Source: Candidatus Roseilinea mizusawaensis (GTDB lineage: Bacteria > Chloroflexota > Anaerolineae > J036 > Brachytrichaceae). Taken from it: DNA of 64,000 bases. The DNA is taken from assembly GCA_016841965.1 (NCBI GenBank), contig JAEANN010000022.1, positions 1 through 64,000 on the forward strand, given 5' to 3'. This document shows, piece by piece, positions 1 to 64,000 of the stretch. Position 1 is the first letter of the stretch. Every line of letters begins with the position of its first letter. The position numbers and the translations under genes were made by a program. The notes under the pieces are model-generated. The model saw nothing but the letters and a program-made list of their open reading frames with translations, ran no database searches and was not told the origin of the DNA.

Positions 1-495
1 TACAGCCATCGGTTCAGCCCGAAGAAGTTCACCCTGCCGCAGTTGGCGGCGTGCGTGCTGCTGAGCTTCTACTTCAAGATGAGCTACCGCGACTTTGAAG
101 CGTTGCTGTTGATGAGCCGGGAACTCCGCGACGCCTTGGAGCTGACCGGCGCGCCGGACTACAGCACGCTCAACCGGATGTATCACCGCTTTCGAGCCGG
201 TCACTTGGACAAGATGAACGAGGCGCTGCTGAGCACCCTGGATAACGGTGGTTTGGCTCAGGAAGACGCGATCAGGCTCGACTCGACCCTCTTTCGCCCG
301 ACCCATGCCAGCGCCTACTTTCAGACCCGCCGCGGCAAGCCGTTCAAACGCCGGCTGAAAGGCGCGTATGCCGTCGGCGTCAGCAGCCAGATGATCCTGG
401 CGGTGGCGCATGGCATCGGGCTGAGCCACCACGCGCCGCATCTGTCCACGCTGAAGCGCCGCGCCCACAAGTATGGCAAGACGACCTGTATCGAC
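1..495 (+). pseudogene. Transposase remnant (IS4/IS5-like DDE family), truncated at both ends
   Basis: The frame is open from base 1, so the 5' end lies outside the window. The translation has the look of an IS4/IS5-type transposase N-terminal part: a helical segment with MSYRDFEALL, then STLNRMYHRF, then a putative first catalytic aspartate in RLDST near residue 93 counted from base 1. Similarity seems to stop near base 490, before the second aspartate and the glutamate of a DDE site could appear. Beyond that point the open frame is only the mirror of pxpB. A short inverted repeat (ACCTGT-ATCG-ACAGGT, 484-499) lies at the break. I read this as a 3'-truncated, inactive copy abutting the pxp operon. 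The IS family is uncertain. Confidence 0.6.
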
Positions 496-501
496 AGGTT
501 T

Positions 502-1173
502 TCAACTGAGCAAGCCCGGCTGACTCACAAAGCGCACCCCATCGCCGGCCTGCAACAACGCCGGCCGGCTGTCGTTCAGCGGGTCAAACACCCGCAGCGC
601 CGTGCGCCCGATAATGTGCCAGCCCCCCGGCAGGGCAACCGGATAGATGCCGGCCATCCCGGCCGCAATCGCCACCGACCCCGCCGGCACACGTCCGCGC
701 GGCGTGTCGCGGCGCGCCACCTGCAACGCCGCCGGCAGCGGCCCGATGTAGGGAAAGCCATGCGCAAAGCCCACCATCATCACCCGCCAGGGCCGCGCGC
801 ACAACTGCCCAACCACCTCAGACGGCGCAAGCCCCAGCCGGCGCGCAACGTCCTCCAGGTCCGGCCCCGCCTCGCCCCCAAACGCAACCGGTATATCGAT
901 CACCGTGTCGAGATCGCCGGCCACAGGCAACAAACCGCGCGCCAGCGCCGCAACACACGCCTGCGCCTCGCGCCGCGCAATGACCAGCGGATCAAAGCGC
1001 ACCAGCACCGAATCGATGCCGAGTGTGACGCCCTGAATCCCCGGCCTGCCCTGCGCCTCAATCATCCGACTCAGCGCCAGCGCATAGCGATTGGCCAGGT
1101 CCACATCTGGCGCAAGGGATTGCGCCAACAGCGCCGCCTCGCCCAGCGGCGCAAAGCGCCACAGCTCAGACAT
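502..1173 (-). CDS. pxpB: 5-oxoprolinase subunit PxpB (KipI-like)
   Basis: This 223-residue protein matches the PxpB/KipI family, one of three subunits (PxpA, PxpB, PxpC) of the prokaryotic ATP-dependent 5-oxoprolinase that opens 5-oxoproline to glutamate. Family features seen are the start [15 protein letters not shown], a central [10 protein letters not shown], the [14 protein letters not shown] segment, and the C-terminal GGWHIIGRT. The ATG at 1173 overlaps the pxpA stop by 8 bases, which favours it over in-frame starts further upstream. The C-terminus looks complete. PxpC, normally adjacent, is not found downstream, where a transposase remnant begins 7 bases after the stop. Confidence 0.85.
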
Positions 1174-1933
1174 ACAAAGCCGGCAGCGGACTGACCCCCA
1201 CCCCAGCCTCTTCCAACGCCCGGCGCAACTGCGCGGCACGCGCCGCCGCGCCCGGCGTGTCGCCGTGAATGCACAGCGTGTCAGCCTGCAGGCGAACGCG
1301 CGCCCCGTCCCAGCTCAACACCTCGCCGCGCAGTGCAATGCTCAGCGCCTGGGCCACCCCGCGCGCCACATCGTCGATCAGCGCGCCGGGCAAATGGCGC
1401 GCCCGCAACGAGCCATCCACTTCGTAGGCGCGATCGACAAACGCCTCGCGCGCCACGTGCAGGCCGGCTGCCCGGCCGGCCTCGATGAGCTGCGATCCTG
1501 CCAAACCAACCAGAATCAGCCGGCGATCAAACACAGCCACCGCGCCGGCAATCGCATCCGCAATCTCACGGTCGGCGGCGGCGCGGGTATACAGCGCGCC
1601 GTGCGGTTTGACATGCGCCAGTTTCACGCCCTCGGCGCGCGCCAACGCCTCCAGCGCGCCCAGTTGCACCAGCACACTGTTAGCAATCTCATCGGGAGCG
1701 AGCGGCAGCGCGCGCCGGCCAAACCCCTGCAAATCGGGATAACCGGGATGCGCGCCGGCGCTCACGCCCAGATCGCGGCACAGGCGCAGTGTGCAGCGCA
1801 TGACATTTGGGTCGCCGGCATGCCCGCCGCAGGCAATGTTGGCCGAAGTGACATGCCGCAAAACGGTCGCGTCATCGCCCAGCGTCCACGCGCCAAAGCT
1901 CTCGCCGCAATCCACATTCAGATCCATGCGCAT
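1166..1933 (-). CDS. pxpA: 5-oxoprolinase subunit PxpA (LamB/YcsF family)
   Basis: This 255-residue protein has the LamB/YcsF family start [14 protein letters not shown], then a [14 protein letters not shown] segment, [17 protein letters not shown], and [14 protein letters not shown], all hallmarks of PxpA. With PxpB and PxpC it hydrolyses 5-oxoproline to glutamate using ATP. The ATG at 1933 lies one base past the stop of the permease gene; a second ATG at 1927 would also work. Upstream codons in the same frame are inside the permease gene and were rejected. It is the fourth gene of an apparent metal-transporter operon, which is an unusual setting. Confidence 0.9.
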
Positions 1934-1934
1934 G

Positions 1935-2783
1935 TCATGTCCGAATTGCCCGGCGCCACAACACGCCGCGCCGGGGCGCAAACAGATAGGCCAGCGCAAA
2001 CAACAGCGTGGCCACCAGCACAATGGCCGCGCCCGACGCCACGTTCAGATAATAGCTGAGATACAAACCGGCCAATCCCGAAAACGCGCCAATCAAAGCC
2101 GCCGTCAACATCATGGCGGGCAAGCGGCGCGTCAACAACTGCGCCGTCGCAGCGGGCGTCACCAACATCGCCGCCACCAGCCCCACCCCCACCGTCTGCA
2201 GCGACACCACGATGGTCAGCGCCAACAACACCAGCATGGCCGCGCGCAACAGCCCCACCGGCCAGCGCAGCGTTGTGGCCAGCACCGTGTCAAACGAGAT
2301 CAGCAGAAACGGCCTGTACAAGAGCGCAATCGCCGCCAACACCCCGACGCCCAGGCCGGCCATCAGCAACAAATCAGCCATGCCAACACCCAGCACATCG
2401 CCAAACAAAATGTGCGTCAGATCCACCGCAAACGTGCGCGCGGTGCTCATGAGAAAGACGCCCAGCGCCAGCGCAGCGGCAAAAAAGATGCCGATTGCAG
2501 TGTCCTCTTTGATCAGGCCGCGCTGCGAGATGGCGCCGATGCCCAGCGCGACCAATACCGCAGCGACCAACGCGCCGACCAACAAGTCGCCCCGCACCAG
2601 ATAAGCCACCGCCACGCCCGGCAAAATGGCGTGCGCCAGCGCGTCGCCCATGAACGCCATCGAGCGCAGCACCACATACGAGCCAATCACCGCGCATACC
2701 ACGCCCACCAGCACAGCAGCGGCCATGCCGCGCAGCATGAACTCATAGCGCAGCGGCTCCAACAATCCACCCAGGCCGGCCAT
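1935..2783 (-). CDS. Zinc/manganese ABC transporter permease (ABC-3 family)
   Basis: This 282-residue, very hydrophobic protein has about eight predicted membrane segments and the conserved start of ABC-3 permeases (ZnuB/MntB/TroC): [24 protein letters not shown] at about residues 34-57. It would form the membrane channel for a divalent metal together with the ATPase immediately upstream and the lipoprotein before that. The ATG at 2783 directly abuts the ATPase stop codon (2784-2786), indicating translational coupling. The metal (zinc or manganese) cannot be decided from the permease sequence; the histidine-rich binding protein leans toward zinc. Confidence 0.88.
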
Positions 2784-3596
2784 TCACACCTCCTCGACCA
2801 AACGATGGGCCGGCGCCGGACAGCACTGATCCACCACCCACGCCCCGTCGGGCGTCATCAACATCTGACCGCCAAAAGCGTCGGCTAATGCGGCCGGGGT
2901 AAACACCTCGGCCGGCGCGCCATAGGCAACCAGCCGCCTGTTCAGCAGCATCACACGCTCAAAGCGCGTGGCTGCCAGGCGCAAGTCGTGTGTCGAGATC
3001 AGCGCCGTCATGCCGGTCTGCTTCAAATGGTGCAGCAGGTCAAGAATGACCTGTTGTGTTGTCGCATCCACGCCGGTGAACGGCTCATCCATGATCAGCA
3101 GATGCGGCTGCTGGGCCAGCGCGCGGGCCAGAAAGACGCGCTGCTGCTGGCCGCCCGACAGATCGCCGATGGAACGGCGGGCCAGGCCGGCCATGCCCAC
3201 CTGCTCCAGACTGCGCCAGACAATCTCGCGGTCGGCGTGGCCGGCCGGCTTCAACCAGCCCAGCCGGCCATACCGCCCCATCATCACCACGTCGAAGACT
3301 GTCACCGGGAAATGCCAATCCACTTCCTCGCGCTGCGGCACGTAGGCCACACACACCGTGTTCGCGCCCGGCGATGCGCCATGCACCCGCGCCCGGCCTT
3401 GCGAGACCGGCAACAGCCCCACCAACGCCTTGAACAAGGTGGACTTGCCGGCGCCGTTTGGGCCAACCACCGCCACATGCGCGCCGCCGGCAATGTGCAC
3501 ACTGATATCGTCCAACGCAGGCGCGGCGCGCCGGTCATAGCACACAGTGACATGCTCCAGCGCCACGTCAGCCGGCGCGCCGTCCTGCTCTCTCAT
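2784..3596 (-). CDS. Zinc/manganese ABC transporter ATPase
   Basis: This 270-residue ABC ATPase has Walker A GPNGAGKST (residues 45-53), a Q-loop in YVPQREEVDWHFPVTV, the signature LSGGQQQR, Walker B LLIMDEPFTGVD, and the H-loop STHD. The sequence around the Q-loop is typical of the ZnuC/MntA/TroB group that powers uptake of divalent metals. It lies between the binding-protein gene (32-base gap) and the permease gene (directly adjacent), so the three genes form one transporter operon. It is cytoplasmic and associated with the membrane. Length is normal for the family. Confidence 0.92.
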   Translation of the reverse strand: MREQDGAPADVALEHVTVCYDRRAAPALDDISVHIAGGAHVAVVGPNGAGKSTLFKALVGLLPVSQGRARVHGASPGANTVCVAYVPQREEVDWHFPVTVFDVVMMGRYGRLGWLKPAGHADREIVWRSLEQVGMAGLARRSIGDLSGGQQQRVFLARALAQQPHLLIMDEPFTGVDATTQQVILDLLHHLKQTGMTALISTHDLRLAATRFERVMLLNRRLVAYGAPAEVFTPAALADAFGGQMLMTPDGAWVVDQCCPAPAHRLVEEV

Positions 3597-3628
3597 ACAA
3601 GCTCCTTATTTTTAAGGCCACAACGATT

Positions 3629-5110
3629 TTAAGGCTTCAGCGCCTCCACAATGGCGCGTGTGTTGTAACGCATCATGTCAAGATAGGTCGAGGCCGGGCC
3701 GCCGGGTTCGGTGGTCGAGTGACTGTACAGTTCCGTCACCACACGAATGCCCGTCTCTGCGGCCAGTTGCTCGGCCAGCTTCGCATTGCTACCGGTCTCC
3801 AAGAAGATGGCTTTCACGCCGGCCTGCTTGACGCGATCGGCCAACCGCGCCAATTGCTGAGCCGAAGGTTGCGCCATCGGACTGACATTCGGAACCACTG
3901 TTCCGATCACCTCAAAACCATAGCGGTCGGCGAAATAGCCAAAGCTCTCGTGATTGGTGACCAGCTTGCGCTGATCGGGCGGGATTTGCGCCACTTGCTC
4001 GGCAATCCAGGCGTCCAGCTCCTTCAAGCGGGCGATGTACGCCTCTGCGTTTGCGGCGTAAACCGCAGCGCCGGCCGGATCAGCTTTGCTCAGCGCGTCG
4101 CGGGTATTTTCAACATACTTCACAACCAGGTTTGGGTCAAGCCAGAAATGCGGGTCGCCATGATCATGGTGATGATGCGCCCCGGCCGGCCCAAACACCA
4201 CAAACGCTTCGGCCTGCGGCCATTCCGAGAGCGCCAGCACATACTCGCCGGCCTGCAATTCCATTTGGGCTGCCTGTTTCAGGCCCACACAATCCACTGC
4301 AAAGGTCTCTTCGACTTCAACCGGTTCACTCTGGCCGGCCGGCGTCATGGCAAACTGGCCCTGTGGCAAAGCGAGCAAGTAATCGCCCGCCTCGGCGACT
4401 TCCAGCCGCACAAAGCCTCCAAACGTCGCGCCCTGCGCCGGCAGAGTCACCTCAAAGCGCTCCAGACTGTGTTCATGTTCTGCTGCGGCTTCCTTGTCGT
4501 GTTTGTCGTGTTCATGAGCGTGCGCCTCGCCGAGCAACGGCGCAGCGGCAATATCGGCGACGGCTGCGACGGCGTCCATGTGAGCATGATCGGGCGCCTG
4601 AACGCAAAACGCCTCGGCGCGCTCTTCGGGCGACAGGACCGCTTCTTCGCCTTCGCGCGCCTCGCGGCTGGTCAGGCCGGCCGACGCTTCCACCACCACA
4701 CGTTCGCCGCCGGCGCTCTTCAACAAATCCTCCAGCCCAGGCGTCAGATCAGCGCCATTGACAATCAGCAGATCGCTATCCACCACGGCGGCCACATCGC
4801 CGGGCGTCGGCTGATAGCCGTGCGGATCCACGCCGGGCGGGATGAGCGGTTTGACGATGAGACGATCACCGGCCACGTTTTGAACAATGTCGGCGAGAAA
4901 ATTCTCCAGCACCACGACACGCGTGGCGGGGGCAGGGGATTGTGTGGCCTGCGGCGCAAGCGTGGCCACAGCCGTCGCCGGGGCAGGCGCTGCCGGCTGT
5001 GTCGCCGGGGCGGGCGCTGGAGGCGGCGGCGCGGCGCAGGCCGCCGTCAACAACAGCGCGCCACTCAGCGCGCCACCGACACTCCTGAGTTGTGCGCGTA
5101 TATGTTTCAT
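3629..5110 (-). CDS. Metal-binding ABC transporter lipoprotein (ZnuA/TroA family) with a large insertion
   Basis: This 493-residue protein is much longer than the usual 300. The start MKHIRAQLRS at 5110 has a strong ribosome site (GGAGGT, 5117-5122). A signal peptide ends in LTAAC (Cys at about residue 25), followed by a Pro/Ala linker, indicating a lipoprotein. The family's first metal ligand is in PPGVDPHGYQPTP, the His-rich loop in HHHHDHGDPHFWLDP, and later ligands in TNHESFGYFADRYG. About 145 residues containing His/Asp-rich stretches and a beta-rich segment (FEVTLPAQGATFGGF onward) are inserted just before the His-rich loop. It captures the metal outside the cell for the permease and ATPase encoded downstream. 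Confidence 0.88.
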   Translation of the reverse strand: MKHIRAQLRSVGGALSGALLLTAACAAPPPPAPAPATQPAAPAPATAVATLAPQATQSPAPATRVVVLENFLADIVQNVAGDRLIVKPLIPPGVDPHGYQPTPGDVAAVVDSDLLIVNGADLTPGLEDLLKSAGGERVVVEASAGLTSREAREGEEAVLSPEERAEAFCVQAPDHAHMDAVAAVADIAAAPLLGEAHAHEHDKHDKEAAAEHEHSLERFEVTLPAQGATFGGFVRLEVAEAGDYLLALPQGQFAMTPAGQSEPVEVEETFAVDCVGLKQAAQMELQAGEYVLALSEWPQAEAFVVFGPAGAHHHHDHGDPHFWLDPNLVVKYVENTRDALSKADPAGAAVYAANAEAYIARLKELDAWIAEQVAQIPPDQRKLVTNHESFGYFADRYGFEVIGTVVPNVSPMAQPSAQQLARLADRVKQAGVKAIFLETGSNAKLAEQLAAETGIRVVTELYSHSTTEPGGPASTYLDMMRYNTRAIVEALKP

Positions 5111-5176
5111 CAGATGCACCTCCAAGAAAATTGACGGACAGGCCGGCCATTGTGTTCGCGCCGACCTATCCATTAT

Positions 5177-5191
5177 TGAGAAACATTCTCA
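5177..5191. promoter_or_regulatory. Fur/Zur-family-like operator (7-1-7 inverted repeat)
   Basis: TGAGAAACATTCTCA is an inverted repeat (arms TGAGAA/TTCTCA) that agrees with the Fur-family core TGAnAATnATTnTCA at all but one base when read on the minus strand. It lies 67 bases upstream of the metal-lipoprotein start in an AT-rich patch, a position suited to repression of a metal-uptake operon by Fur, Zur or Mur. No regulator gene of that family is in the window. It could also affect the divergent pfkB-family gene. Confidence 0.6.
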
Positions 5192-5240
5192 TTTTACCCG
5201 AATCAAAAAAAGCTCCGCGCGGCCGGAGTTCGCGCTCGCC

Positions 5241-5246
5241 TATAAT
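5241..5246 (+). promoter_or_regulatory. -10 box (TATAAT) for the sugar-phosphate operon
   Basis: A perfect TATAAT lies 16 bases before the ATG of the PfkB-family gene, predicting a leader of only about ten bases. No good -35 box and no Shine-Dalgarno sequence are seen. Confidence 0.5.
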
Positions 5247-5262
5247 CCGTGCGTCATTCGCC

Positions 5263-6225
5263 ATGTCACATGCATCACACACCCTTTTTGTGGTTGTCGG
5301 CCTGAACCCGACGCTGGATGTCGTCATGCGCGTGCGCGGGCCGGCGTTCGGCCAGCTCAACATCGCCGACAAGTCGGCGGCCTTTGCCTCCGGCAAAGCG
5401 ATGAACCTGGCGCGCTACCTGGCGCAACTGGGCAATGAGACGTTGCTGTTGGGCTTCATCGGGCGCGACGAGGCGCAACACTTCATCACCACCGTCGAGA
5501 GCAGCGGCGCCCATCAGCAATTCACCATACTGGACGCGCCCACACGCATCAACGTGAAAATCATCGACAGCGACACCGGCCAGGACACCGAGTTCAACAT
5601 GCGCGGGGCGCGCGTGACGCCCGAAGAGCTTGCCGCCGTGGCGTCCAACATCCAGGCTGCCCTGCCCCGCGCGCGCGCGATTGCGTTCACCGGCAGCCTG
5701 CCGCCGGGCGCGCCGAGCGACATCTACGCGCGCTGGATTCGGCAGGCCAAACAGGCCGGCGTGCCGGCCGCCCTCGACGCCAGCGGTGAGCGACTGCGGC
5801 TTGGCCTGGCCGAACACCCCTGGCTGGTCAAAGTGAACTGGTTCGAGTTGTCCCAACAGGTCGAAGAACATGCCGTGACTCAAGAGCGCGCCATTGCGCT
5901 GCTGCGTGAATGGATTGCCGGCGGGACGGAGATCGCCGTCGTGACGCGCGCCGATCGCGTCATCCTGGCCACTGCGGCCGGCGTGTGGCAGGCCACAACG
6001 CCGCGCCAGGTGGCGCAGAACCCGGTGGGCGCCGGCGACGCGCTGCTGGCCGGCCTGCTGAACGGCTGGGGGCGCGCGCTGCCGCCGGCTGAACTGTTGC
6101 GGCAAGCCTGCGCGGTGGCCGTGTCCAGCGTGCTCTCCATGGACCCGGGCAGCTTTGCGCCCGCCGACTACGAGGCAATCCTGCCACAAATCGAGATTGC
6201 CCCGATTGGAGACACTGCGCCGTGA
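5263..6225 (+). CDS. PfkB-family sugar-phosphate kinase (1-phosphofructokinase/tagatose-6-phosphate kinase type)
   Basis: This 320-residue protein belongs to the ribokinase/PfkB superfamily. It opens with VVVGLNPTLDVVMRV, matching the TVTLNPALD start of the FruK/LacC branch, has the family glycine motif FASGKAMNLARYLAQLG, and carries the C-terminal catalytic motif NPVGAGDALLAGLL. It should phosphorylate a sugar phosphate such as fructose 1-phosphate or tagatose 6-phosphate in the cytoplasm. The ATG at 5263 was chosen because the protein starts at the conserved strand; upstream in-frame codons run through the promoter. Its stop overlaps the GTG of the next gene (GTGA), forming a three-gene operon. 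The exact substrate is unknown. Confidence 0.85.
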   Translation: MSHASHTLFVVVGLNPTLDVVMRVRGPAFGQLNIADKSAAFASGKAMNLARYLAQLGNETLLLGFIGRDEAQHFITTVESSGAHQQFTILDAPTRINVKIIDSDTGQDTEFNMRGARVTPEELAAVASNIQAALPRARAIAFTGSLPPGAPSDIYARWIRQAKQAGVPAALDASGERLRLGLAEHPWLVKVNWFELSQQVEEHAVTQERAIALLREWIAGGTEIAVVTRADRVILATAAGVWQATTPRQVAQNPVGAGDALLAGLLNGWGRALPPAELLRQACAVAVSSVLSMDPGSFAPADYEAILPQIEIAPIGDTAP

Positions 6226-7574
6226 GCATTTTCAAAGCCTGTGATATCCGAGGCCGTTACGGCAGCGAGTTGTTCGACGCCGACGGCGCGCGCCTGGGAT
6301 TGGCTTTGGCCGAGCAGCTTGCGCCGGCCGAAGTGATCGTGGCCGGCGACGGGCGACTGTCCACGCCGGCGCTCAAGCATGAGCTGGTGAAAGGACTGCT
6401 TCAGGGCGGCTGCAACGTAGTCGATATCGGCATGGTCCCCACTCCTGCCTTCTATTTCGCGCGCCATCATCTCGGCATTCTGCCCGGCGTCATGGTGACG
6501 GCGTCGCACAACCCCGCGCAGGACAACGGATTTAAGGTTACGTTGGATGAACTGCCCGTCACCCCCGACGACATTCAGAGGCTGGCGGCGCGCATGCAAT
6601 CGGGCGACTTGAGGCCGGCGCAACAGCCCGGCGCGTTGCGCGCCGTCGATGTTCTGCCGGATTACATCGCTCACGCCCGCGCCCATGCACCTGATCTGGC
6701 CGGCCTGCGCGTGGTGGCCGACTGCGCCAATGGCATGTGCGCGCTGACCGCCCGCGCTGTATGGCAAGCCAGCGGAGCAGAGGTGTCTTTTCTCTACGAC
6801 ACGGTCGATGGCGCATTCCCCAACCACCCACCTGATCCTTCTGTCTTTAAGAATCTTAAATCGTTGCGCCGGGCAGTCATCGAGCAACGGGCTGATCTGG
6901 GCGTGGGCTACGATGGCGACGGCGACCGCGCTGTCTTCGTGGACGAGAGAGGCCGGCCGCTGGCGGCCGATAAAGCCATTGCGCTGTTTGTGGTGCGCGC
7001 GCTGGCCGATGGGCCGGCTCCCATCGTCTATGACCAGAAATGCTCGCTGCTCGTCGCCGAAGCCATCCGTGCGCGCGGCGGCCGGCCGGTCATGGAGAAA
7101 TCCGGTCACACCTTTATCAAAACCACCTTCCTGCGCCTGGGCGCGCCCTATGCCGGCGAGATCAGCGGCCACCACTTCTTCCGCGAAATTGGCGGCGACG
7201 ACGGCTTGATCGCGTCGCTGTACATGGCAGACCTCGTGCGCCGGTCGGGGCAAGGACTGGCTGCGCTGGCAGACGCCATTCCAACCTACCCCATCACGCC
7301 AGAGATTCGCCTGAAGATGGACGCTGCCGGCGTGAGCCGGGTGATCGAAATGCTGGCCGGCAGTTTGGCGCGCGAGGCAACGCTTAGCATGACCGACGGC
7401 TTGCGCGTGGAATACCCGGACGCCTGGGGCCTCGCGCGGCAATCGGTCACCGAGCCGGCGCTCACGCTGCGCTTCGAGGGCAAGACCGAGAGCGCTCTGC
7501 GTCAGATCATGGCGCGCTTCGAAGCGGCTGCGCCTGAGCTGGCCGGTCATCTGACCCAACGGGCCGAAACATGA
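6222..7574 (+). CDS. Phosphomannomutase/phosphoglucomutase
   Basis: This 450-residue alpha-D-phosphohexomutase has the phosphoserine loop VTASHNP (Ser95), the metal-binding loop DGDGDR (231-236), the sugar-binding GEISGHHFF and the C-terminal phosphate-binding domain. It interconverts hexose 6-phosphate and 1-phosphate and could feed mannose 1-phosphate to the guanylyltransferase encoded at 13.3-14.4 kb. The GTG start overlaps the kinase stop by four bases, and its own stop overlaps the FGGY kinase start (ATGA). The protein is of normal length and all motifs are intact. Glucose versus mannose preference cannot be settled by eye. Confidence 0.92.
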   Translation: MSIFKACDIRGRYGSELFDADGARLGLALAEQLAPAEVIVAGDGRLSTPALKHELVKGLLQGGCNVVDIGMVPTPAFYFARHHLGILPGVMVTASHNPAQDNGFKVTLDELPVTPDDIQRLAARMQSGDLRPAQQPGALRAVDVLPDYIAHARAHAPDLAGLRVVADCANGMCALTARAVWQASGAEVSFLYDTVDGAFPNHPPDPSVFKNLKSLRRAVIEQRADLGVGYDGDGDRAVFVDERGRPLAADKAIALFVVRALADGPAPIVYDQKCSLLVAEAIRARGGRPVMEKSGHTFIKTTFLRLGAPYAGEISGHHFFREIGGDDGLIASLYMADLVRRSGQGLAALADAIPTYPITPEIRLKMDAAGVSRVIEMLAGSLAREATLSMTDGLRVEYPDAWGLARQSVTEPALTLRFEGKTESALRQIMARFEAAAPELAGHLTQRAET

Positions 7575-9025
7575 TCGCCGTCGTCATCGGCATCGATGTG
7601 GGGACACAGGGCGCGCGTGTGCTGGCTGTGACCCCAAATGGCACAGTGGCAGCGTCTGCCGAGCAGAAGTTCGCACTGGCCACGCACGAGCTGCCGGCCG
7701 GCTGGTTCGAGCAGCACGCGCTGGACTGGTGGCGCGCGGTGTCGGCTTGTTTGCGACAGATCAGCGCAGCGTTGCCGGCCGGCGCTCACATAGCCGGACT
7801 CGCCGTCGATTCGACCTCCGGGACGATTGTGCCGGTGGACGCGGGCGGGACGCCGCTCCATCCTGCGCTGATGTACAACGACACGCGCAGCCAGCCCTGT
7901 GTGGCAGAAGTGCGCCAGGCCGGCCGGCACATCGAAGCAAAGCTGGGTTATGCATTCGGTGCGTCGTTCGGGCTGCCCAAGATGGTGTGGCTGATGCGCG
8001 AGAAACCGGATGTGGCTGCGCGGGTCAGCAAATTTATTCACGCCACGGATTTCATCGTCGGGCGATTGACGGGCGACTATGGCGTGACCAACTTCAGCGA
8101 TGCGCTGAAGAGCGGCTACGACTTGATCGCGCAGGAATGGCCGGCGTTCATCGAACGCGAGCTGGGCCTGCCGATATCGCGCTTGCCGCGCGTCACGCCG
8201 CCAGGAGCAGCCATTGGGACAGTGACGCCGGCTGCGGCAGAAGCGACCGGCCTGCCGCCCGGCACGCCGGTGTTCAGCGGCGCCACCGACGGCACGGCTG
8301 CGCAAATCGCTTCTGGCGCAGTCGAGCCGGGCGCATGGAACACATCGCTTGGCACGACGCTGGTGGTCAAGGGCATCAGCGAGCAATTGCTGATCGATCC
8401 GCTGGGCCGCATCTATTCACATCGACATCCTGAAGGATGGTGGATGCCGGGCGGCGCCAGCAACACCGGCACAGAGTGGATCGTGCGTGAGTATGCCGGC
8501 CGCGACCTGAAGGCGCTTGACGCAGCCGCCGAAAAGCGCCTGCCCACGGCGCTGATTCGCTATCCGCTGGTGCGCGTCGGGGAACGGTTCCCCTTTGTGC
8601 AGCCGCGCGCGACCGGCTTTTTGGCCGCCGAGGCCGGCAGCGCGGACGAGATCGATCGATTCGCCGCCGGGCTGGAGGGAACGGCGCTGCTCGAACGCCT
8701 GGCATACGACACGCTGCAGCAGATCGGCGCACCGGTAGGGCCACGCATTCACACCACCGGCGGGGGGAGCAAGTCAATGGCCTGGCTGAAGGTGCGCGCC
8801 AGCGCACTCGACCGCGCGCTGATTCGTCCGGTCGTGAGCGACGCCGCCATGGGCGTTGCGTTGCTGGCTGCGGCCGGAGCCTGGCATGGCAGCCTGAGCG
8901 CGGCTGCGCGGGAGATGGTCAGGCCGGAGGTGGTCGTGGAGCCGGATCGTCATCTCAAGCAGGCCTACGACACGCGCTACGCCGAGTTCTGCGCGCAGTT
9001 GCGACAGCGCGGATATCTGCCATAG
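7571..9025 (+). CDS. FGGY-family carbohydrate kinase (xylulokinase-like)
   Basis: This 484-residue protein has the actin-like ATPase fold of FGGY kinases: the first phosphate loop IGIDVGTQGARVLAV, the substrate segment YNDTRSQPC, a GATDGTAAQIASGA block, and the C-terminal ATP-binding TTGGGSKSMAWLKVRASAL. It should phosphorylate a sugar or polyol in the cytoplasm; xylulose, ribulose and related ligands are possible. It is the last gene of the pfkB-mutase-FGGY operon and is translationally coupled by an ATGA overlap. A strong hairpin follows at 9040-9071. A second, different FGGY kinase begins at 62904. Confidence 0.88.
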   Translation: MIAVVIGIDVGTQGARVLAVTPNGTVAASAEQKFALATHELPAGWFEQHALDWWRAVSACLRQISAALPAGAHIAGLAVDSTSGTIVPVDAGGTPLHPALMYNDTRSQPCVAEVRQAGRHIEAKLGYAFGASFGLPKMVWLMREKPDVAARVSKFIHATDFIVGRLTGDYGVTNFSDALKSGYDLIAQEWPAFIERELGLPISRLPRVTPPGAAIGTVTPAAAEATGLPPGTPVFSGATDGTAAQIASGAVEPGAWNTSLGTTLVVKGISEQLLIDPLGRIYSHRHPEGWWMPGGASNTGTEWIVREYAGRDLKALDAAAEKRLPTALIRYPLVRVGERFPFVQPRATGFLAAEAGSADEIDRFAAGLEGTALLERLAYDTLQQIGAPVGPRIHTTGGGSKSMAWLKVRASALDRALIRPVVSDAAMGVALLAAAGAWHGSLSAAAREMVRPEVVVEPDRHLKQAYDTRYAEFCAQLRQRGYLP

Positions 9026-9033
9026 CTCAGGAT

Positions 9034-9071
9034 ACGAAAAGCCGGGCAAGAGTATCTACTCTTGCCCGGCT
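9034..9071 (-). terminator. Rho-independent terminator hairpin downstream of tRNA-Arg
   Basis: AGCCGGGCAAGAGTA (9040-9054) and its exact complement (9057-9071) form a very stable stem. Read on the minus strand the stem is followed by TTTTCG, so it ends the tRNA-Arg transcript. On the plus strand it may also stop the FGGY operon, though no T-run follows in that direction. Confidence 0.8.
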
Positions 9072-9078
9072 GATTGAG

Positions 9079-9152
9079 TGCCCCCAGAGGGACTCGAACC
9101 CCCAGCCTGCGGATTAGAAGTCCGTCGCTCTATCCACTTGAGCTATGGGGGC
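9079..9152 (-). tRNA. tRNA-Arg (anticodon TCT)
   Basis: The 74-base gene on the minus strand folds as a full cloverleaf: acceptor GCCCCCA with GGGGGC plus discriminator A, D-arm with AGCTCAAGTGGATAGAGC, anticodon loop CTTCTAA giving TCT (codon AGA), and T-loop TTCGAGT. CCA is not encoded. It begins 6 bases after the stop of an unknown gene and is probably processed from that transcript; a terminator hairpin lies just beyond its 3' end. Confidence 0.95.
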
Positions 9153-9158
9153 CATTGC

Positions 9159-9572
9159 TCAGTCAGCAACTGGCCGAATGCCATTGTACACGGCGCGACC
9201 GCTCAGTTGCGCCAGCACTTCGGCAGGCTTGCGGCCCATTCGTTGAGCCAGTTCAACAGCAGTCATTGGACGATTGCGATTGAGCAGAAAGATGCGAAAG
9301 GCAGCCTCGAAAACGGGGGTGCGCGGCGTGACAAAGTTAGGGTCAGAGGCGCTCTCAGTTTGCAGCATATGCAACATGCGGTCGATGCGCTCCACTTCGC
9401 CGGTCGTCTCGTCCACATAGTCAAATGTCTCAGATGTATTGTCGCCCAGCCTATCTTGCTGCTCCGGCGTCAGACACTTGTATACAAGCACACGCACATC
9501 CTGGCCATTTTGCTCAAACCAGGAATAGTCGATGTGAAATCGGGTGCTTTCGGTCGGTCGGAAGAGCTTCAT
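9159..9572 (-). CDS. Unknown protein, 137 residues, with a possible C-terminal helix-turn-helix
   Basis: I do not recognise this gene. The protein has an N-terminal mixed region rich in aromatic and acidic residues (DYSWFEQNGQDVRVLVYK), a middle acidic stretch, and a C-terminal part beginning at about residue 100 (PMTAVELAQRMGRKPAEVL) that reads like a small winged-helix or HTH motif. No signal peptide or membrane segment is seen. Its start overlaps the stop of the 531-residue upstream gene (ATGA), so the two are coupled and probably work together. The stop lies only 6 bases before tRNA-Arg. The open frame, overlap and normal codon use support a real gene. Confidence 0.65.
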   Translation of the reverse strand: MKLFRPTESTRFHIDYSWFEQNGQDVRVLVYKCLTPEQQDRLGDNTSETFDYVDETTGEVERIDRMLHMLQTESASDPNFVTPRTPVFEAAFRIFLLNRNRPMTAVELAQRMGRKPAEVLAQLSGRAVYNGIRPVAD

Positions 9573-11164
9573 CGCGTTTCACTCAAATGCCAGTAGTTAT
9601 CGCCCACAGACTGATATGCCGGGCTGGATGAGATCGCGGAGAACACAGCCATGGGCGACGCCCGGGTGATGACGTTGACCACTGCGTACAGGGTGCTGGC
9701 ATGCACATTGCCCTGCGGACTGAGCTTGGCAATCTCTGGGAACGCTTCGCGAGCGGCCTGTGCCACATCGCGGGGATGCTCGCCGCGCAAGCCTGACAGC
9801 GCGGCGACGTTGTCGCAGAAGACCGACATGAGATCGTCGAACTCGCAACCAACCGGGCGCTGGGCTGTTTCGAGTCGCAGGTGACCGTCACGATTGGTGG
9901 CAAAGCGCACCCATTCGCGCTTGGGCCGGCGCCGCTTGCAATCGATGATGAACACGTTGTTGGCCGGTCCGCGCGAGATTTCGATATAGGCGCCGGCCGG
10001 CAGGTCGTTCGCCTCGTACCAATCGCGCAGCCCGAAAATGTAGCGCCCCTCTTTCACCAGCCAGACCAGAAACTCGCGGCCATTGGCGCGATCGCGAAAG
10101 GTGACAGGCACGCGTGGCTTGTTTACTTTTGGTAAGACGGCCGCCAGCCGGCGCGACCATCCCAGTGTGCCGGCCAGGCGATGGGAGAAGGTGAGCACAA
10201 CCTGGGCCGCGGTGAGCGCATCCTGGCCGTGTGCTGTGTCCGGCTGGTATGGCATTTCGAACTCCAACTCGTCATCCAACGCCAGGGCCAACGCCTTCAG
10301 ATCATCGCTGACAGCAACCGGCCCGCCGGAAAAGGTTGCTGCGCGGAGCGCCGGCGGCATGGCGCGCACTTCGGGTGGTTCCAACCGGCGCAGGAACCAG
10401 CTCGGTTCGTCGGTCAAACTGACGTCATCAAACCGCTCGTCGCGCGCCAGGGCTGTGTTGAGCGAGATTTCCTGCAAATTGCCGGCGATATCTGGTGGGA
10501 GGCCCAGCTCGCCCAGGATAACCGAGGCCGTGAGCGGGCCGCCATTGGCCACATCCAGCACCGCTTCGGCCAAATTGAGATGCCCGATGTTGACCTCGGC
10601 CATAAGCGCGCGCAGGAACCACTCGTCGGTGATGCGCAGGAAGTCGGGATGTTGCTCCAGGGCCGCATTGATAGCGGCAATCACTTTGTCCCCATACAGT
10701 TCGTAGAGCTGTTCGGGGGAAAGCGCGTCTTGTTCGTTGCTGAAGGACAGTACAACGGCGTCATCGTTGAGCCGATGCGGCAACGGGTAATTGGACGCAA
10801 ACTCGCGCCGGGCGCCGCCGGCCATTTCGACCAAGATGACATCAAACCCTTTGGCATCCGGATTGTATCCGGGCCGCGAGGCAATGACACGCCCGGTCTC
10901 GAATCCCAGGGCCGGGAAACTCAACTCTTCGCCGATGGCATATTTTTTCTTGGGTTGGTAAATCGTTCGTTCTGCCAGGCTGCGACGCAACGCGGCATTC
11001 TCGGCCTCTACGCGATGCCGAATAACAGCCAGTGCCAACTCGCTCGTCGGCTTAGGAGCAGCCACCTCGAGCAAAAGGTTTGACAGATAATCCACGTCGC
11101 CAGGGGTAAGTTGGAACGCGGACCAGTATTCTGGCTTCTGAGTCTGTCGATGGATCACAAGCAC
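9569..11164 (-). CDS. Unknown large protein, 531 residues
   Basis: The family is not recognised. The protein is soluble, without signal or membrane segments. Residues 1-45 contain FQLTPGDVDYLSNLLLEV, followed by a short coiled helix (LALAVIRHRVEAENAALRRSLAER). Residues about 70-125 look like a beta-rich SH3-like segment (KKYAIGEELSFPALGFETGRVIASRPG). The central part is helical, with a predicted repeated-helix region, and the C-terminal third again mixes strands and helices. It is coupled to the 137-residue gene by an ATGA overlap and stands apart from the capsule genes upstream. The 49-base gap to the CpsD-like gene contains nothing recognisable. A role in nucleic-acid handling is only a guess. 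Confidence 0.65.
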   Translation of the reverse strand: MLVIHRQTQKPEYWSAFQLTPGDVDYLSNLLLEVAAPKPTSELALAVIRHRVEAENAALRRSLAERTIYQPKKKYAIGEELSFPALGFETGRVIASRPGYNPDAKGFDVILVEMAGGARREFASNYPLPHRLNDDAVVLSFSNEQDALSPEQLYELYGDKVIAAINAALEQHPDFLRITDEWFLRALMAEVNIGHLNLAEAVLDVANGGPLTASVILGELGLPPDIAGNLQEISLNTALARDERFDDVSLTDEPSWFLRRLEPPEVRAMPPALRAATFSGGPVAVSDDLKALALALDDELEFEMPYQPDTAHGQDALTAAQVVLTFSHRLAGTLGWSRRLAAVLPKVNKPRVPVTFRDRANGREFLVWLVKEGRYIFGLRDWYEANDLPAGAYIEISRGPANNVFIIDCKRRRPKREWVRFATNRDGHLRLETAQRPVGCEFDDLMSVFCDNVAALSGLRGEHPRDVAQAAREAFPEIAKLSPQGNVHASTLYAVVNVITRASPMAVFSAISSSPAYQSVGDNYWHLSETR

Positions 11165-11213
11165 CAGAACCTTTCCAGCAATTTAGCGGATGGATTATAC
11201 CTGAGCGATCTGG

Positions 11214-11864
11214 TCATTGTGAATTTGCTCCGCGATCGACCGGCGCGTTGAGCATGATAGCGCCAAGCAGCCGGGCGCGCGCGCGCTCCAGCACATCTTT
11301 TGCAGCCTGCGCCTGCTCGCGGCGGGTCTTGCCGGCTTCGATCACAAGCAGAGCCGCGCCGGCCTGCGATGCAAGCAACGCCGCATCGCTTACCGACAGA
11401 GCGGGCGGGGTGTCGAAAATCACCATATCGGCGAGCGTCTCGAGTTGCCGAATCAGCCGAGTCATGCGGCCGGAACTCAGCGCGTCGGAAGGCACGACTG
11501 GCAGCTTGCCGCTGGTCAAGACAGACAAGCCGCTGACACCAGTCGGCTGCAAAAGGTGTTGGATCTGAGCATCGCTCAGCGCGTCGAGCAGGCCGGCCGC
11601 GTTGTCAAGCCCAAACAGGGCGTGCAGGCGTGGCTGTCTCAAGTCAGCATCGACCAGGATCACGCGCTTCTCGGCCTGCGCCAGCACCACCCCCAGGTTG
11701 GCGGCGGCTGTGGTTTTGTCCTCTTGAGAAGAAGGGGATGTGATCACCAGCGAACGCAGGGGGGCATCCAGTGCTGCAAAGTGCAGATTTGCGCGCAAGG
11801 TGCGATAGGCTTCGGCGGCCGGCGACTGCGGCCGGCTCAGGGTGATGAGGGTATGAATGGTCAT
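11214..11864 (-). CDS. CpsD/CapB-like ATPase of exopolysaccharide assembly, altered P-loop
   Basis: This 216-residue P-loop protein resembles the cytoplasmic ATPase/tyrosine-kinase component (CpsD, CapB) that partners Wzz-like membrane proteins. It contains the family entry SPAAEAYRTLRANLHFA, Walker A' VILVDADLRQPRLH (about 68-81), and the Walker B-like MVIFDTPPALSVSDA. The Walker A position reads SPSSQEDKTT where the family has EGKS/T: aspartate replaces the glycine before the lysine. The C-terminal tyrosine cluster of true BY-kinases is also absent. The ATG overlaps the Wzz-like stop upstream (ATGA). It may be a weak or inactive ATPase that regulates the adaptor. Confidence 0.8.
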   Translation of the reverse strand: MTIHTLITLSRPQSPAAEAYRTLRANLHFAALDAPLRSLVITSPSSQEDKTTAAANLGVVLAQAEKRVILVDADLRQPRLHALFGLDNAAGLLDALSDAQIQHLLQPTGVSGLSVLTSGKLPVVPSDALSSGRMTRLIRQLETLADMVIFDTPPALSVSDAALLASQAGAALLVIEAGKTRREQAQAAKDVLERARARLLGAIMLNAPVDRGANSQ

Positions 11865-12514
11865 GTCTCACTTGGAATAGCGCCGATCACGGGCAAGCCC
11901 AGCCTGCGCTCGGCGTCGGATTGGGTGCGCAAGACCGTTGCCTGCGACCACTCCAGTGTAGCAACGATGAGCAGCCCAACCAGGCCACCGAGCAAAGCGC
12001 CGGCGATTACATTCACGCTGGTGCGCGGCGTGTCCTGGTGATATTCCGGGTCATCGCCCAGGATGGCATCGACGCGATCTTCGCGACGCAGCTTGGCATT
12101 CTCGCGGTTGCGCCAATCCACAAACAATTGCGCCCACGCCTTTGCAATGCGATTCGCAGTGTCACCGTCGTAGTCGCGCACCTCGATTGTCACAGCGTAG
12201 CGCGCGCCATCGCTGGCAACTCGCGTGCTGCCAAAGATACGCTCTGGCGGATAGTCCAGTTGGAGTTGCTCGCGCACGACGTCGGCGTAGCGCCGTGTAA
12301 AGATGATGCCGATGTACGAGTCGATCAACTGCTTGGCCGACTGGCTCAAGCCGAAATCGGGCCGCGCCGGCTGGATGATCAATTCCATCGTCGATTTGTA
12401 AATCGGCGCCTGCAACCGGCTGAATGTAAACGCACTCAATGCGGCAACGATTGCCACTAGCAGCACGATCCAACCGCGCCGGCGCGCAATGCGCAAATAG
12501 TCTTGCAAGTCCAT
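11861..12514 (-). CDS. Wzz/chain-length determinant-like membrane protein
   Basis: This 217-residue protein begins MDLQDYLRIARRRGW, followed by a membrane segment (IVLLVAIVAALSAFTF, about 16-31), an extracytoplasmic domain, and a second membrane segment near the C-terminus (VIAGALLGGLVGLLIVATL, about 168-186), ending in the LPVIGAIP stretch common to Wzz/CapA proteins. This topology matches polysaccharide co-polymerases that set chain length with a CpsD-type ATPase, which is encoded immediately downstream with a four-base overlap. Its proline motif before the second segment is weak. A heptamer repeat array separates it from a second Wzz-like gene. Confidence 0.82.
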   Translation of the reverse strand: MDLQDYLRIARRRGWIVLLVAIVAALSAFTFSRLQAPIYKSTMELIIQPARPDFGLSQSAKQLIDSYIGIIFTRRYADVVREQLQLDYPPERIFGSTRVASDGARYAVTIEVRDYDGDTANRIAKAWAQLFVDWRNRENAKLRREDRVDAILGDDPEYHQDTPRTSVNVIAGALLGGLVGLLIVATLEWSQATVLRTQSDAERRLGLPVIGAIPSET

Positions 12515-12520
12515 TGGAGT

Positions 12521-12651
12521 AGCCAGTAGTCAGTAGTCAGTAGTCAGAAGACATCGCACTGCGATCTGTTAACTGTGGTCTGTCATCTGTGATCTGTGAT
12601 CTGTGATCTGTCATCTGTCGTCTGTCACCTGTCGTCTGCGATCTGCGGTCG
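12521..12651. repeat. Degenerate 7-bp tandem array between two wzz-like genes
   Basis: Two heptamer families run together: AGTAGTC-type units (four, 12521-12547) and ATCTGTG/GTCTGTC-type units (about twelve, from 12572). The array occupies the whole intergenic space and continues through the stop codon of the upstream wzz-like gene, whose last residues (HRPQIADDR) are encoded by it. Similar period-7 arrays occur at 20174, 25735, 50135 and 63712. Confidence 0.85.
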
Positions 12652-13332
12652 GTGTGACGGGATCTGGCCAACCACCGTCAGGCCGGCCCGCTCCACATCG
12701 CGCCGATCGCGCAGCATCGGGTCGAGAAAATGAGCGGCAAAGGCCAGCCCCACGCCCACCGCCAGGGCGACGGCCATTCGTGCAACCAGATCGAGCCGGT
12801 CGCGCAACGGGGGTGCAAGCGGCATGGGCGTTGGCCGATCAAGCAGCCTGACCGGCGAGCCGGGCGTTTCAGCCAGTTGCGGCCAGTAGGCTGCGCTGTT
12901 CTCGCTCAACTCAGCGACAATTGCCCCGGCCAACTCAACTGCCTGGGCAGGGTCGGGCCAGCTCAGATACACCACAAAGATGCTCTGCGCGTGGTCGGAG
13001 GCAATCGCGCCCTGAATCTGGGCGGCGGGAATGCTCTGGCCGGCGGCGGCCATGCGCGCCGCAACTGCCTCGGCAAAGACGCCGGTGCGCACCACATCCT
13101 TTAAGCCGTTGGTCAGATATTCGGATGTCAACCATTCGTAGTAGCGGTCATACGTGTACACGCCGGGAGCGCGTTGGGGCAGCAGACCGGTCGAAAAGCG
13201 CATGACCACCTGATAGGAAACAGCCGGCGGGTGATAGGTGATAACGCTGAAGCCGGCCGCCACAACGACCGGCAGTAGCGCCAGCCACCACCACCTACGC
13301 AGCACGCGCGCGTAATCAATCAGCCGCATCAC
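12625..13332 (-). CDS. Wzz-like polysaccharide chain-length protein (second copy)
   Basis: This 235-residue protein has the same plan as the neighbour: an N-terminal LIDYARVLRRWWW, a membrane segment (LALLPVVVAAGFSVI, about 17-31), an external domain, a second membrane segment (VARMAVALAVGVGLAFAAHF, about 183-202), and a terminal LTVVGQIP. It is diverged from the first copy, so the two may form a hetero-complex or act on different polymers. Its ATG overlaps the guanylyltransferase stop upstream (ATGA). The last nine residues are encoded by the heptamer array at 12521-12651, suggesting the array replaced or extended the original 3' end. Confidence 0.8.
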   Translation of the reverse strand: MMRLIDYARVLRRWWWLALLPVVVAAGFSVITYHPPAVSYQVVMRFSTGLLPQRAPGVYTYDRYYEWLTSEYLTNGLKDVVRTGVFAEAVAARMAAAGQSIPAAQIQGAIASDHAQSIFVVYLSWPDPAQAVELAGAIVAELSENSAAYWPQLAETPGSPVRLLDRPTPMPLAPPLRDRLDLVARMAVALAVGVGLAFAAHFLDPMLRDRRDVERAGLTVVGQIPSHRPQIADDR

Positions 13333-14399
13333 AGCACATCCTCACGTCCAGCCTGTTTGAGCATGTCCACGATTGCCTTGACATCCTGCGCACGATCCAG
13401 CGGACAGATCAATAGCGCATCTGGCGTGTCAATGATGGCCATATCGCGCAGGCCGATGGTTGCAATCAGCCGGCCGGCCCCGCGCACCAGCGCACCGCGC
13501 GTGTCCAGGCCGACGTGATCGCCCATGATGATGTTGCCTTCGGCGTCGTGGGACAGCACGGCCATCAGCGACGCCCAGCTCCCGATATCTGTCCACTCCA
13601 TATCGACCGGCACAACGGCAAGATTCTGCGCACCTTCCATCAGTGCATAGTCCAGCGAGATGCGGGGGACTGCTCGCCAGACATTGGCCAGCGCCGCGCT
13701 GTAGTGAGCGGTGCCAATAGCTTGAACCAGCTCGCGCAGGCCGGCATCAAATTCTGGCATCTGGCGCTCGAACTCGCGCCAAGCTGTCTGGCATGTCATG
13801 ATGAACATGCCGCTGTTCCACGCGAAACGGCCATCGCGCAACCAAGCTTCGGCCGTTGCGCGATCTGGCTTCTCGCAAAATCTCAAAGCGCGAAAAGCCT
13901 CGTGATGCCGGCGGATGCCGAGTGACTCGCCGCGCTCGATGTAGCCGTAGCCGGTCGCGGGATAGGTCGGTTTGACGCCCAGGGTAACAATCGCGCCATC
14001 GCGCGCGATGTCCTCGGCGGTCTCGATCGCGCGACGGAATTCATCCACCCGGCCAATGTAGTGATCGGCCGACAAAACGGCCAGCGTGGCCTGTGGATCG
14101 CGCCGGCTGATGTGAGCCAGTCCCAGCCCAACCGCCGGCCCGCTATCCTTTGGCCCCGGCTCGATCACGTAGTTTTCCAGGGGAATGCCCGGCACCTGCT
14201 GCTGACATAGGGCGGCCATCTGTGCGTTTGTGACAACATGGATGCGTTCGTGCGCAATCAGCGGCAGCACACGCTCTACCGTGATCTGAAAAGTAGATCG
14301 GTCGCCGATGAGCGGCAAGGACTGTTTCGGGCTGGTCTTGCGGCTGAGCGGCCACAGGCGCGTGCCGCTTCCGCCGGCCATGATTAGTGCATGCAACAT
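13329..14399 (-). CDS. manC: Mannose-1-phosphate guanylyltransferase
   Basis: This 356-residue nucleotidyltransferase begins MLHALIMAGGSGTRLWPLSR, containing the GGSGTRLWP nucleotide-binding loop, and carries FCEKPDRATAEAWL and WNSGMFIM, both typical of GDP-mannose pyrophosphorylases. It makes GDP-mannose from mannose 1-phosphate and GTP. The isomerase domain of bifunctional ManC/AlgA proteins is absent, so it is the short form. It is the first gene of the minus-strand polysaccharide group and is coupled to the wzz-like gene by an ATGA overlap. The mutase at 6222 could supply its substrate. Confidence 0.92.
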   Translation of the reverse strand: MLHALIMAGGSGTRLWPLSRKTSPKQSLPLIGDRSTFQITVERVLPLIAHERIHVVTNAQMAALCQQQVPGIPLENYVIEPGPKDSGPAVGLGLAHISRRDPQATLAVLSADHYIGRVDEFRRAIETAEDIARDGAIVTLGVKPTYPATGYGYIERGESLGIRRHHEAFRALRFCEKPDRATAEAWLRDGRFAWNSGMFIMTCQTAWREFERQMPEFDAGLRELVQAIGTAHYSAALANVWRAVPRISLDYALMEGAQNLAVVPVDMEWTDIGSWASLMAVLSHDAEGNIIMGDHVGLDTRGALVRGAGRLIATIGLRDMAIIDTPDALLICPLDRAQDVKAIVDMLKQAGREDVL

Positions 14400-14418
14400 C
14401 GCAATCTATTCACCGGCC

Positions 14419-15540
14419 CTAGTCTACCCTGTACGGCGCGCGCTGCTCGCGCGCGAGCACGAAGCTGGCGCGGCCAGCCTGCCGCACCATACCTTTTAGT
14501 TCCATCATCGCCAGGGTAGCGGTCACCACTTCAGCCGGCAGCGCCAACTCGCGCACCAGCTCATCGGCCTGCACCGGCTCGTGCGACAAGCGGGCCAGCA
14601 AGGCCCGCTCAGTGTCATCTTGCGGCAAGACGGCCTGCGCCTCAACATGCTCGGCAACGGCGCTCAGGTTCAGCTCCTCCAAAATATCGCGGGGCTCAAT
14701 AATCAGCTTGGCGCCTTTTTGAATCAAACGATTCGCGCCGCGACTGGAGCGGTTCAGGATGTTACCCGGCACTGCAAAGACTTCGCGGCCTTGCTCGACG
14801 GCAAAGTTGGCCGTGATCAGCGCGCCGCTTTGTTCGTCTGCCTCAACCACAATTGTGCCCAGGCTGAGGCCGCTGATGATGCGATTACGTGGCGGGAAGT
14901 TGCCGGCATCGGGCTGAGTGCCGGGCGGATAGTCGCTCACCAGTGCGCCATGCGCAACAATCTGGGCAGCCAGTTTGCGATGATCGGGCGGATAGATCAC
15001 ATCAACGCCGGACCCCAACACGGCGATAGTGCGCCCACCGGCATCGAGCGCGGCCTGGTGCGCCACAGCGTCGATGCCGCGAGCCAGGCCGCTGACAATG
15101 GTGATGTGATTGCGCACCAACTCGCCGGCCAACATCTCGGCCACCTCGCGGCCATACACCGTGGCGCGGCGCGTGCCCACAATGGCCACAGCCCATGCGT
15201 CCGCATCAAGGATGGCGCCGCGCACATACAACACCGGCGGTGGATCGTCGATCTGGCGCAGCAAATGCGGATAGGCCTCGTCAACCCAGGTCAAGGCCAC
15301 GATGCCGGCCCGTTCGACCGCCTCAAGCTCGCGCTCGGGGACGATGGTCTTGCGCGCGGCCATCAGCGCATCGATCGACTTCTGGTCGAGGCCGGCGCCG
15401 ACAAGCTGCAACTCGTTGGCCTGCCAGGCGTCGGCCAGCGAGCCGAAGCGCGAGAGCAACATGCGCAAGCGCACCGGCCCAATCCCTTTGACCCGACTGA
15501 AGGCGAGATAGAACGGCTTGTCGTTAGCAAACTCAGCCAT
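14419..15540 (-). CDS. dprA: DNA processing protein DprA (Smf)
   Basis: This 373-residue protein has an N-terminal helix-hairpin-helix region (LAFSRVKGIGPVRLRMLLSRFGS), a central Rossmann-like DprA domain with AIVGTRRATVYGREVA, SGLARGIDAVAHQAAL, GSGVDVIYPP and GNFPPRNRIISGLS, and a C-terminal winged helix. DprA binds incoming single-stranded DNA and loads RecA during transformation. An in-frame GTG at 15579 overlaps the rimM stop (GTGA), but the ATG at 15540 fits the family start better; this choice is uncertain. It follows rimM in a position where trmD is usually found. Confidence 0.93.
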   Translation of the reverse strand: MAEFANDKPFYLAFSRVKGIGPVRLRMLLSRFGSLADAWQANELQLVGAGLDQKSIDALMAARKTIVPERELEAVERAGIVALTWVDEAYPHLLRQIDDPPPVLYVRGAILDADAWAVAIVGTRRATVYGREVAEMLAGELVRNHITIVSGLARGIDAVAHQAALDAGGRTIAVLGSGVDVIYPPDHRKLAAQIVAHGALVSDYPPGTQPDAGNFPPRNRIISGLSLGTIVVEADEQSGALITANFAVEQGREVFAVPGNILNRSSRGANRLIQKGAKLIIEPRDILEELNLSAVAEHVEAQAVLPQDDTERALLARLSHEPVQADELVRELALPAEVVTATLAMMELKGMVRQAGRASFVLAREQRAPYRVD

Positions 15541-15575
15541 GCTAGACGCCTGCACCATGCGCGCCGAGCGATGCC

Positions 15576-16124
15576 TCACAGCCCCGGCGGGACGGTGACG
15601 GTCACCATGCGGTTGAGCAAATCGACGCTCAAAACAACCCCATCGATAGCCGGCAATAGAACCTCTTTGGAGTTCGGCGTCTCTTTGATCACATACACAT
15701 CGTTGGCGCCGGTGACCAGCACTTCATAGATCTGGCCCAGTGCCACGCCATCCGTCGTAACCACGTGCAGGCCGATCAACTCATGCGGATAGTAACGTCC
15801 CGGCTCCAGCGCCGGCAAATCTTTGGCGCGAACCAACAGAATCGCACCGCGCAATGCCTCGGCATCGTTGCGGGTGGCGATCCCTTCAAGCTTGTAAAGC
15901 ATCACATCTTGATGTGTGCGGCGCGCCTCGACCTTGCAAGTACGCAGGGCCGGCTGACCTGCGACGGACAGGTAGACCCGCCGGATCGACAGCAGGGCTG
16001 TGATGTACTCTGGGGGAATCTGCACGCGAATTTCGCCGGCGATGCCATGCGGACGAGTCACCAACCCGATCTCGAGCAGGCCATCGGCAGTGACTTTGTA
16101 AGCCGGCGCGCGTGTGCGGGGCAT
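15576..16124 (-). CDS. rimM: Ribosome maturation factor RimM
   Basis: The protein has the RimM N-terminal domain start LEIGLVTRPHGIAGEIRV and the C-terminal PRC-barrel part with YYPHELIGLHVVT, GQIYEVLVTGANDVYVI and the terminal LLPAIDGVVLSVDL. It helps assemble the 30S head, binding S19. The ATG at 16124 gives 182 residues; a TTG at 16148, six bases after the khpA stop and preceded by AGGGCGAG, would add eight residues and is equally possible. It follows khpA and rpsP as in many bacteria. Confidence 0.93.
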   Translation of the reverse strand: MPRTRAPAYKVTADGLLEIGLVTRPHGIAGEIRVQIPPEYITALLSIRRVYLSVAGQPALRTCKVEARRTHQDVMLYKLEGIATRNDAEALRGAILLVRAKDLPALEPGRYYPHELIGLHVVTTDGVALGQIYEVLVTGANDVYVIKETPNSKEVLLPAIDGVVLSVDLLNRMVTVTVPPGL

Positions 16125-16154
16125 GGGTGATGCAGGGCGAGCGAACAACTCGCC

Positions 16155-16394
16155 CTACATGATTTTGAGGGTGGCCTGCTCGCCCGCGCGGGCAGCCGCG
16201 ACGCGAATCAGAACGCGCAGGGCGTTGGCGATCTTGCCGTCCTTGCCGATGACGCGTCCCGTCTCGCCGGGCGCCACGGCGAGCTTGTAGATCTTCATGC
16301 TGCGATCGCGCGACACGGTGACGCGCACGGCATCGACGTCGTCCACCAGCGACCGGGCGACATACTCAATCAGATCCTGCATATAGGGCCTCAA
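16155..16394 (-). CDS. khpA: KH-domain RNA-binding protein KhpA
   Basis: This 79-residue single KH-domain protein (UPF0109) has LIEYVARSLVDDVDAVRV at the start, the GxxG-type loop VIGKDGKIANALR, and a normal length. KhpA binds RNA, often with KhpB, and affects cell size and translation in Firmicutes. Here it sits in the conserved rpsP-khpA-rimM order. The 125-base gap to rpsP (16395-16519) shows no gene or clear regulatory element. Confidence 0.93.
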   Translation of the reverse strand: MRPYMQDLIEYVARSLVDDVDAVRVTVSRDRSMKIYKLAVAPGETGRVIGKDGKIANALRVLIRVAAARAGEQATLKIM

Positions 16395-16519
16395 ACTTTC
16401 AGCTTGCTCGGTTCATGCAGCCAAATGCTCACCGGTAGCACAAGTCCCCAGGACAACTCCCCCAAGGCGTCCGCCAGAGTCGGTCGCCTGTCATCGCTCT
16501 GGCGACGGGCAGGCCGCTA

Positions 16520-16900
16520 TCATTCGGGCCGGGCGGCTTTGGAGCCGGGCACCATGCCGATGCGCGTGCGCGGGCTGGGTTCGGGAGTTGCTGCGGCCTG
16601 CGCAGTCGCTTCAGCCAGCAACACATCGGGGGCTTCGCCTTTCATCAGCCGCTCGTAGCGGGCAGTCGTGCCGGTCTTGCGGAATAACTGGGCCACCGCA
16701 TCGCTGGGTTGAGCGCCCACTTTCATCCAGTACAACGCGCGATCTTCGGCCACTTTGATCGTTTCTGGGTTGGTGCGCGGGTTGTACGTGCCGATAATCT
16801 CGATGAACGCCCCATCGCGCGGAGCTTCCTTGTCTGCGACGACGATGCGGTAGCTCGGTTGATGCCTGGAACCCATTCTGCGAAGTCGAATTCGTACCAT
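16520..16900 (-). CDS. rpsP: 30S ribosomal protein S16
   Basis: This 126-residue protein starts [23 protein letters not shown], the invariant S16 signature, followed by [10 protein letters not shown] and [15 protein letters not shown]. The core ends near residue 90; a further 35-40 residues rich in Ala, Pro and Arg form a non-conserved tail. A ribosome site (GGGAG) lies 11 bases before the ATG. A TACAAT box on the minus strand near 16970-16975 could be its -10, giving a leader of about 60 bases. It is an assembly protein of the 30S body. Confidence 0.96.
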
Positions 16901-17041
16901 GTAGTTCTAATCTCCCGTAATTGAGAAAGACAAATTGTCAAACTTGTATGTGTGATTTGCGCGGGACAATTGTACTGAAAACCTTGCCCGGCGGCAGCCA
17001 AAATTGAAACCCTAATCTACTACCCCTGACAAGCGCCGTGC

Positions 17042-18373
17042 TCAGCGCCGACCCAATAATCCTCCCAGCCCACGCATGCGTGGGTTGCTGGAAAGCTGCT
17101 TCATCAATGTCTGGGCATCGCGGAATTGTTTCAGAAGCTGATTGACCTCTTGCACTTCGGTGCCGCTGCCCTTGGCAATGCGGCGCTTGCGAGACGCATT
17201 CAGCAAGTCGGGGTGACGGCGTTCCTCGCGCGTCATGGAGTTGATGATGGCCTCGACGCGTTTCATCTGTCGCTCGGTCATTTCCGGCGTCAGCTCCCTG
17301 CTGATTTGTTTGAAGCCGGGAATCATGGCGAGCAGATCGTTCAGCGGCCCCATTTTTTTGATTTGCTTGATCTGGGCTAGAAAGTCTTCCAGGTCAAACT
17401 TGGCGCTGAGCATTTTTTCGGCGGCTTTGGCAGCCTCGGCTTCATCGAAGTTGGCTTGCGCCTTCTCGATGAGAGTCAGCACATCGCCCATGCCCAGAAT
17501 GCGCGACGCCAGCCGGTCGGGGTGGAATGGCTCGAAGGCGTCGGGCTTTTCGCCGGTGCCCAAGAACTTGATGGGCACACCGGTAACCGCGCGCATACTG
17601 ATGGCCGCGCCGCCGCGCGCATCGCCGTCGACTTTGGTCAAGATCAGGCCGGTCAGACCGAGTCGCTTATTGAAAGCATCGGCGATGTTGACGGCTTCCT
17701 GGCCGGTCATGGCATCGGCGACCAAAAGCACTTCGCGCGGCTTGGTGAGTGTCTTCACCTGCTCGACTTCGGCCATCATGGCGTCGTCGATCTGCAAGCG
17801 ACCGGCAGTGTCAAGGATGACCACATCATGGGCCGATTGGACTGCCTTTGCCAGGGCATTTTTGCAGATCTGGGGGGGCGTTGCTTTGGCGCCCTCGGAA
17901 TAAACCGGGATGCCGAGTTGCTTGCCGAGTTGCTCGAGCTGAGTAATGGCTGCCGGCCGGTAGGTGTCGGCGGCAACCAGCATGGGGCGCGCACCATTGT
18001 TGCGCAAGCGCAGCGCCAGTTTGGCTGCGGTGGTGGTCTTGCCAGAGCCTTGCAGGCCGACCAGCATGATGACGCGCGGAGCCGGCCCGCCCAGGTCGAG
18101 CTTGCCGCCTTCGCCCAGGGTAGCCAGCAATTCCTGATGCACGATCTTGACTACGGCCTGGCCGGGTGTCAGGCTTTTGTGCACCTCGGCGCCAACAGCT
18201 CGCTCGCGCACGCGGGCGAGGAAATCCTTGACCACCTTGAAGTTCACATCGGCTTCGAGCAGCGCCACGCGCACCTCGCGCAGGGCAACGTCGACATCGC
18301 CCTCGGTAAGAATGCCGCGTTTGTTCAGCCGGTCAAAGACAGCTTGCAGTTTGTCGCTCAGGTTCTCAAACAT
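17042..18373 (-). CDS. ffh: Signal recognition particle protein Ffh (SRP54)
   Basis: This 443-residue GTPase has the N domain (MFENLSDKLQAVFDRL), G-domain motifs GLQGSGKTTTAAKLA (G1), DTYRPAAITQL, DTAGRLQID (G3) and TKVDGDARGGAAIS (G4), and a methionine-rich M domain (KKMGPLNDLLAMIPGF) for signal peptides and SRP RNA. It directs nascent membrane proteins to FtsY and the translocon. The ATG at 18373 was chosen because MFENLSDKL is the family start. It is the first gene of the ffh-rpsP-khpA-rimM-dprA cluster. No SRP RNA gene was recognised nearby. Confidence 0.96.
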   Translation of the reverse strand: MFENLSDKLQAVFDRLNKRGILTEGDVDVALREVRVALLEADVNFKVVKDFLARVRERAVGAEVHKSLTPGQAVVKIVHQELLATLGEGGKLDLGGPAPRVIMLVGLQGSGKTTTAAKLALRLRNNGARPMLVAADTYRPAAITQLEQLGKQLGIPVYSEGAKATPPQICKNALAKAVQSAHDVVILDTAGRLQIDDAMMAEVEQVKTLTKPREVLLVADAMTGQEAVNIADAFNKRLGLTGLILTKVDGDARGGAAISMRAVTGVPIKFLGTGEKPDAFEPFHPDRLASRILGMGDVLTLIEKAQANFDEAEAAKAAEKMLSAKFDLEDFLAQIKQIKKMGPLNDLLAMIPGFKQISRELTPEMTERQMKRVEAIINSMTREERRHPDLLNASRKRRIAKGSGTEVQEVNQLLKQFRDAQTLMKQLSSNPRMRGLGGLLGRR

Positions 18374-18475
18374 AGTGACTCGACCCGCCCCAAACAAGCG
18401 GGCAGAAGCAGGCTATTCTAACCTGTCGCGCGATCGCGCGTCAAGCGCAGAGCAAATGCAGCGTGCGGCTCATGC

Positions 18476-18481
18476 TAGAAT
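18476..18481 (+). promoter_or_regulatory. -10-like box (TAGAAT) for tRNA-Leu
   Basis: TAGAAT lies 22 bases before the mature 5' end of tRNA-Leu. No convincing -35 box is visible. Confidence 0.4.
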
Positions 18482-18503
18482 CGTTGCGCAGTTTTCCTGC
18501 GCC

Positions 18504-18590
18504 GGGGCGGTGGCGGAACTGGCAGACGCCGGAGACTTAAAATCTCTTGCTGGAAACCCCAGCGTGTGGGTTCGAGTCCCACCCGCCCCA
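18504..18590 (+). tRNA. tRNA-Leu (anticodon TAA)
   Basis: This 87-base class II tRNA has acceptor GGGGCGG/CCGCCCC plus discriminator A, a D-arm, an anticodon loop CTTAAAA giving TAA (codon TTA), a long variable arm (TTGCTGGAAACCCCAGCG) and T-loop TTCGAGT. CCA is not encoded. TTA is a rare codon in a genome of this composition, so this tRNA probably serves few genes and may also read TTG. Confidence 0.95.
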
Positions 18591-18660
18591 CTCTTCAGCA
18601 AGGAAGAGACGCGTGAACTGCACCCACGCGCGCCCTCCTTCTTGCTTCCCCGCGTCCTTT

Positions 18661-20172
18661 TTATCCGTCGTCCGCGATCCTTTCCTCAAGACGATCGCAC
18701 CAGTAATGCATGATGAAGGCATGCGCTTCCTGGATACGGGCGGTGCTGTCGCCGGGCACAGCAAGCACGTGGGCAGCCCGGCCTCCCACCAGCCCCGCCG
18801 AGCCGGTCATGGCAATCGTCAGCGCGCCTAGATCGTTCGCAATGTCAAGCGCCTTGATCACGTTTGGCGACTTGCCGCTGGTTGTGATGCCGATGACGAT
18901 GTCGCCGGCCTGCGTGAAGGCTTGCACCTGCCGCGAGAACAGGTTGTCATAGCCGAAATCGTTGGCGATGCAGGTAACAACGCTGCTGTCGGCCGTCAGC
19001 GCAATGCACGGGAAAGGGCGGCGCGCCGGCCCGTATTTGCCCGCTAACTCAGCGGCCAGATGCTGTGCCTGCGCCGCGCTACCGCCATTGCCGAACACAA
19101 TCACCTTGTGGCCGGCCAGCAACGCATCACAGATCGCCGTCGCCGTTTGCTCGATCATGTGTGCAATCTGATCCAGGCGGGCAAGGGTATTCACACTATC
19201 TTGCAGCGTGCGCTGAAACAGGCTGGCACGCTGCGCAAAGGGTTGAGCCTGGTGGGCGTTGATAGCGGCCATCAAGGCGGCCACGTCGCCCAGCCGTGTG
19301 CCCAGTTGCGCCGGCACAACCCGGCATGCTGCGGCTGCCTGAGGCAAGCACTCGCGCCAGATCACCTCACGCGCCGGCTGCAGCAGCAGATCACCCAGCG
19401 CGACGGCCAGGCTGCCCAGCACGATCACATCTGGATTGAGCGTGTCGATGAGGATTGCCAGGCCGCGGCCCAACCAACGGCCACATTCGCGCACAATGCG
19501 CTGTGCGTCGGGTGCGCCGGCCAGGGCCTGGGTGACGAACTCGCGGATGGTCAACGTGTCCGGCCAGCGGGTGGGCATCTGCCAATGCGCCCACTTGACC
19601 ATGCCGGCGCCGCTGCAAAAGGCCTCCCAGGAGCCAACCTTGCCGAATTCGCGGGGGCCATAATCGGCCAGCCGGATATGCCCCACTTCGCCGGCAGTGT
19701 CGCTGGCGCCGCGATGAATGCGCCCGTCGATGAGGATGCCTCCCCCAAAACCCGTGCCGGCGGTGAGAAAGATCATGTGGCGCGCGCCGCGCCCTGCCCC
19801 AAAGCGATGCTCGGCCAACGCGCCGGCGTTGCCGTCGTGCTCGACGAAAGCCGGCAGATGATAGCGTTCGCTCAACAGGCGCTTAAGCGGCACATTGTCC
19901 CAAGTGGGCAGGTGTGGTGGAGCGAGGATGATGCCGGGTTCGATTTGCAACGGCCCGCCGATCGACACACTGATGGCGCCCGGCGTTCGCCCCGCGTTGC
20001 GCGCCTCGGCCAGCACTGCGTCGGCCTGCGCGCACATGCGTTCAAAGGTAGTCTCAAAAGGGTCTTGCGCGCGGGTTGCAATCTCACGGCGTTGCAGCAC
20101 GGTGGCGTGGTAGCCGCCCTCCAAAATGGCAATTTTGGTGCCGCCGATGTCAAATGCAAGAATGGTCTCCAT
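18661..20172 (-). CDS. ROK-family sugar kinase fused to a GmhA-like SIS isomerase domain
   Basis: This is a 503-residue two-domain protein. Residues 1 to about 310 form a ROK kinase: ILAFDIGGTKIAI, FVEHDGNAGALAEH, TAGTGFGGGILIDGRI and GEVGHIRL. The ROK zinc cysteines (CxCGxxGC) are missing; the site reads YGPREFGKVGSWEAFCSG. Residues about 320-500 form a SIS domain of the phosphoheptose isomerase type: VFGNGGSAAQAQHLAAELAG, TTSGKSPNVIKAL and STARIQEAHAFIMHYW. GmhA makes heptose 7-phosphate from sedoheptulose 7-phosphate, so a kinase-isomerase fusion could work in sugar-nucleotide supply. The C-terminal residues lie in repeat-like sequence. Substrates are unknown. Confidence 0.85.
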   Translation of the reverse strand: METILAFDIGGTKIAILEGGYHATVLQRREIATRAQDPFETTFERMCAQADAVLAEARNAGRTPGAISVSIGGPLQIEPGIILAPPHLPTWDNVPLKRLLSERYHLPAFVEHDGNAGALAEHRFGAGRGARHMIFLTAGTGFGGGILIDGRIHRGASDTAGEVGHIRLADYGPREFGKVGSWEAFCSGAGMVKWAHWQMPTRWPDTLTIREFVTQALAGAPDAQRIVRECGRWLGRGLAILIDTLNPDVIVLGSLAVALGDLLLQPAREVIWRECLPQAAAACRVVPAQLGTRLGDVAALMAAINAHQAQPFAQRASLFQRTLQDSVNTLARLDQIAHMIEQTATAICDALLAGHKVIVFGNGGSAAQAQHLAAELAGKYGPARRPFPCIALTADSSVVTCIANDFGYDNLFSRQVQAFTQAGDIVIGITTSGKSPNVIKALDIANDLGALTIAMTGSAGLVGGRAAHVLAVPGDSTARIQEAHAFIMHYWCDRLEERIADDG

Positions 20173-20173
20173 G

Positions 20174-20262
20174 GGGGATTTTGGATTGGAGATTTTGGAT
20201 TTCCGTGGTGCGTATTGCGTGTTCTAGATTCTGAGTTCTGACTTCTGTATTCTGTGCTCTCA
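20174..20262. repeat. Degenerate 7-bp-period repeat between ppk1 and the ROK-SIS gene
   Basis: Read on the minus strand, units such as AGAATAC, AGAAGTC, AGAACTC, AGAATCT, AGAACAC, GCAATAC and GCACCAC follow each other with a period of 7, then AATCCAAAATC-type words. The array fills the space between the two genes. The same heptamer family is seen in frame inside the FGGY gene at 63712-63790. Confidence 0.75.
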
Positions 20263-20269
20263 GGCGAGG

Positions 20270-22342
20270 TCAGTGCATCGACAAAGACACAAGCTGGCTG
20301 TCGATGGGGGGATCATCTGGCCGGCGTTGAACGCGCCGATAGCAACCATCGGGCAACAGCTCGCGCGCCTTGACGTTATCGCGCAGTTGGAGTTCCAGAA
20401 TGTCATGCAGCACACGCTGCTTCAAGGCCGGATCGAGAATGGGGAACAGCGTCTCCACGCGCCGGTCGAGGTTGCGCTGCATGATGTCGGCGCTGCCGAC
20501 ATAGATATCAGGCTGGCCGTTGTTGTGGAAATAGTAAACACGGCTGTGCTCAAGGAAACGCCCCACGATGCTGACAACGCGAATGGTGTCACTAATGCCG
20601 GGCACGCCGGGGCGCAAACAACACATGCCGCGCACAATCAGGTCGATGCGCACGCCGGCCTGCGACGCTCGATACAGCGCGTTGATCAGTTGCGGATCGA
20701 CCAGCGCGTTCATCTTGAAGATCAGCCGGCCATTGCCATGCTCGCGGTGAGCGGCGATCTCGCGTTCGATCAGCGCCAGCAGATTCTGCCGCAGATTGAC
20801 CGGCGCGACCAAAAGCTGACGGTATTGATCCTGATAGGAGTAGCCGGTCAGATAGTTGAACAGGTCGGTGGCATCTTCGCCGATCTCCTCACGGCAGGTG
20901 AAGAGGCCGATGTCGGTGTAGATGCGGGCAGTGGTAGCGTTGTAGTTGCCGGTGCCCAGGTGCACATAGCGCCGGATACGATCGGCTTCGCGGCGCACCA
21001 CGAGCGCGACTTTGCAGTGAACTTTCAGGCGCGGCAGGCCATACACAACATGGACGCCCTCATCTTCCAGCGCCCGCGCCCACTGGATGTTGTTCTGCTC
21101 GTCGAAGCGCGCCTTCAGCTCCACCAGCACAGCCACTTGCTTGCCGGCTTGGATGGCGTCGATGAGCGCCTGCACCACCGGCGCATTTTGGCCGACGCGG
21201 TACAGCGTCATTTTGATCGCCAGCACGTTCGGGTCGCGCGCCGCGCCCCGAATGAAGTCGATCACCGGCACAAACGAGTCGTAAGGATGATGCACCAACT
21301 GGTCGCCGCTGCGGATGATGGTGAACAGGTCGTCGGGATTGTTAGCGATGTTCATCGAACGCAGCAGGCCGGGCAAATGCGGCTGATGCGGGGCATCTTT
21401 CAGCCGGGGCAGAGGCAGCCGGTGCAGCTCCATCAGCGCGCTCAAATCGAGCGGCCCGCACACGCGATACACGTCGCGCTGCTCAAGCCCCAGGTTCTCC
21501 ACAAGGATGTCGCGATCTTCGTCCGGCATGTCGTGGGCAATCTCAAGGCGCACCGCCGAGCCAAAGCGGCGATCCTGCATCACGCGCTCGATCGTCGAGA
21601 GCAGGTCATCGGCCTCGTCCACTTGAATCTCCAGATCGGTGTCTCGGGTGACGCGAAAAGTGTGGACGCGCAGGATCTCCAGGCCGGCAAACAGCTTGTG
21701 AATATTGGCGGCGATCAGTTGATCGAGCCAGACAAAACAGTAAGGAGTGCCATCCCCTTCGATATTGTCCGAGACAGGGACCAGCCGGGGCAACACCGGC
21801 GGCACTTTCACGCGCGCAAAGCGCTCGCGGCCACTGCGTGTGCGCACCACCACCGCCAGACTCAAACTCAGGTTGCTGATGTGCGGGAACGGGTGGCCGG
21901 GGTCAAATGCGAGCGGCGTCAACACAGGATAGACTTCGCGGTTGAAATAGTCGGTTGCTCGGGCGCGCTGTTCGGGCGTCAGGTCTGCAAAGTCCAGCAC
22001 ACGAACGCCCTGCGCATCCAGCGCCGGCCTGACCATCTCTTGCCACGTCCGCGAGTGTTCCTCGATGAGCGGCGTCAGCGCGGAAACGATACTGTCGAGC
22101 GTAGCGCTGGGAGTCAATCCATCTGGCGATAGTTCCTCCACCCCGGCGGCAATCTGTTTTTTCACCCCCGACACCCGGATCATGAAAAACTCGTCGAGGT
22201 TGGTGGTAAAGATCGATAGGAACTTGGCTCGCTCAAGCAATGGCTGTTGAGGGTCCTGAGCCTCCTGCAACACGCGTCGGTTGAACTCGATCCAGCTCAA
22301 CTCGCGATTGATGTAGCTCGATGGCGGAAATGGGTTATCCAT
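20270..22342 (-). CDS. ppk1: Polyphosphate kinase 1
   Basis: This 690-residue protein has the PPK1 start YINRELSWIEFNRRVLQEA, FLSIFTTNLDEFFMIRVSG, the DDLFTIIRSGDQLVHHPYDSF segment, and the catalytic histidine region HVVYGLPRLKVHCKVALVVRR and YVHLGTGNYNATTARIYTDI. It makes polyphosphate reversibly from the gamma phosphate of ATP and is membrane-associated. The ATG at 22342 (MDNPFPPSSYINREL) fits the family; in-frame codons up to 22450 would overlap the prmA start. Length is normal. It is divergent from prmA. Confidence 0.95.
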   Translation of the reverse strand: MDNPFPPSSYINRELSWIEFNRRVLQEAQDPQQPLLERAKFLSIFTTNLDEFFMIRVSGVKKQIAAGVEELSPDGLTPSATLDSIVSALTPLIEEHSRTWQEMVRPALDAQGVRVLDFADLTPEQRARATDYFNREVYPVLTPLAFDPGHPFPHISNLSLSLAVVVRTRSGRERFARVKVPPVLPRLVPVSDNIEGDGTPYCFVWLDQLIAANIHKLFAGLEILRVHTFRVTRDTDLEIQVDEADDLLSTIERVMQDRRFGSAVRLEIAHDMPDEDRDILVENLGLEQRDVYRVCGPLDLSALMELHRLPLPRLKDAPHQPHLPGLLRSMNIANNPDDLFTIIRSGDQLVHHPYDSFVPVIDFIRGAARDPNVLAIKMTLYRVGQNAPVVQALIDAIQAGKQVAVLVELKARFDEQNNIQWARALEDEGVHVVYGLPRLKVHCKVALVVRREADRIRRYVHLGTGNYNATTARIYTDIGLFTCREEIGEDATDLFNYLTGYSYQDQYRQLLVAPVNLRQNLLALIEREIAAHREHGNGRLIFKMNALVDPQLINALYRASQAGVRIDLIVRGMCCLRPGVPGISDTIRVVSIVGRFLEHSRVYYFHNNGQPDIYVGSADIMQRNLDRRVETLFPILDPALKQRVLHDILELQLRDNVKARELLPDGCYRRVQRRPDDPPIDSQLVSLSMH

Positions 22343-22421
22343 AGCTGGGCTTTCGGCCAAATCCGCCCCGGCGACCGCCGCAGCGATTGAAACTGGCCAG
22401 GTGCGCATTATCTTACCAGAG

Positions 22422-22427
22422 TAGAAT
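22422..22427 (+). promoter_or_regulatory. -10 box (TAGAAT) placed for a leaderless prmA transcript
   Basis: TAGAAT ends 9 bases before the prmA ATG with no Shine-Dalgarno between, so transcription would start at or just before the start codon. The same spacing is seen at 37103 and 47253. Confidence 0.45.
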
Positions 22428-22436
22428 ACACCGGCG

Positions 22437-23384
22437 ATGACTGATTCCACTCAGCACTGGGTCGAACTCTCCATCGAAACCGACAACGAGCTGGCCGAAG
22501 CGATCAGCGAAGCAATTTACCCCTATGTCGAAGGCGGCGTGGCGTTGGAGCAGATCAACTACAACGACCGCATCGCTGACCGCTGGGAAGACGAAACAGC
22601 CACCGGCCCAGTCGTGGTGCGCGCCTACCTGCCGCGCGATGCGACGCTCGAAGAACGTCGCGCCAGCGTCGAACGTGCATTAAGCTGCCTCAACCTGATC
22701 CGTCCGATTCCACAGCCGGCCTGGCGCGAGGTGGCGCAGACAGACTGGGCCGAGGCGTGGAAAGTCGCCTTCAAGCCGGTGCGGCTGGGCCGGCGTATTC
22801 TGATCTGCCCTTCGTGGATCGAGGCAGAGGCCCAACCCGGCGACATTGTGCTGAGACTCGATCCCGGCCTGGCCTTTGGCACCGGCCTGCACCCCACCAC
22901 ACAACTCTGCGCAGAGGCGCTTGAAGAGCGCATCCGGCCGGGGATGCGCGTGCTAGACGTGGGAACCGGCTCGGGGATTTTGTCTGTCCTAGCAGCCAGG
23001 CTGGGGGCAGAGTCGGTGCTGGGGGTCGATATCGATGAGGAGGCCGTGCGGGCCGCGCGCGACAATGTGGCGCGCAACAACGCCAACACGTGCGTCAGCG
23101 TGGCTTTGGGATCATGGGAACAGGCAGCCGGCGTCTACGATGTCGTAATTGCCAACATTCTGGCCGGTGTGATTACCCGCCTGCTTCAAGAAGGTCTGGC
23201 TGCGGTGGGCCATGCGTTCATCTTTTCCGGCATCCTGGACACGCAAGCCGAAGCGGTGAAAGTAGCCCTGGATCAGGCCAGCTTGCGTGTGGTCGATCAA
23301 AAGCAACGCGCAGACTGGATTTGCTTGGTGTGCGAACCGCAGCCAACCACAAGCCACAAAGATCACGGAGCCGCAGGAAATTGA
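22437..23384 (+). CDS. prmA: Ribosomal protein L11 methyltransferase
   Basis: This 315-residue SAM-dependent methyltransferase has an N-terminal substrate domain (HWVELSIETDNELAEAI), the linker RILICPSWIEA, the PrmA hallmark FGTGLHPTTQLC, SAM motif I VLDVGTGSGILSVLAARLGA, VDIDEEAVRAARDN and the NPPY-like IANILAGVI. It trimethylates L11 in the cytoplasm. Its last 12-15 residues (QPTTSHKDHGAAGN) fall in low-complexity sequence (23340-23425) that looks like the interspersed repeats elsewhere in the window, so the C-terminal tail is probably an add-on. It converges with infA. Confidence 0.93.
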   Translation: MTDSTQHWVELSIETDNELAEAISEAIYPYVEGGVALEQINYNDRIADRWEDETATGPVVVRAYLPRDATLEERRASVERALSCLNLIRPIPQPAWREVAQTDWAEAWKVAFKPVRLGRRILICPSWIEAEAQPGDIVLRLDPGLAFGTGLHPTTQLCAEALEERIRPGMRVLDVGTGSGILSVLAARLGAESVLGVDIDEEAVRAARDNVARNNANTCVSVALGSWEQAAGVYDVVIANILAGVITRLLQEGLAAVGHAFIFSGILDTQAEAVKVALDQASLRVVDQKQRADWICLVCEPQPTTSHKDHGAAGN

Positions 23385-23417
23385 CTTCGTGTCCTTTGTG
23401 CCGTGTGGTTCAGCGTG

Positions 23418-23693
23418 CTAGTATGAATTCGGATCAGACTGGCGGCGGGCATTCAAGCGATAGGTGATGCGACCGCGCGTCAGATCGTAGGGTGACAACT
23501 CCATCTTGACGCGATCGCCGAGCAAAATGCGAATGTAGAACTTGCGCATCTTGCCGGCCAGCGTTGCCAGCACCTCATGTCCGCCGTCAATCCTGACCTT
23601 GAACATTGTCCCCGGCAACGCCTCGATCACCTCACCTTCGACTTCAATCACGCCTTCTTTCTGTTTATAGGTATCTTTCTGCTTGTTTGCCAT
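23418..23693 (-). CDS. infA: Translation initiation factor IF-1
   Basis: This 91-residue protein contains the S1-like IF-1 core [40 protein letters not shown] and [15 protein letters not shown]. Usual length is about 72; here there are around ten extra residues at each end, basic at the N-terminus and ending in DPNSY. A good ribosome site (AAAGGA) lies 6 bases before the ATG. The gene stands alone instead of in the usual rpmJ/rpsM ribosomal cluster, with its own strong promoter at 23759-23787. Confidence 0.94.
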
Positions 23694-23758
23694 AATTCCT
23701 TTCTATTGAGCGTTTGAGCACAATACGTGCTGTGACACGCTGGCGATTCACGCTCGGC

Positions 23759-23787
23759 ATTATAGACAACTGTAAAATCAGCGTCAA
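23759..23787 (-). promoter_or_regulatory. Sigma-70-type promoter of infA
   Basis: On the minus strand TTGACG (23787-23782) and TATAAT (23764-23759) are separated by exactly 17 bases, an almost perfect housekeeping promoter. The predicted leader is about 60 bases and ends in the AAAGGA ribosome site of infA. Confidence 0.7.
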
Positions 23788-23826
23788 CGCAAAACGCACA
23801 AAAACAGTTCAATTTCGGAGGCAAGC

Positions 23827-24867
23827 ATGACCCAATCCCCCTCTGCGCGCGTGGCGCTGTATTTACAGGACGCCCATCCCCTGCGCGACGGTATGGCGTA
23901 TGCGCAGTACGCCGAGCAGCGCGGGTTCGAAGCGGTGTGGCAGGCAGAGTCACGCCTGGTGCGCGACGCCATCGTGCCGATGGCAGCCTTTGCCGCAGTG
24001 ACCGACCGTATCAAGGTAGGCAGCGGCGTCATCAACAACTGGACTCGCAATGCCGCGCTCATCGCGGCAACCTTTCTGACCCTGGATGATCTTGCGCCGG
24101 ACAGAATCATCTGCGGCATCGGCGCATGGTGGGATCCGCTGGCCCACAACGTAGGCATCACACGCTCGAAACCATTGCGCGCGATGCGCGAGGTCGTCAC
24201 CGTGGTGCGCGACCTGCTGGCTATGAAGCGTGTGACTTTTCATGGCGAGTTCGTGCATCTGGAAGGGGTAGAGCTGGATATCGTGCATGGCCGGCGCGAG
24301 CCACGCAACGTGTCGATTTACATCGGCGCCACCGGCGACCAGATGATGGAGTTGACCGGCGAGATCGCCGATGGCGTCGTGCTGAACTATCTGGTGGCGC
24401 CGCGCTATAACGAGAAGGCGCTGACGCTGCTGGAGGCCGGCGCAAAGAAAGCCGGACGCACACTCGACACCATAGACCGGCCCCAACTGGTAGTGTGCAG
24501 CGTCGATCATGACCGTAAGAAGGCACTCGACAGCGCGCGCAAGCTCGTCACGCAATACCTGGGCCAGCAGCCGCACATCATGAAGGCTAGCGGCGTGAGC
24601 GGCGACCTGCTCGAAGCCATCGGCAAAGTGCTGACCTGGCCGGCTACCGAAGAGCAAATCGAGCGCGCTATGGAACTTGTGCCGGACGATGTGGTGCAGC
24701 TCATCACCGCCAGCGGAACTCCTGACGAAGCCCGCCGCAAAGTGGATGAGTATCGCGCTAACGGCTGCACCTGCCCCATCCTTTACCCGCTGGGCGATGT
24801 CAAGCTGATGATCGACACGTTCGCCGGCCAGGCACAGCCATCATGCGCCGCTGAGATAGCCACATGA
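23827..24867 (+). CDS. LLM-class F420-dependent oxidoreductase
   Basis: This 346-residue luciferase-like TIM-barrel protein resembles methylene-tetrahydromethanopterin reductase homologs: [59 protein letters not shown] and [28 protein letters not shown]. Such proteins use F420 or FMN to reduce or oxidise diverse small molecules; the substrate here is unknown. GGAGG lies five bases before the ATG. The stop overlaps the degV start (ATGA), so the two are one operon. No F420 synthesis genes are in the window. Confidence 0.88.
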
Positions 24868-25721
24868 TCAGAATTGTGACCGATTCAACGGCCGACTTGC
24901 CTGTGCACATCGCACAGCAACTCGGCATCGAGGTCGTGCCGATCCTCGTGGAAGCCGATGGTGTGATCCGCCGTGACGGAGTTGACCTGCTGCGCGAGCA
25001 GTTCTTTGCCGAACTGCCGACTTACCGCAATTGCAAGACGGCTGCCCCGCCAACGACCGACTTCATCGCCGCGTATGAACGGCAAATTGAGCGCGGAGCG
25101 ACCGAAATCCTCTCGATCCATCTCAGCCGGCGCTATAGCGCCCTGTGCGACTCGGCGATGGTCGCAGCGCAGGAGATGACTGGGCGTGGGACGCCTGTGC
25201 ACGTGATCGACTCGGGCACGCTCGCCATCTGCTTGGGCTGGATGGCCATAGCTGCCGGAAAGCTGGCTGAACAGGGCGCAGAGATGTCGGCCATTCGACA
25301 AGCGATTGACGCAATACGCCCGCGCAGTGTCATCTACGCCATGGCCGATACGCTGAAATACCTGCGCCGCAGCGGAAGGGTGAGCGCGTTCACCGCCGGC
25401 ATTGGCGATCTGCTAGATATCAAGCTGCTGGTCGATGTCCGCAACGGGGAGATCAATCAACTGGATCGTGTGCGGACGCGCAGCCGGGGGGTTGAACGCT
25501 TGATCAACGCAGCGCAGGACCTGGCGCTGGCACGCCAGGGTGTAGAACGATTGGCAGTGTTGCACAGCGGCGGAAATGTGATGAACGACGTGCGAAAGGT
25601 ACAAGACAGCATGACCAACCTGTTGCCGGTGACGCAACAGGAAATGATGTTGATTACCCCCGTCATCGGCGCGCACTTCGGCCCGATGGGGATCGGCGTG
25701 GCGCTCTTGACGCGCGTATAA
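24864..25721 (+). CDS. DegV-family fatty-acid-binding protein
   Basis: This 285-residue protein begins [25 protein letters not shown], the DegV signature, and contains [40 protein letters not shown] and [13 protein letters not shown]. DegV proteins (FakB) bind fatty acids and, with the kinase FakA, supply acyl phosphate for lipid synthesis. No fakA is nearby. The ATG overlaps the stop of the LLM oxidoreductase. Length is typical. Confidence 0.93.
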
Positions 25722-25734
25722 TCTTCCAGCGAAG

Positions 25735-25805
25735 GACGAACGACACAGGACGAACAGCTTCTTGCTTCGTCTTCCGTCGTTCGTCCTTCATCCATCATCG
25801 ATAAG
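25735..25805. repeat. Degenerate 7-bp-period repeat upstream of recG
   Basis: GGACGAA-type units are followed, in the opposite sense, by TTCGTCT, TCCGTCG, TTCGTCC, TTCATCC and ATCATCG in 7-base register. The two halves are partly complementary and could form an imperfect hairpin. The array ends a few bases before the recG start and probably contributes its leader. Confidence 0.7.
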
Positions 25806-25809
25806 CGAT

Positions 25810-28518
25810 ATGCCAAACAGCGCCACCGAAAAGCTCCTGAAGATTCTCAAGCTCGAGAGTCAAACCGGGTGCCAGGACAAAGCAGTCACGCGCGGCCTGG
25901 CCTCATTCACCAAAGCCTGGCTGGCCGACGCAGCCAAAGCCAACATTGACCCGGCCTGGGCAAAGACGGTCGCCGAGGACATGCGCACCTATAGCGCCAT
26001 GACCGACACGCAGTTGCGGCGGGCTGCTCTGAACGCCTTGATGCAGCGGTTGCAAACGCCGCAAGTCACCGGCAGCGCACGACCGGCGCCCGCAGCAGAA
26101 ACACCCGGCGCCAGATCGCACGCAGCCACCAGCTTTGCAGACGCAAGCGGGCCGGCGAATGCGCCGGCTGTAACAGCGCCGGCCTTGCGGCAGCCCTCGA
26201 CACAGCCATCAGAGTCAAGTCCATCGACACAGGCTGGCCAGGACGGCGAAGTCCAGTGGGGCGAACGCAAGCCGCCAGAGCCACAACAGTCTCCCGCCAC
26301 AGCGCCCGGCGAGACAAGCATCACACAGCCAACATCCAAACCGGCATCTGAGCCGCGTCAGGCACAACCCCAGCAGCCGCGGCAACACAATCTCTCCGGT
26401 GTGACCGCACGCAAATACACTACCCTGGGCCTTGATGCGCCACTCACCCACATCACCGGCATTGGCTCTTTTAACGCCGAGAAGTTCGCCCGGTTGGGCG
26501 TGAAGACCATCCGCGATTTGCTGTATTTCTTCCCAACCCGCTACGACGACTACAGCGCGCTGAAAACCATCGACCGCCTCGAGTATGGCGAGCAGGTCAC
26601 CCTCGTTGGGCGGGTGGCCGGCGTTCGCAAACAGGTCACGAAAACTGGCTTGCATATCCTGCGCGTGGTGGTCGAGGATGCTTCCGGCGCCATCGAATGC
26701 ACGTGGTTCACCTCACAGCGCTACATCGACAGCATGGCGCGTCAATTCCAGCCAGGGCGCGAGATCGTCATCAGCGGCAAAGTGACCGAATATCTGGGCA
26801 AACTGACGTTCCAGAATCCCTCGCATGAGCCAGCAGAAAAGGAGTGGATCACCGGCGGCAACATCGTGCCGGTATACCGGCTGACCGAAGGGCTTGCGCC
26901 GCTGCTGGTGCGCCGCACCATGAAGCGGGTGATCGATTATTGGCCACAGCGCGTGCCAGAAAGCCTGCCAGACTCGGTGCGCCAGGAAGTTGGGCTGATG
27001 CCGATCAGCGACGCCCTGCGCGAGATTCACTGGCCGAGGGACATGCGCACGCGGGAAGCTGCGCGCCGCCGGCTGGCGTTCGACGAGTTGTTTGAACTGC
27101 AGTTGGCCGTGCTGCGACAGCGCTATGTGTGGCGCAGCGAGCCGGCCCAACCACTAGTCTTTGATGAGACAACGCTAACACGGTTGACTGCCGCCCTGCC
27201 CTACAAGCTGACCGGCGCGCAACAACGCGCCATCGCGGCGATTTTGCACGACCTGCGCCAGCCAGTCGCTATGCATCGATTGTTGCAAGGCGATGTGGGG
27301 TCTGGCAAAACTGTTGTGGCGGCGCTGGCCATGGCGATGGCGGCGTCAGCCGGCGCTCAGTCTGCGCTGATGGCGCCCACCGAGATTCTGGCCGAGCAGC
27401 ACTTTAACAATCTTAAAAAGCTTTTCGCCGGCATGGCAGAGAGCGGCGCAATCGCTCCCATCGAAATGCGGCTGCTCACCGGCAGCGTGCGGGCAAGCGA
27501 CAAGCGCGCCATTTACGCCGACCTGGCAAGCGGCGCGGCGCAGGTCGTCATCGGAACACACGCGCTCATCCAAGAGGGCGTGGCATTCCACAATCTCGGG
27601 TTCGTCGTCGTGGACGAGCAGCACCGTTTTGGCGTGGCGCAGCGCAAGGCGCTGCGGCAAAAGGGGCGCACATCCAACCCGCACACGCTGGTGATGACGG
27701 CCACGCCAATTCCGCGCACACTGGCGCTGACGCTGTATGGAGACCTGGACAACACCGTGCTGGACGAAATGCCACCCGGCCGCCAGCCGGTCGAGACGCA
27801 TTGGTTTGCGCCGGCCGAGCGCGAACGCGCCTACTCGTTTGTGCACAGCCAGATTCGCGCCGGGCGCCAGGCCTTTATCATCTGTCCGCTGGTCGAGGAA
27901 TCGGACAAAATCGAGGCCAAAGCGGCGGTGGAAGAACACGCCCGCCTACAAACCGAAGTCTTCCCGCAGTTCCGGCTGGGGCTGTTGCACGGGCGTATGA
28001 AGCCGGCCGAAAAAGAGGCCGTGATGGCCGCCTTCGCGCGCGGCGAACTGAACATCCTGGTTTCCACGTCGGTGGTCGAAGTGGGCATCGATGTACCGAA
28101 TGCCACCGTGATGATGATCGAGGGCGCCGACCGCTTCGGGCTGTCGCAGTTGCACCAGTTTCGCGGGCGCGTGGGCCGCGGACAACATCAATCTTACTGC
28201 CTGCTGATCGCCGACAGCAGCGCGGCTGTGAGCGATGAGCGGTTGCAGGCGATTGTCTCCACCCAAGATGGCTTCAAGCTGGCCGAGAAAGATCTAGAGA
28301 TACGCGGGCCGGGCGAGTTCTTCGGCGCGCGCCAGAGCGGCGAACCAGAGCTTAAGCTGGTGAACGTGAACGACCGCGACCTGTTGATGATTGCGCGCGA
28401 GCAGGCCGAGAAGCTGCTGGGCGCTGATCCAGAGTTGCGCGCACCCGAGCATCAGGTTCTGGCAGAGCGCGTGGCCGCATTCCACGCTGCGCGACAAACG
28501 CAGGGAGACGCAAGTTGA
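25810..28518 (+). CDS. recG: ATP-dependent DNA helicase RecG
   Basis: This 902-residue protein is longer than the usual 690-780. The extra length is an N-terminal helical part (residues 1-85) and a Pro/Ala/Gln/Ser-rich linker (about 88-200). The wedge/OB domain follows (HITGIGSFNAEKFARLGVKT, FFPTRYDDYS, VTLVGRVAG), then helicase motifs I LLQGDVGSGKTVVAALAM, II VVVDEQHRFGVAQR, III VMTATPIPRTLAL and VI QLHQFRGRVGRG. RecG reverses stalled forks and processes Holliday junctions. The ATG at 25810 is preferred because codons upstream lie in the repeat. Its stop overlaps the methylase start (TTGA). Confidence 0.95.
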   Translation: MPNSATEKLLKILKLESQTGCQDKAVTRGLASFTKAWLADAAKANIDPAWAKTVAEDMRTYSAMTDTQLRRAALNALMQRLQTPQVTGSARPAPAAETPGARSHAATSFADASGPANAPAVTAPALRQPSTQPSESSPSTQAGQDGEVQWGERKPPEPQQSPATAPGETSITQPTSKPASEPRQAQPQQPRQHNLSGVTARKYTTLGLDAPLTHITGIGSFNAEKFARLGVKTIRDLLYFFPTRYDDYSALKTIDRLEYGEQVTLVGRVAGVRKQVTKTGLHILRVVVEDASGAIECTWFTSQRYIDSMARQFQPGREIVISGKVTEYLGKLTFQNPSHEPAEKEWITGGNIVPVYRLTEGLAPLLVRRTMKRVIDYWPQRVPESLPDSVRQEVGLMPISDALREIHWPRDMRTREAARRRLAFDELFELQLAVLRQRYVWRSEPAQPLVFDETTLTRLTAALPYKLTGAQQRAIAAILHDLRQPVAMHRLLQGDVGSGKTVVAALAMAMAASAGAQSALMAPTEILAEQHFNNLKKLFAGMAESGAIAPIEMRLLTGSVRASDKRAIYADLASGAAQVVIGTHALIQEGVAFHNLGFVVVDEQHRFGVAQRKALRQKGRTSNPHTLVMTATPIPRTLALTLYGDLDNTVLDEMPPGRQPVETHWFAPAERERAYSFVHSQIRAGRQAFIICPLVEESDKIEAKAAVEEHARLQTEVFPQFRLGLLHGRMKPAEKEAVMAAFARGELNILVSTSVVEVGIDVPNATVMMIEGADRFGLSQLHQFRGRVGRGQHQSYCLLIADSSAAVSDERLQAIVSTQDGFKLAEKDLEIRGPGEFFGARQSGEPELKLVNVNDRDLLMIAREQAEKLLGADPELRAPEHQVLAERVAAFHAARQTQGDAS

Positions 28519-29858
28519 TCACCGCGCAGACCGCCAACTATGCCTATCAGCGCAGCAAGCACACTGCCGCGCGAACAGACGAGTATCTGTTCAGCCAGCT
28601 CATCCCCTACATCGGCAACAAACGCAAGCTCATTGACTTGATCGGCCAGGCCATTGCGCAAACGGGCGCGCCGGCCGGGGCGACATTCGTCGATTTCTTC
28701 GCCGGCAGCGGCATTGTGTCCAGGCTGGCCAAAAAGCTGGGCTATCGTGTCATCGCTAACGACTGGGAGCCATACACACAGCCCCTCAACGAATGCGCAA
28801 TCGGCTGCAACACAGCGCCGGCATTCACCAGGCTGGGCGGTTATGAGCAAGCTATCGCCCTGCTAAACCAACTCCCGCCGCGCGTCGATTGGGTCACACA
28901 ACATCTGTGCCCCAAAGATGACGTGTCTTACGATGTGACGCGCGATCGCATGTTCTACATGCGCAAGAACGGCATGCGCATCGATGCCATGCGCTGCCAG
29001 ATTCAGCAATGGCAACACGACGGACAGATCGACAACCGCGAGGCAGCCTGTCTGCTGGCCCCCTTGCTCTACCAGGCGTGCTACACCAGCAACACCAGCG
29101 GCGTGTTCAAAGGGTTTCACAACGGCTGGGGGGGACAAACCGGCGCCGCCCTGTATCGCATCGCCAGCGACCTGACGCTCCGGCCGGCAGTATTCTTCGA
29201 CAACGGCTTGGACAATCACGTGACCTGCATGGAGGCGCAAACCTTGGCCGAAGAACTGGCCCAGTCGGGCAGGACAATCGACATCGCTTACCTCGACCCA
29301 CCCTACAATCAGCATCCCTATGCCAGCAACTACCATGTGCTGAACAGCATCATGCTGTGGGACAAGCCGGCGCTAAGTCCGCAGATTGATGAGCGAACCA
29401 AATCCGCCATTCGCACCGACTGGCGAACGGCGCGGCGCAGCCCATACAACTATCGACGCCAGGCTGCCAGCGCCTATCGCGCCCTGTTGAGCGCCATTCA
29501 AGCCCGCCATATCCTGACCAGCTACAGCACAGAGGGCATCATCCCGCTGACCGAGCTAATCGCAGCCAGCGTTGAACGCGGGCGAGTTTCTATTGTCATG
29601 CGCAACTATAAACGCTATCGCGTCAGTTCGCAGCGCTTCTCGGCCAAGCCCGTGAATACCGAGTTCGTGCTGGTGATCGACACTCACGCGTACAACCAGA
29701 CAGATCCCCAGGCGCTTGAACAGGCCATTCTCGCATCGGAAAGCGCTGCGCTACAAAGCTACCCGCAGAGGTCAATGACGCGCAACAGGCGATATCGACC
29801 ATTCGCCAAAGGGCAATTCACATGTGAGGAGAGCCGGCCTGGCCGGCTGATAGCATGA
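28515..29858 (+). CDS. DNA adenine methylase (D12 class), no restriction partner seen
   Basis: This 447-residue protein has the D12/Dam-class start LIPYIGNKRKLIDLIGQ, motif I VDFFAGSGIVSRLAKKLGY, and motif IV IAYLDPPYNQHPYASNYHVLN, with a long target-recognition region between them. DPPY marks N6-adenine methylation of DNA. The target sequence is unknown. It starts with TTG overlapping the recG stop, and its own stop overlaps the coaD ATG, so it is embedded between two housekeeping genes; no endonuclease gene is adjacent. It may be an orphan regulatory methylase or the relic of a restriction system. Confidence 0.88.
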   Translation: MITAQTANYAYQRSKHTAARTDEYLFSQLIPYIGNKRKLIDLIGQAIAQTGAPAGATFVDFFAGSGIVSRLAKKLGYRVIANDWEPYTQPLNECAIGCNTAPAFTRLGGYEQAIALLNQLPPRVDWVTQHLCPKDDVSYDVTRDRMFYMRKNGMRIDAMRCQIQQWQHDGQIDNREAACLLAPLLYQACYTSNTSGVFKGFHNGWGGQTGAALYRIASDLTLRPAVFFDNGLDNHVTCMEAQTLAEELAQSGRTIDIAYLDPPYNQHPYASNYHVLNSIMLWDKPALSPQIDERTKSAIRTDWRTARRSPYNYRRQAASAYRALLSAIQARHILTSYSTEGIIPLTELIAASVERGRVSIVMRNYKRYRVSSQRFSAKPVNTEFVLVIDTHAYNQTDPQALEQAILASESAALQSYPQRSMTRNRRYRPFAKGQFTCEESRPGRLIA

Positions 29859-30346
29859 CCATGACGATCGCTCTATACCCTGGCACCTTCGATCCATTTC
29901 ACAACGGGCATTTGAACATCGCACAACGCGTACTGTCTCTGGTCGATCACCTGATCGTAGGTGTGTATTCATCGCCCCGCAAGCAGGCGCTATTTTCACA
30001 GGCCGAACGCATCCGGCTGGCTAGCGAAGCCATGGCAACCCTCGATCATGGCGGACGGGTCACGGTGTGTGGGTACGACACACTCACGATCAACTTTGCC
30101 CGCGCACAGGGCGCCACTGTCATCGTGCGGGGCTTACGTAACAGCGTCGATTTCGACTACGAATGGCAGATGGCGCAAACCAATCATTTCCTGGCCGAAG
30201 ATATAGAGGTTATGTGCCTGTTTGCCAATGAACCTTTCGCCTTTCTCAGCGCGTCGCTGGTGCGTGAAGTCGCATCGCTGGGTGGCGATGTATCGCGGCT
30301 GGTGCCGGAGTGCGTTGCGCGCGCAATCGCAAGCTTACGCTTCTAA
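29855..30346 (+). CDS. coaD: Phosphopantetheine adenylyltransferase
   Basis: This 163-residue protein has the nucleotidyltransferase motif ALYPGTFDPFHNGHLNIAQR (the HxGH site), VRGLRNSVDFDYEWQMAQTN, and the second motif FLSASLVREVASLGGDVS. It transfers AMP from ATP to 4'-phosphopantetheine, the fourth step to coenzyme A. The length is typical. The ATG overlaps the methylase stop (ATGA). The ISSS motif of E. coli reads LSAS here, still within family variation. Confidence 0.96.
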   Translation: MTMTIALYPGTFDPFHNGHLNIAQRVLSLVDHLIVGVYSSPRKQALFSQAERIRLASEAMATLDHGGRVTVCGYDTLTINFARAQGATVIVRGLRNSVDFDYEWQMAQTNHFLAEDIEVMCLFANEPFAFLSASLVREVASLGGDVSRLVPECVARAIASLRF

Positions 30347-30403
30347 CCATTGCGTGTAGAATTACGTCACGCCGCGCTGTGACAACTTAGACTGGGGACA
30401 CAT

Positions 30404-30925
30404 ATGGATATTCAACATCTCTTAGGGCGACTTGAAGCCATCTTGTTGGAAAGCCGGCGCGTCCCTGGAACAAAAATGCGCCTGGTCGACGCTGATCGAT
30501 GCTTTCAGTTGATCGATCAGATGGTGCTTGCCATTCCAGAGGAAATCAAGAAAGCGCAGAAGGTCGAGCAGGAACATGATCGCATCATTGCCCAGGCTCA
30601 TGAAGAGGCAGAACGCATCCGCGAAATGGCGCGTGAAGATGCAGCGCAACTGGCAGACGACACCACTATCATGACCATCGCACAAAATCGCGCCGAGGCG
30701 GTTGAGGAACGCGCCCGGCGCGAAGCAGAGCGTTTGCGCGCCGAAGCCGACACCTATGCCCTCGACACCCTGCTGCGCTTGCGCGAAGAAATGGAACACA
30801 TCATTACGGTTGTGAGCAATGGGATCGCCAAGCTCGAACGCGAATGCGCCGAGCGACAAAAGCAAGCGCAGGGCAACTTGCGCGAACCCGAGACAGCGCA
30901 AACCGAGGCTGAGAAGGCTGCTTGA
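30404..30925 (+). CDS. Coiled-coil protein (DivIVA/ATP-synthase-b-like), function unknown
   Basis: This 173-residue, highly charged protein opens MDIQHLLGRLEAILLESRRVPGT, which resembles a short DivIVA-like entry region, and continues from about residue 45 to 160 as a near-continuous coiled coil rich in Glu, Arg and Ala. No signal peptide or membrane segment is seen. It follows coaD and its stop overlaps the start of the large membrane protein (TTGA). A TAGAAT box at 30357-30362 may be its -10. A scaffolding or division-related role is possible but unproven; similarity to b-subunits is probably only due to the coiled coil. Confidence 0.72.
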   Translation: MDIQHLLGRLEAILLESRRVPGTKMRLVDADRCFQLIDQMVLAIPEEIKKAQKVEQEHDRIIAQAHEEAERIREMAREDAAQLADDTTIMTIAQNRAEAVEERARREAERLRAEADTYALDTLLRLREEMEHIITVVSNGIAKLERECAERQKQAQGNLREPETAQTEAEKAA

Positions 30926-33234
30926 TTGCGCCGATCCACCCCACCGAGAAGCGCTTCGTCGCGCTGATTCTTGCGGCTTCGTTTGCCCTCTTTAATCTGT
31001 ACAGTCTGGCCACGCCGCTTTTCGAAGCTTCTGATGAGTTGTGGCACTATCCGTTCGTGCAACATCTGGCCAATGGGGGCAGCTTGCCGGTCCAACGCGC
31101 AGATCAAACCGACGCCGACGCGCCGTGGCGTCAGGAAGGCAGCCAACCGCCTCTTTACTACGCGCTTGCCGCACTGGTTACGGCGCCAATCGATGACACA
31201 AACTGGCGCCAGATACGGCGCCTGAACCCACACAGCGACTTGGGCATCGCCACGCCAGACGGCAATGTCAACGCTATCTTGCATGCGCCGGCCGAACGCT
31301 ACCCGTGGACGGGGGCTGCGCTGGCGGCACGATTGGCCCGGCTGCTATCGATTGTCCTCTCAACATTGACGGTGTGGTTTGCCTGGCTGGTCGGGCGTGA
31401 ACTTTTCCCGCCGGCAGGTCCAAATACCGGCCGGCTCGATCGCACATTCTGGCTGCGCATCGGCGCAATGGTGTTCACTGCGTGCGTGCCGATGTTCGCT
31501 TTCATCAGCGGCTCGATCAACAACGACAACGCAGCGGTGTTATTCAGCACAATGGGAATCTGGTGGGCATTGCGTATTGTGCGCGGGCGCGACTTTTCGC
31601 CGCGCGCTGCGCTGATCGCCGGTCTGATTACCAGCGCCGGGGCGCTCAGCAAATCCAGCGCACTGGGGCTGCTGGGTCTGTTCGGGTTGGCAGCTCTGCT
31701 GGTCGCTATCAGCTACCTGGCCGGCAATGCGCATCCTCCTCTGCGGCGGCTCATTCGCGACGTGGTTATTTTCGGGTCAATCCTGCTGGCGGTGGTGATG
31801 GTGTGCGCCGGCTGGTGGTTCGTCCGCAACCAAATTCTGTACGGCGATCTGCTGGGCTGGAACGCTTTTCTGGATGTGGTAGGCCGGAGATCGCCGCCGG
31901 CGTCGCCGGGCCAGTTGTGGAGCGAGCGCGAAGGCTTTGTCCGGGCTTATTGGGGCGTGTTCGGAACGATGAACATCATTATGCCGTCGATGCTCTACGA
32001 TGTCCTCAACAGCCTGGCGCTCGCGGCGCTGGCCGGCCTGGCCTGGGGATTGATTCGCCGCAACACTGTTCAGCCAGCCCCGAAGGATGCGCCAGCCGTC
32101 ATCGCACGCCCCACACTCTCATGGCACCATCTGGCAACACTGATCTCGCGAGATGCGCCGGCCATCCTGAGCAGTTTCTGGGTGGGGTTGATCTTTGTGG
32201 CGCTGCTGCGCTGGACCTCGCTCACACCCGCCTCGCAGGGCCGGCTGATGTTTCCATGCATCGCCGTGATCGCCGCCGGCCTGAGCTATGGGCTGTTCCG
32301 CATCCATCGCGCCGCATTGTGGGCCGGCATGGCGCTGCTGGCAGCAGTAGCCGTGAGCGTGCCGTTTACCGTGATTGCGCCAGCCTACACGCCGCCACCC
32401 AAGGCCTGGTTAGAACGGCTGCCTTTGTCCATCGGCGCCGATTTTGGCGGCATCGTGCGCCTCGAAGAAGGACGCTCCTCGGCGGCGGAGGCAACGCCGG
32501 GGGATGACGTGACACTTCACCTCAACTGGAAACTAACTGCGCCGGCGCCGGCCAACTACAGCGTGTTTGTGCACCTGATCGACGAGCATGATGTGATCGT
32601 GGCGCAGCGCGACATGCACCCCGGCCAGGGGCGATTGGCGCTGAGCGAGGAGCCGGCCGGCCGGCTGTGGAGCGATTTTTACACGCTGCGCATTCCCGCG
32701 CTGGCGTATGCGCCCCGCGTCCTGCGTTGGGCCGTGGGCGTGTATGACTTTAGCACCGGTCGGCGCTTGCAGTTGCCGGATGGAGCAGATCGAGTCATCT
32801 TCGGCGCGCTTACGCTGAACGAACGCCCTACCCGCGCAGACAGCGCCCTGTTGCACTACGAGAACGGATTGGAGTTGCTCGGCTATACCCTGGGCGCGTC
32901 AGCCGTGTCGCCGGGCGACACGCTGACAGTGACCACACGCTGGCGCGCAAGTCGTCCACTTGAGAAAGAGTTGAGCGTATCGCTGCAACTGCTGGACGAT
33001 CTGGCAAACAAAGCCGCTCAGCAAGATATCGGTCAACCCCTCACCCAGTGGGCGCCGGGCGAGACGATCCAAATCACACACGCGCTGGTTGTGGATGCCG
33101 GCGCATCACCGGGAATCTATCGGTTGCTGCTGGTGTGGTACACGCCGGCCGATTTCTCGCGCATAGTCGCTTACGGGGTCAATGGCCAGGCGGCCGGCGA
33201 CCAGATCACGCTAACCCGGCTGCGCGTGCGATAG
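30922..33234 (+). CDS. Polytopic membrane protein, likely GT-C glycosyltransferase (GT39/83-like)
   Basis: This 770-residue protein has about ten membrane segments in residues 10-500 and a soluble domain of about 270 residues after that. An early extracytoplasmic loop carries ASDELWHYPFVQHL and EGSQPPLYYALAALV; an acidic residue plus the QPPLYY pattern is typical of GT-C transferases that use polyprenyl-linked sugars. The C-terminal part is beta-rich (VFVHLIDEHDVIVAQRDMHP), resembling a carbohydrate-binding jelly roll. It would transfer sugar to protein or lipid at the outer face of the membrane. The start is TTG in the TTGA overlap. The exact family is unconfirmed. Confidence 0.72.
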   Translation: MIAPIHPTEKRFVALILAASFALFNLYSLATPLFEASDELWHYPFVQHLANGGSLPVQRADQTDADAPWRQEGSQPPLYYALAALVTAPIDDTNWRQIRRLNPHSDLGIATPDGNVNAILHAPAERYPWTGAALAARLARLLSIVLSTLTVWFAWLVGRELFPPAGPNTGRLDRTFWLRIGAMVFTACVPMFAFISGSINNDNAAVLFSTMGIWWALRIVRGRDFSPRAALIAGLITSAGALSKSSALGLLGLFGLAALLVAISYLAGNAHPPLRRLIRDVVIFGSILLAVVMVCAGWWFVRNQILYGDLLGWNAFLDVVGRRSPPASPGQLWSEREGFVRAYWGVFGTMNIIMPSMLYDVLNSLALAALAGLAWGLIRRNTVQPAPKDAPAVIARPTLSWHHLATLISRDAPAILSSFWVGLIFVALLRWTSLTPASQGRLMFPCIAVIAAGLSYGLFRIHRAALWAGMALLAAVAVSVPFTVIAPAYTPPPKAWLERLPLSIGADFGGIVRLEEGRSSAAEATPGDDVTLHLNWKLTAPAPANYSVFVHLIDEHDVIVAQRDMHPGQGRLALSEEPAGRLWSDFYTLRIPALAYAPRVLRWAVGVYDFSTGRRLQLPDGADRVIFGALTLNERPTRADSALLHYENGLELLGYTLGASAVSPGDTLTVTTRWRASRPLEKELSVSLQLLDDLANKAAQQDIGQPLTQWAPGETIQITHALVVDAGASPGIYRLLLVWYTPADFSRIVAYGVNGQAAGDQITLTRLRVR

Positions 33235-33357
33235 CGCGAACACCCCCTGACCCAACCAGGGGCGCTTCGTCAGGCCGGCGTCACGATCCACCTGCCGGGC
33301 GCGGTACAATGTTCACCTGGCAGCCGGCTTTTGTGCCTCGGCTGAAGGAGCAATCAC

Positions 33358-34074
33358 ATGAACCAGTTTGACATGAACCGACCTGTCGGCTCAACATCAT
33401 CGATCGCCATCGATCAGGCTGCTGAGCGCAGCTTCATCATGAAGGTCTATGGCTGGATGGCGCTGGCGCTCTCGATCACCGGCCTGGTCGCCACCGCCAC
33501 CGCGCAGAACCCGACCTGGCTGGAACCGCTGCTCTCCGGGCCTGGCCTGCTCATTTTGATCTTCGGGCAGTTGGGCCTGGTGCTTGTGCTGAGCGCGCTC
33601 ATTCGCCGGCTGAGCGCGGCGATGGCCACCGTGCTGTTCCTTATCTATTCCATCACAGTGGGCATCACCTTCTCGTTTCTGTTCTACGTCTACACTGCCG
33701 AGTCGATCGGGCAGGTGTTCTTCATCACCGCCGGCACGTTTGCACTGGTCAGCGCATACGGCTACATCACCCGGCGCGATCTGACCAGCCTGGGCAGCCT
33801 GGCCTTCATGGGGTTGATTGGCATCATTCTTGGATCGGTAGTCAACCTGTTCTTGCAGAGCGAGGGCGTGATGTGGGCGCTCACCTACATCGGGGTGCTG
33901 GTATTCGTGGGCCTCATCGCCTACGACACGCAGCGCATCAAGCGCATGGCGCACGGCATCGGCGAAGACGGGGAAATCCAACGCAAGGCGGCCATCATTG
34001 GCGCTCTGGCGCTCTATCTCGATTTCATCAACCTCTTCATCCGGCTGCTGCGCATTTTCGGGCAGCGGCGCTAA
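33358..34074 (+). CDS. Bax inhibitor-1/YccA family membrane protein
   Basis: This 238-residue protein has seven predicted membrane segments. After a short N-terminal tail (QAAERSFIMKVYGWMALALSI) come GQLGLVLVLSALIRRL, VGITFSFLFYVYTAESI, FFITAGTFALVSAYGY and the C-terminal YDTQRIKRMA, the aspartate-containing helix of the BI-1 family's calcium/pH-sensitive pore. Bacterial members (YbhL/YccA) act on calcium leak or on FtsH. A GGAG site precedes the ATG, and TACAAT at 33305 may be the -10. It converges with the ThuA-like gene. Confidence 0.9.
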   Translation: MNQFDMNRPVGSTSSIAIDQAAERSFIMKVYGWMALALSITGLVATATAQNPTWLEPLLSGPGLLILIFGQLGLVLVLSALIRRLSAAMATVLFLIYSITVGITFSFLFYVYTAESIGQVFFITAGTFALVSAYGYITRRDLTSLGSLAFMGLIGIILGSVVNLFLQSEGVMWALTYIGVLVFVGLIAYDTQRIKRMAHGIGEDGEIQRKAAIIGALALYLDFINLFIRLLRIFGQRR

Positions 34075-34095
34075 CCTTGCTTCACATTCCTCTGT

Positions 34096-34132
34096 TTACA
34101 TTCCCGGAACCTTGAAGGTTCCGGGAATGTAA
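34096..34132. terminator. Perfect 18-bp palindrome between convergent genes
   Basis: TTACATTCCCGGAACCTT and its exact complement flank a single G. It lies between the stop codons of two converging genes and would form a very stable hairpin on either strand, so a bidirectional terminator is the simplest reading. No T-run follows on either side, which leaves the role open. Confidence 0.55.
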
Positions 34133-34145
34133 GCCGGTCAACCGG

Positions 34146-34922
34146 TCACGTTTTCAGGCCGTGCAGGCTGGCATCCTTGACCAGCCCACCTTCCATCTTC
34201 TCGAGGGGGGCGGTTGGGCCATTGACCGAACGGGTGAATTGTGACACGCGCGTGGGCGCGGCCCAGCGTGCGGCATTAGCGATCACCTTGCGCACGTTCT
34301 CGTCGTAATAGGTGGGATAGGTCTCGTGGCCGGGGCGGAAGTAGAACACCTTGCCCATGCCACGATGCCAACAACAACCGCTACGGAACACTTCGCCGCC
34401 GGTGAACCAGCTCACGAACACAAGCTCATCCGGCTGCGGAATGCCAAAGTACTCGCCGTACATCTCTTCTTCGGGCAGCTCGAAAAAGTCGGGCAAGCCC
34501 TGGGCAATGGGATGACCGGGGTTGACCACCCACAAGCGCTCTTTGTCATGCGCCTCGCGCCAGCGCAGCGAGCAGTCTGTGCCCATCAGCCGCTTGAACG
34601 GCTTGGAGAAGTGGCCGGAATGCAGCACGATCAGGCCCATGCCCTCCCACACACGCTTGATGACCTTTTCAACGATGTCATCGCGCACATCGCCGTGAGC
34701 CATATGGCCCCACCAGGTTAGCACGTCCGTGCTGTTGAGCACGGCGTCGGTCAGGCCATGCTCCGGCTCGTCGAGCGTGGCCATGCGAACGGCAAAGTCA
34801 GGATAAGCCTGTAATCCCTCGGCAATCGTCACATGCATGCCTTTGGGATACACATCGGACACGGCTTTGTGTGTCTTTTCGTGGCGATATTCGCCCCACA
34901 CGGTTACATTGATCAGGCCCAT
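34146..34922 (-). CDS. ThuA-like domain protein
   Basis: This 258-residue protein belongs to the ThuA (trehalose utilisation) family with a glutamine-amidotransferase-like fold: [72 protein letters not shown] and [17 protein letters not shown]. In related proteins the domain accompanies sugar metabolism; the reaction is unknown. The ATG at 34922 has a strong AGGAGG 12 bases upstream, but this lies in the stem of an 11-bp hairpin (34932-34960). It follows acs by 105 bases on the same strand and may share its transcript. Confidence 0.88.
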
Positions 34923-34931
34923 AATTTAAAT

Positions 34932-34960
34932 AATCCTCCTGACGGAATTTCAGGAGGATT
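34932..34960 (-). promoter_or_regulatory. Hairpin hiding the Shine-Dalgarno of the ThuA-like gene
   Basis: AATCCTCCTGA (34932-34942) and TCAGGAGGATT (34950-34960) pair perfectly around a 7-base loop. On the minus-strand transcript the 3' arm contains AGGAGG, the gene's ribosome site, and the 5' arm masks it completely. It could repress translation until melted or bound, like an RNA thermometer. It might instead be a terminator for acs, but no U-tract follows. Confidence 0.55.
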
Positions 34961-35027
34961 GTATGCCAAATTGGCCGATGGCCATTGCGCAGGCAAACGA
35001 GAGTCGGATGTGGCCTGTGGGAGACCG

Positions 35028-36950
35028 CTATTCCTCAAGTGTCGAGAGGTCGCCTTCGGGCAAACCTTGCGCGCGCGCTTTCAGGACACGGCGCATAATC
35101 TTGCCGCTGCGCGTCTTGGGCAGCTTGGGGGTGAACTCGATATGTTCGGGTTTGGCGATTGGGCCTAGCTCGCGGCCCACGTGCTGACGCAACTCTTCGG
35201 CCAACTTCTCCGAGGGTTCGTAGCCGGCGCGCAAAATCACAAAAGCGTGAATCGCGTTGCCTTTGATCTCATGCGGCAGGCCGATCGCAGCCGCTTCCGC
35301 CACCGCAGGATGCGACACGAGTGCGCTCTCGATCTCGGCCGTGCCCAGCCGGTAGCCGCTCACCTTGATCACATCATCGACGCGGCCGATGATCCAGAAA
35401 TAGCCGTCTTCGTCCACGCGGGCAGAGTCGCCGGTGAAATACTTGCCGGGGTACTTCGACCAGTAGGTATTGACATAGCGATCGGGGTCTTTGTAGATTG
35501 TGCGCATCATCGACGGCCAGGGGGTGGTGATCACCAGATATCCCTCTTCATTGGGCTTGACAGGGTTGCCGTGGTCATCGAGCACTTCGGCCTTGATACC
35601 AAAGAAAGGTCGCGTGCCGCTGCCAGGTTTAAGGGGCACCACCGGCGTGGGCGTAATCATGAAGGCGCCGGTCTCGGTCTGCCACCAGGTGTCCATAATC
35701 GGGCAGCGCTCTTTGCCAATGTTCTTGTAGTACCAGCGCCAGGCTTCGGGGTTGATCGGCTCGCCGACGCTGCCCAGCAATCGCAACGAGGACAGATCGC
35801 GCCGGTTAGGCCAGGCTTCGCCAAAACGCATCAGGCCGCGAATGGCCGTCGGCGCAGTGTAGAGAATGTTGACGCCGTACTTCTCGACGATGCTCCACCA
35901 GCGGTCTGGATAAGGATAGGTGGGCGCGCCTTCGTAGATGATGCTGGTCGCGCCCAGCATGAGCGGCCCATAGACGATATACGAATGGCCGGTGATCCAG
36001 CCGGGATCAGCGGCGCACCAGTAACGATCTTCGTCGGTGATGTCGAAGACATACTTGAGCGTGGTGTACACGCCGACGCTGTAGCCGCCATGCGTATGCA
36101 CGATGGCCTTGGGCTTGCCGGTCGTGCCGGAGGTATACAGCAAAAACAGCATATCCTCGGCATCCATTGGCTCGGTTTCGCACTTCGGGCTGGCTACCGG
36201 CAGACTCATCAGTTCGTGCCACCAGTAGTCACGGCCGTCCTCCATGTTCACCGGCTTGCCGGTGCGCTTATAGACCACGACAGTTTCAACGGCGGCGGTG
36301 CGCTTGAGCGCCTCATCCACGATGCCCTTCAGATCGACGACTTTGCCGTTGAGGAAGGCGCCATCGCAGGTGATCAGCACGCGGCTCTGCGAATCTTCGA
36401 TGCGACCATGCAGCGCCTCAACCGAGAAACCGCCATACACCACCGAGTGCACCGCGCCAATTTTGGCGCAAGCCAACATCGCGATCGGCAGTTCGAGCAC
36501 CCGGCCCATGTAGATGGTGACCCGGTCCCCTTTTTTGACGCCGAGCGCCTTGAGCACATTAGCAAACTTGCTCACCTCGCGGTTGAGCGCAAAATAGGAG
36601 ATGCTGTGTTCGCTGCCATCTTCACCCTGCCAGATGTATGCCAGCTTGTTCTTGCGATGCGTGTGCAGATGCCGATCAATAGCGTTGTGGACGATGTTGA
36701 TCTTGCCGCCAACAAACCATTTGTAGAACGGCTTGTTGGAATCATCGAGCACCGTGTGCCAGCGCTGATACCAGCCCAGTTCGTCAGCCCGTTCGGCCCA
36801 GAAGCGCTCGGGATGTTTGGCGGCGTATTCAGCCAGCGCATCCCAGTCTTTGACATGCGCGCGGGCAATCACATCGGTGGAGGGGTAGTACATTTCGGCG
36901 GCGTTTCTGGCTATCGATTCAGGGGCAGCAACAGTCGTCGGATCAGACAT
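35028..36950 (-). CDS. acsA: Acetyl-CoA synthetase
   Basis: This 640-residue AMP-forming synthetase has the N-terminal part with DWDALAEYAAKHPERFWAER, the phosphate loop YTSGTTGKPKAIVHTHGG, the CADPGWITGHSYIVYGPL and DTWWQTETGAFMITP motifs, the GDSARVDEDGYFWIIGRVDD hinge, and the C-terminal PKTRSGKIMRRVLKA with the lysine controlled by acetylation. It activates acetate to acetyl-CoA. The ATG at 36950 has AAGGAG at good spacing; codons further upstream are not conserved. A minus-strand TATAAT (37004-36999) is a likely -10. It is divergent from a CoA-transferase, pointing to shared acetate/CoA metabolism. Confidence 0.96.
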   Translation of the reverse strand: MSDPTTVAAPESIARNAAEMYYPSTDVIARAHVKDWDALAEYAAKHPERFWAERADELGWYQRWHTVLDDSNKPFYKWFVGGKINIVHNAIDRHLHTHRKNKLAYIWQGEDGSEHSISYFALNREVSKFANVLKALGVKKGDRVTIYMGRVLELPIAMLACAKIGAVHSVVYGGFSVEALHGRIEDSQSRVLITCDGAFLNGKVVDLKGIVDEALKRTAAVETVVVYKRTGKPVNMEDGRDYWWHELMSLPVASPKCETEPMDAEDMLFLLYTSGTTGKPKAIVHTHGGYSVGVYTTLKYVFDITDEDRYWCAADPGWITGHSYIVYGPLMLGATSIIYEGAPTYPYPDRWWSIVEKYGVNILYTAPTAIRGLMRFGEAWPNRRDLSSLRLLGSVGEPINPEAWRWYYKNIGKERCPIMDTWWQTETGAFMITPTPVVPLKPGSGTRPFFGIKAEVLDDHGNPVKPNEEGYLVITTPWPSMMRTIYKDPDRYVNTYWSKYPGKYFTGDSARVDEDGYFWIIGRVDDVIKVSGYRLGTAEIESALVSHPAVAEAAAIGLPHEIKGNAIHAFVILRAGYEPSEKLAEELRQHVGRELGPIAKPEHIEFTPKLPKTRSGKIMRRVLKARAQGLPEGDLSTLEE

Positions 36951-36998
36951 CGCCTTTTCTCCTTCCAAGACATGAACTTGGGAATTTAGATAGGCTGA

Positions 36999-37004
36999 AT
37001 TATA
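36999..37004 (-). promoter_or_regulatory. -10 box (TATAAT) of acsA
   Basis: ATTATA on the plus strand reads TATAAT toward acsA, about 50 bases upstream of its ATG. The best -35 candidate (TTGTAC, 37024-37019) is only 14 bases away. The rest of the 36951-37120 spacer shows no further gene or riboswitch. Confidence 0.45.
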
Positions 37005-37102
37005 AGCAGAAGGTCGTCGTACAACCTTTGTTTTTCGGATGAGCGCATAAGGGCATCCGCGATTATTTGCGCTATCTAGTGGATCAGGATTGAGCCAAGA
37101 GC

Positions 37103-37108
37103 TAGAAT
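37103..37108 (+). promoter_or_regulatory. -10-like box (TAGAAT) before the leader ORF
   Basis: TAGAAT lies 12 bases before the ATG of a 37-codon ORF and would yield a transcript with almost no leader. No clear -35 is present. Confidence 0.35.
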
Positions 37109-37120
37109 TGCCACGTGCAC

Positions 37121-37234
37121 ATGAGCTTACTTGGCGTGTACAACACAGGTACCGGCGAGCGACACCACATCCAGGACGCACTGAACGACGCCGCCGGCGA
37201 CAGCCTGATGCTCAACACCTTTGAGATTCCATGA
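37121..37234 (+). CDS. Small ORF (37 residues) coupled to the CoA-transferase gene
   Basis: ATG at 37121 opens a 37-codon frame beginning MSLLGVYNTG and ending MLNTFEIP, with its TGA overlapping the ATG of the next gene (ATGA), the same arrangement seen between real genes throughout the window. It has a -10-like box at leaderless distance. No homology is recognised. It could be a leader peptide coupling translation into the CoA-transferase, or the remnant of a longer gene. Its codon use is ordinary, so chance cannot be excluded. Confidence 0.35.
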   Translation: MSLLGVYNTGTGERHHIQDALNDAAGDSLMLNTFEIP

Positions 37235-38538
37235 ACCAGATTACATCACCGGCAACCACAGCGTCGGTCTCGGCCGACGAAGCCATATCGCACATCGAGA
37301 GCGGCATGCGCGTTTTTCTAACCGGCAATTGCAGCTTTCCACGCGAACTGATGGCAGCGCTGGTGCGCCGCGCGCCGCAGCTAGAGAACGTCGAAATTGT
37401 GCAAGTGTTGACGGTCGGCAACGCCGACTATGTGGCGCCCGGCCTGCAACGCCACCTGCGGGTGAATACACTGTTCATCAGCGAGAACGTGCGCGCCGCC
37501 GTCAACGATGGGCGGGCCGACTTCACGCCCTGCCGGCTCAGCGAGATTCCACTGCTATGGAAACGCGGCGTGCTGCCGCTCGACGCAGCTTTCATCCACG
37601 TGTCGCCGCCGGACGAGCACGGCTACTGCTCATACGGCGTCGAGGTCGGGGTGACCAAGGCCGCCGCCGAATCGGCCCGGCTGGTGATCGCCGAAATTAA
37701 CCCGCACATGCCCCGCACGCTGGGCGACAGCTTCATTCACATCTCGAAGATCGACTACTGCGTGCCTGTGGACTATGAGCTGCCCGAATTCAGCGCCGGC
37801 GAGACCAGCCCGCTCTATCAGCAGATTGGCTTTCACATCGCCAACATGATCGACGACGGCGACTGCTTGCAGCTCGGCATCGGCGCCATCCCGAACGGTG
37901 TGCTGTCGTACCTGAAGCATCGCAAGGATCTGGGCATCCACACCGAGATGTTCTCCGACGGCATCATCGAGTTGGTTCAAAGCGGCGTGATCACCGGCGC
38001 GCGCAAGAATCTGCACCCCGGCAAGATCATCGCCGGCTTCTGTCTGGGCAGCCGGCGCCTGTATGAGTTCATCGACAACAACCCGTTCATCGAGTTCAGG
38101 CCAACTGAATATGTGAACGATCCGTTTCTCATCGCGCAGAACGATCACATGGTAGCCATCAACTCCGCCATTGAAGTTGATCTCACCGGCCAGGTGTGCG
38201 CCGATAGCATCGGCACCCGGTTGTATAGCGGCGTGGGCGGTCAACTGGATTTCATACGCGGGGCGGCGCACAGCAGGGGCGGCAAACCGATCATCGCTCT
38301 GCCTAGCACCACAGCCCTCAAAGACGGTTCGGTGGTGAGCAAGATCGTGGCAACCTTAAAGCCGGGGGCCGGCGTCACAACAACGCGCAACGACGTGCAT
38401 TACATCGTCACCGAGTATGGCGTGGCCGACCTGTACGGCAAGACCATCCGGCAACGCGCCCGCGCGCTGGTGGAGATTGCCCATCCGGCCTTTCGCGAGG
38501 GGTTGGAGCGCGCAGCGCACGATCTACGCTATCTGTGA
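37231..38538 (+). CDS. Acetyl-CoA hydrolase/CoA-transferase family protein (4-hydroxybutyrate CoA-transferase-like)
   Basis: This 435-residue protein is a class I-type CoA-transferase: the N-terminal part has VFLTGNCSFPRELMAALV and DAAFIHVSPPDEHGYCSYGVEV; the C-terminal part has LGIGAIPNGVLSYL, HTEMFSDGIIELVQSG with the likely catalytic glutamate, GTRLYSGVGGQLDFIRGAAHS and VTEYGVADLYGKT. It moves CoA between acyl-CoA and acids such as acetate or 4-hydroxybutyrate. Divergent orientation to acsA suggests joint control of acetyl-CoA. The ATG overlaps a 37-codon ORF. The acid substrate is not certain. Confidence 0.9.
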   Translation: MNQITSPATTASVSADEAISHIESGMRVFLTGNCSFPRELMAALVRRAPQLENVEIVQVLTVGNADYVAPGLQRHLRVNTLFISENVRAAVNDGRADFTPCRLSEIPLLWKRGVLPLDAAFIHVSPPDEHGYCSYGVEVGVTKAAAESARLVIAEINPHMPRTLGDSFIHISKIDYCVPVDYELPEFSAGETSPLYQQIGFHIANMIDDGDCLQLGIGAIPNGVLSYLKHRKDLGIHTEMFSDGIIELVQSGVITGARKNLHPGKIIAGFCLGSRRLYEFIDNNPFIEFRPTEYVNDPFLIAQNDHMVAINSAIEVDLTGQVCADSIGTRLYSGVGGQLDFIRGAAHSRGGKPIIALPSTTALKDGSVVSKIVATLKPGAGVTTTRNDVHYIVTEYGVADLYGKTIRQRARALVEIAHPAFREGLERAAHDLRYL

Positions 38539-38560
38539 GCGGCGCGCTTTAATCGCCCGC

Positions 38561-39889
38561 CTAAGGCTGCTCGTCCGCTGGGGCGCGCACAAAGCGCACG
38601 CGGGCCACACGCAACTTATCCATTTCCTCGACGCGCAACCAAGCCCGATCGCCTTCGGCCTGCACCTCGTCGCCTGGTCGAGGAATGCGGCCTAGGCGCG
38701 ACATGATGTAGCCGCCCACCGTCTCAAAATGCTCGTCGCGCAATTGCAGACCCAGCGCCTCGTTCACATCGTTGAGACTGGCCAGGCCGTTGATCAGCGC
38801 GCTGCCATCGGGCGCCATTTGAATGTCCGGCACACGATCGGCCGGCGATTCACCCACCTCTCCAACAATCTCGGCCAGCAGATCGCTCAACGTGACCAGG
38901 CCGGCAGTGCCGCCGTACTCATCGAGCACAATCGCCATCGACTGGCGGTGCCGGCGGAACTGCTGCAGCAATTCATCGGCGCGCTGGGAATCCGGCACAA
39001 AGAAGGCCGGGCGCATCAATTCGCGCACCGTCATCGGACGCGCGCCGCGCAGCAACGCCCGCATCATGTCCTTGCTGCGCAACACCCCCACGATGTTGTC
39101 CAGGGATTCCTGATACACCGGCAACTGATTGAGGGGATGCTCGGATAGCAGACGCACCACGTCTTCCAGCGACGACTCCACATCGACACAGACCATTTCG
39201 GTGCGCGGCACCATCACCTCGCGCACCGGGAGATCACCAAACGAGAACACCGCGTCCAGCATGTCGCGCTGCTCCGACTCGATCAGGCCGCCCTTTTGAC
39301 TGGCAGCCACCAACATGCGCAACTCATCGACTGAGTACAGTCGTTCGTCGCCCATGTCCGGGCTATAGCCCAGCAACCGCAGCACGAGGCGCGAGGCGCT
39401 TTTCAGCAGCCAGATGGCCGGGCGCAACAAGCCGGCCAGCGTGTTCATGGGCGCAACCACGATCAGCGCAATTCGCTCCGCTGATCGCAAAGTAATCGAG
39501 CGCGGCACCAACTCGGCCAACACAATCTGGAAGAACGAGGCGATGAACAGGCCGACCAGGCCACCCATGACTGCCGCCAGTCCGGGCAACCACGGTGGCA
39601 CAATGCCGCCCAGGAGATGGGTGAACACCTGAGTGAAGGCCGGCTCGCTGACGACGCCCACCGCCACCGAGGTGAGGGTGACCCCGATCTGGGTGGCGGC
39701 GAAGAAGCGATCAGGGTCCTCCATCACGCGCAGCACCACCTGCGCGCCGGCGTCGCCTTGCTCGGCCAGCTCGGCAATGCGCGTCTTGCGCGAGACCACC
39801 AGGCTGTACTCGGCAAACACAAAGAAGGCGTTGATGGCGATGAGAATAAAGAGGCTGGCAATGCCAGCAGCCACACTCGCGCTGTCCAT
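38561..39889 (-). CDS. CNNM/CorC-type transporter-associated protein (DUF21, two CBS, CorC_HlyC domains)
   Basis: This 442-residue protein has a DUF21 membrane domain with three to four segments ([19 protein letters not shown] at the start, then [20 protein letters not shown]), a CBS pair ([20 protein letters not shown] and [20 protein letters not shown]) and a C-terminal CorC_HlyC domain ([15 protein letters not shown]). Proteins of this type, formerly called hemolysins, act in magnesium or cobalt efflux. The motif [24 protein letters not shown] is diagnostic. It is a single gene facing an unknown gene. Length and domains are complete. Confidence 0.93.
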
Positions 39890-39917
39890 CAGCCACCACC
39901 AGGCGCGTGGCGAGCGT

Positions 39918-39923
39918 TATAAT
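39918..39923 (+). promoter_or_regulatory. -10 box (TATAAT) upstream of the unknown gene at 40022
   Basis: A perfect TATAAT lies about 100 bases before the ATG at 40022. No -35 match is found. The spacer 39890-40021 holds nothing else recognisable. Confidence 0.35.
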
Positions 39924-40021
39924 TGCCCGTCGGCCTGCGCCTCGACGCATTGTCAAAATCCGGCTTTGGCACGTCTCTGACCATGCAATCATTCTAGCGG
40001 ATTGATCACCACCAGCCATTG

Positions 40022-40729
40022 ATGAGAAAACGCAAAGGCATCTACCAGGCATTGGACGCCGCCGGTAACGTGATTTCAGACGAGCGTTGGCAGATGGCCT
40101 TGCCAGATGCCCCTGGCGCCAGCAACGCCATCTGGCAGATCGAAGCGGAGGTGACCCGCATCCCCCCCTTCCCTTATCCGCGTATCGAGTCGCTGGCAGC
40201 GCAGCTCGTTGGGGCGCGCCCTGGCCCAGATGGCAGTCTGGAGTGTGGCCCAATCGCCTGGCAGACATTCTCCATCCATACCCGTGACGGCGCGATGGAA
40301 GCCGGGGTGGGCTTTGAGATCGATCAGGCCGGCCAAGGATGTGCCCGATTCTGCTGGCGACGCCACAAACAGCACTGGCAGCGCCAGTATGTCTGGCGAA
40401 CAGATTGTGAAATCGGCTACAATTCGGCCTTGTTTCGCACAGCGGCTGTGTGGCGAGGCCGGTTACGGCCAGGCGAATCGCAACTCATCACCATGATCGA
40501 CACAGACGCCGTGACCTTTGAGCCTCAGGTGACGCAGCAGATTTGGTCGCATCGAGGATTCGAGACGCTAGACACGCCATTCGGCCGCCTGAGCCTCGCG
40601 CACTATGAATTTAGCCTGGTCGGGACAGTGATGCGCGGGCGGCTGTGGTGTGATCAAGACGGCGTGGTCTACGATTATGCAGCAGCCGATGGCAGCAGGT
40701 TTCGACTGGCCGCGATCAACGCACAGTGA
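40022..40729 (+). CDS. Unknown protein, 235 residues
   Basis: I do not recognise the family. The protein is soluble and tryptophan-rich, with predicted beta strands throughout (GAMEAGVGFEIDQAG, WRRHKQHWQRQYVWRTDCEIGYNSALF, DGVVYDYAAADGSRFRL). It ends with FRLAAINAQ and the stop overlaps an in-frame GTG of the nuoN frame. The open frame and codon use look genuine. It may be an uncharacterised beta-sandwich protein. The ATG at 40022 is preferred over the TTG at 40019. Confidence 0.65.
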   Translation: MRKRKGIYQALDAAGNVISDERWQMALPDAPGASNAIWQIEAEVTRIPPFPYPRIESLAAQLVGARPGPDGSLECGPIAWQTFSIHTRDGAMEAGVGFEIDQAGQGCARFCWRRHKQHWQRQYVWRTDCEIGYNSALFRTAAVWRGRLRPGESQLITMIDTDAVTFEPQVTQQIWSHRGFETLDTPFGRLSLAHYEFSLVGTVMRGRLWCDQDGVVYDYAAADGSRFRLAAINAQ

Positions 40730-40770
40730 AGACAACCTTAACGTTGATGAGAGACGGTGGTAATGAACTC

Positions 40771-42219
40771 ATGACCTGGAATGACCTCGTTGCAGTGCTC
40801 CCCCCATTTATTTTGATTGTCGGTGGCATGGTGATTCTATTGGCCGATCTGTTGGTCCCGGCCAATCGAAAAGCCGTCACGGGCTGGGTGTCCTTCGCGC
40901 CATTTGTTCTGGCGCTGCTGGCCGTCTTCGCGCTGTGGGGACAAACCGGCGCGGCGTTCAACAGCATGGCCAGTCTGGACGGATACGCGCTGTTCCTCGA
41001 CGCCATTTTCGCCGGCGCGGGCATCACGACGCTGGCATTTGCCCTGCGCTACAACGAGTCGCGCAGCATCCAGCGCGGCGAGTTTTACCCGTTGCTTTTG
41101 TTCGCCGCGAGCGGCATGATGCTGATGGGTCATGCGACAAACCTGCTGATCGTTTTTGTCGCGCTCGAACTGCTCTCGATACCGCTGTATATTCTGTGCG
41201 GCATCGCCCGGCGCAGTGTGCAAAGCCAGGAATCGGCCCTCAAATATTTCTTGCTCGGCGCGTTTGCATCGGGCTTTGTAGCATATGGCATCGCCCTGGT
41301 GTATGGCGCGACCGGCACATTCAACCTGAACGCGATGGCGCGGATCATCGCAGCCGGGCAATACACCGACGCGCTTGTGCTGTATGCCGGAGCGGGCCTG
41401 ATTCTGGCCGGGCTGGGATTCAAGGTGGCGGCCGTGCCATTCCACATGTGGGCGCCCGACGTGTACGAAGGCGCGCCAACCAGCGTCACCGGCTTCATGG
41501 CCGCCGCAACCAAAGCCGCCGGCTTCGCGGCAGTGGCGCGCGTATTCGTGTTTGGCATGGGTGATTTGATCGCGCTATGGCAGCCGGTTGTATCTGTTCT
41601 GGCCGCACTGACCATGATTGTGGGCAATCTGGCTGCGCTGGCCCAGACCAATCTGAAGCGGATGCTGGCCTATTCGAGCATCGCGCACGCCGGCTACGCG
41701 CTGGTGGGCATCGCTGCCGGCGGGCAGACCGGCGCCTCCAGCGTGCTGTTCTACCTGGCCGGCTACGCCGCAACAATTCTGGCTGCCTTCGCCGTGATGA
41801 CCGTGATGAGCGCGCCAGAGGGCGAAGATCAATCCACCGACTCGTACACCGGCCTAATTCAGCGCCGGCCATTCCTGGCGGTCACATTGGCCATCGCCAT
41901 GCTGTCGCTCACCGGCATTCCGCCGCTGGCCGGATTTGCCGGCAAGTATTTCCTGTTCCGCTCGGCCGTCGAATCCGGCCTGGTCTGGTTGGCCGTGATT
42001 GGCGCGCTGACCAGCGTGGTTTCAGCGGGCTACTATTTGCGGGTGGTCGTGGTGATGTTCATGCGCGAACCAGGCGCACAAAAGCCGCTGCTGAGTGTAA
42101 CCGGGCCGGCCCGTAGTGCGGCAATTGCAGTCGCTTCATTGTTGACAATCCTCATCGGCCTCCTGCCAACGCCGCTGCTCGACACCATTGCCCAAGGCGT
42201 GCAAAACATGCCGCGCTAG
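40771..42219 (+). CDS. nuoN: NADH-quinone oxidoreductase subunit N
   Basis: This 482-residue membrane protein has about 13-14 segments and NuoN motifs: LPPFILIVGGMVILLADLL, the lysine-bearing helix VALELLSIPLYILCGI with ALKYFLLGAFASGFVAYGIALVYG, FKVAAVPFHMWAPDVYEGAPT, and AYSSIAHAGYALVGIA. It is one of the proton-pumping antiporter-like subunits of complex I. The ATG at 40771 is preferred; a GTG at 40726 that overlaps the previous stop would add 15 residues. No other nuo gene is in the window, so it stands apart from the rest of complex I. Confidence 0.92.
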   Translation: MTWNDLVAVLPPFILIVGGMVILLADLLVPANRKAVTGWVSFAPFVLALLAVFALWGQTGAAFNSMASLDGYALFLDAIFAGAGITTLAFALRYNESRSIQRGEFYPLLLFAASGMMLMGHATNLLIVFVALELLSIPLYILCGIARRSVQSQESALKYFLLGAFASGFVAYGIALVYGATGTFNLNAMARIIAAGQYTDALVLYAGAGLILAGLGFKVAAVPFHMWAPDVYEGAPTSVTGFMAAATKAAGFAAVARVFVFGMGDLIALWQPVVSVLAALTMIVGNLAALAQTNLKRMLAYSSIAHAGYALVGIAAGGQTGASSVLFYLAGYAATILAAFAVMTVMSAPEGEDQSTDSYTGLIQRRPFLAVTLAIAMLSLTGIPPLAGFAGKYFLFRSAVESGLVWLAVIGALTSVVSAGYYLRVVVVMFMREPGAQKPLLSVTGPARSAAIAVASLLTILIGLLPTPLLDTIAQGVQNMPR

Positions 42220-42246
42220 GCAGGGTCTAGTTGCAGACAATCCATC

Positions 42247-44616
42247 ATGATCCAGAAACTAAAACCAGAGCAACTGCGGCGCATCGTCGATCCTGCCTCG
42301 CTGGGAGTCGACACGACTGAATGCATCGAGCCAAGCACCACCATCATCGGACAGAACCGCGCCGTGCGGGCGCTGCAATTCGGCCTGGGCATCCGGCAGG
42401 TCGGCTATCACATCTACGTGGCCGGGCCTCCGGGAATGGGCAAGATGAGCGCGATCCGCAACTTTCTGGATCAACTGGCCCGCAGCCAGGAGACGCCGCC
42501 CGACTGGTGTTACATCAACAACTTCGACGACCCCTACCAGCCCAAAGCCATCCGCCTGCCGCCCGGCGTCGGCCGTCAACTCCAGCACGACGTGAAGACG
42601 CTGATCGAGCAAGTGCGCCGGGGCATCCCGAAAACGTTCGAGAGCGAGGAATACAGCGCTAAGCGCGACGCCATCATCAAGGCCCTGGAACAACAACGCG
42701 AGGCGCTGTTCCAGGAACTGAACGAAAAGGCGACGCAAGCCGGCTTTACCATTCAAGCCACCCAGATGGGCATCGCCATCATTCCCGTGCTGGGGGGGCG
42801 CCCGCTGACCGACGCAGAGTTTCAAGCCTTGCCGCCGGCTGCGCGCGAAGACTTCCAGCGCCGGCGCGAAACTATTCAAGAGCAATTGAAGGCCACCATG
42901 AAACAGGGCCGCGCCCTGGAGCGACAGACGCAAGAACAACTGGCCGAGTTGGACCGGCAAGCTGCAATGTACGCAGTCGGCGAGTCCATCGATGATCTGA
43001 TTGAGAAATACGAGGGTCAGCCCGACATCACCGCCTATTTGAACGCCGTCCGCCAGGATATCGTCCAGAACATCGACCTGTTCAGGACCGGTCAAACAGC
43101 AGAAGAGGGTCAGCAGCCGACGCCGGCCTGGCAGCGTGGATTGCCATTCCGCAAGTACGAAGTCAACGTTATCGTCGATCACAGCAAAAAAGATGGCGCA
43201 CCACTGGTTGTGCTGCTCAACCCAATCTACAACAATCTGTTTGGTCGGATCGAAAAAGAAAGCCAGTACGGCGCGCTGTATACCGACTTCACCATGGTGA
43301 AGGCCGGCGCGCTGCATCAGGCCAACGGTGGTTACCTGGTCATCCCCATCGAGGACTTGCTCAGCGCGCCGTTCAGTTGGCAGAGCCTGAAGCGCGCCCT
43401 GCGCAGCCGGCAGATCGAGATCGAAGAGCCGGGCGAGTTGATCGGCTACGTCACAGCCAAAACGCTGCGCCCGCAACCCATCCCGCTTGACATCAAGGTG
43501 ATTCTGATTGGGCCGCCGCGGTTGTACTATCTGCTACACGCCTACGACAGCGATTTCCCTGAGTTGTTCCGGGTCAAGGCAGACTTCGACACGAGCATGC
43601 CGCGCACCGACGAAAATGCGCGCGATTTTCTCAGCGTGGTATGCCGTCTATGCGCCAATGAAAACCTGAACCACCTCGACAGCGGCGCCATGGCCAGGTT
43701 GCTCGAGCACGCCTCGCGGCTGGCCGACGACCAGGAGAAACTATCGACCCACTTCGGCGCCATAGCCAATGTGGTGCGCGAGGCGCATTACTGGTCGCAA
43801 CAAACCAATTCATCCCAGATCACCGCCGAGCATATCCGGCGGGCGCTGGACGAAAAGGTGTTCCGCTCGAACCTGGTGCAGCAACGCATTCAGGAGATGA
43901 TCACCCAGGGGACGATTCTGATCGACACCACGGGCGCGCGCGTCGGACAGGTGAACGGCCTGTCGGTGATCGACCTGGGCGACTACCAATTCGGCGAGCC
44001 GGGGCGCATCACCGTCAGCGTTGGGCCGGGACACGAAGGCATCGTCGATATCGAGCGTGAGGTGGCACTGAGTGGTCCCATCCACTCTAAAGGTGTGTTG
44101 ATTCTGCAAGGCTACTTGCGGCAGAAGTACCTGCCCGAGCGCAGCATTAGCCTGTCAGCCCGGCTGGTTTTCGAACAAAGCTACACGATCGTGGACGGCG
44201 ACAGCGCCAGCAGCACCGAGATGTACGCCATCTTATCGGCTTTGTCACAGTATCCGCTGAAGCAAAGCATCGCTGTGACCGGCTCGGTCGATCAGCTTGG
44301 CCGGGTGCAGGCTATCGGCGGCGTCAACGCCAAGATCGAAGGCTTCTTCGATGTGTGTAAAAGCATGGGGCTTACCGGAGAGCAGGGCGTGATGATTCCG
44401 GCCAGCAACGTGCGCGACCTGATGCTGCGGGAGGATGTTGTGGAGGCAGTGGGCAACGGACAATTCCACATCTGGGCGGTCGAGACAATCGACGAAGGCA
44501 TCGAGTTGTTGACGGGAGTGCCCGCCGGCGAGCGCCTGAGCAACGGGCGGTTTCCTGAGGGAACAGTCAACGCACGGGTCGAACAGCGGCTGCGCGAACT
44601 GGCCAACGCGCGGTGA
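42247..44616 (+). CDS. Lon-like ATP-dependent protease (LonB/AAA_32 type)
   Basis: This 789-residue AAA+ protease has a P-loop GPPGMGK (60-66), followed by Met where Thr or Ser is usual. A long coiled insert follows (about 140-250), then AAA motifs around FTMVKAGALHQANGGYLVI, and the C-terminal Lon-type serine protease domain with catalytic Ser in DGDSASSTEMYAILSALS and Lys in GGVNAKIEGFFDV. It degrades proteins in the cytoplasm, probably damaged or regulated ones. The ATG follows nuoN by 27 bases. It lacks the N-terminal domain of LonA. Family membership is clear; substrates are unknown. Confidence 0.92.
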   Translation: MIQKLKPEQLRRIVDPASLGVDTTECIEPSTTIIGQNRAVRALQFGLGIRQVGYHIYVAGPPGMGKMSAIRNFLDQLARSQETPPDWCYINNFDDPYQPKAIRLPPGVGRQLQHDVKTLIEQVRRGIPKTFESEEYSAKRDAIIKALEQQREALFQELNEKATQAGFTIQATQMGIAIIPVLGGRPLTDAEFQALPPAAREDFQRRRETIQEQLKATMKQGRALERQTQEQLAELDRQAAMYAVGESIDDLIEKYEGQPDITAYLNAVRQDIVQNIDLFRTGQTAEEGQQPTPAWQRGLPFRKYEVNVIVDHSKKDGAPLVVLLNPIYNNLFGRIEKESQYGALYTDFTMVKAGALHQANGGYLVIPIEDLLSAPFSWQSLKRALRSRQIEIEEPGELIGYVTAKTLRPQPIPLDIKVILIGPPRLYYLLHAYDSDFPELFRVKADFDTSMPRTDENARDFLSVVCRLCANENLNHLDSGAMARLLEHASRLADDQEKLSTHFGAIANVVREAHYWSQQTNSSQITAEHIRRALDEKVFRSNLVQQRIQEMITQGTILIDTTGARVGQVNGLSVIDLGDYQFGEPGRITVSVGPGHEGIVDIEREVALSGPIHSKGVLILQGYLRQKYLPERSISLSARLVFEQSYTIVDGDSASSTEMYAILSALSQYPLKQSIAVTGSVDQLGRVQAIGGVNAKIEGFFDVCKSMGLTGEQGVMIPASNVRDLMLREDVVEAVGNGQFHIWAVETIDEGIELLTGVPAGERLSNGRFPEGTVNARVEQRLRELANAR

Positions 44617-44667
44617 TTGCGCGTACAGGCCGGAGAGGCCGGATCGAGGCGCAGCGCGCAGGCCGGC

Positions 44668-47211
44668 TTACTTCGCGCGCAGACTGATCTGCGCATTGCT
44701 CAACGTCAGCAGGCCGCTTTCGTTATCCACCCGCACACGCACCTCGCCCGCCGGCGACACATAGGGGCCGTGCACAGCAGCTTGTCCGCTAGGCGAATTC
44801 ACCCCGGAGACAAACTGGGTATACGCGCCCGCCTGCCAGTCGTAGACCCAGAAAGTCGTCTCACGCAAATCCGACAGGCGGGTTGAACCGCTAAACTCAT
44901 ACTGAAACACAACGGTTATGGGGCCAGTCATGCGCAGTCCCAACCATGGCGAAAAGCCCAACACATGCCGCCCGGGCGCAAGATTCAACCCGGCTTCCGT
45001 CAGGCGTGCGCTCGATGAGGTGGCCCGAATCTGCCAGGTAAACACATCGGGCGGCGCTGCTACCTCTGGCGCGCCAGTTGCCCTCACATCGATCAGATAG
45101 GGCTGCACCGGCAGCCGCCACACCCGCAGGCCGCGATCGGTGTAGCTGGCGCCTTCGACCCCAGCGCCAGAGCGATCCAGTCCATCCCAGCAGGCCAGAT
45201 TCACACCCTGCCCTAGTCGGTCCGCCGGCTGACCAAAGAGGGCAAACACGAGATTGGCTTCTGCAGCAGCGCGCATGGTATCCTGGCCATAGTCGCGCCA
45301 GCCGATCAACATATCAATGACCTTCGCCCCGCCCATGTCGAATGGATCGCGATAGGCCGCCGGTGCGCGGCTTGCCGCCGGAGATGCGCGTCGCATGCCG
45401 GCGAGTGTGGCATAGCTTGCACTGATTTGCGTCTGGGTTAGGCGCATCACCGACTGCGGCCGATTCAGGTACAGCCGCACCTCGGCGGGCACACGCTGAT
45501 TTGGGCCAATATCGCCAATCGCCGCATAGTCGCGCCCGACCACCAGCACACAGCCTGACAAGGGCACGTCGCTGGCATTCAGGATGTCGCCGGTGATGCG
45601 CGCCGGATCGGACGCCGAACGACCAGAGACAAACCTCAAATCCGCCTCTACGTTCGGCAAGCCGGCTTCGCCGCGCGTATAGAACGCACGCACATCTGTA
45701 TTGCCGATCTCCACGTTGCGCAGGTGATCCGGGTCGCCATATACCAGGGCGAGACGGCGGGCAGACGGAGCGCCTGTGTCCGAAGCAGGGCCGACCTCGC
45801 GTGCCAGGCCGCGACCCAACTTCACGTCGAGAATCATGCGTCTTGGGGCATACAGGCCGATCACGGCATGCGCGGTTGCGGCATCATCCAATCGGGCATC
45901 TCCCAGCACCACGCTCAGCCGGTGGATTTGCGGCTCGTTGCCGCGCAAACGAAACCCGGTTGCCAAACCCAACACGGTGAACGCAACGACGACAACAGGA
46001 ATCGATATCCAGGCCAGCTCAGGCTTGCGCAAACGGCGCAACAGCATGAAATTGAGTGGGCCAAGACACAACACATACAACAGCAGAAAAGCAGCCACAC
46101 CCCAAAAAGCCGGCAGCGCCGCGTTGGGCAATGCCCGCGCCGCCACCAGCGCCGGGTAATCATCGCGCCAATCACGGCGTGGATCGCGCCGGATCGCGCC
46201 CAGCGCATTGGGCAGGTCTACACGACCGCCCACAATCGCAGCAAACAACGCTGTCTTGCCGGCCCAGTCGCGTGCCGGCGCCAGCGTGGCATCGAAGGCA
46301 AGCTGGTCCACCAGTCCCCGGCCCAACTCGCGGCGGATGATCAGCGGCGTGTCGCGCGAGGCCGCCAGAGTCTGTGCGTCAGGCACAACCGGGCTGAGGG
46401 TTACGGCCTGCGCCTGCAAATCAGCAGAATCGTTATCTGTCAACGCGAACAAAACATCAGGGCGCGCAAAATCCAGCAACCCGTCCAGGGTTGTGGCGAC
46501 CAACGCGCTGCTGACGCGGGCGGGGGCCACGTCACTCAGCCCGCTCAACACAAGCACCGCACCCGGCCCGCCGTTGATGATGAGATGACCGCCATCCACA
46601 AGCCAGGCGCGCAGCGCCGCGTGTTGCGCAGCGCCGAACGCAGTGGTATCGGCATTGCTCAACACCAGCACGTCAAGGGCTGCCAGGGCAGCCGAGCGAT
46701 CGGGGAACCGGTCGAGCGCAATCTGCGCCACGTAAGTCCGGCCATTGAAGGGCGTCGAGAGCGCCGTCAGAAAGTTGAAAGTGTCGGGCGGGTCACCAAG
46801 CACTGCCACAAGCCGATCCTGCCGCGACAAAAAGCGCAACGCCGGCCGCACGCTGGCCAGCACGCGATCCGCGCTGACAAAATCGACCCTGACCATATTG
46901 CTGCCGGGCGGCGCGTAGAGGGTGAATTCGCGGCGGACGCCCGGCATCAACGTAACCAACGTGGCATAGCGCATATCCGTTGCGTCCTCGGGCACAACGA
47001 CTATCTCGCCTTCAACAGCCACACTGCTGCTCAACGCAACGTGAATGGGCAGCCAGGTGTCCACTTTGGCGTAGCCATTGAAGCCGGCCTCGGCGCTGAG
47101 CTGCGGCGCAATCTGCTCCTCCTGCTGCTGGGCGATGCTCTGGGGTGGGGTGGATGCAACCAGCGTCGCAACAGTTACTACGGCCAGTATCACACGCCGG
47201 ACCACTCTCAT
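44668..47211 (-). CDS. Large secreted/membrane protein with a possible GATase-like domain
   Basis: This 847-residue protein starts MRVVRRVILAVVTVATLVAS, a clear signal peptide. A beta-rich extracytoplasmic part (about 30-180) and a segment resembling the DUF4350/GATase1-like fold (LVAVLGDPPDTF, LDVLVLSNADTTAF, AWLVDGGHLIINGGPGA) follow. Near residue 370-430 are two membrane segments (FWGVAAFLLLYVLCLGPLNF and ISIPVVVVAFTVLGLATGF), and the remainder is again beta-rich. It is divergent from the GAF-PP2C gene. Several in-frame ATGs exist (47220, 47250); 47211 is chosen because the signal peptide starts there. Function is unknown; an envelope or surface-assembly role is an inference. Confidence 0.75.
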   Translation of the reverse strand: MRVVRRVILAVVTVATLVASTPPQSIAQQQEEQIAPQLSAEAGFNGYAKVDTWLPIHVALSSSVAVEGEIVVVPEDATDMRYATLVTLMPGVRREFTLYAPPGSNMVRVDFVSADRVLASVRPALRFLSRQDRLVAVLGDPPDTFNFLTALSTPFNGRTYVAQIALDRFPDRSAALAALDVLVLSNADTTAFGAAQHAALRAWLVDGGHLIINGGPGAVLVLSGLSDVAPARVSSALVATTLDGLLDFARPDVLFALTDNDSADLQAQAVTLSPVVPDAQTLAASRDTPLIIRRELGRGLVDQLAFDATLAPARDWAGKTALFAAIVGGRVDLPNALGAIRRDPRRDWRDDYPALVAARALPNAALPAFWGVAAFLLLYVLCLGPLNFMLLRRLRKPELAWISIPVVVVAFTVLGLATGFRLRGNEPQIHRLSVVLGDARLDDAATAHAVIGLYAPRRMILDVKLGRGLAREVGPASDTGAPSARRLALVYGDPDHLRNVEIGNTDVRAFYTRGEAGLPNVEADLRFVSGRSASDPARITGDILNASDVPLSGCVLVVGRDYAAIGDIGPNQRVPAEVRLYLNRPQSVMRLTQTQISASYATLAGMRRASPAASRAPAAYRDPFDMGGAKVIDMLIGWRDYGQDTMRAAAEANLVFALFGQPADRLGQGVNLACWDGLDRSGAGVEGASYTDRGLRVWRLPVQPYLIDVRATGAPEVAAPPDVFTWQIRATSSSARLTEAGLNLAPGRHVLGFSPWLGLRMTGPITVVFQYEFSGSTRLSDLRETTFWVYDWQAGAYTQFVSGVNSPSGQAAVHGPYVSPAGEVRVRVDNESGLLTLSNAQISLRAK

Positions 47212-47252
47212 GGATTGCATTCTAACAACACCCTTTGCAGCTTCGCTCATGG

Positions 47253-47258
47253 TATGCT
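47253..47258 (+). promoter_or_regulatory. -10-like box (TATGCT) close to the GAF-PP2C start
   Basis: TATGCT ends 11 bases before the ATG at 47270, with no Shine-Dalgarno, as expected of a nearly leaderless message. Confidence 0.3.
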
Positions 47259-47269
47259 CACCTTGCATC

Positions 47270-50143
47270 ATGTCCATTGAAGTCCCGGTAATCATGATCA
47301 TCAGCCTGATTGGCCTGATGCTGGCTGCATTCCTGGCCTTGCTGGTCATCACCGGCTATGTCTACCGGCGTCGTCGCGCATCACGGCGCGCGCTCGAACA
47401 GCGCGTCGCAGAATTGCAGGTACTAAGCAATGCGGTCAATCGCATTGCGTCGGCGTCGCTGGATGAAGACGCGCTATGCCAGTTGGTGTACGACTGCGCT
47501 GCCGAGCTGGTCGACGTCAGCAGCTTCCAACTTGGCCTGTTTGAAGACGACGACTACGTCATCAAAGTGCGCTACGACCGAGGCATCCTGAGGGCGCCTG
47601 CGCGCTTTCACCTGGGTGAAGCCAAAGGCATCGTGGGGTGGATGCGCGACACCGGCCAGTCGCTGCTGGTGCGCGACTTTCAAACCGAGTTGCACACCCT
47701 GCCGGCCAGGCCGCGCTACATCAGCGAGCACCCGCCGCGCTCGGCAGTGTTTGTGCCGATGGTCACTTCGAAGGCTGTCATCGGGGCCATGTCGATTCAA
47801 TCGGACATACCGGGCGCTTACACCGAATCGCACTTGCGGATACTGAGCATTGTCGCCAACCAGGCCGCCTCGGCCATTCAAAATGCGCGCGCGCTGGCGC
47901 GGGAGAAAGCGCGCGCGCGGCAACTGGAACTGGTGGCCGAAGTGGCCCGCCAGACTGCCACCATCCTGGAGACCGAAGAGCTGCTGCCACGCTTGACCCA
48001 GACCATCCGTGACACGTTTGGCTACTACTTCGTCGGCCTGGCGCTTTTCGACGAAGAAAGCGGCGAGCTAGTCTTCCGCTCTGCCACACATCCAAACGTG
48101 GTCGGCAGCCGGCTGAAAATCGGCCAGGGGCTGGTAGGCGCCAGCGTCCAAGAGCGCCGCATGATCGCGGTGGCCGATGTGTTAACCGATCCACGCTACA
48201 TCTGGATGAATGCGCTGCCGGAAACCCGCAGCGAGATCGCTGCCCCATTGCTCATCGAGAATTGCGTGATCGGTGCGCTCGATCTGCAGTCGAATCGGCC
48301 GGCTGATTTCACTGAAGACGACCAGCGCTATATCGAGATTCTGGCTTCGCAGGTTGCCGTGGCCGTTGAAGACGCCCGGCTGTATGAAGCCGAACGCGAG
48401 CAAACCTGGATGTCGACAGCCTTGCTGCAAGTGGCCGAAGTAGCGCGCAGCGCCGAATCTCTCGAAGACGCGCTGACCGCTGTGGCGCGGCTGGCGCCCA
48501 TGCTGACCGGCGTAGACTGCTGCGCGCTGCTGACTTACGAGCTGGCAACCGATTCATTTCAGATCTCGGCACTATATGGCACACTGTCACACAACGAGGA
48601 CTTTGTGATTGGCGACGTGTTGCTACCGGGCGACGTTCCCGCGCTTGAAGAGATGCTCACCTCGCGCCAACCAGTCATGGGCACCCAGCGCGGCCGGCTG
48701 GCTGTGCCTGTGCTGGCGCTGCCGCTGATCGCGCAGGATCAACTGCTCGGCGCAATGCTGGTTGGGCAAAGGGATGGCGGCGCAATTCCCCGGCAGCGGC
48801 GCGAGTTGCTGGCCGGCCTGGCCAACCAGGCCGCGCTGGTTATCGACGCGGTATGGGCCAACATCGCGCAACAGGAAGAGTCGTGGGTGACGGCAGCGCT
48901 GCTCCAGGTGGCCCAGACGGTGAGCGAACAAGCCGACCTGAACGACATCGCGGCCTCGGTTGTCCGACTGACACCGCTGCTGGTCAGCGTCGATGCGTGC
49001 GCTATCTTTGTGCGTGAGGGCAATGACATCAACCTGCGTGCTGCCCAGGCCTATGGCCTGTCGCCCGAAGCCCAGCAGCAATTCAATCGGGATGCGTTTC
49101 CGATGGCTGCCTGGCGCGAGTGGTTCCAGCACATTGGCGCCCAGTTGGACAAACAGGCCAACGGCGCAGCAAGCCAGGTGCTGTACCCGGCGCCAGAGAT
49201 CATCGCCGAGCGCATGGGCCTGAAAACCTGCGCTGCGCTGCCGTTAATTGCCAAAGGGGATCCTGTCGGCACAATGGTCATCGGCGTTAACACCCCTGAA
49301 CGGCTTCCGGTCGGGCGTGCCTTGAATATTCTGACCGGTATTGCGCAACAAACCGCGTTGGCAATCGACAACGCCAGGCTGTACCGCGAGTCGCTGGAAC
49401 GCCAACGGCTGGAGCAGGAACTGTCTCTGGCACGCGAAATCCAGACTAGCTTTCTGCCCAGAGAAGCGCCAGACGTTCCCGGATGGGGACTGGCTGCAGA
49501 CTGGCAGGCCGCCCGCCAGGTTGGCGGTGATTTTTACGACTTCGTGCCGTTGCCAGATGGCCGCTATGGCCTGGTAATTGCCGATGTGGCCGACAAGGGT
49601 GTGCCGGCAGCCTTGTTCATGGCCTTGTCGCGCACGCTCATGCGGGCTGTGGCGTTCACCGGCCGAACGCCCTCCGAAGCGCTCAGGCGCGTCAATCAGC
49701 TCATTTTGTCCGACGCGCGCTCCGATCTGTTCGTCACGGTGTTCTATGCCATCTGGAATCCGGTCACAGGCGAGGTGGCGTATTCCAACGCCGGCCACAA
49801 TCCCCCCATACTGATCCGCGCGGGTGGCGCGCTGGAGTTGCTCTCCGGGCGGGGCATGGCCCTGGGCGTCGTCGAACCCATCCATCTCGAAGCGCGCTCG
49901 ATTATCATGGCGCCGGGCGATACGCTGCTGCTGTACACCGATGGTGTGATCGATGCCCTGAACGACCAGGACGAAGCGTTCGGCATGGAACGCCTGAGCC
50001 ACACCCTGAACGCGGCGCGTCATCTTCCTGCGCGCGACATCGTCAAGGCCATCATGCGCGCTGTCGAACAGTTTGCTTGCTGCGAAGGCGCGTTTGACGA
50101 CGAAACAATCATAGTGCTCAAGCGCGAGAGTCATGGTGAGTGA
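47270..50143 (+). CDS. Membrane-anchored GAF-domain SpoIIE-type protein phosphatase
   Basis: This 957-residue protein has one N-terminal membrane segment (IMIISLIGLMLAAFLALLVI, about 8-27), a short coiled coil, four GAF sensor domains (about 50-205, 215-375, 390-530 and 550-700), a helical linker LEQELSLAREIQTSFLPRE, and a C-terminal PP2C/SpoIIE phosphatase with VGGDFYDF, VIADVADKGVPAALFMAL, YSNAGHNPPI and LLLYTDGVIDALNDQD. Such RsbU-type enzymes dephosphorylate an anti-sigma-factor antagonist in response to signals. No partner is encoded nearby. Its stop codon lies inside a GTGAGTG repeat array. Confidence 0.92.
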   Translation: MSIEVPVIMIISLIGLMLAAFLALLVITGYVYRRRRASRRALEQRVAELQVLSNAVNRIASASLDEDALCQLVYDCAAELVDVSSFQLGLFEDDDYVIKVRYDRGILRAPARFHLGEAKGIVGWMRDTGQSLLVRDFQTELHTLPARPRYISEHPPRSAVFVPMVTSKAVIGAMSIQSDIPGAYTESHLRILSIVANQAASAIQNARALAREKARARQLELVAEVARQTATILETEELLPRLTQTIRDTFGYYFVGLALFDEESGELVFRSATHPNVVGSRLKIGQGLVGASVQERRMIAVADVLTDPRYIWMNALPETRSEIAAPLLIENCVIGALDLQSNRPADFTEDDQRYIEILASQVAVAVEDARLYEAEREQTWMSTALLQVAEVARSAESLEDALTAVARLAPMLTGVDCCALLTYELATDSFQISALYGTLSHNEDFVIGDVLLPGDVPALEEMLTSRQPVMGTQRGRLAVPVLALPLIAQDQLLGAMLVGQRDGGAIPRQRRELLAGLANQAALVIDAVWANIAQQEESWVTAALLQVAQTVSEQADLNDIAASVVRLTPLLVSVDACAIFVREGNDINLRAAQAYGLSPEAQQQFNRDAFPMAAWREWFQHIGAQLDKQANGAASQVLYPAPEIIAERMGLKTCAALPLIAKGDPVGTMVIGVNTPERLPVGRALNILTGIAQQTALAIDNARLYRESLERQRLEQELSLAREIQTSFLPREAPDVPGWGLAADWQAARQVGGDFYDFVPLPDGRYGLVIADVADKGVPAALFMALSRTLMRAVAFTGRTPSEALRRVNQLILSDARSDLFVTVFYAIWNPVTGEVAYSNAGHNPPILIRAGGALELLSGRGMALGVVEPIHLEARSIIMAPGDTLLLYTDGVIDALNDQDEAFGMERLSHTLNAARHLPARDIVKAIMRAVEQFACCEGAFDDETIIVLKRESHGE

Positions 50144-50212
50144 GTGGTGAGTGGTGAGTGGTGAGTGCTGAGTGCTGAGTGCTGAGTGCTGAGTGGTGAG
50201 TGGTGAGTGACA
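50135..50212. repeat. Tandem heptamer array (GTGAGTG/CTGAGTG) after the GAF-PP2C gene
   Basis: About ten near-perfect 7-bp units run from the last codons of the phosphatase gene; the gene's TGA is part of one unit. The spacer then continues to 50308 with GCACGCGGC- and CAATCC-type words resembling those in the array at 20174. Confidence 0.85.
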
Positions 50213-50308
50213 AGTGCGGGCGCGGCACGCGGCGCGCAACACGCAAGGGATCACGGACGAGAAGCTTTGTCGCTCAATGGTCAATCCCCAATCCAAGATT
50301 CAAAATCG

Positions 50309-51784
50309 TCAGGGGGGCGGCGGAACAGCTAGAGGTTGGGCAGCGGGCGGCGCTTGCCCGTTGTTGAAGAAGCTGTACGCAGCACGGGCAATATCAGCAA
50401 TGATCAACGATGTGTCCGCCCAGTTGAGTGGGCTTTTGCTGTGCAACATCACGGCCACGATGTAGTCGCCTCCGGGCGAACGCACCAGGCCGACTACGCC
50501 ATGGTTATTGGCATCCCACGACTGTCGGCTGATAACTGGGCTGCCTGCGCTGCCGGCCTCTAACAACCCGTTCAACCTATTGCGCCCCAACAAGGCCAGC
50601 GCCTGCTCACACTTGCGGGCTGTGAACTGCTGCGGAAAGGCCAGCAGCAACCCGCTGGAATTGGCGCGGCACTGCTCGAGCATCTCGAGCAACAGGCCGG
50701 CGTCGACCGGCGTCGATTGCGCGGCCGGGTTAGGCGAGGCGGTCACGTCAGCCCTTGCGTTGGCCGGCGTGACGATGGTGGGCGGAATTGTCTGCTGGTC
50801 AAAAGGCTGGGCGAGAAACGTGTTGACCAGCCCTAGCTTTTTCAACAGCGCGTTCAGCGCGGCCACGCCCTGATTAGCATCTCCCTGCCCCAGCTCGCGC
50901 AAGACCTCATTTGCGTTCAAGCTGCTCCCCTCGACAACAATGCTCGCCAGCCTCTCCTCAAGTTGAGGCGATATTTCGGCGGCCACGCGATACGCCTCGA
51001 GCACCAGCGCAAGCTTCAACCAGCCGGCCGCCGAGAAAGCAACATCGCCATTCAGCAAAAACTCCCGTCCAGAGTTGAGATCTTTGACAAACACGCCGGC
51101 CAGATTTCCGCCGGCTGCAAAGCCGGACACGCGCGCCGAGATCAAATCGCCCAAAGCTTGCATGCCGGCCTGTGTCATCGGAACCACATCCACCGGCAGA
51201 TCAACCACCCGCGAGACGCCGGAAGACAGGGCAGCCAGAAGCCGGTCACGCGCATCGGCGAGATTGAGGGCAAACCCGTCGGCGCCCGGCCTGAGATTGA
51301 GCGTGCCGGGGTCAGCAGTAGGAGGTGTGGGCGGCCGGTCATATTGCGCCGCCACCCCAAGCAAGTACTCTTGCAGCTTTGATTCAGAGTACTGGTAGGG
51401 CGGCGGCAGGCGCGTCGGTGCGGCTTGTCGCAGCACGAATGGGATGAACTGATCAAAGCCCTGGTTGCGCTTGAGTACTCCCTCCAGCAACAGGCGGGCG
51501 ACCGTCTCATTCAGCTTAAAGTCAATTTGGGCCGGCGATAATACCAGCGACACCGTCTGATAACGCAGCGAGACCGGCGCCTGAAGCGCGCGTTGCACCC
51601 GACTGATTGCTTCGCTGATTGTGGCGCCGCTCAGATCAATATCTGCCAGGTAAGTTTCGCGCGGAAGGCGATCCCGACCGGTGGCAAAAGCGATTAGATT
51701 GCTCAGCAGCACCAAGGCGAGCACAGCAGCAGCAACCATAGCGCCGATTTTGAACATTGATCTCGGGGAGGCGCGTCGTCTCAT
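50309..51784 (-). CDS. Serine-hydrolase-fold protein (beta-lactamase-like) lacking the catalytic serine
   Basis: This 491-residue protein has a signal anchor (FKIGAMVAAAVLALVLLSNLI, about 11-31), a YoaR/VanW-like peptidoglycan-binding region (about 40-200, with YLADIDLSGATISEAISRV), and a C-terminal beta-lactamase-type domain (VFVKDLNSGREFLLNGDVAF onward). The nucleophile motif SxxK reads GWLK (Gly254, Lys257), and the expected KTG triad is replaced by NHG in DANNHGVVGLV. It is therefore probably a non-catalytic wall-binding protein. The ATG at 51784 (MRRRASPRSM) was chosen; it ends in a proline tract. A -10 box precedes it at 51830-51835. Confidence 0.8.
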   Translation of the reverse strand: MRRRASPRSMFKIGAMVAAAVLALVLLSNLIAFATGRDRLPRETYLADIDLSGATISEAISRVQRALQAPVSLRYQTVSLVLSPAQIDFKLNETVARLLLEGVLKRNQGFDQFIPFVLRQAAPTRLPPPYQYSESKLQEYLLGVAAQYDRPPTPPTADPGTLNLRPGADGFALNLADARDRLLAALSSGVSRVVDLPVDVVPMTQAGMQALGDLISARVSGFAAGGNLAGVFVKDLNSGREFLLNGDVAFSAAGWLKLALVLEAYRVAAEISPQLEERLASIVVEGSSLNANEVLRELGQGDANQGVAALNALLKKLGLVNTFLAQPFDQQTIPPTIVTPANARADVTASPNPAAQSTPVDAGLLLEMLEQCRANSSGLLLAFPQQFTARKCEQALALLGRNRLNGLLEAGSAGSPVISRQSWDANNHGVVGLVRSPGGDYIVAVMLHSKSPLNWADTSLIIADIARAAYSFFNNGQAPPAAQPLAVPPPP

Positions 51785-51829
51785 CGATCCGGGATCTCCG
51801 TGCAACTGTGCATGCGAGAAACCGAAGCG

Positions 51830-51876
51830 AGTATAACGTAAGTTTGCCTTGACAAGCCGGATCAGCCCGCTATACT
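51830..51876. promoter_or_regulatory. Overlapping divergent promoters for the serine-hydrolase-like and SCP2 genes
   Basis: Plus strand: TTGACA (51849-51854), 16 bases, TATACT (51871-51876), close to consensus, driving the SCP2 gene. Minus strand: TATACT (51835-51830), with its -35 region falling on the same TTGACAAG, so both polymerases would compete. The TTGACA-to-ATG distance for SCP2 leaves an untranslated leader of about 140 bases. Confidence 0.65.
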
Positions 51877-51889
51877 GCCCTGCGCGCAA

Positions 51890-51922
51890 GCGCACCTCGC
51901 ATCCACCGGCGATAAGGTGCGC
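51890..51922 (+). other. Stem-loop in the SCP2 leader
   Basis: GCGCACCT (51890-51897) pairs with AGGTGCGC (51915-51922) around a 17-base loop, just after the predicted transcription start at about 51883. It may stabilise the leader or take part in control; no known riboswitch is recognised. Confidence 0.35.
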
Positions 51923-52022
51923 ATGGCAAGACCTCAACAATCTGCGCCGGGCTAAAGATTACGCGCCCGACGTCTGCCAGACAAAACACCAAATAAACAG
52001 CAACCAGAGGAGCAAAATCAGA

Positions 52023-52340
52023 ATGACTCTTGCAGAAGCCCTTCAAGGAATGATTGCCACCTTCAACCCGGCTAAAGCCAAAGGCATCAACGCTGTGGTT
52101 CAACTCAACGCCAGCGGCGAAGGTGGTGGGGCTTATCATGTCAAAATCGCCGACAATCAGTGCGAGCTGGTTGAGGGCGCTGCACCCAATCCGACCGTTG
52201 CGATTGACGTAGCCGCTCAGGATTGGATCGACATCTTGAGCGGGAAACTCGATCCCACCCGGGCCTTCATGAGCGGCAAACTGCGGATCAAGGGCGACCT
52301 TGGCCTAATGATGCGCTTCCAGAGCATGTTCGGGCGCTGA
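52023..52340 (+). CDS. SCP2 sterol-binding-domain protein
   Basis: This 105-residue protein consists of a single SCP2 domain: GMIATFNPAKAKGINAVVQLN, GAYHVKIADNQCELVEG, NPTVAIDVAAQDWIDILSGKLDPTRAFMSGKLRIKGD and MMRFQSMF. It has a hydrophobic tunnel for lipids; bacterial members bind fatty acids or other hydrophobic ligands. The ATG at 52023 has GAGGAG about 12 bases before it and a predicted leader of 140 bases. Codons upstream in the frame lie in the leader and were rejected. Confidence 0.9.
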   Translation: MTLAEALQGMIATFNPAKAKGINAVVQLNASGEGGGAYHVKIADNQCELVEGAAPNPTVAIDVAAQDWIDILSGKLDPTRAFMSGKLRIKGDLGLMMRFQSMFGR

Positions 52341-52370
52341 GGCGCACGGGTGCGCCCATGAGATGTGCCT

Positions 52371-53438
52371 ATGAAAGGATTGATACTCAGCGGCGGCAAA
52401 GGCACACGCCTGCGTCCCCTCACCTTTACTAGCGCCAAGCAACTGTTGCCGGTTGCCAACACTCCGGTGCTCTTTCGCGTGATTCAGGCCATCCGCGACG
52501 CCGGTATCAGCGAAATCGGCGTAGTGATCGGCGACACCGGCGAGGAAATCAAGGCTGCCGCAGGGGACGGCTCACGCTGGGGCGTTCACCTGACTTACAT
52601 TCCGCAGCCCGCTCCGCTCGGCCTGGCGCACGCCGTCAAGATCAGCCGCGATTACCTGGGTGATGAGCGATTCGTCATGTTTCTAGGCGACAACGTCATT
52701 CAGGGCGGCATTCACTCGCTCATCCGTCAGTTTGCAAGTTCAACGTACAACAGCCAAATCGTGTTGACCGAGGTAGCCGATCCGCGCCAGTATGGGGTCG
52801 CCGTGCTCGACGAGCAGGGGCGCATTGCGCGGCTGATCGAAAAGCCAAAAGACCCACCGAGCAATTTGGCGCTGGTGGGCATCTATATGTTCGACCGGCA
52901 CATATTCGATGCCGTAGAAGCCATCAAGCCCTCCTGGCGCAACGAACTCGAAATCACCGATGCCATCCAGTGGCTTGTCAGCAACGGGTTCAGCGTATAC
53001 CCGTATGTCCACAAGGGATGGTGGGTAGACACCGGCAAAGCGGTGGACATGCTCGAAGCGAACAGCCTTGTGCTGAGCGAATTGACGCCCCATATCGAAG
53101 GGTCAGTCGATAGCGACTCGTCGGTGGATTCACGTGTGACTGTCGGCGCCGGCGCTCAGATCATCAACAGCGTCGTGCGCGGGCCGACGATCATTGGCGA
53201 GAACACGCACATCATCAACAGCTACGTTGGCCCATTCACCAGCATCTATCACGATTGCGTGATCGAGAACGCTGAGATCGAGCGTTGCATCGTGCTGGAG
53301 AACTGTCATATCAGCGATCTTCCGGCGCGCCTCCAGGACAGCCTGATCGGGCGCAATGTGAGCGTGGGGAAGTCGTCTCACAAGCCCCGCGCCTACAAGT
53401 TGACGCTGGGCGACTACAGCCAAATTGAGCTGCATTGA
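52371..53438 (+). CDS. rfbA: Glucose-1-phosphate thymidylyltransferase, long form
   Basis: This 355-residue nucleotidyltransferase begins MKGLILSGGKGTRLRPLTFT and carries QLLPVANTPVLFRVI, MFLGDNVIQGGI, LIEKPKDPP and GWWVDTGKAVDMLEAN; a left-handed beta-helix tail follows from about residue 250. It makes dTDP-glucose, the first step to dTDP-rhamnose and related sugars; it belongs to the long form (TIGR01208-type), whose nucleotide may differ. An ATG at 52371 is used instead of GTG at 52365. No rmlB, rmlC or rmlD is seen nearby. The 3' end contains a decamer repeat. Confidence 0.9.
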   Translation: MKGLILSGGKGTRLRPLTFTSAKQLLPVANTPVLFRVIQAIRDAGISEIGVVIGDTGEEIKAAAGDGSRWGVHLTYIPQPAPLGLAHAVKISRDYLGDERFVMFLGDNVIQGGIHSLIRQFASSTYNSQIVLTEVADPRQYGVAVLDEQGRIARLIEKPKDPPSNLALVGIYMFDRHIFDAVEAIKPSWRNELEITDAIQWLVSNGFSVYPYVHKGWWVDTGKAVDMLEANSLVLSELTPHIEGSVDSDSSVDSRVTVGAGAQIINSVVRGPTIIGENTHIINSYVGPFTSIYHDCVIENAEIERCIVLENCHISDLPARLQDSLIGRNVSVGKSSHKPRAYKLTLGDYSQIELH

Positions 53439-53460
53439 GCTGCATTGAGCTGCATTGAGT
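53424..53460 (+). repeat. 10-bp tandem repeat over the rfbA stop
   Basis: ATTGAGCTGC is repeated three times with a partial fourth copy, starting inside the last codons of rfbA; the stop TGA belongs to the first repeat. The tract lies between rfbA and the pentapeptide gene. Confidence 0.8.
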
Positions 53461-53506
53461 CTTGCCAGAGCCTGACCGGTTTGGCTGCCCAAGCTCTGGC
53501 GCGCTT

Positions 53507-54337
53507 ATGGCCGAACTCACGCGCAAAGAGGTCATCGAATTACTGGCGGTGGTAGGCGGGCCAGATGCCGGCGCGCGGCTGTCTGGCGTGGATCTGAGCG
53601 GACTGGACCTGCGCGGGCTGAACTTCCAGAATGCCGATCTGCGGCGGGCCAAGCTGGCCGGCGCCACACTGGCATGGGCCAATCTACGCCAGACTTGCCT
53701 GGTCGGCGCTGATCTCAACCATGCCGATCTCAGCGCAGCCGACCTGACCCGCGCCGACCTGACAAATGCCACACTAAATGACGCAATCCTGGTGCGCGCC
53801 TCGTTGACAGAGGCAATCCTCCACGCTGTTGATGCAGTCGGTGCTGAGTGTCGGCAGGCCGACTTGACCGAAGCCCGCCTGATCACTGCCGACTTCAGCA
53901 GCGCCGACTTGAGTCAAGCCCGGCTCGTCCGCGCCCGGGCCTCCAGAGCGCACCTGAGCGGGGCCGATCTCGTCGATGCCGTTGCCACATATGCCGACCT
54001 GTCTGATGCCAACGCCGATCTGGCCGACTTCAGCCGCGCCGACTTAAGCCATGTTTTCATGCAACGCGCCAGCCTGCTCGAAGCCAATCTCACCTGGGCA
54101 AACATGCGCGATGCCAACTTGAGCGAAGCCATCTTGCTGCGCGCCAATCTCACCAGCGCCGATTGCAGTCGCGCCACGCTGCGCGGGGCGCAATTTGGGC
54201 CGGCCATTTTGCGCGACACCAACTTCACGCAGGCCTCGCTGCGCGACTCGGACCTGCCAGAGGCGGCCTGGCCCTATATCGTGCTGGTCGAGACGACAAT
54301 GCCCGATGGCAGGATCTATACCGACGCCAGATGCTGA
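53507..54337 (+). CDS. Pentapeptide-repeat protein
   Basis: This 276-residue protein starts MAELTRKEVIELLAVVGGPD and continues from about residue 25 with A(D/N)LxX-type pentapeptides (LSGVDLSGLDLRGLNFQNADL, and similar). These would form a right-handed quadrilateral beta-helix. Around 40 units are visible, so it is close to a full-length solenoid. Family members include DNA-gyrase-protecting proteins (Qnr, MfpA), though most have no known role. The ATG at 53507 is chosen because it precedes the helical cap. It stands alone, following the rfbA repeat. Confidence 0.9.
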   Translation: MAELTRKEVIELLAVVGGPDAGARLSGVDLSGLDLRGLNFQNADLRRAKLAGATLAWANLRQTCLVGADLNHADLSAADLTRADLTNATLNDAILVRASLTEAILHAVDAVGAECRQADLTEARLITADFSSADLSQARLVRARASRAHLSGADLVDAVATYADLSDANADLADFSRADLSHVFMQRASLLEANLTWANMRDANLSEAILLRANLTSADCSRATLRGAQFGPAILRDTNFTQASLRDSDLPEAAWPYIVLVETTMPDGRIYTDARC

Positions 54338-54359
54338 GCGCGGCAAACCCGCAGGCAGC

Positions 54360-54395
54360 ACGCCCCATATGCTATGTGCTATGCGCCAGGCGGCG
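54360..54395. repeat. Short 7-bp-period tract between the pentapeptide gene and recQ
   Basis: CATATGC, TATGTGC and TATGCGC follow one another in register, again overlapping the 3' end of a neighbouring gene (recQ on the minus strand). Confidence 0.5.
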
Positions 54396-56250
54396 TCGAT
54401 GACGTGCGCTCGCGCGTCACTGCGGCAATCACACAGCGTATCTCGCCATAGTCGATTGAATCGGGCAATAGATACTTGATCGGCGCAAGTTTGTCGGTTG
54501 CACCAACCTGCTCGATGGCGCGGCGCACCTGCATCTCGACTTGTTGACTCACAAGCTGACGCAACGGGATTTGATCGCGAGCGATCAATTGCGCAGCATG
54601 ATGGTAGATCGTGGTGATCGATAATCCGCGTTTAGCAGCCACTTCGCGCACGGACATGCCCTGGGCAAACAGAATGCCGGTCGCCTCAAGTGTCGAAGCC
54701 GGCCCGTTATCGTCCTGGGCGCCTGCGTCCGCCGCTGTTGTGTGCCGGCCGGCAGCCGGCGTCACGTGTGGCAGGCCGCGCGCCAGGCGAATGTGGTAAT
54801 CGCAGCAAGGTTTGGCGCGCGGTTCGCTGGTATCGCCGAAATGCCGCAACAGCATTTCCTGCCGGCATTGTGTGGTGGACTCGGCATAGGCGATCATCTT
54901 GGCAAGTTGGGTGCGCTTGTGTGCGCGGCGCTCTTGAACCTCTGCCGCTGTGGCCTGCAGCGCTGCGTCTGTCAATGCGTGAACGCGGAATGACACGCCA
55001 TATCCCTCATCGTCCAGGCGCTCCAAAGCGCCGGCTTGTTCAAGGTGGAGCATGCCGACCCTGAGCTTGACTTCAAACAAGCGGGTCACGCGTGCTAGCT
55101 CTTCGAGGGACACGCGCGCCACGCCATTGCGCGCGCGAGAGACGATTGCTCTGTGCAAGGCTGCCAGCTCATTGCGCGAGGGGGCATCGTTCTCGATGAA
55201 CCATTCCTGCAACCTGCGATCCTGCGGCGCATACAGCAGCACGCACTGCGCCAGCTTGCCATCCCGGCCGGCGCGCCCGGCTTCCTGGTAATAGGCCTCC
55301 AGGGTGCCAGGGATGTGAAAGTGAGCCACAAAGCGCACGTCGGTCCGATCGACCCCCATGCCAAAGGCATTGGTGGCGATCATGACCGCGTTGGGCGTGT
55401 TGAGATAAGTGTCCTGAGCGGCTGTTCGTTCGCGGCGCTCCATGCCGCCGTGATAGACAAATGTGGGAATCTGATAGTCAGCCTCCAGCGTCAGCGCCAG
55501 TTCGTTGGCCTCGCGGCGGGTGCCCACATAGATGATGCCGGCCCCTTTTACGACGCCCAGCAATTTGCGCAATGCCCGCAACTTGGCGCGCAGGTCGGGC
55601 GTGTGGTGCACGTGAAAGACCAGGTTAGGACGGGCAAAGCCAGTCACAATGCGTTCGACAGACACCAGGCCCAGTTGACGGATGATGTCGTCCTGCACTT
55701 CTGGCGTGGCCGTGGCGGTGAGCGCCACCGTCACCGGCTCATTAAGCAATTTACGCACTGCGCCCAGGTGCAGATAGTCGGGCCGAAAGTCGTGCCCCCA
55801 CTGCGAGATGCAATGCGCCTCGTCAACGGCAAGCAGCGACACGCTGACCTTCTTCAGCGCCGCCAGAAACGCAGGATTGCGCAGCCTTTCAGGAGCAACA
55901 TATACCAGTCGCCAGTCTCCATCCTCCATCTGCCGAATGCGGCGGGCCTGCTCATCTGACGACAACGCGCTGTTGATGTAAGTGGCCGCGATGCCGCGCT
56001 CGCTCAGGTGATCGACTTGATCCTTCATCAATGCAATCAGCGGCGAGATCACCAGCGCAGTGCCAGGCAGAGACAGCGCCGAGAACTGGTAAATGAGCGA
56101 CTTGCCGCTGCCGGTGGGCATCACAACCAGCGTGTTGCGCCGATTGAGAATATGGCTGATGGCCGCGTATTGACCGGGGCGAAAGGCTGACACACCGAAA
56201 TAGTGCGTCAGCAATGACATTGAGATTGCAGGGTGCTGCCCATCTGTCAT
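54379..56250 (-). CDS. recQ: RecQ-family ATP-dependent DNA helicase
   Basis: This 623-residue SF2 helicase has motif 0 FGVSAFRPGQYAAISHIL, motif I VVMPTGSGKSLIYQ, motif II LLAVDEAHCISQWGHDFRPDY, motif III ALTATATPEVQDDIIRQLG and motif VI YYQEAGRAGRDG. A zinc-binding cysteine region follows (CRQEMLLRHFGD and CCDYH). The C-terminal part has a predicted HTH (FAQGMSVREVAAKRGLSITTIY) in place of a typical HRDC domain. RecQ unwinds recombination intermediates. The ATG at 56250 overlaps the stop of the truncated isomerase. The last residues lie in repeat-like sequence. Confidence 0.95.
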   Translation of the reverse strand: MTDGQHPAISMSLLTHYFGVSAFRPGQYAAISHILNRRNTLVVMPTGSGKSLIYQFSALSLPGTALVISPLIALMKDQVDHLSERGIAATYINSALSSDEQARRIRQMEDGDWRLVYVAPERLRNPAFLAALKKVSVSLLAVDEAHCISQWGHDFRPDYLHLGAVRKLLNEPVTVALTATATPEVQDDIIRQLGLVSVERIVTGFARPNLVFHVHHTPDLRAKLRALRKLLGVVKGAGIIYVGTRREANELALTLEADYQIPTFVYHGGMERRERTAAQDTYLNTPNAVMIATNAFGMGVDRTDVRFVAHFHIPGTLEAYYQEAGRAGRDGKLAQCVLLYAPQDRRLQEWFIENDAPSRNELAALHRAIVSRARNGVARVSLEELARVTRLFEVKLRVGMLHLEQAGALERLDDEGYGVSFRVHALTDAALQATAAEVQERRAHKRTQLAKMIAYAESTTQCRQEMLLRHFGDTSEPRAKPCCDYHIRLARGLPHVTPAAGRHTTAADAGAQDDNGPASTLEATGILFAQGMSVREVAAKRGLSITTIYHHAAQLIARDQIPLRQLVSQQVEMQVRRAIEQVGATDKLAPIKYLLPDSIDYGEIRCVIAAVTRERTSSTPPGA

Positions 56251-56798
56251 GAGTGCAACCAAAAGAACCCAATATTGCCGCTTGCGATGGCTGCGCCAAG
56301 CGCGCGCATGCCATCCATCGTATGGATGAAGTCGTACTTGCGGCCGGCGCGCAAGGTGCGCGGGCCGACAAACTGCAGAGCCAGCCAGATGCCATAGGCT
56401 TTGAGCATGTCGGCCACAGACCGCAGCCCGCGTGCAACCAAAGCAAAATGCTCATGAAACGGCAACTCGTTGGAGCAGGGCATGATCCAAGTCGGGCGAC
56501 GGGTCACACCGAATGCGGCGGCCAGTTTGGCTTCGTCTATAAAGCGCGGCAGGCTCTCCACGTACTTTTGTTCGCTATCCCAGTCGCGCCACGCAACGCT
56601 CAGACCGAAGCTGGATGGCTTGAGGCCGGTTGCAGCAAACCATGGCAGGGCTGCCTGGAGTGATTGCGACCGCGCCATGTCAAGCAGGAAAGCAGTATCC
56701 AGGTCGATCCCGGCAAAGTTGTATTGCCAGGCCAGGGCACAGGCCCCGTCGAAGGGCAGCGCATGGCCCAGGGCGCCGACGTTGAGATTTTTGTACAT
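56247..56798 (-). CDS. Sugar-phosphate isomerase/epimerase, C-terminally truncated
   Basis: This 183-residue protein starts MYKNLNVGALGHALPFDGAC and shows a xylose-isomerase-like TIM-barrel N-terminal two-thirds: AGIDLDTAFLLDMARSQ, GLKPSSFGLSVAWRD, IMPCSNELPFHEHFALV and LALQFVGPRTLRAGRKYDF. Members are normally about 270 residues. Here the chain ends at GNIGFFWLHS, where relatives continue toward a DSFHW-type metal site, so roughly a third is missing. The stop overlaps the recQ ATG. A deletion joining the gene to recQ is likely; activity is doubtful. It may be a pseudogene. Confidence 0.7.
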   Translation of the reverse strand: MYKNLNVGALGHALPFDGACALAWQYNFAGIDLDTAFLLDMARSQSLQAALPWFAATGLKPSSFGLSVAWRDWDSEQKYVESLPRFIDEAKLAAAFGVTRRPTWIMPCSNELPFHEHFALVARGLRSVADMLKAYGIWLALQFVGPRTLRAGRKYDFIHTMDGMRALGAAIASGNIGFFWLHS

Positions 56799-56909
56799 GG
56801 CCGGTATTGTAGTCGCGGCCATGCTAGGGCGAAGGGAAACGTCAATCCCCGGCCCTGAATCATTCTCCAGCATTTCTCAAGCGTTGCTCTAAGGATAGCG
56901 ATGTAGAGG

Positions 56910-56915
56910 AGTACA
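56910..56915 (+). promoter_or_regulatory. -10-like box (TACAAT) of the DnaJ-like gene
   Basis: TACAAT lies about 38 bases before the ATG at 56954. No CIRCE element or heat-shock sigma box is seen. Confidence 0.35.
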
Positions 56916-56953
56916 ATTCCATGGCACTCTGGGTTTTAATCTTGTGACGCGGT

Positions 56954-57856
56954 ATGGAGTACAAAGACTATTACAAGACGCTTGGCGTTGAGCGGAACGC
57001 CGATGAGGAAACCATCAAGAAGGCGTATCGTAAACTGGCGCGCCAGTTCCACCCCGACGTCAACAAGGGCGACAAAAAGGCAGAAGAGCGCTTCAAGGAG
57101 ATCAATGAGGCATACGAAGTCCTGGGCGATCAGGAGAAGCGCAAGATGTACGACCGGCTGGGCAGCGATTATCAACGCTACCAGCAGGCCGGCGGCGACC
57201 CGCGCGCATACAACTGGGCGCAATGGTTCAACCAGGCCGGCCAAGGGCAAGCCGGCGGGAACGTGCGCATCGAAGACCTGGACCTGGGCGATTTGTTTGC
57301 CCAATTCTTTGGCGAAACCGGCGGCTTCCAGCGCACACGCAGCCGGCCGCGCGACCTGGAGCAGCCTGTCACCATTACCCTGGCCGAGGCCTACCACGGT
57401 ACGACGCGCATTCTGAGCAAAGATGGCGAGGAGATCGAAGTGAAAATTCCGGCCGGCGTCAAAACCGGCTCGAAAGTGCGCGTGCGTGGCCAAGGCCTAC
57501 GCAACAACAGAGGCGAGGCCGGCGATCTGTACCTGATCGTCGAGGTCGCGCCCGATGCAACTTACGAACGCCGGGACGATGACCTGTACCGCGATGTCAA
57601 GATAGACGCCTTCACCGCTATGCTGGGCGGCGAAGTGAAAGTGCCAACCCTCGGCGGCGATGTGATGGTCAAAGTTCCGGCCGGCACGTCATCGGGCAGC
57701 CGAATCCGCCTGCGCGGCAAAGGCATGCCACGCCTGGCAGCCAGGGGCGAGCACGGCGACCTTTACCTACGCGTGATGATCACTGTGCCCACTGATCTGA
57801 CGGAAGAAGAGCGGCAAGCCCTGCACAAGATGGCGCGTCGGCGCGGGATCGGCTAA
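56954..57856 (+). CDS. DnaJ-class co-chaperone without zinc finger (CbpA type)
   Basis: This 300-residue protein has a J domain ([22 protein letters not shown] at 33-35), a glycine/phenylalanine-containing linker (about 75-115), and two C-terminal beta domains ([17 protein letters not shown] and [20 protein letters not shown]). The CxxCxGxG zinc region of true DnaJ is missing, so it is CbpA-like. It stimulates DnaK ATPase and presents clients. No dnaK or grpE is nearby. The length is typical. Confidence 0.93.
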
Positions 57857-57930
57857 CCGTCGGTCATCCCATCCCACGCCTCAACCATACGCAGGATATA
57901 AAAGCCGCTTGTTTTGTTGGCTGCCGCACC

Positions 57931-60702
<2,772 letters not shown>

Positions 60703-60727
60703 GGGGTCATTCTAAAACACGGGCAAG

Positions 60728-61138
60728 TCAGCCGGCCAGAGGCCAATCCACCACAGCATGCCGTTGCACAACGATCAAGGGATGACCATCGGCGGGCTGC
60801 AGCCCAATTGCAGCCAGATCCCACCACACCACATTGCCCACCAGCACTTCGCCAGAGCGCAGTCTCAGCTCTGCCGGGCGGCTTTCACTGCTGACAGCCA
60901 ACAAATAATCGGACAGACTACGGCGCGATCGGGCGCGATGCCACATCAGTTCCTCGACCGGCACACCGTAGCAGCCGGCCAGACTACGCACTATATCTTC
61001 ATCGCTGGTGTCGCGGTAGCGCAGCTCGATGTGACGCACCTTGCGCCGATCGGCCTCATCTAGCTGCGCGGTGATCACGCTAATCGGCGGTCCGCCGCGC
61101 ATCGCGCGCAAAAAGCGCAGGTGATCGCCCAGGCTCAT
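60728..61138 (-). CDS. Small XRE-like HTH protein with a C-terminal Sm-like segment
   Basis: This 136-residue protein is unrecognised by name. Residues 4-66 align with an XRE helix-turn-helix pattern (LRFLRAMRGG at the start and IVRSLAGCYGVPVEELM at the end). Residues about 88-133 (AELRLRSGEVLVGNVVWWDL and LIVVQRHAVV) give the strand-turn order of an Hfq/LSm fold: a short strand pair with a conserved glycine, then a last strand with HAV-like residues as in Hfq's YKHAI. Its ATG overlaps the stop of the larger upstream gene (ATGA), so both are made together. The Sm assignment is by pattern only. Confidence 0.65.
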   Translation of the reverse strand: MSLGDHLRFLRAMRGGPPISVITAQLDEADRRKVRHIELRYRDTSDEDIVRSLAGCYGVPVEELMWHRARSRRSLSDYLLAVSSESRPAELRLRSGEVLVGNVVWWDLAAIGLQPADGHPLIVVQRHAVVDWPLAG

Positions 61139-61989
61139 GCTGTCACCTCTGCTTCGCGCGTGTAATAGGCAATGGCCAGCTTTTGCAGGGTGGTCTCGCG
61201 CCCATCTTCCAGGCGCAACGTCAAAGCATACGGACTGAACCCAATCAGATGGCCGCTGAATGTCTCTTTATTGAACAGTTTCACGCTCAGACGCGCGCCG
61301 GCGTGTTGGGCGTTGGTGAGATATTTCATCTCAAAGGCATCCACCGCCTCGGGCAATATCGCCCGTTTGGATTGGCCTGGCATCTTGTTGCCAAACGACT
61401 GACTGCTCAGGCGCTCGTATTGCTCACGCAGCCAGGCGCGCGCCTCACGCGCAGTAAGCTGCTGCACCGGCTTGCCCAAATCTGCCACCAGCTCCTCGGG
61501 CAACAAGCCCAGGCGTTTGGCTAGCGCGTCAATGGCTTTGAGTTGAGCCTGGCTGACCGGCGCAGGTTCTTTTGGCGCAGGCGCAGCAGAAGCGAGCGCA
61601 GCAGAAGCGAGCGTAGCAGAAGCGAGCGCAGCAGAAGCAGGCGCTGCAGAAGCGGGCGCAGCAGAAGCGGGCGCTGAGGCTGGTTTGGGCTGCGCCGGCG
61701 GGCGCGCAGCCGGGCGAGACGCAGGACGATTTGCCGGGCGTCCCCGCGCAGGGGGATTTCCCCTGCCCCGCTCTGGTGATCGCGGTAACACCGGCGGCGG
61801 ATCCGATCGCACTTTTAGAACATCCACCCCGACATATAACGCGCGCGCCAGTTTCACATGATCCTGAGGGCGCAATGCCCGCCCTCCTTCGTATTGCCGC
61901 AGCACGGGAACAGGAATACCGGTTCGCACGCCTAGCTGCTCAAGCGTCAAACCTTTCATCTTGCGCAATTTCCACAGATTTTCAGGCAT
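61135..61989 (-). CDS. XRE-HTH protein with Ala-rich linker and C-terminal Hfq/Sm-like domain
   Basis: This 284-residue protein has four parts. Residues 3-58 form a classic XRE HTH (WKLRKMKGLTLEQLGVRTGI and VLRQYEGGRAL). Residues 62-145 form a Pro/Arg-rich then Ala-rich linker encoded by six 15-bp repeats. Residues 148-185 (KAIDALAKRLGLLPEELV and LTAREARAWL) match a helical motif found in many phage and recombination proteins. Residues 218-280 read as an Sm fold: RLSVKLFNKETFSGHLIGFS, YALTLRL, then LQKLAIAYYTRE as in Hfq. The ATG at 61989 is the first that preserves the HTH start. It may bind DNA or RNA, or both. Confidence 0.72.
   Translation of the reverse strand: MPENLWKLRKMKGLTLEQLGVRTGIPVPVLRQYEGGRALRPQDHVKLARALYVGVDVLKVRSDPPPVLPRSPERGRGNPPARGRPANRPASRPAARPPAQPKPASAPASAAPASAAPASAALASATLASAALASAAPAPKEPAPVSQAQLKAIDALAKRLGLLPEELVADLGKPVQQLTAREARAWLREQYERLSSQSFGNKMPGQSKRAILPEAVDAFEMKYLTNAQHAGARLSVKLFNKETFSGHLIGFSPYALTLRLEDGRETTLQKLAIAYYTREAEVTA
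61583..61672 (-). repeat. 15-bp minisatellite (6 copies) inside the XRE-Sm gene
   Basis: GCAGCAGAAGCGAGC and five close variants are repeated in frame, encoding the five-residue unit ASAAP/ASAAL of the linker. Frame is kept by the multiple-of-three unit, so length could vary without disrupting the domains. Confidence 0.9.
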
Positions 61990-62088
61990 GGCAACAGTAT
62001 GCCACAACCAGCATCCCTTCCACAGTCAATCCAGTTATAGTTGATAGACCAGTGGCGTGAGCCAACAAAAATTGGAGAACAGAGCACC

Positions 62089-62895
62089 ATGTATCTGCAA
62101 AATCGAGTAGCGATTGTCACAGGCGCGAGCAAGGAGATTGGCGCAGCTATGGCTGTGGCGCTGGCGCGTGAAGGCGCAGCAGTTGTGGCGCACTATGCAA
62201 CAGATTCGGCGCCGGCCCAGGCTGTTGTAAATCGCATTGTGGCAGAGGGGGGACGTGCGATTCTGTTTGGCTGCGATTGTAGCCGCGTGTCTGATAACAT
62301 GGCTTTGGCCCAGGCTGCCATTGATGCTTTTGGCCGGCTGGATATCTTTGTCGCCAACGCCGGCATCACTCGCTTTGGCGCATTCCTCTCTTACACCGAG
62401 GCAGACTACGATAGCGTGCTCGACTTGAACTTGAAGGGCAGCTTCTTCGGCGCGCAAGCTGCGGCCCGACACATGATCGCGCAGCGACGCCAACACCCAG
62501 AAGACACTTACGGCGGACGGATCGTGTTCAGCTCTTCCGTCGCCGGGAGTGTGGCTATTCCGGGCCTGGCCGCTTATGGCGCGAGTAAAGCCGGCCTCAA
62601 CCATCTGGCAAAAACACTGGCCGTCGAGCTGGGGCCTTATGGCATCACTGTGAATGCACTCGGCATTGGGCCAACCACCAATACCCGCAATCTGCGCGAC
62701 GATCCTCAGTATGAGGAACATTGGGCCAGCTTGCTGCCGATTGGCCGGGCGATGCGCCCGGAGGATTCAGCAGCAGCACTGATGTACCTCGTCTCGCCGG
62801 CTGCATCTGGCGTCACGGGCGCGACGCTGATGGTTGAAGGCGGCCAGTCGCTGCAATCGGTGTTGCCGGCAGCCGAGTTGGAGCGGGGCCGATAA
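62089..62895 (+). CDS. Short-chain dehydrogenase/reductase (FabG-like)
   Basis: This 268-residue SDR has the nucleotide motif VAIVTGASKEIGAAMAVALA, the N-A-G motif VANAGITRFG, the catalytic Ser in FSSSVAGSVA, the YxxxK motif YGASKAGLNHLAK, and the C-terminal VTGATLMVEGG. It reduces or oxidises a carbonyl/alcohol using NAD(P). The ATG at 62089 has GGAGAA upstream. It lies eight bases from the FGGY kinase start; together they may act on a sugar acid such as gluconate. Substrate is not certain. Confidence 0.9.
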   Translation: MYLQNRVAIVTGASKEIGAAMAVALAREGAAVVAHYATDSAPAQAVVNRIVAEGGRAILFGCDCSRVSDNMALAQAAIDAFGRLDIFVANAGITRFGAFLSYTEADYDSVLDLNLKGSFFGAQAAARHMIAQRRQHPEDTYGGRIVFSSSVAGSVAIPGLAAYGASKAGLNHLAKTLAVELGPYGITVNALGIGPTTNTRNLRDDPQYEEHWASLLPIGRAMRPEDSAAALMYLVSPAASGVTGATLMVEGGQSLQSVLPAAELERGR

Positions 62896-62903
62896 ACACG
62901 ACG

Positions 62904-64000
62904 ATGGTTCTGGTGCTCGACCTGGGCAGTTCGGCGACCCGCGCCCTGCTCTACGATGAACAGGCGCAATTGCAAAGCAACACGATTGCTCGCCAACCCT
63001 TCGAGTTTCGCGCCGGGGCAGATGGCCGCAGCGAAGACGATCCAGATGCCGCCCTGACGCGCGTCGAAGCCGTCATCGACGGGGCGCTCTCCGGCGCACA
63101 GATTGGACAGTCACCCATCAGGGCGATCGGCATCTCGGCGTACGCATGCAGCTTGCTATGCCTGGATGAGCGCGGCAATCCACTCACCCCTGTGTTCACC
63201 TACGCAGACACGCGCGCCGCAGAGGATGCGCGGGCGCTGCGGCATGAGCTGGATGAGATCGCGGCGCTTCAACGCACCGGCTGCAGGATTCGCGCCAATT
63301 ACTGGCCGGCGCGCCTGGCCTGGCTCAAACGCACGCAGCCGGCTGTGTTCAGCCGGACGCGCTGGTTCGTCTCGCTAGCCGACTACCTTGGTCTGAAACT
63401 GTTCGGCCGATTGCGCGCCGGCATTTCAACCTCCTCGTGGAGCGGGATGCTCGACCGGCAGACCGGCGATTGGGACGAGACATGGCTCACGCACCTGGGC
63501 ATCGCGCGCGATCAATTGCCGCCTGTTGCGCAAGATGGCGAGACGTTGCGCGGGTTGGCCGGCCGGTATGCCAGGCGCTGGCCGGCCCTGCGCGAGGCAG
63601 CGTATTACCCGCCGTTGGGCGACGGCGCTGCAGCCAATCTCGGCAGCGGCTGCGTGGACGACTCGCGCATTGCGATCACCATTGGCAGCACCGCTGCGAT
63701 TCGCGTCGTTATCGGTCGTCGGTCGTCGGTTGCCAGTAGTCAGAACACAGAAGACAGAGCACAGAATACACAATACGCGACACGCAATCCAGCGCATGAG
63801 ATGCGGGGGGTGGAAATCCCCCCGGCGCTGTGGTTGTACCGCGTCGACCATACGCGCGACCTGATCGGCGGAGCGACCACCGAAGGCGGCAATGTGTTTG
63901 CCTGGCTGCACGCCACACTGAAGCTGCCGGATAGCAACGCGCTGGAAGCTGAGTTGAGCGCCATGCGCCCGGATGGTCATGGGCTGACGGTGTTGCCCAT
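62904..64000 (+). CDS. FGGY-family carbohydrate kinase (gluconokinase-like), partial, with an in-frame repeat insertion
   Basis: The gene starts at ATG 62904 and runs off the window; 365 codons are seen. The N-terminal part has LVLDLGSSATRALLYD, YADTRAAEDARAL, GDGAAANLGSGCV and ITIGSTAAIRVVI, and resumes at PPALWLYRVDHTRDLIGGATTEGGN. Between these two blocks, where relatives have a few residues, there are about 28 (residues 271-298: RRSSVASSQNTEDRAQ onward) encoded by a 7-bp-period repeat. The frame is kept. It would phosphorylate a sugar such as gluconate. The insertion lies near the ATPase core and may reduce activity. It is probably co-transcribed with the SDR. Confidence 0.85.
   Translation, partial: MVLVLDLGSSATRALLYDEQAQLQSNTIARQPFEFRAGADGRSEDDPDAALTRVEAVIDGALSGAQIGQSPIRAIGISAYACSLLCLDERGNPLTPVFTYADTRAAEDARALRHELDEIAALQRTGCRIRANYWPARLAWLKRTQPAVFSRTRWFVSLADYLGLKLFGRLRAGISTSSWSGMLDRQTGDWDETWLTHLGIARDQLPPVAQDGETLRGLAGRYARRWPALREAAYYPPLGDGAAANLGSGCVDDSRIAITIGSTAAIRVVIGRRSSVASSQNTEDRAQNTQYATRNPAHEMRGVEIPPALWLYRVDHTRDLIGGATTEGGNVFAWLHATLKLPDSNALEAELSAMRPDGHGLTVLP
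63712..63790 (+). repeat. Heptamer repeat inserted in frame inside the FGGY kinase gene
   Basis: Units AGAACAC, AGAAGAC, AGAGCAC, AGAATAC, ACAATAC and GCGACAC follow GTCGGTC-type units, in 7-base phase. The same words occur in the intergenic array at 20174-20262. The insert adds about 28 codons without a stop. Confidence 0.85.

Follow-up and report, generated by a model that had tools for sequence, protein, structure and literature searches.

The locus studied here raises the question of what a bacterium might do with two adjacent genes whose products each join a helix-turn-helix (HTH) type of domain to a domain homologous to Hfq. The pair lies on the minus strand of the window, that is, the whole stretch of 64,000 nucleotides analysed from Candidatus Roseilinea mizusawaensis (Chloroflexota; contig JAEANN010000022.1, positions 1 to 64,000). 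Hfq is usually viewed as a small stand-alone RNA chaperone built of identical subunits. We are aware of no report that places an Hfq domain in a DNA-binding protein, and none was found in the part of the literature covered. The pair suggests a switch through which transcription could be controlled by RNA, or by single-stranded DNA (ssDNA), in bacteria mostly without ordinary Hfq.

The gene pair and the layout of its products

The features of the locus are as follows.

61135 to 61989, minus strand: larger gene, 284 aa (XRE HTH followed by a basic, disordered linker, a three-helix unit and an Hfq-like domain)
61795 to 61989, minus strand: XRE-type HTH, larger protein residues 1-65 (HTH_3 over cut-off; pLDDT about 94-97)
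61561 to 61794, minus strand: Pro/Ala/Arg-rich low-complexity linker, larger protein about residues 66-143 (predicted disordered; pLDDT 40-60)
61381 to 61560, minus strand: three-helix unit without known family, larger protein about residues 144-203 (pLDDT 93-97)
61138 to 61350, minus strand: Hfq-like (Sm) domain, larger protein residues 214-284 (family profile, AlphaFold2, Foldseek, VIA)
61135 to 61138, minus strand: ATGA stop/start overlap of the larger and smaller genes (open reading frame positions; a 4-base overlap in most loci)
60728 to 61138, minus strand: smaller gene, 136 aa (XRE-like helical domain and Hfq-like domain)
60935 to 61138, minus strand: XRE-like helical domain, smaller protein residues 1-68 (five helices; degenerate in the window member)
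60731 to 60925, minus strand: Hfq-like (Sm) domain, smaller protein residues 72-136 (Hfq_1, family profile, AlphaFold2, Foldseek)
57931 to 60702, minus strand: aconitase gene, 25 bp downstream of the pair on the same strand

The first-pass annotation had described two adjacent genes overlapping by ATGA, and both open reading frames were recovered on the minus strand as listed. The ATG at 61989 is taken as the start of the larger gene; translation could also begin at a TTG lying six codons further upstream. Just upstream of this ATG, the sequence TTGTGGCATACTG (61995-62007, minus strand) is identical in the compared members of the genus and is kept even in locus L060, whose upstream region has otherwise diverged. 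It could serve a leaderless transcript as a -10-like box, or else represent an upstream TTG start.

The N-terminus is of the XRE type in both proteins, clearly in the larger and more weakly in the smaller. In the larger protein, the HTH called by the first-pass annotation was recognised by Pfam as HTH_3 (27.8 bits; cut-off 23), and 14 of 19 relatives have a domain of the HTH_3 class. The same call for the smaller protein is less certain: HTH_31 was matched by 8/19 of its relatives, but the window protein itself had no HTH recognised by Pfam. The AlphaFold2 model of the smaller protein has a mean pLDDT of 93.5, with a helix at residues 72-84 and strands between residues 89 and 131. Its structural neighbours in VIA include HigA, DdrO and CI, at Z values of 5.7-6.8, which is a middling range.

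AlphaFold2 predicted three confident units in the larger protein, namely the HTH (1-65), three helices (144-203) and the Sm domain (214-283), with a disordered stretch separating the HTH from the three helices. This linker is net positive in 48 of the 49 relatives counted, its boundary being approximate. Several lineages show an abundance of RG, YGG or GGRP in this linker or in the smaller protein's tail. Long repeats of the RG/YGG/QDRP type occur in the linker at L021, L022, L029-L031, L046 and L064, and a GGRP-type tail occurs in the smaller protein at L007 and L029-L031. The middle helices had been read as a motif of phage recombination proteins. This reading was not confirmed: the unit is predicted with confidence, but no known family was found for it. 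Sequence searches gave no credible PDB family match, and the PHROG matches were weak and all to families of unknown function. By alignment, the unit is missing from the f80 relative L007.

Homology of the C-terminal domains to Hfq

Both proteins carry a C-terminal Sm domain homologous to Hfq. The Sm calls had originally been made by eye, and both family profiles now bear them out. The profile of the larger protein, built from six C-termini and searched against all PDB sequences, matched about three dozen Hfq entries (best E = 1.8e-6), with the first non-Hfq entry at 0.12. The profile of the smaller family matched Hfq at 8.9e-7, and its first non-Hfq entry stood at 0.95. In Pfam, the smaller protein matched Hfq_1 (PF21979, 'Hfq related') at 27.6 bits, above the cut-off of 27, while the larger protein scored 14.3 bits, below the threshold. 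The NCBIfam model of cyanobacterial Hfq-related proteins also matched the smaller protein, below the model cut-off. The smaller protein reads QRHAV where Hfq has YKHAI. Among the relatives, Hfq_1 was matched by 16/19 and Hfq by 7/19 of the smaller proteins, and Hfq was matched by 11/19 of the larger ones; several relatives of the larger protein exceed the PF17209 cut-off. The two Sm domains can also be aligned with each other by profile-profile comparison (probability 97, E = 3.5e-11).

The predicted structures agree with this homology. Both C-termini were modelled by AlphaFold2 with high confidence as a helix followed by five strands, the Sm fold that had been proposed, and Foldseek against the PDB ranked Hfq first for both models. 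For the larger protein, the listed top rows were all Hfq, with TM-scores mostly of 0.8-0.9 and an rmsd near 1 Å in many alignments. VIA superposed this domain on E. coli Hfq 5uk7 with a Z of 11.8 and 1.2 Å over 66 residues. For the smaller model, VIA gave middling Z values near 6, at which Hfq, XRE repressors and WYL-DriD chains were intermixed, so the sequence evidence weighs more than the structural evidence for this protein.

Pairing, distribution and neighbourhood

Early searches recovered few relatives (7/301 genomes with a single sequence and 7/400 with a six-row profile), and fuller profiles were needed. With these, the small-protein profile gave strong matches (E below 1e-40) in 42/298 Anaerolineae genomes, and the Sm profile of the larger protein, at E below 1e-20, picked out the identical 42 genomes. 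Under the assumption of independent genomes, which does not hold, such co-occurrence would have a chance probability of 3.5e-52. The expectation that the two genes go together was thus confirmed, as the same genomes carry both side by side. In total, 60 loci were collected, of which 52 are non-redundant pairs, and at least 52 different Chloroflexota genomes keep the two genes together. Both genes are on one strand in 60/60 loci, most with the 4-base overlap. The only break in adjacency was seen at L017 (485-1618) and, with the same spacing, at L044, where an alcohol-dehydrogenase-like gene lies between the larger and the smaller gene; these are two of the 60 loci and one non-redundant pair. 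The genes around the pair vary between lineages. With a neighbourhood otherwise unconserved, the linkage is between the larger and smaller genes themselves. The two are passed on as a single, translationally coupled unit. The correlation of large and small distances (r = 0.84) and the tree of pairs speak for joint inheritance only, and are not evidence of contact.

The distribution of the pair is patchy. About 14% of the sampled Anaerolineae carry it, and in the window's own family it was found in one genus only among the genomes sampled. A GTDB-wide scan with a motif, which is narrow, found pair members in Chloroflexota only. Two candidates were not counted as relatives: L008, where about half of the query was covered inside a large unrelated open reading frame, and L032 (Planctomycetales), none of whose open reading frames matched either Sm profile. 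No match was found to the small protein in phage records or to the large protein in plasmid records, and viral contigs gave nothing beyond 14-residue matches.

The aconitase gene lies downstream on the pair's strand in every genus member seen (the window, L016, L048 and L060), at a greater distance in L060, and this linkage is confined to the window's genus. Aconitases can bind RNA in other organisms. No known RNA family was found within 56000-64000. Upstream of the pair, no operator palindrome is shared family-wide: exact sharing extended to at most two sequences, the same as in shuffles. In four related loci of family f83 (L068, L087, L088 and L089), a dyad such as CACGGTCGAACCGTG lies upstream of the larger gene with small changes and is possibly an autoregulatory operator; it was not found across the wider family.

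The pair had also been proposed as a substitute for Hfq in this phylum. For the phylum as a whole this is not supported, given a pair in 42/298 Anaerolineae and stand-alone Hfq-like genes in some Chloroflexota. Most sampled Chloroflexota have neither the pair nor a stand-alone gene. The stand-alone short Hfq-like open reading frames were seen in a few (L033, L038 and L077-L079), some of these genomes being fragmented or partly contaminated; at L033, a gene resembling a DNA methyltransferase adjoins the open reading frame. A published survey distinguishes classic from 'mobile' Hfq (PMC11607428). In the genome of Ca. R. mizusawaensis (99% complete), nothing matched PF17209 at the threshold used, and PF21979 was matched by the small gene alone.

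Pocket residues divided between the two proteins

The uridine pocket of Hfq is formed by Gln8, Phe42, Lys56 and His57 and spans adjacent subunits, which are joined by pairing of strands beta4 and beta5 (PMC5379935). We compared these positions (E. coli Hfq numbering) in the 52 non-redundant pairs. In the larger Sm domain, Gln8 is replaced by Glu (52/52), residue 42 is Tyr or Phe (52/52) and Lys56 is invariant (52/52), while position 41 is Pro in 50/52 and His57 is replaced by Leu in 50/52. The smaller Sm domain has Asp40 and Arg at 56 in 52/52 and His57 in 48/52; its residue 42 is small, mostly Gly or Ala, and its position 8 is mostly Leu. Gln8 and Gln41 are lost in both. The proximal pocket is therefore complete in neither subunit alone and is split across both. 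We prefer a mixed assembly chiefly because the pocket residues of the two Sm domains are complementary.

Proposed mechanism and alternative explanations

We believe that the pair may form a two-subunit transcription regulator with an Hfq-type sensor module, a reading drawn from homology, pairing and the residue split to which we give an even chance. The two Hfq domains would join through the Sm beta4-beta5 contact, giving a mixed ring, for example (large-small)3, or a smaller hetero-oligomer. Composite ligand pockets would take the aromatic 42 and residue 8 from the larger protein and Arg56-His57 from the smaller. They would bind single-stranded RNA, or less likely ssDNA, with assistance from the basic, in places RG-rich, linker. 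Ligand binding would alter the placement of the XRE domains on operator DNA, and the level of RNA (or ssDNA) would thereby set transcription. The profile and fold homology to Hfq, the XRE HTH above its cut-off, the strict co-occurrence and adjacency, the complementary invariance at pocket positions and the positive linkers argue for this regulator. So does the precedent of PafBC and DriD, in which an HTH is combined with an Sm-fold (WYL) domain and regulation is triggered by ssDNA. Against it, RNA binding could be lost or altered, since neither domain has a full proximal pocket. In cyanobacteria, Hfq-type proteins work by way of a protein partner. Joint inheritance is no proof of physical contact, the HTH of the smaller window protein escapes Pfam, and no operator palindrome shared across the family was found. 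The fuller form of the proposal, a natural mixed Hfq-type ring that has two kinds of subunit, composite RNA pockets and attached DNA-binding domains and that reads RNA directly to control transcription, is more tentative and in our judgement somewhat more likely to be wrong than right.

Other explanations read the same data differently. The ring might act mainly on RNA, as a chaperone or riboregulator in place of Hfq, with the XRE domains merely anchoring it to the nucleoid or holding the complex together. The Pfam results in the pair's own genome would suit such a role, as would the resemblance of the RG/YGG-rich linkers and tails of several lineages to RNA-binding proteins. We consider it unlikely, given the patchy presence, the DNA-binding domain retained on the larger protein in most relatives, and the loss of the rim arginines and of the full proximal pocket; in addition, genome G550 has the pair plus a stand-alone Hfq-like gene. 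The missing pocket residues are, in turn, what speaks for Hfq-like domains that serve as oligomerisation modules or protein docks in an otherwise ordinary XRE regulator, whose ligand would be a small molecule if it has one at all, and the closest curated family of the smaller protein is indeed the 'Hfq related' type. But a kept ligand site is suggested in the smaller protein by an Arg that never varies and a His that rarely does, both at the RNA position, and in the larger by the invariant aromatic and Lys, and the linkers are basic, so we regard this reading as improbable. Equally improbable in our view is a damage sensor like PafBC or DriD, in which a plain heterodimer would bind ssDNA through its Sm modules and switch on DNA-repair genes. 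The layout is that of PafBC, a tandem pair of HTH and Sm-fold proteins (PMC6789036), and the neighbours found by structure for the smaller model include DriD-ssDNA entries (Z 6.0 and 5.9). However, these Z values are not above those of Hfq or XRE chains, the sequence homology is to Hfq and not to WYL, Pfam found no WYL domain in either window protein up to E = 5, and no repair genes are conserved near the pair.

Overall, the domain architecture and the pairing are confirmed as real and conserved, and the mixed ring with its link between RNA and transcription is a well-motivated hypothesis. If true, Hfq domains on XRE DNA-binding proteins would link RNA to transcription directly in hardware, and the Sm fold would have given rise to nucleic-acid-sensing regulators by a second route besides WYL. 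The assembly would possibly be a bacterial hetero-Sm ring, an echo of the mixed Sm/LSm rings of eukaryotes. Almost no RNA-based regulation is known from this phylum, and the pair is an object on which it could be tested.

Comparison with known systems

Like Hfq (PF17209) and its 'Hfq related' counterpart (PF21979), both proteins have an Sm fold with an N-terminal helix, Gly34 and Lys/Arg56, together with significant profile matches; the larger shares the aromatic 42 and the smaller His57. Unlike those short single-domain proteins, the window Sm domains are fused to XRE-type domains, with a long linker and extra helices, and come as two unlike paralogs between which the pocket residues are divided. 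PafBC is made up of two adjacent HTH-WYL proteins, with ssDNA bound by WYL domains of the Sm fold (PMC6789036, PMC11804915), and DriD is an HTH and Sm-fold (WYL) regulator triggered by ssDNA (PMC12340889). The window pair shares with them the order of an HTH followed by an Sm-fold domain, and with PafBC the two adjacent genes; a nucleic-acid-sensing transcription factor is, for the window pair, a working model only. It differs in having an Hfq-type instead of a WYL domain, an XRE HTH and no WCX domain seen, in coming from a different phylum, and in being known from sequence and predicted models. With the XRE/Cro-CI regulators (HTH_3, HTH_31), the larger protein and several small relatives have the N-terminal HTH in common, whereas in the window pair the Hfq domain takes the place of the usual C-terminal partners of such regulators.

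Follow-up and report, generated by a model that had tools for sequence, protein, structure and literature searches.

A kinase gene with an in-frame heptamer array

The window, by which we mean the whole 64,000-nucleotide stretch that was analysed, is part of contig C30 of a 3.86 Mb genome in 59 contigs (G000). Its forward strand codes at 62904..64000 for an FGGY carbohydrate kinase whose gene extends past the window. The 3' part of this gene, which the original prediction had left in doubt, proves to be intact: the open reading frame continues to 526 aa in all and includes the C-terminal domain. Both domains are recognized by their Pfam models (FGGY_N, 2.7e-38; FGGY_C, 8.2e-30), and the top Foldseek match of the fold is 3gbt (E 1.5e-41), the closest folds being those of gluconate and xylulose kinases.

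Between the strand ending in RVV and the motif PPALW, the gene contains an array of 12 heptamers in register on the forward strand (63713..63796), which keeps the frame and is free of stops. This bears out the stop-free, in-frame repeat of about 79 bases that had been predicted here. The words are not the single AGAAnAC-type unit of that prediction; they form a graded series running through CGGTCGT, CAGTAGT, CAGANNA and CGCAATC. Read in the sense of the gene, block A (63713..63740, +) consists of CGGTCGT CGGTCGT CGGTTGC CAGTAGT, block B (63741..63768, +) of CAGAACA CAGAAGA CAGAGCA CAGAATA, and block C (63769..63789, +) of CACAATA CGCGACA CGCAATC, and a twelfth word, CAGCGCA, closes the array. 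Nor does kinase sequence resume exactly after the repeat, as had been supposed, PPALW lying about 24 bases past the last clear heptamer. The period-7 identity of the array is 31/42, whereas dinucleotide shuffling of the whole window, repeated 40 times, gave at most 28. The two sense frames that the gene does not use differ, one having stops and the other being open. The kinase copy has no palindrome or hairpin: its RNA fold has a z of +1.24, and the sole inverted pair is 12 nt long at 83%.

An example of the peptide specified by the insert is SSVASSQNTEDR. In an AlphaFold2 model of the kinase (pTM 0.88), insert residues 274-300 have a pLDDT <50 and are flanked by two strands, so that the insert models as a disordered, extended turn of a β-hairpin.

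Gain of the array in the kinase loop

The nearest relative is an Anaerolineae MAG (CALBEF01; G001), whose kinase shares 83% aa identity with that of G000, and the next species in the genus is Thermoflexales SKYG113 (G002). Measured between the same anchors, the loop spans 78 bp in G002, 162 in G000 and 183 in G001. The 84 bp excess of G000 over G002 agrees with the roughly 28 additional residues of the original prediction, and the differences of 84, 105 and 21 bp are all multiples of 21, as they must be if a heptamer array is to change in length without loss of the frame. The short loop of G002 provides the empty site expected from an insertion, and more than 20 further homologues from members of the family and class are likewise short. 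A relative with a loop equally long and conserved had been named as the observation that would speak against insertion. G001 does have the length, in fact a longer heptamer array than G000, but it is written in different words, and G002 and the rest are short. Since the array is present in G000 and G001, and G002 and the >20 other homologues have short loops, there is good support for a gain of repeat DNA in coding sequence, which, going by the loops compared, parsimony places in the common ancestor of G000 and G001 after its split from G002. It counts against the explanation that we favor that the length of this loop varies across the family in any case. As for the short element that the original prediction had envisaged entering coding DNA, the gain itself stands, and a satellite array that resides in the genome and evolves there describes the inserted DNA better than a single insertion of such an element.

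G000 and G001 are both assemblies of metagenome type in many contigs, which would speak for an assembly join or a contaminant. This is extremely improbable, as two separate, independent assemblies each have an array at the equivalent codon, flanked by syntenic DNA, and similar in-frame arrays occur in a single-contig relative (G021, see below).

The dN/dS of the kinase is 0.152 before the insert and 0.188 after it; hence, both halves of the protein are under purifying selection. The insert itself evolves faster than its flanks, with a dN/dS of 0.37 over few codons whose alignment is uncertain. One might suppose that the inserted peptide is adaptive and that arrays are a source of useful loops under positive selection, given that it has been kept in two species and that the same loops have been used again in several lineages. 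We consider this very unlikely in view of this value for the insert, together with its predicted disorder and unconserved sequence.

Arrays across the window, the genome and the class

Elsewhere in this genome, words related to those of the kinase array are found at 18 places, as the original prediction had anticipated. A CAG-spaced pattern gave 179 matches versus 7 for its reversed control. Within the window, an intergenic composite array at 12509..12652, with A followed by B words, faces a reversed B-word array, and the orthologous site in G001 has other words. At 20219..20265 on the reverse strand, B-type words adjoin words of classes C and D, the polar order being the same, and the G001 version is 28 bp longer. 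A further composite array (50128..50306) starts with GTGAGTG.. and continues with CGCAA.. and CAATC/CAAAATC words. In the aligned DNA, it apparently provides the last residues and the stop codon of the upstream gene, which ends in ..KRESHGE before the stop in G000 and in ..KRESSGE before the stop in G001. Separately, a 15-bp tandem repeat at 61581-61674 encodes an Ala/Ser-rich linker (ALASA) in the open reading frame 61135-62007.

Array statistics refer to a sample of about 0.48 Mb per genome (480 kb of G000 and 489 kb of G001). The sample holds 42 period-7 arrays in G000 and 87 in G001, against only 1-22 for periods 5, 8, 10, 11 and 13. Inverted partners of arrays show a weak excess only (6/42 versus 1.6 and 13/86 versus 6.3). 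In the class as a whole, the CAG-spaced pattern has a patchy distribution, occurring with local words in 82 of 150 genomes. In this class-wide search, the reversed control pattern was itself enriched in G030, G035, G105 and G128, which suggests GAC-spaced heptamer arrays in those genomes.

Fixed word order and lineage-specific words

The words fall into four classes: A (CAGTMGT), B (CAGANNA), C (CGCAAYA) and D (CAAAATC). Among 20 multi-class arrays found by periodicity alone, all 24 class changes run forward (A to B, 14; B to C, 8; B to D, 2) and none backward. The classes were named after inspection, and 11 of the 20 arrays had been inspected during naming; the nine others are all forward, with a one-sided sign probability of 1 in 512. 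This test, restricted to periodic arrays, replaced a looser and noisy chain test, in which a few reverse changes appeared in G000 with counts near its own noise. The kinase insert obeys the same order, with A words followed by B and then C words.

The words are also specific to lineages. CAATCGT in three tandem copies gives 96 matches in G001, 6 in G000 and 0 in 13 other genomes of the family. Three tandem copies of AATCTCN occur 422 times in G022, 134 in G009, 100 in G023, 71 in G021 and 43 in G017 (the g7/g8 genomes), with 0 matches in G000-G003. The same holds within proteins: loops of the leucyl-tRNA synthetase (LeuRS) and of a helicase are built from AATCTC words in G009 and from CAAAATC or CAATCGT words in G000/G001. 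Where intergenic arrays are orthologous between G000 and G001, they have kept their position and changed in words and length, and outside genes the length differences are not always multiples of 7. Most array sites are common to these two genomes with altered content, and clean new insertions are few (about one, at C44:7273 of G001); their scarcity could reflect local turnover rather than mobility.

These patterns bear on the simplest account of such DNA, local microsatellite expansion, in which a heptamer-like seed in the loop grew by polymerase slippage with no copying from other loci. It draws on two reports, which describe heptamers as the most frequent class of long simple repeats in numerous bacteria, customarily explained by slippage (PMC4679880; PMC4692102), and on the 21-bp difference in loop length between the sister species. 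However, independent growth would yield neither the same graded, ordered series at unlinked loci nor genome-wide words specific to a lineage, and we regard local expansion as unlikely.

Arrays in other genes

The original prediction held that the heptamers occur elsewhere only between genes, which does not hold: in-frame arrays are also present in LeuRS, the valyl-tRNA synthetase (ValRS), RecN, MazG, PEPC, BchH, ThrB and PyrK, and in three loops of an MrfA-like helicase. Family models confirm as hosts LeuS, RecN, MazG, the MrfA-like helicase and a PTPS-related membrane protein in G000, and ValS, PEPC, BchH, ThrB, PyrK and a xanthine-dehydrogenase-like protein in G001. By a simple ORF caller, some of whose ORFs are spurious, 13 of 37 merged arrays in G000 and 28 of 81 in G001 lie inside ORFs. 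The history of ValS is that of the kinase, with an array in G000, a larger one in G001 and none in G002. The LeuS and helicase loops are variable throughout the family and hold arrays in several genera. In this hot-spring lineage of Chloroflexota, heptamer repeats have repeatedly become part of apparently working enzymes, in flexible loops.

The LeuRS array of G000 has a strong hairpin fold (z -4.41). At L158:10910-10996, this in-frame array consists of two facing heptamer arms, and both arms have different words in G001, as if they had been altered together. The single-contig relative G021 also has similar in-frame arrays; its kinase homologue (L023) carries a hairpin-like heptamer array in a different, C-terminal loop (..HPIPNPQSLIPKPQSP..).

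Proposed origin and spread of the arrays

We think it probable that the kinase insert belongs to a composite heptamer satellite dispersed in the genome, one copy of which lodged in a hairpin loop of the kinase, and that this satellite is copied between loci, resized by slippage and filtered by selection, a conclusion based on draft and metagenome assemblies. A satellite copy would have entered the β-hairpin loop in the ancestor of G000 and G001. Copying of array DNA from one locus to another would maintain the word families as lineage-specific and in fixed order, and arrays would lengthen and shorten by 7-nt slippage. In coding DNA, selection would retain only those length changes that are divisible by three, which in the kinase means 21-bp steps of three heptamers, and only those words that give no in-frame stop, so that arrays would be tolerated in genes only where loop length is free. 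As the 28-35 residues added by the array make a disordered turn, the kinase is proposed to remain functional, and we infer that its catalytic activity is retained.

Copying between loci is needed in this scheme because slippage accounts for the unit and for the changes in length, and leaves the shared order and the lineage-specific words at unlinked loci unexplained. Candidate routes would be gene conversion, the use of array fragments in repair, or some enzyme. It is plausible, if somewhat short of probable, that a single copying process spreads order-specific arrays, rewrites old ones with current words and lengthens the loops of essential proteins, acting on coding and non-coding copies in concert. 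A Y1 (REP/IS200-type) transposase was considered as the mover and rejected: it is absent from G001 (93% complete), the array-richest genome of the genus, the matches in G000 are weak and partial, and no enzyme for the copying was found.

The short loops of the relatives and the composite order that the kinase copy has in common with other copies would also be expected of a fixed mobile element, similar to a MITE or a Rickettsia element, that entered the kinase in a single in-frame insertion. Nevertheless, the kinase copy has neither terminal inverted repeats nor a palindrome, neither the length nor the ends of the arrays are fixed, duplication of a target site was not seen, and a Y1 transposase is not required, making such an element highly improbable.

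Relationship to known repeats

The palindromic elements of Rickettsia are longer palindromes of defined families. The original prediction had likened the kinase insert to them, and the likeness holds in so far as repeat DNA lies in frame in tolerated loops of many conserved proteins; it fails in that the kinase copy has no palindrome or fixed ends and consists of tandem heptamers of variable length and words, even though a hairpin fold is seen for the LeuRS array. By analogy, the Rickettsia elements are the nearest functional parallel, yet the array, which differs from them in composition and unit, does not appear to be one of them. As the kinase copy fails the palindrome test, it is classed with the dispersed heptamer satellites, whose features it shares: a 7-nt tandem unit above chance, presence at unlinked loci, and a copy number that differs between relatives at the same site. 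The usual but inessential single consensus word per family is replaced here by graded words within one array.

Among these satellites, the TAACTGA direct repeats of Beggiatoaceae and cyanobacteria resemble the present arrays in their 7-nt tandem unit, in being dispersed and mostly intergenic, and in occurring in some ORFs in a stop-free orientation (PMC4679880). In them, however, one word dominates and the coding cases are mainly protein ends or hypothetical proteins (PMC4679880), whereas the present arrays comprise several word families in polar order and interrupt conserved enzymes internally. The heptamers of Xanthomonas and Nostoc are likewise dispersed 7-nt units whose length differs between close species; they have a G-rich single consensus, are intergenic in 89-93% (Xanthomonas) and 68% (Nostoc) of cases, and, in the portions of that report consulted, are not described as having ordered words (PMC4692102). 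Chloroflexus aurantiacus (GATAGRA)n satellites are also scattered heptamers in a Chloroflexota genome; their word is another one, and the sections consulted of the account describe neither in-frame use in enzymes nor word order (PMC6749651). Literature searches for heptamers in Roseilinea or Roseiflexus returned nothing relevant.

Bacterial heptamer repeats are usually regarded as intergenic slippage products. The present family, with its ordered and lineage-specific words, lies inside tRNA synthetases, a DNA-repair ATPase, PEP carboxylase and a chlorophyll-synthesis enzyme. It makes testable by what means short bacterial satellites spread when no transposase is evident, and how frequently new protein loops derive from repeat DNA that is selfish or neutral.

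As an uncontrolled observation, many A-block arrays (L118, L119, L137, L142, L145 and L149) start a few bases after CATGG, which might be the start codon of an oppositely oriented gene, as described for the TAACTGA repeats.
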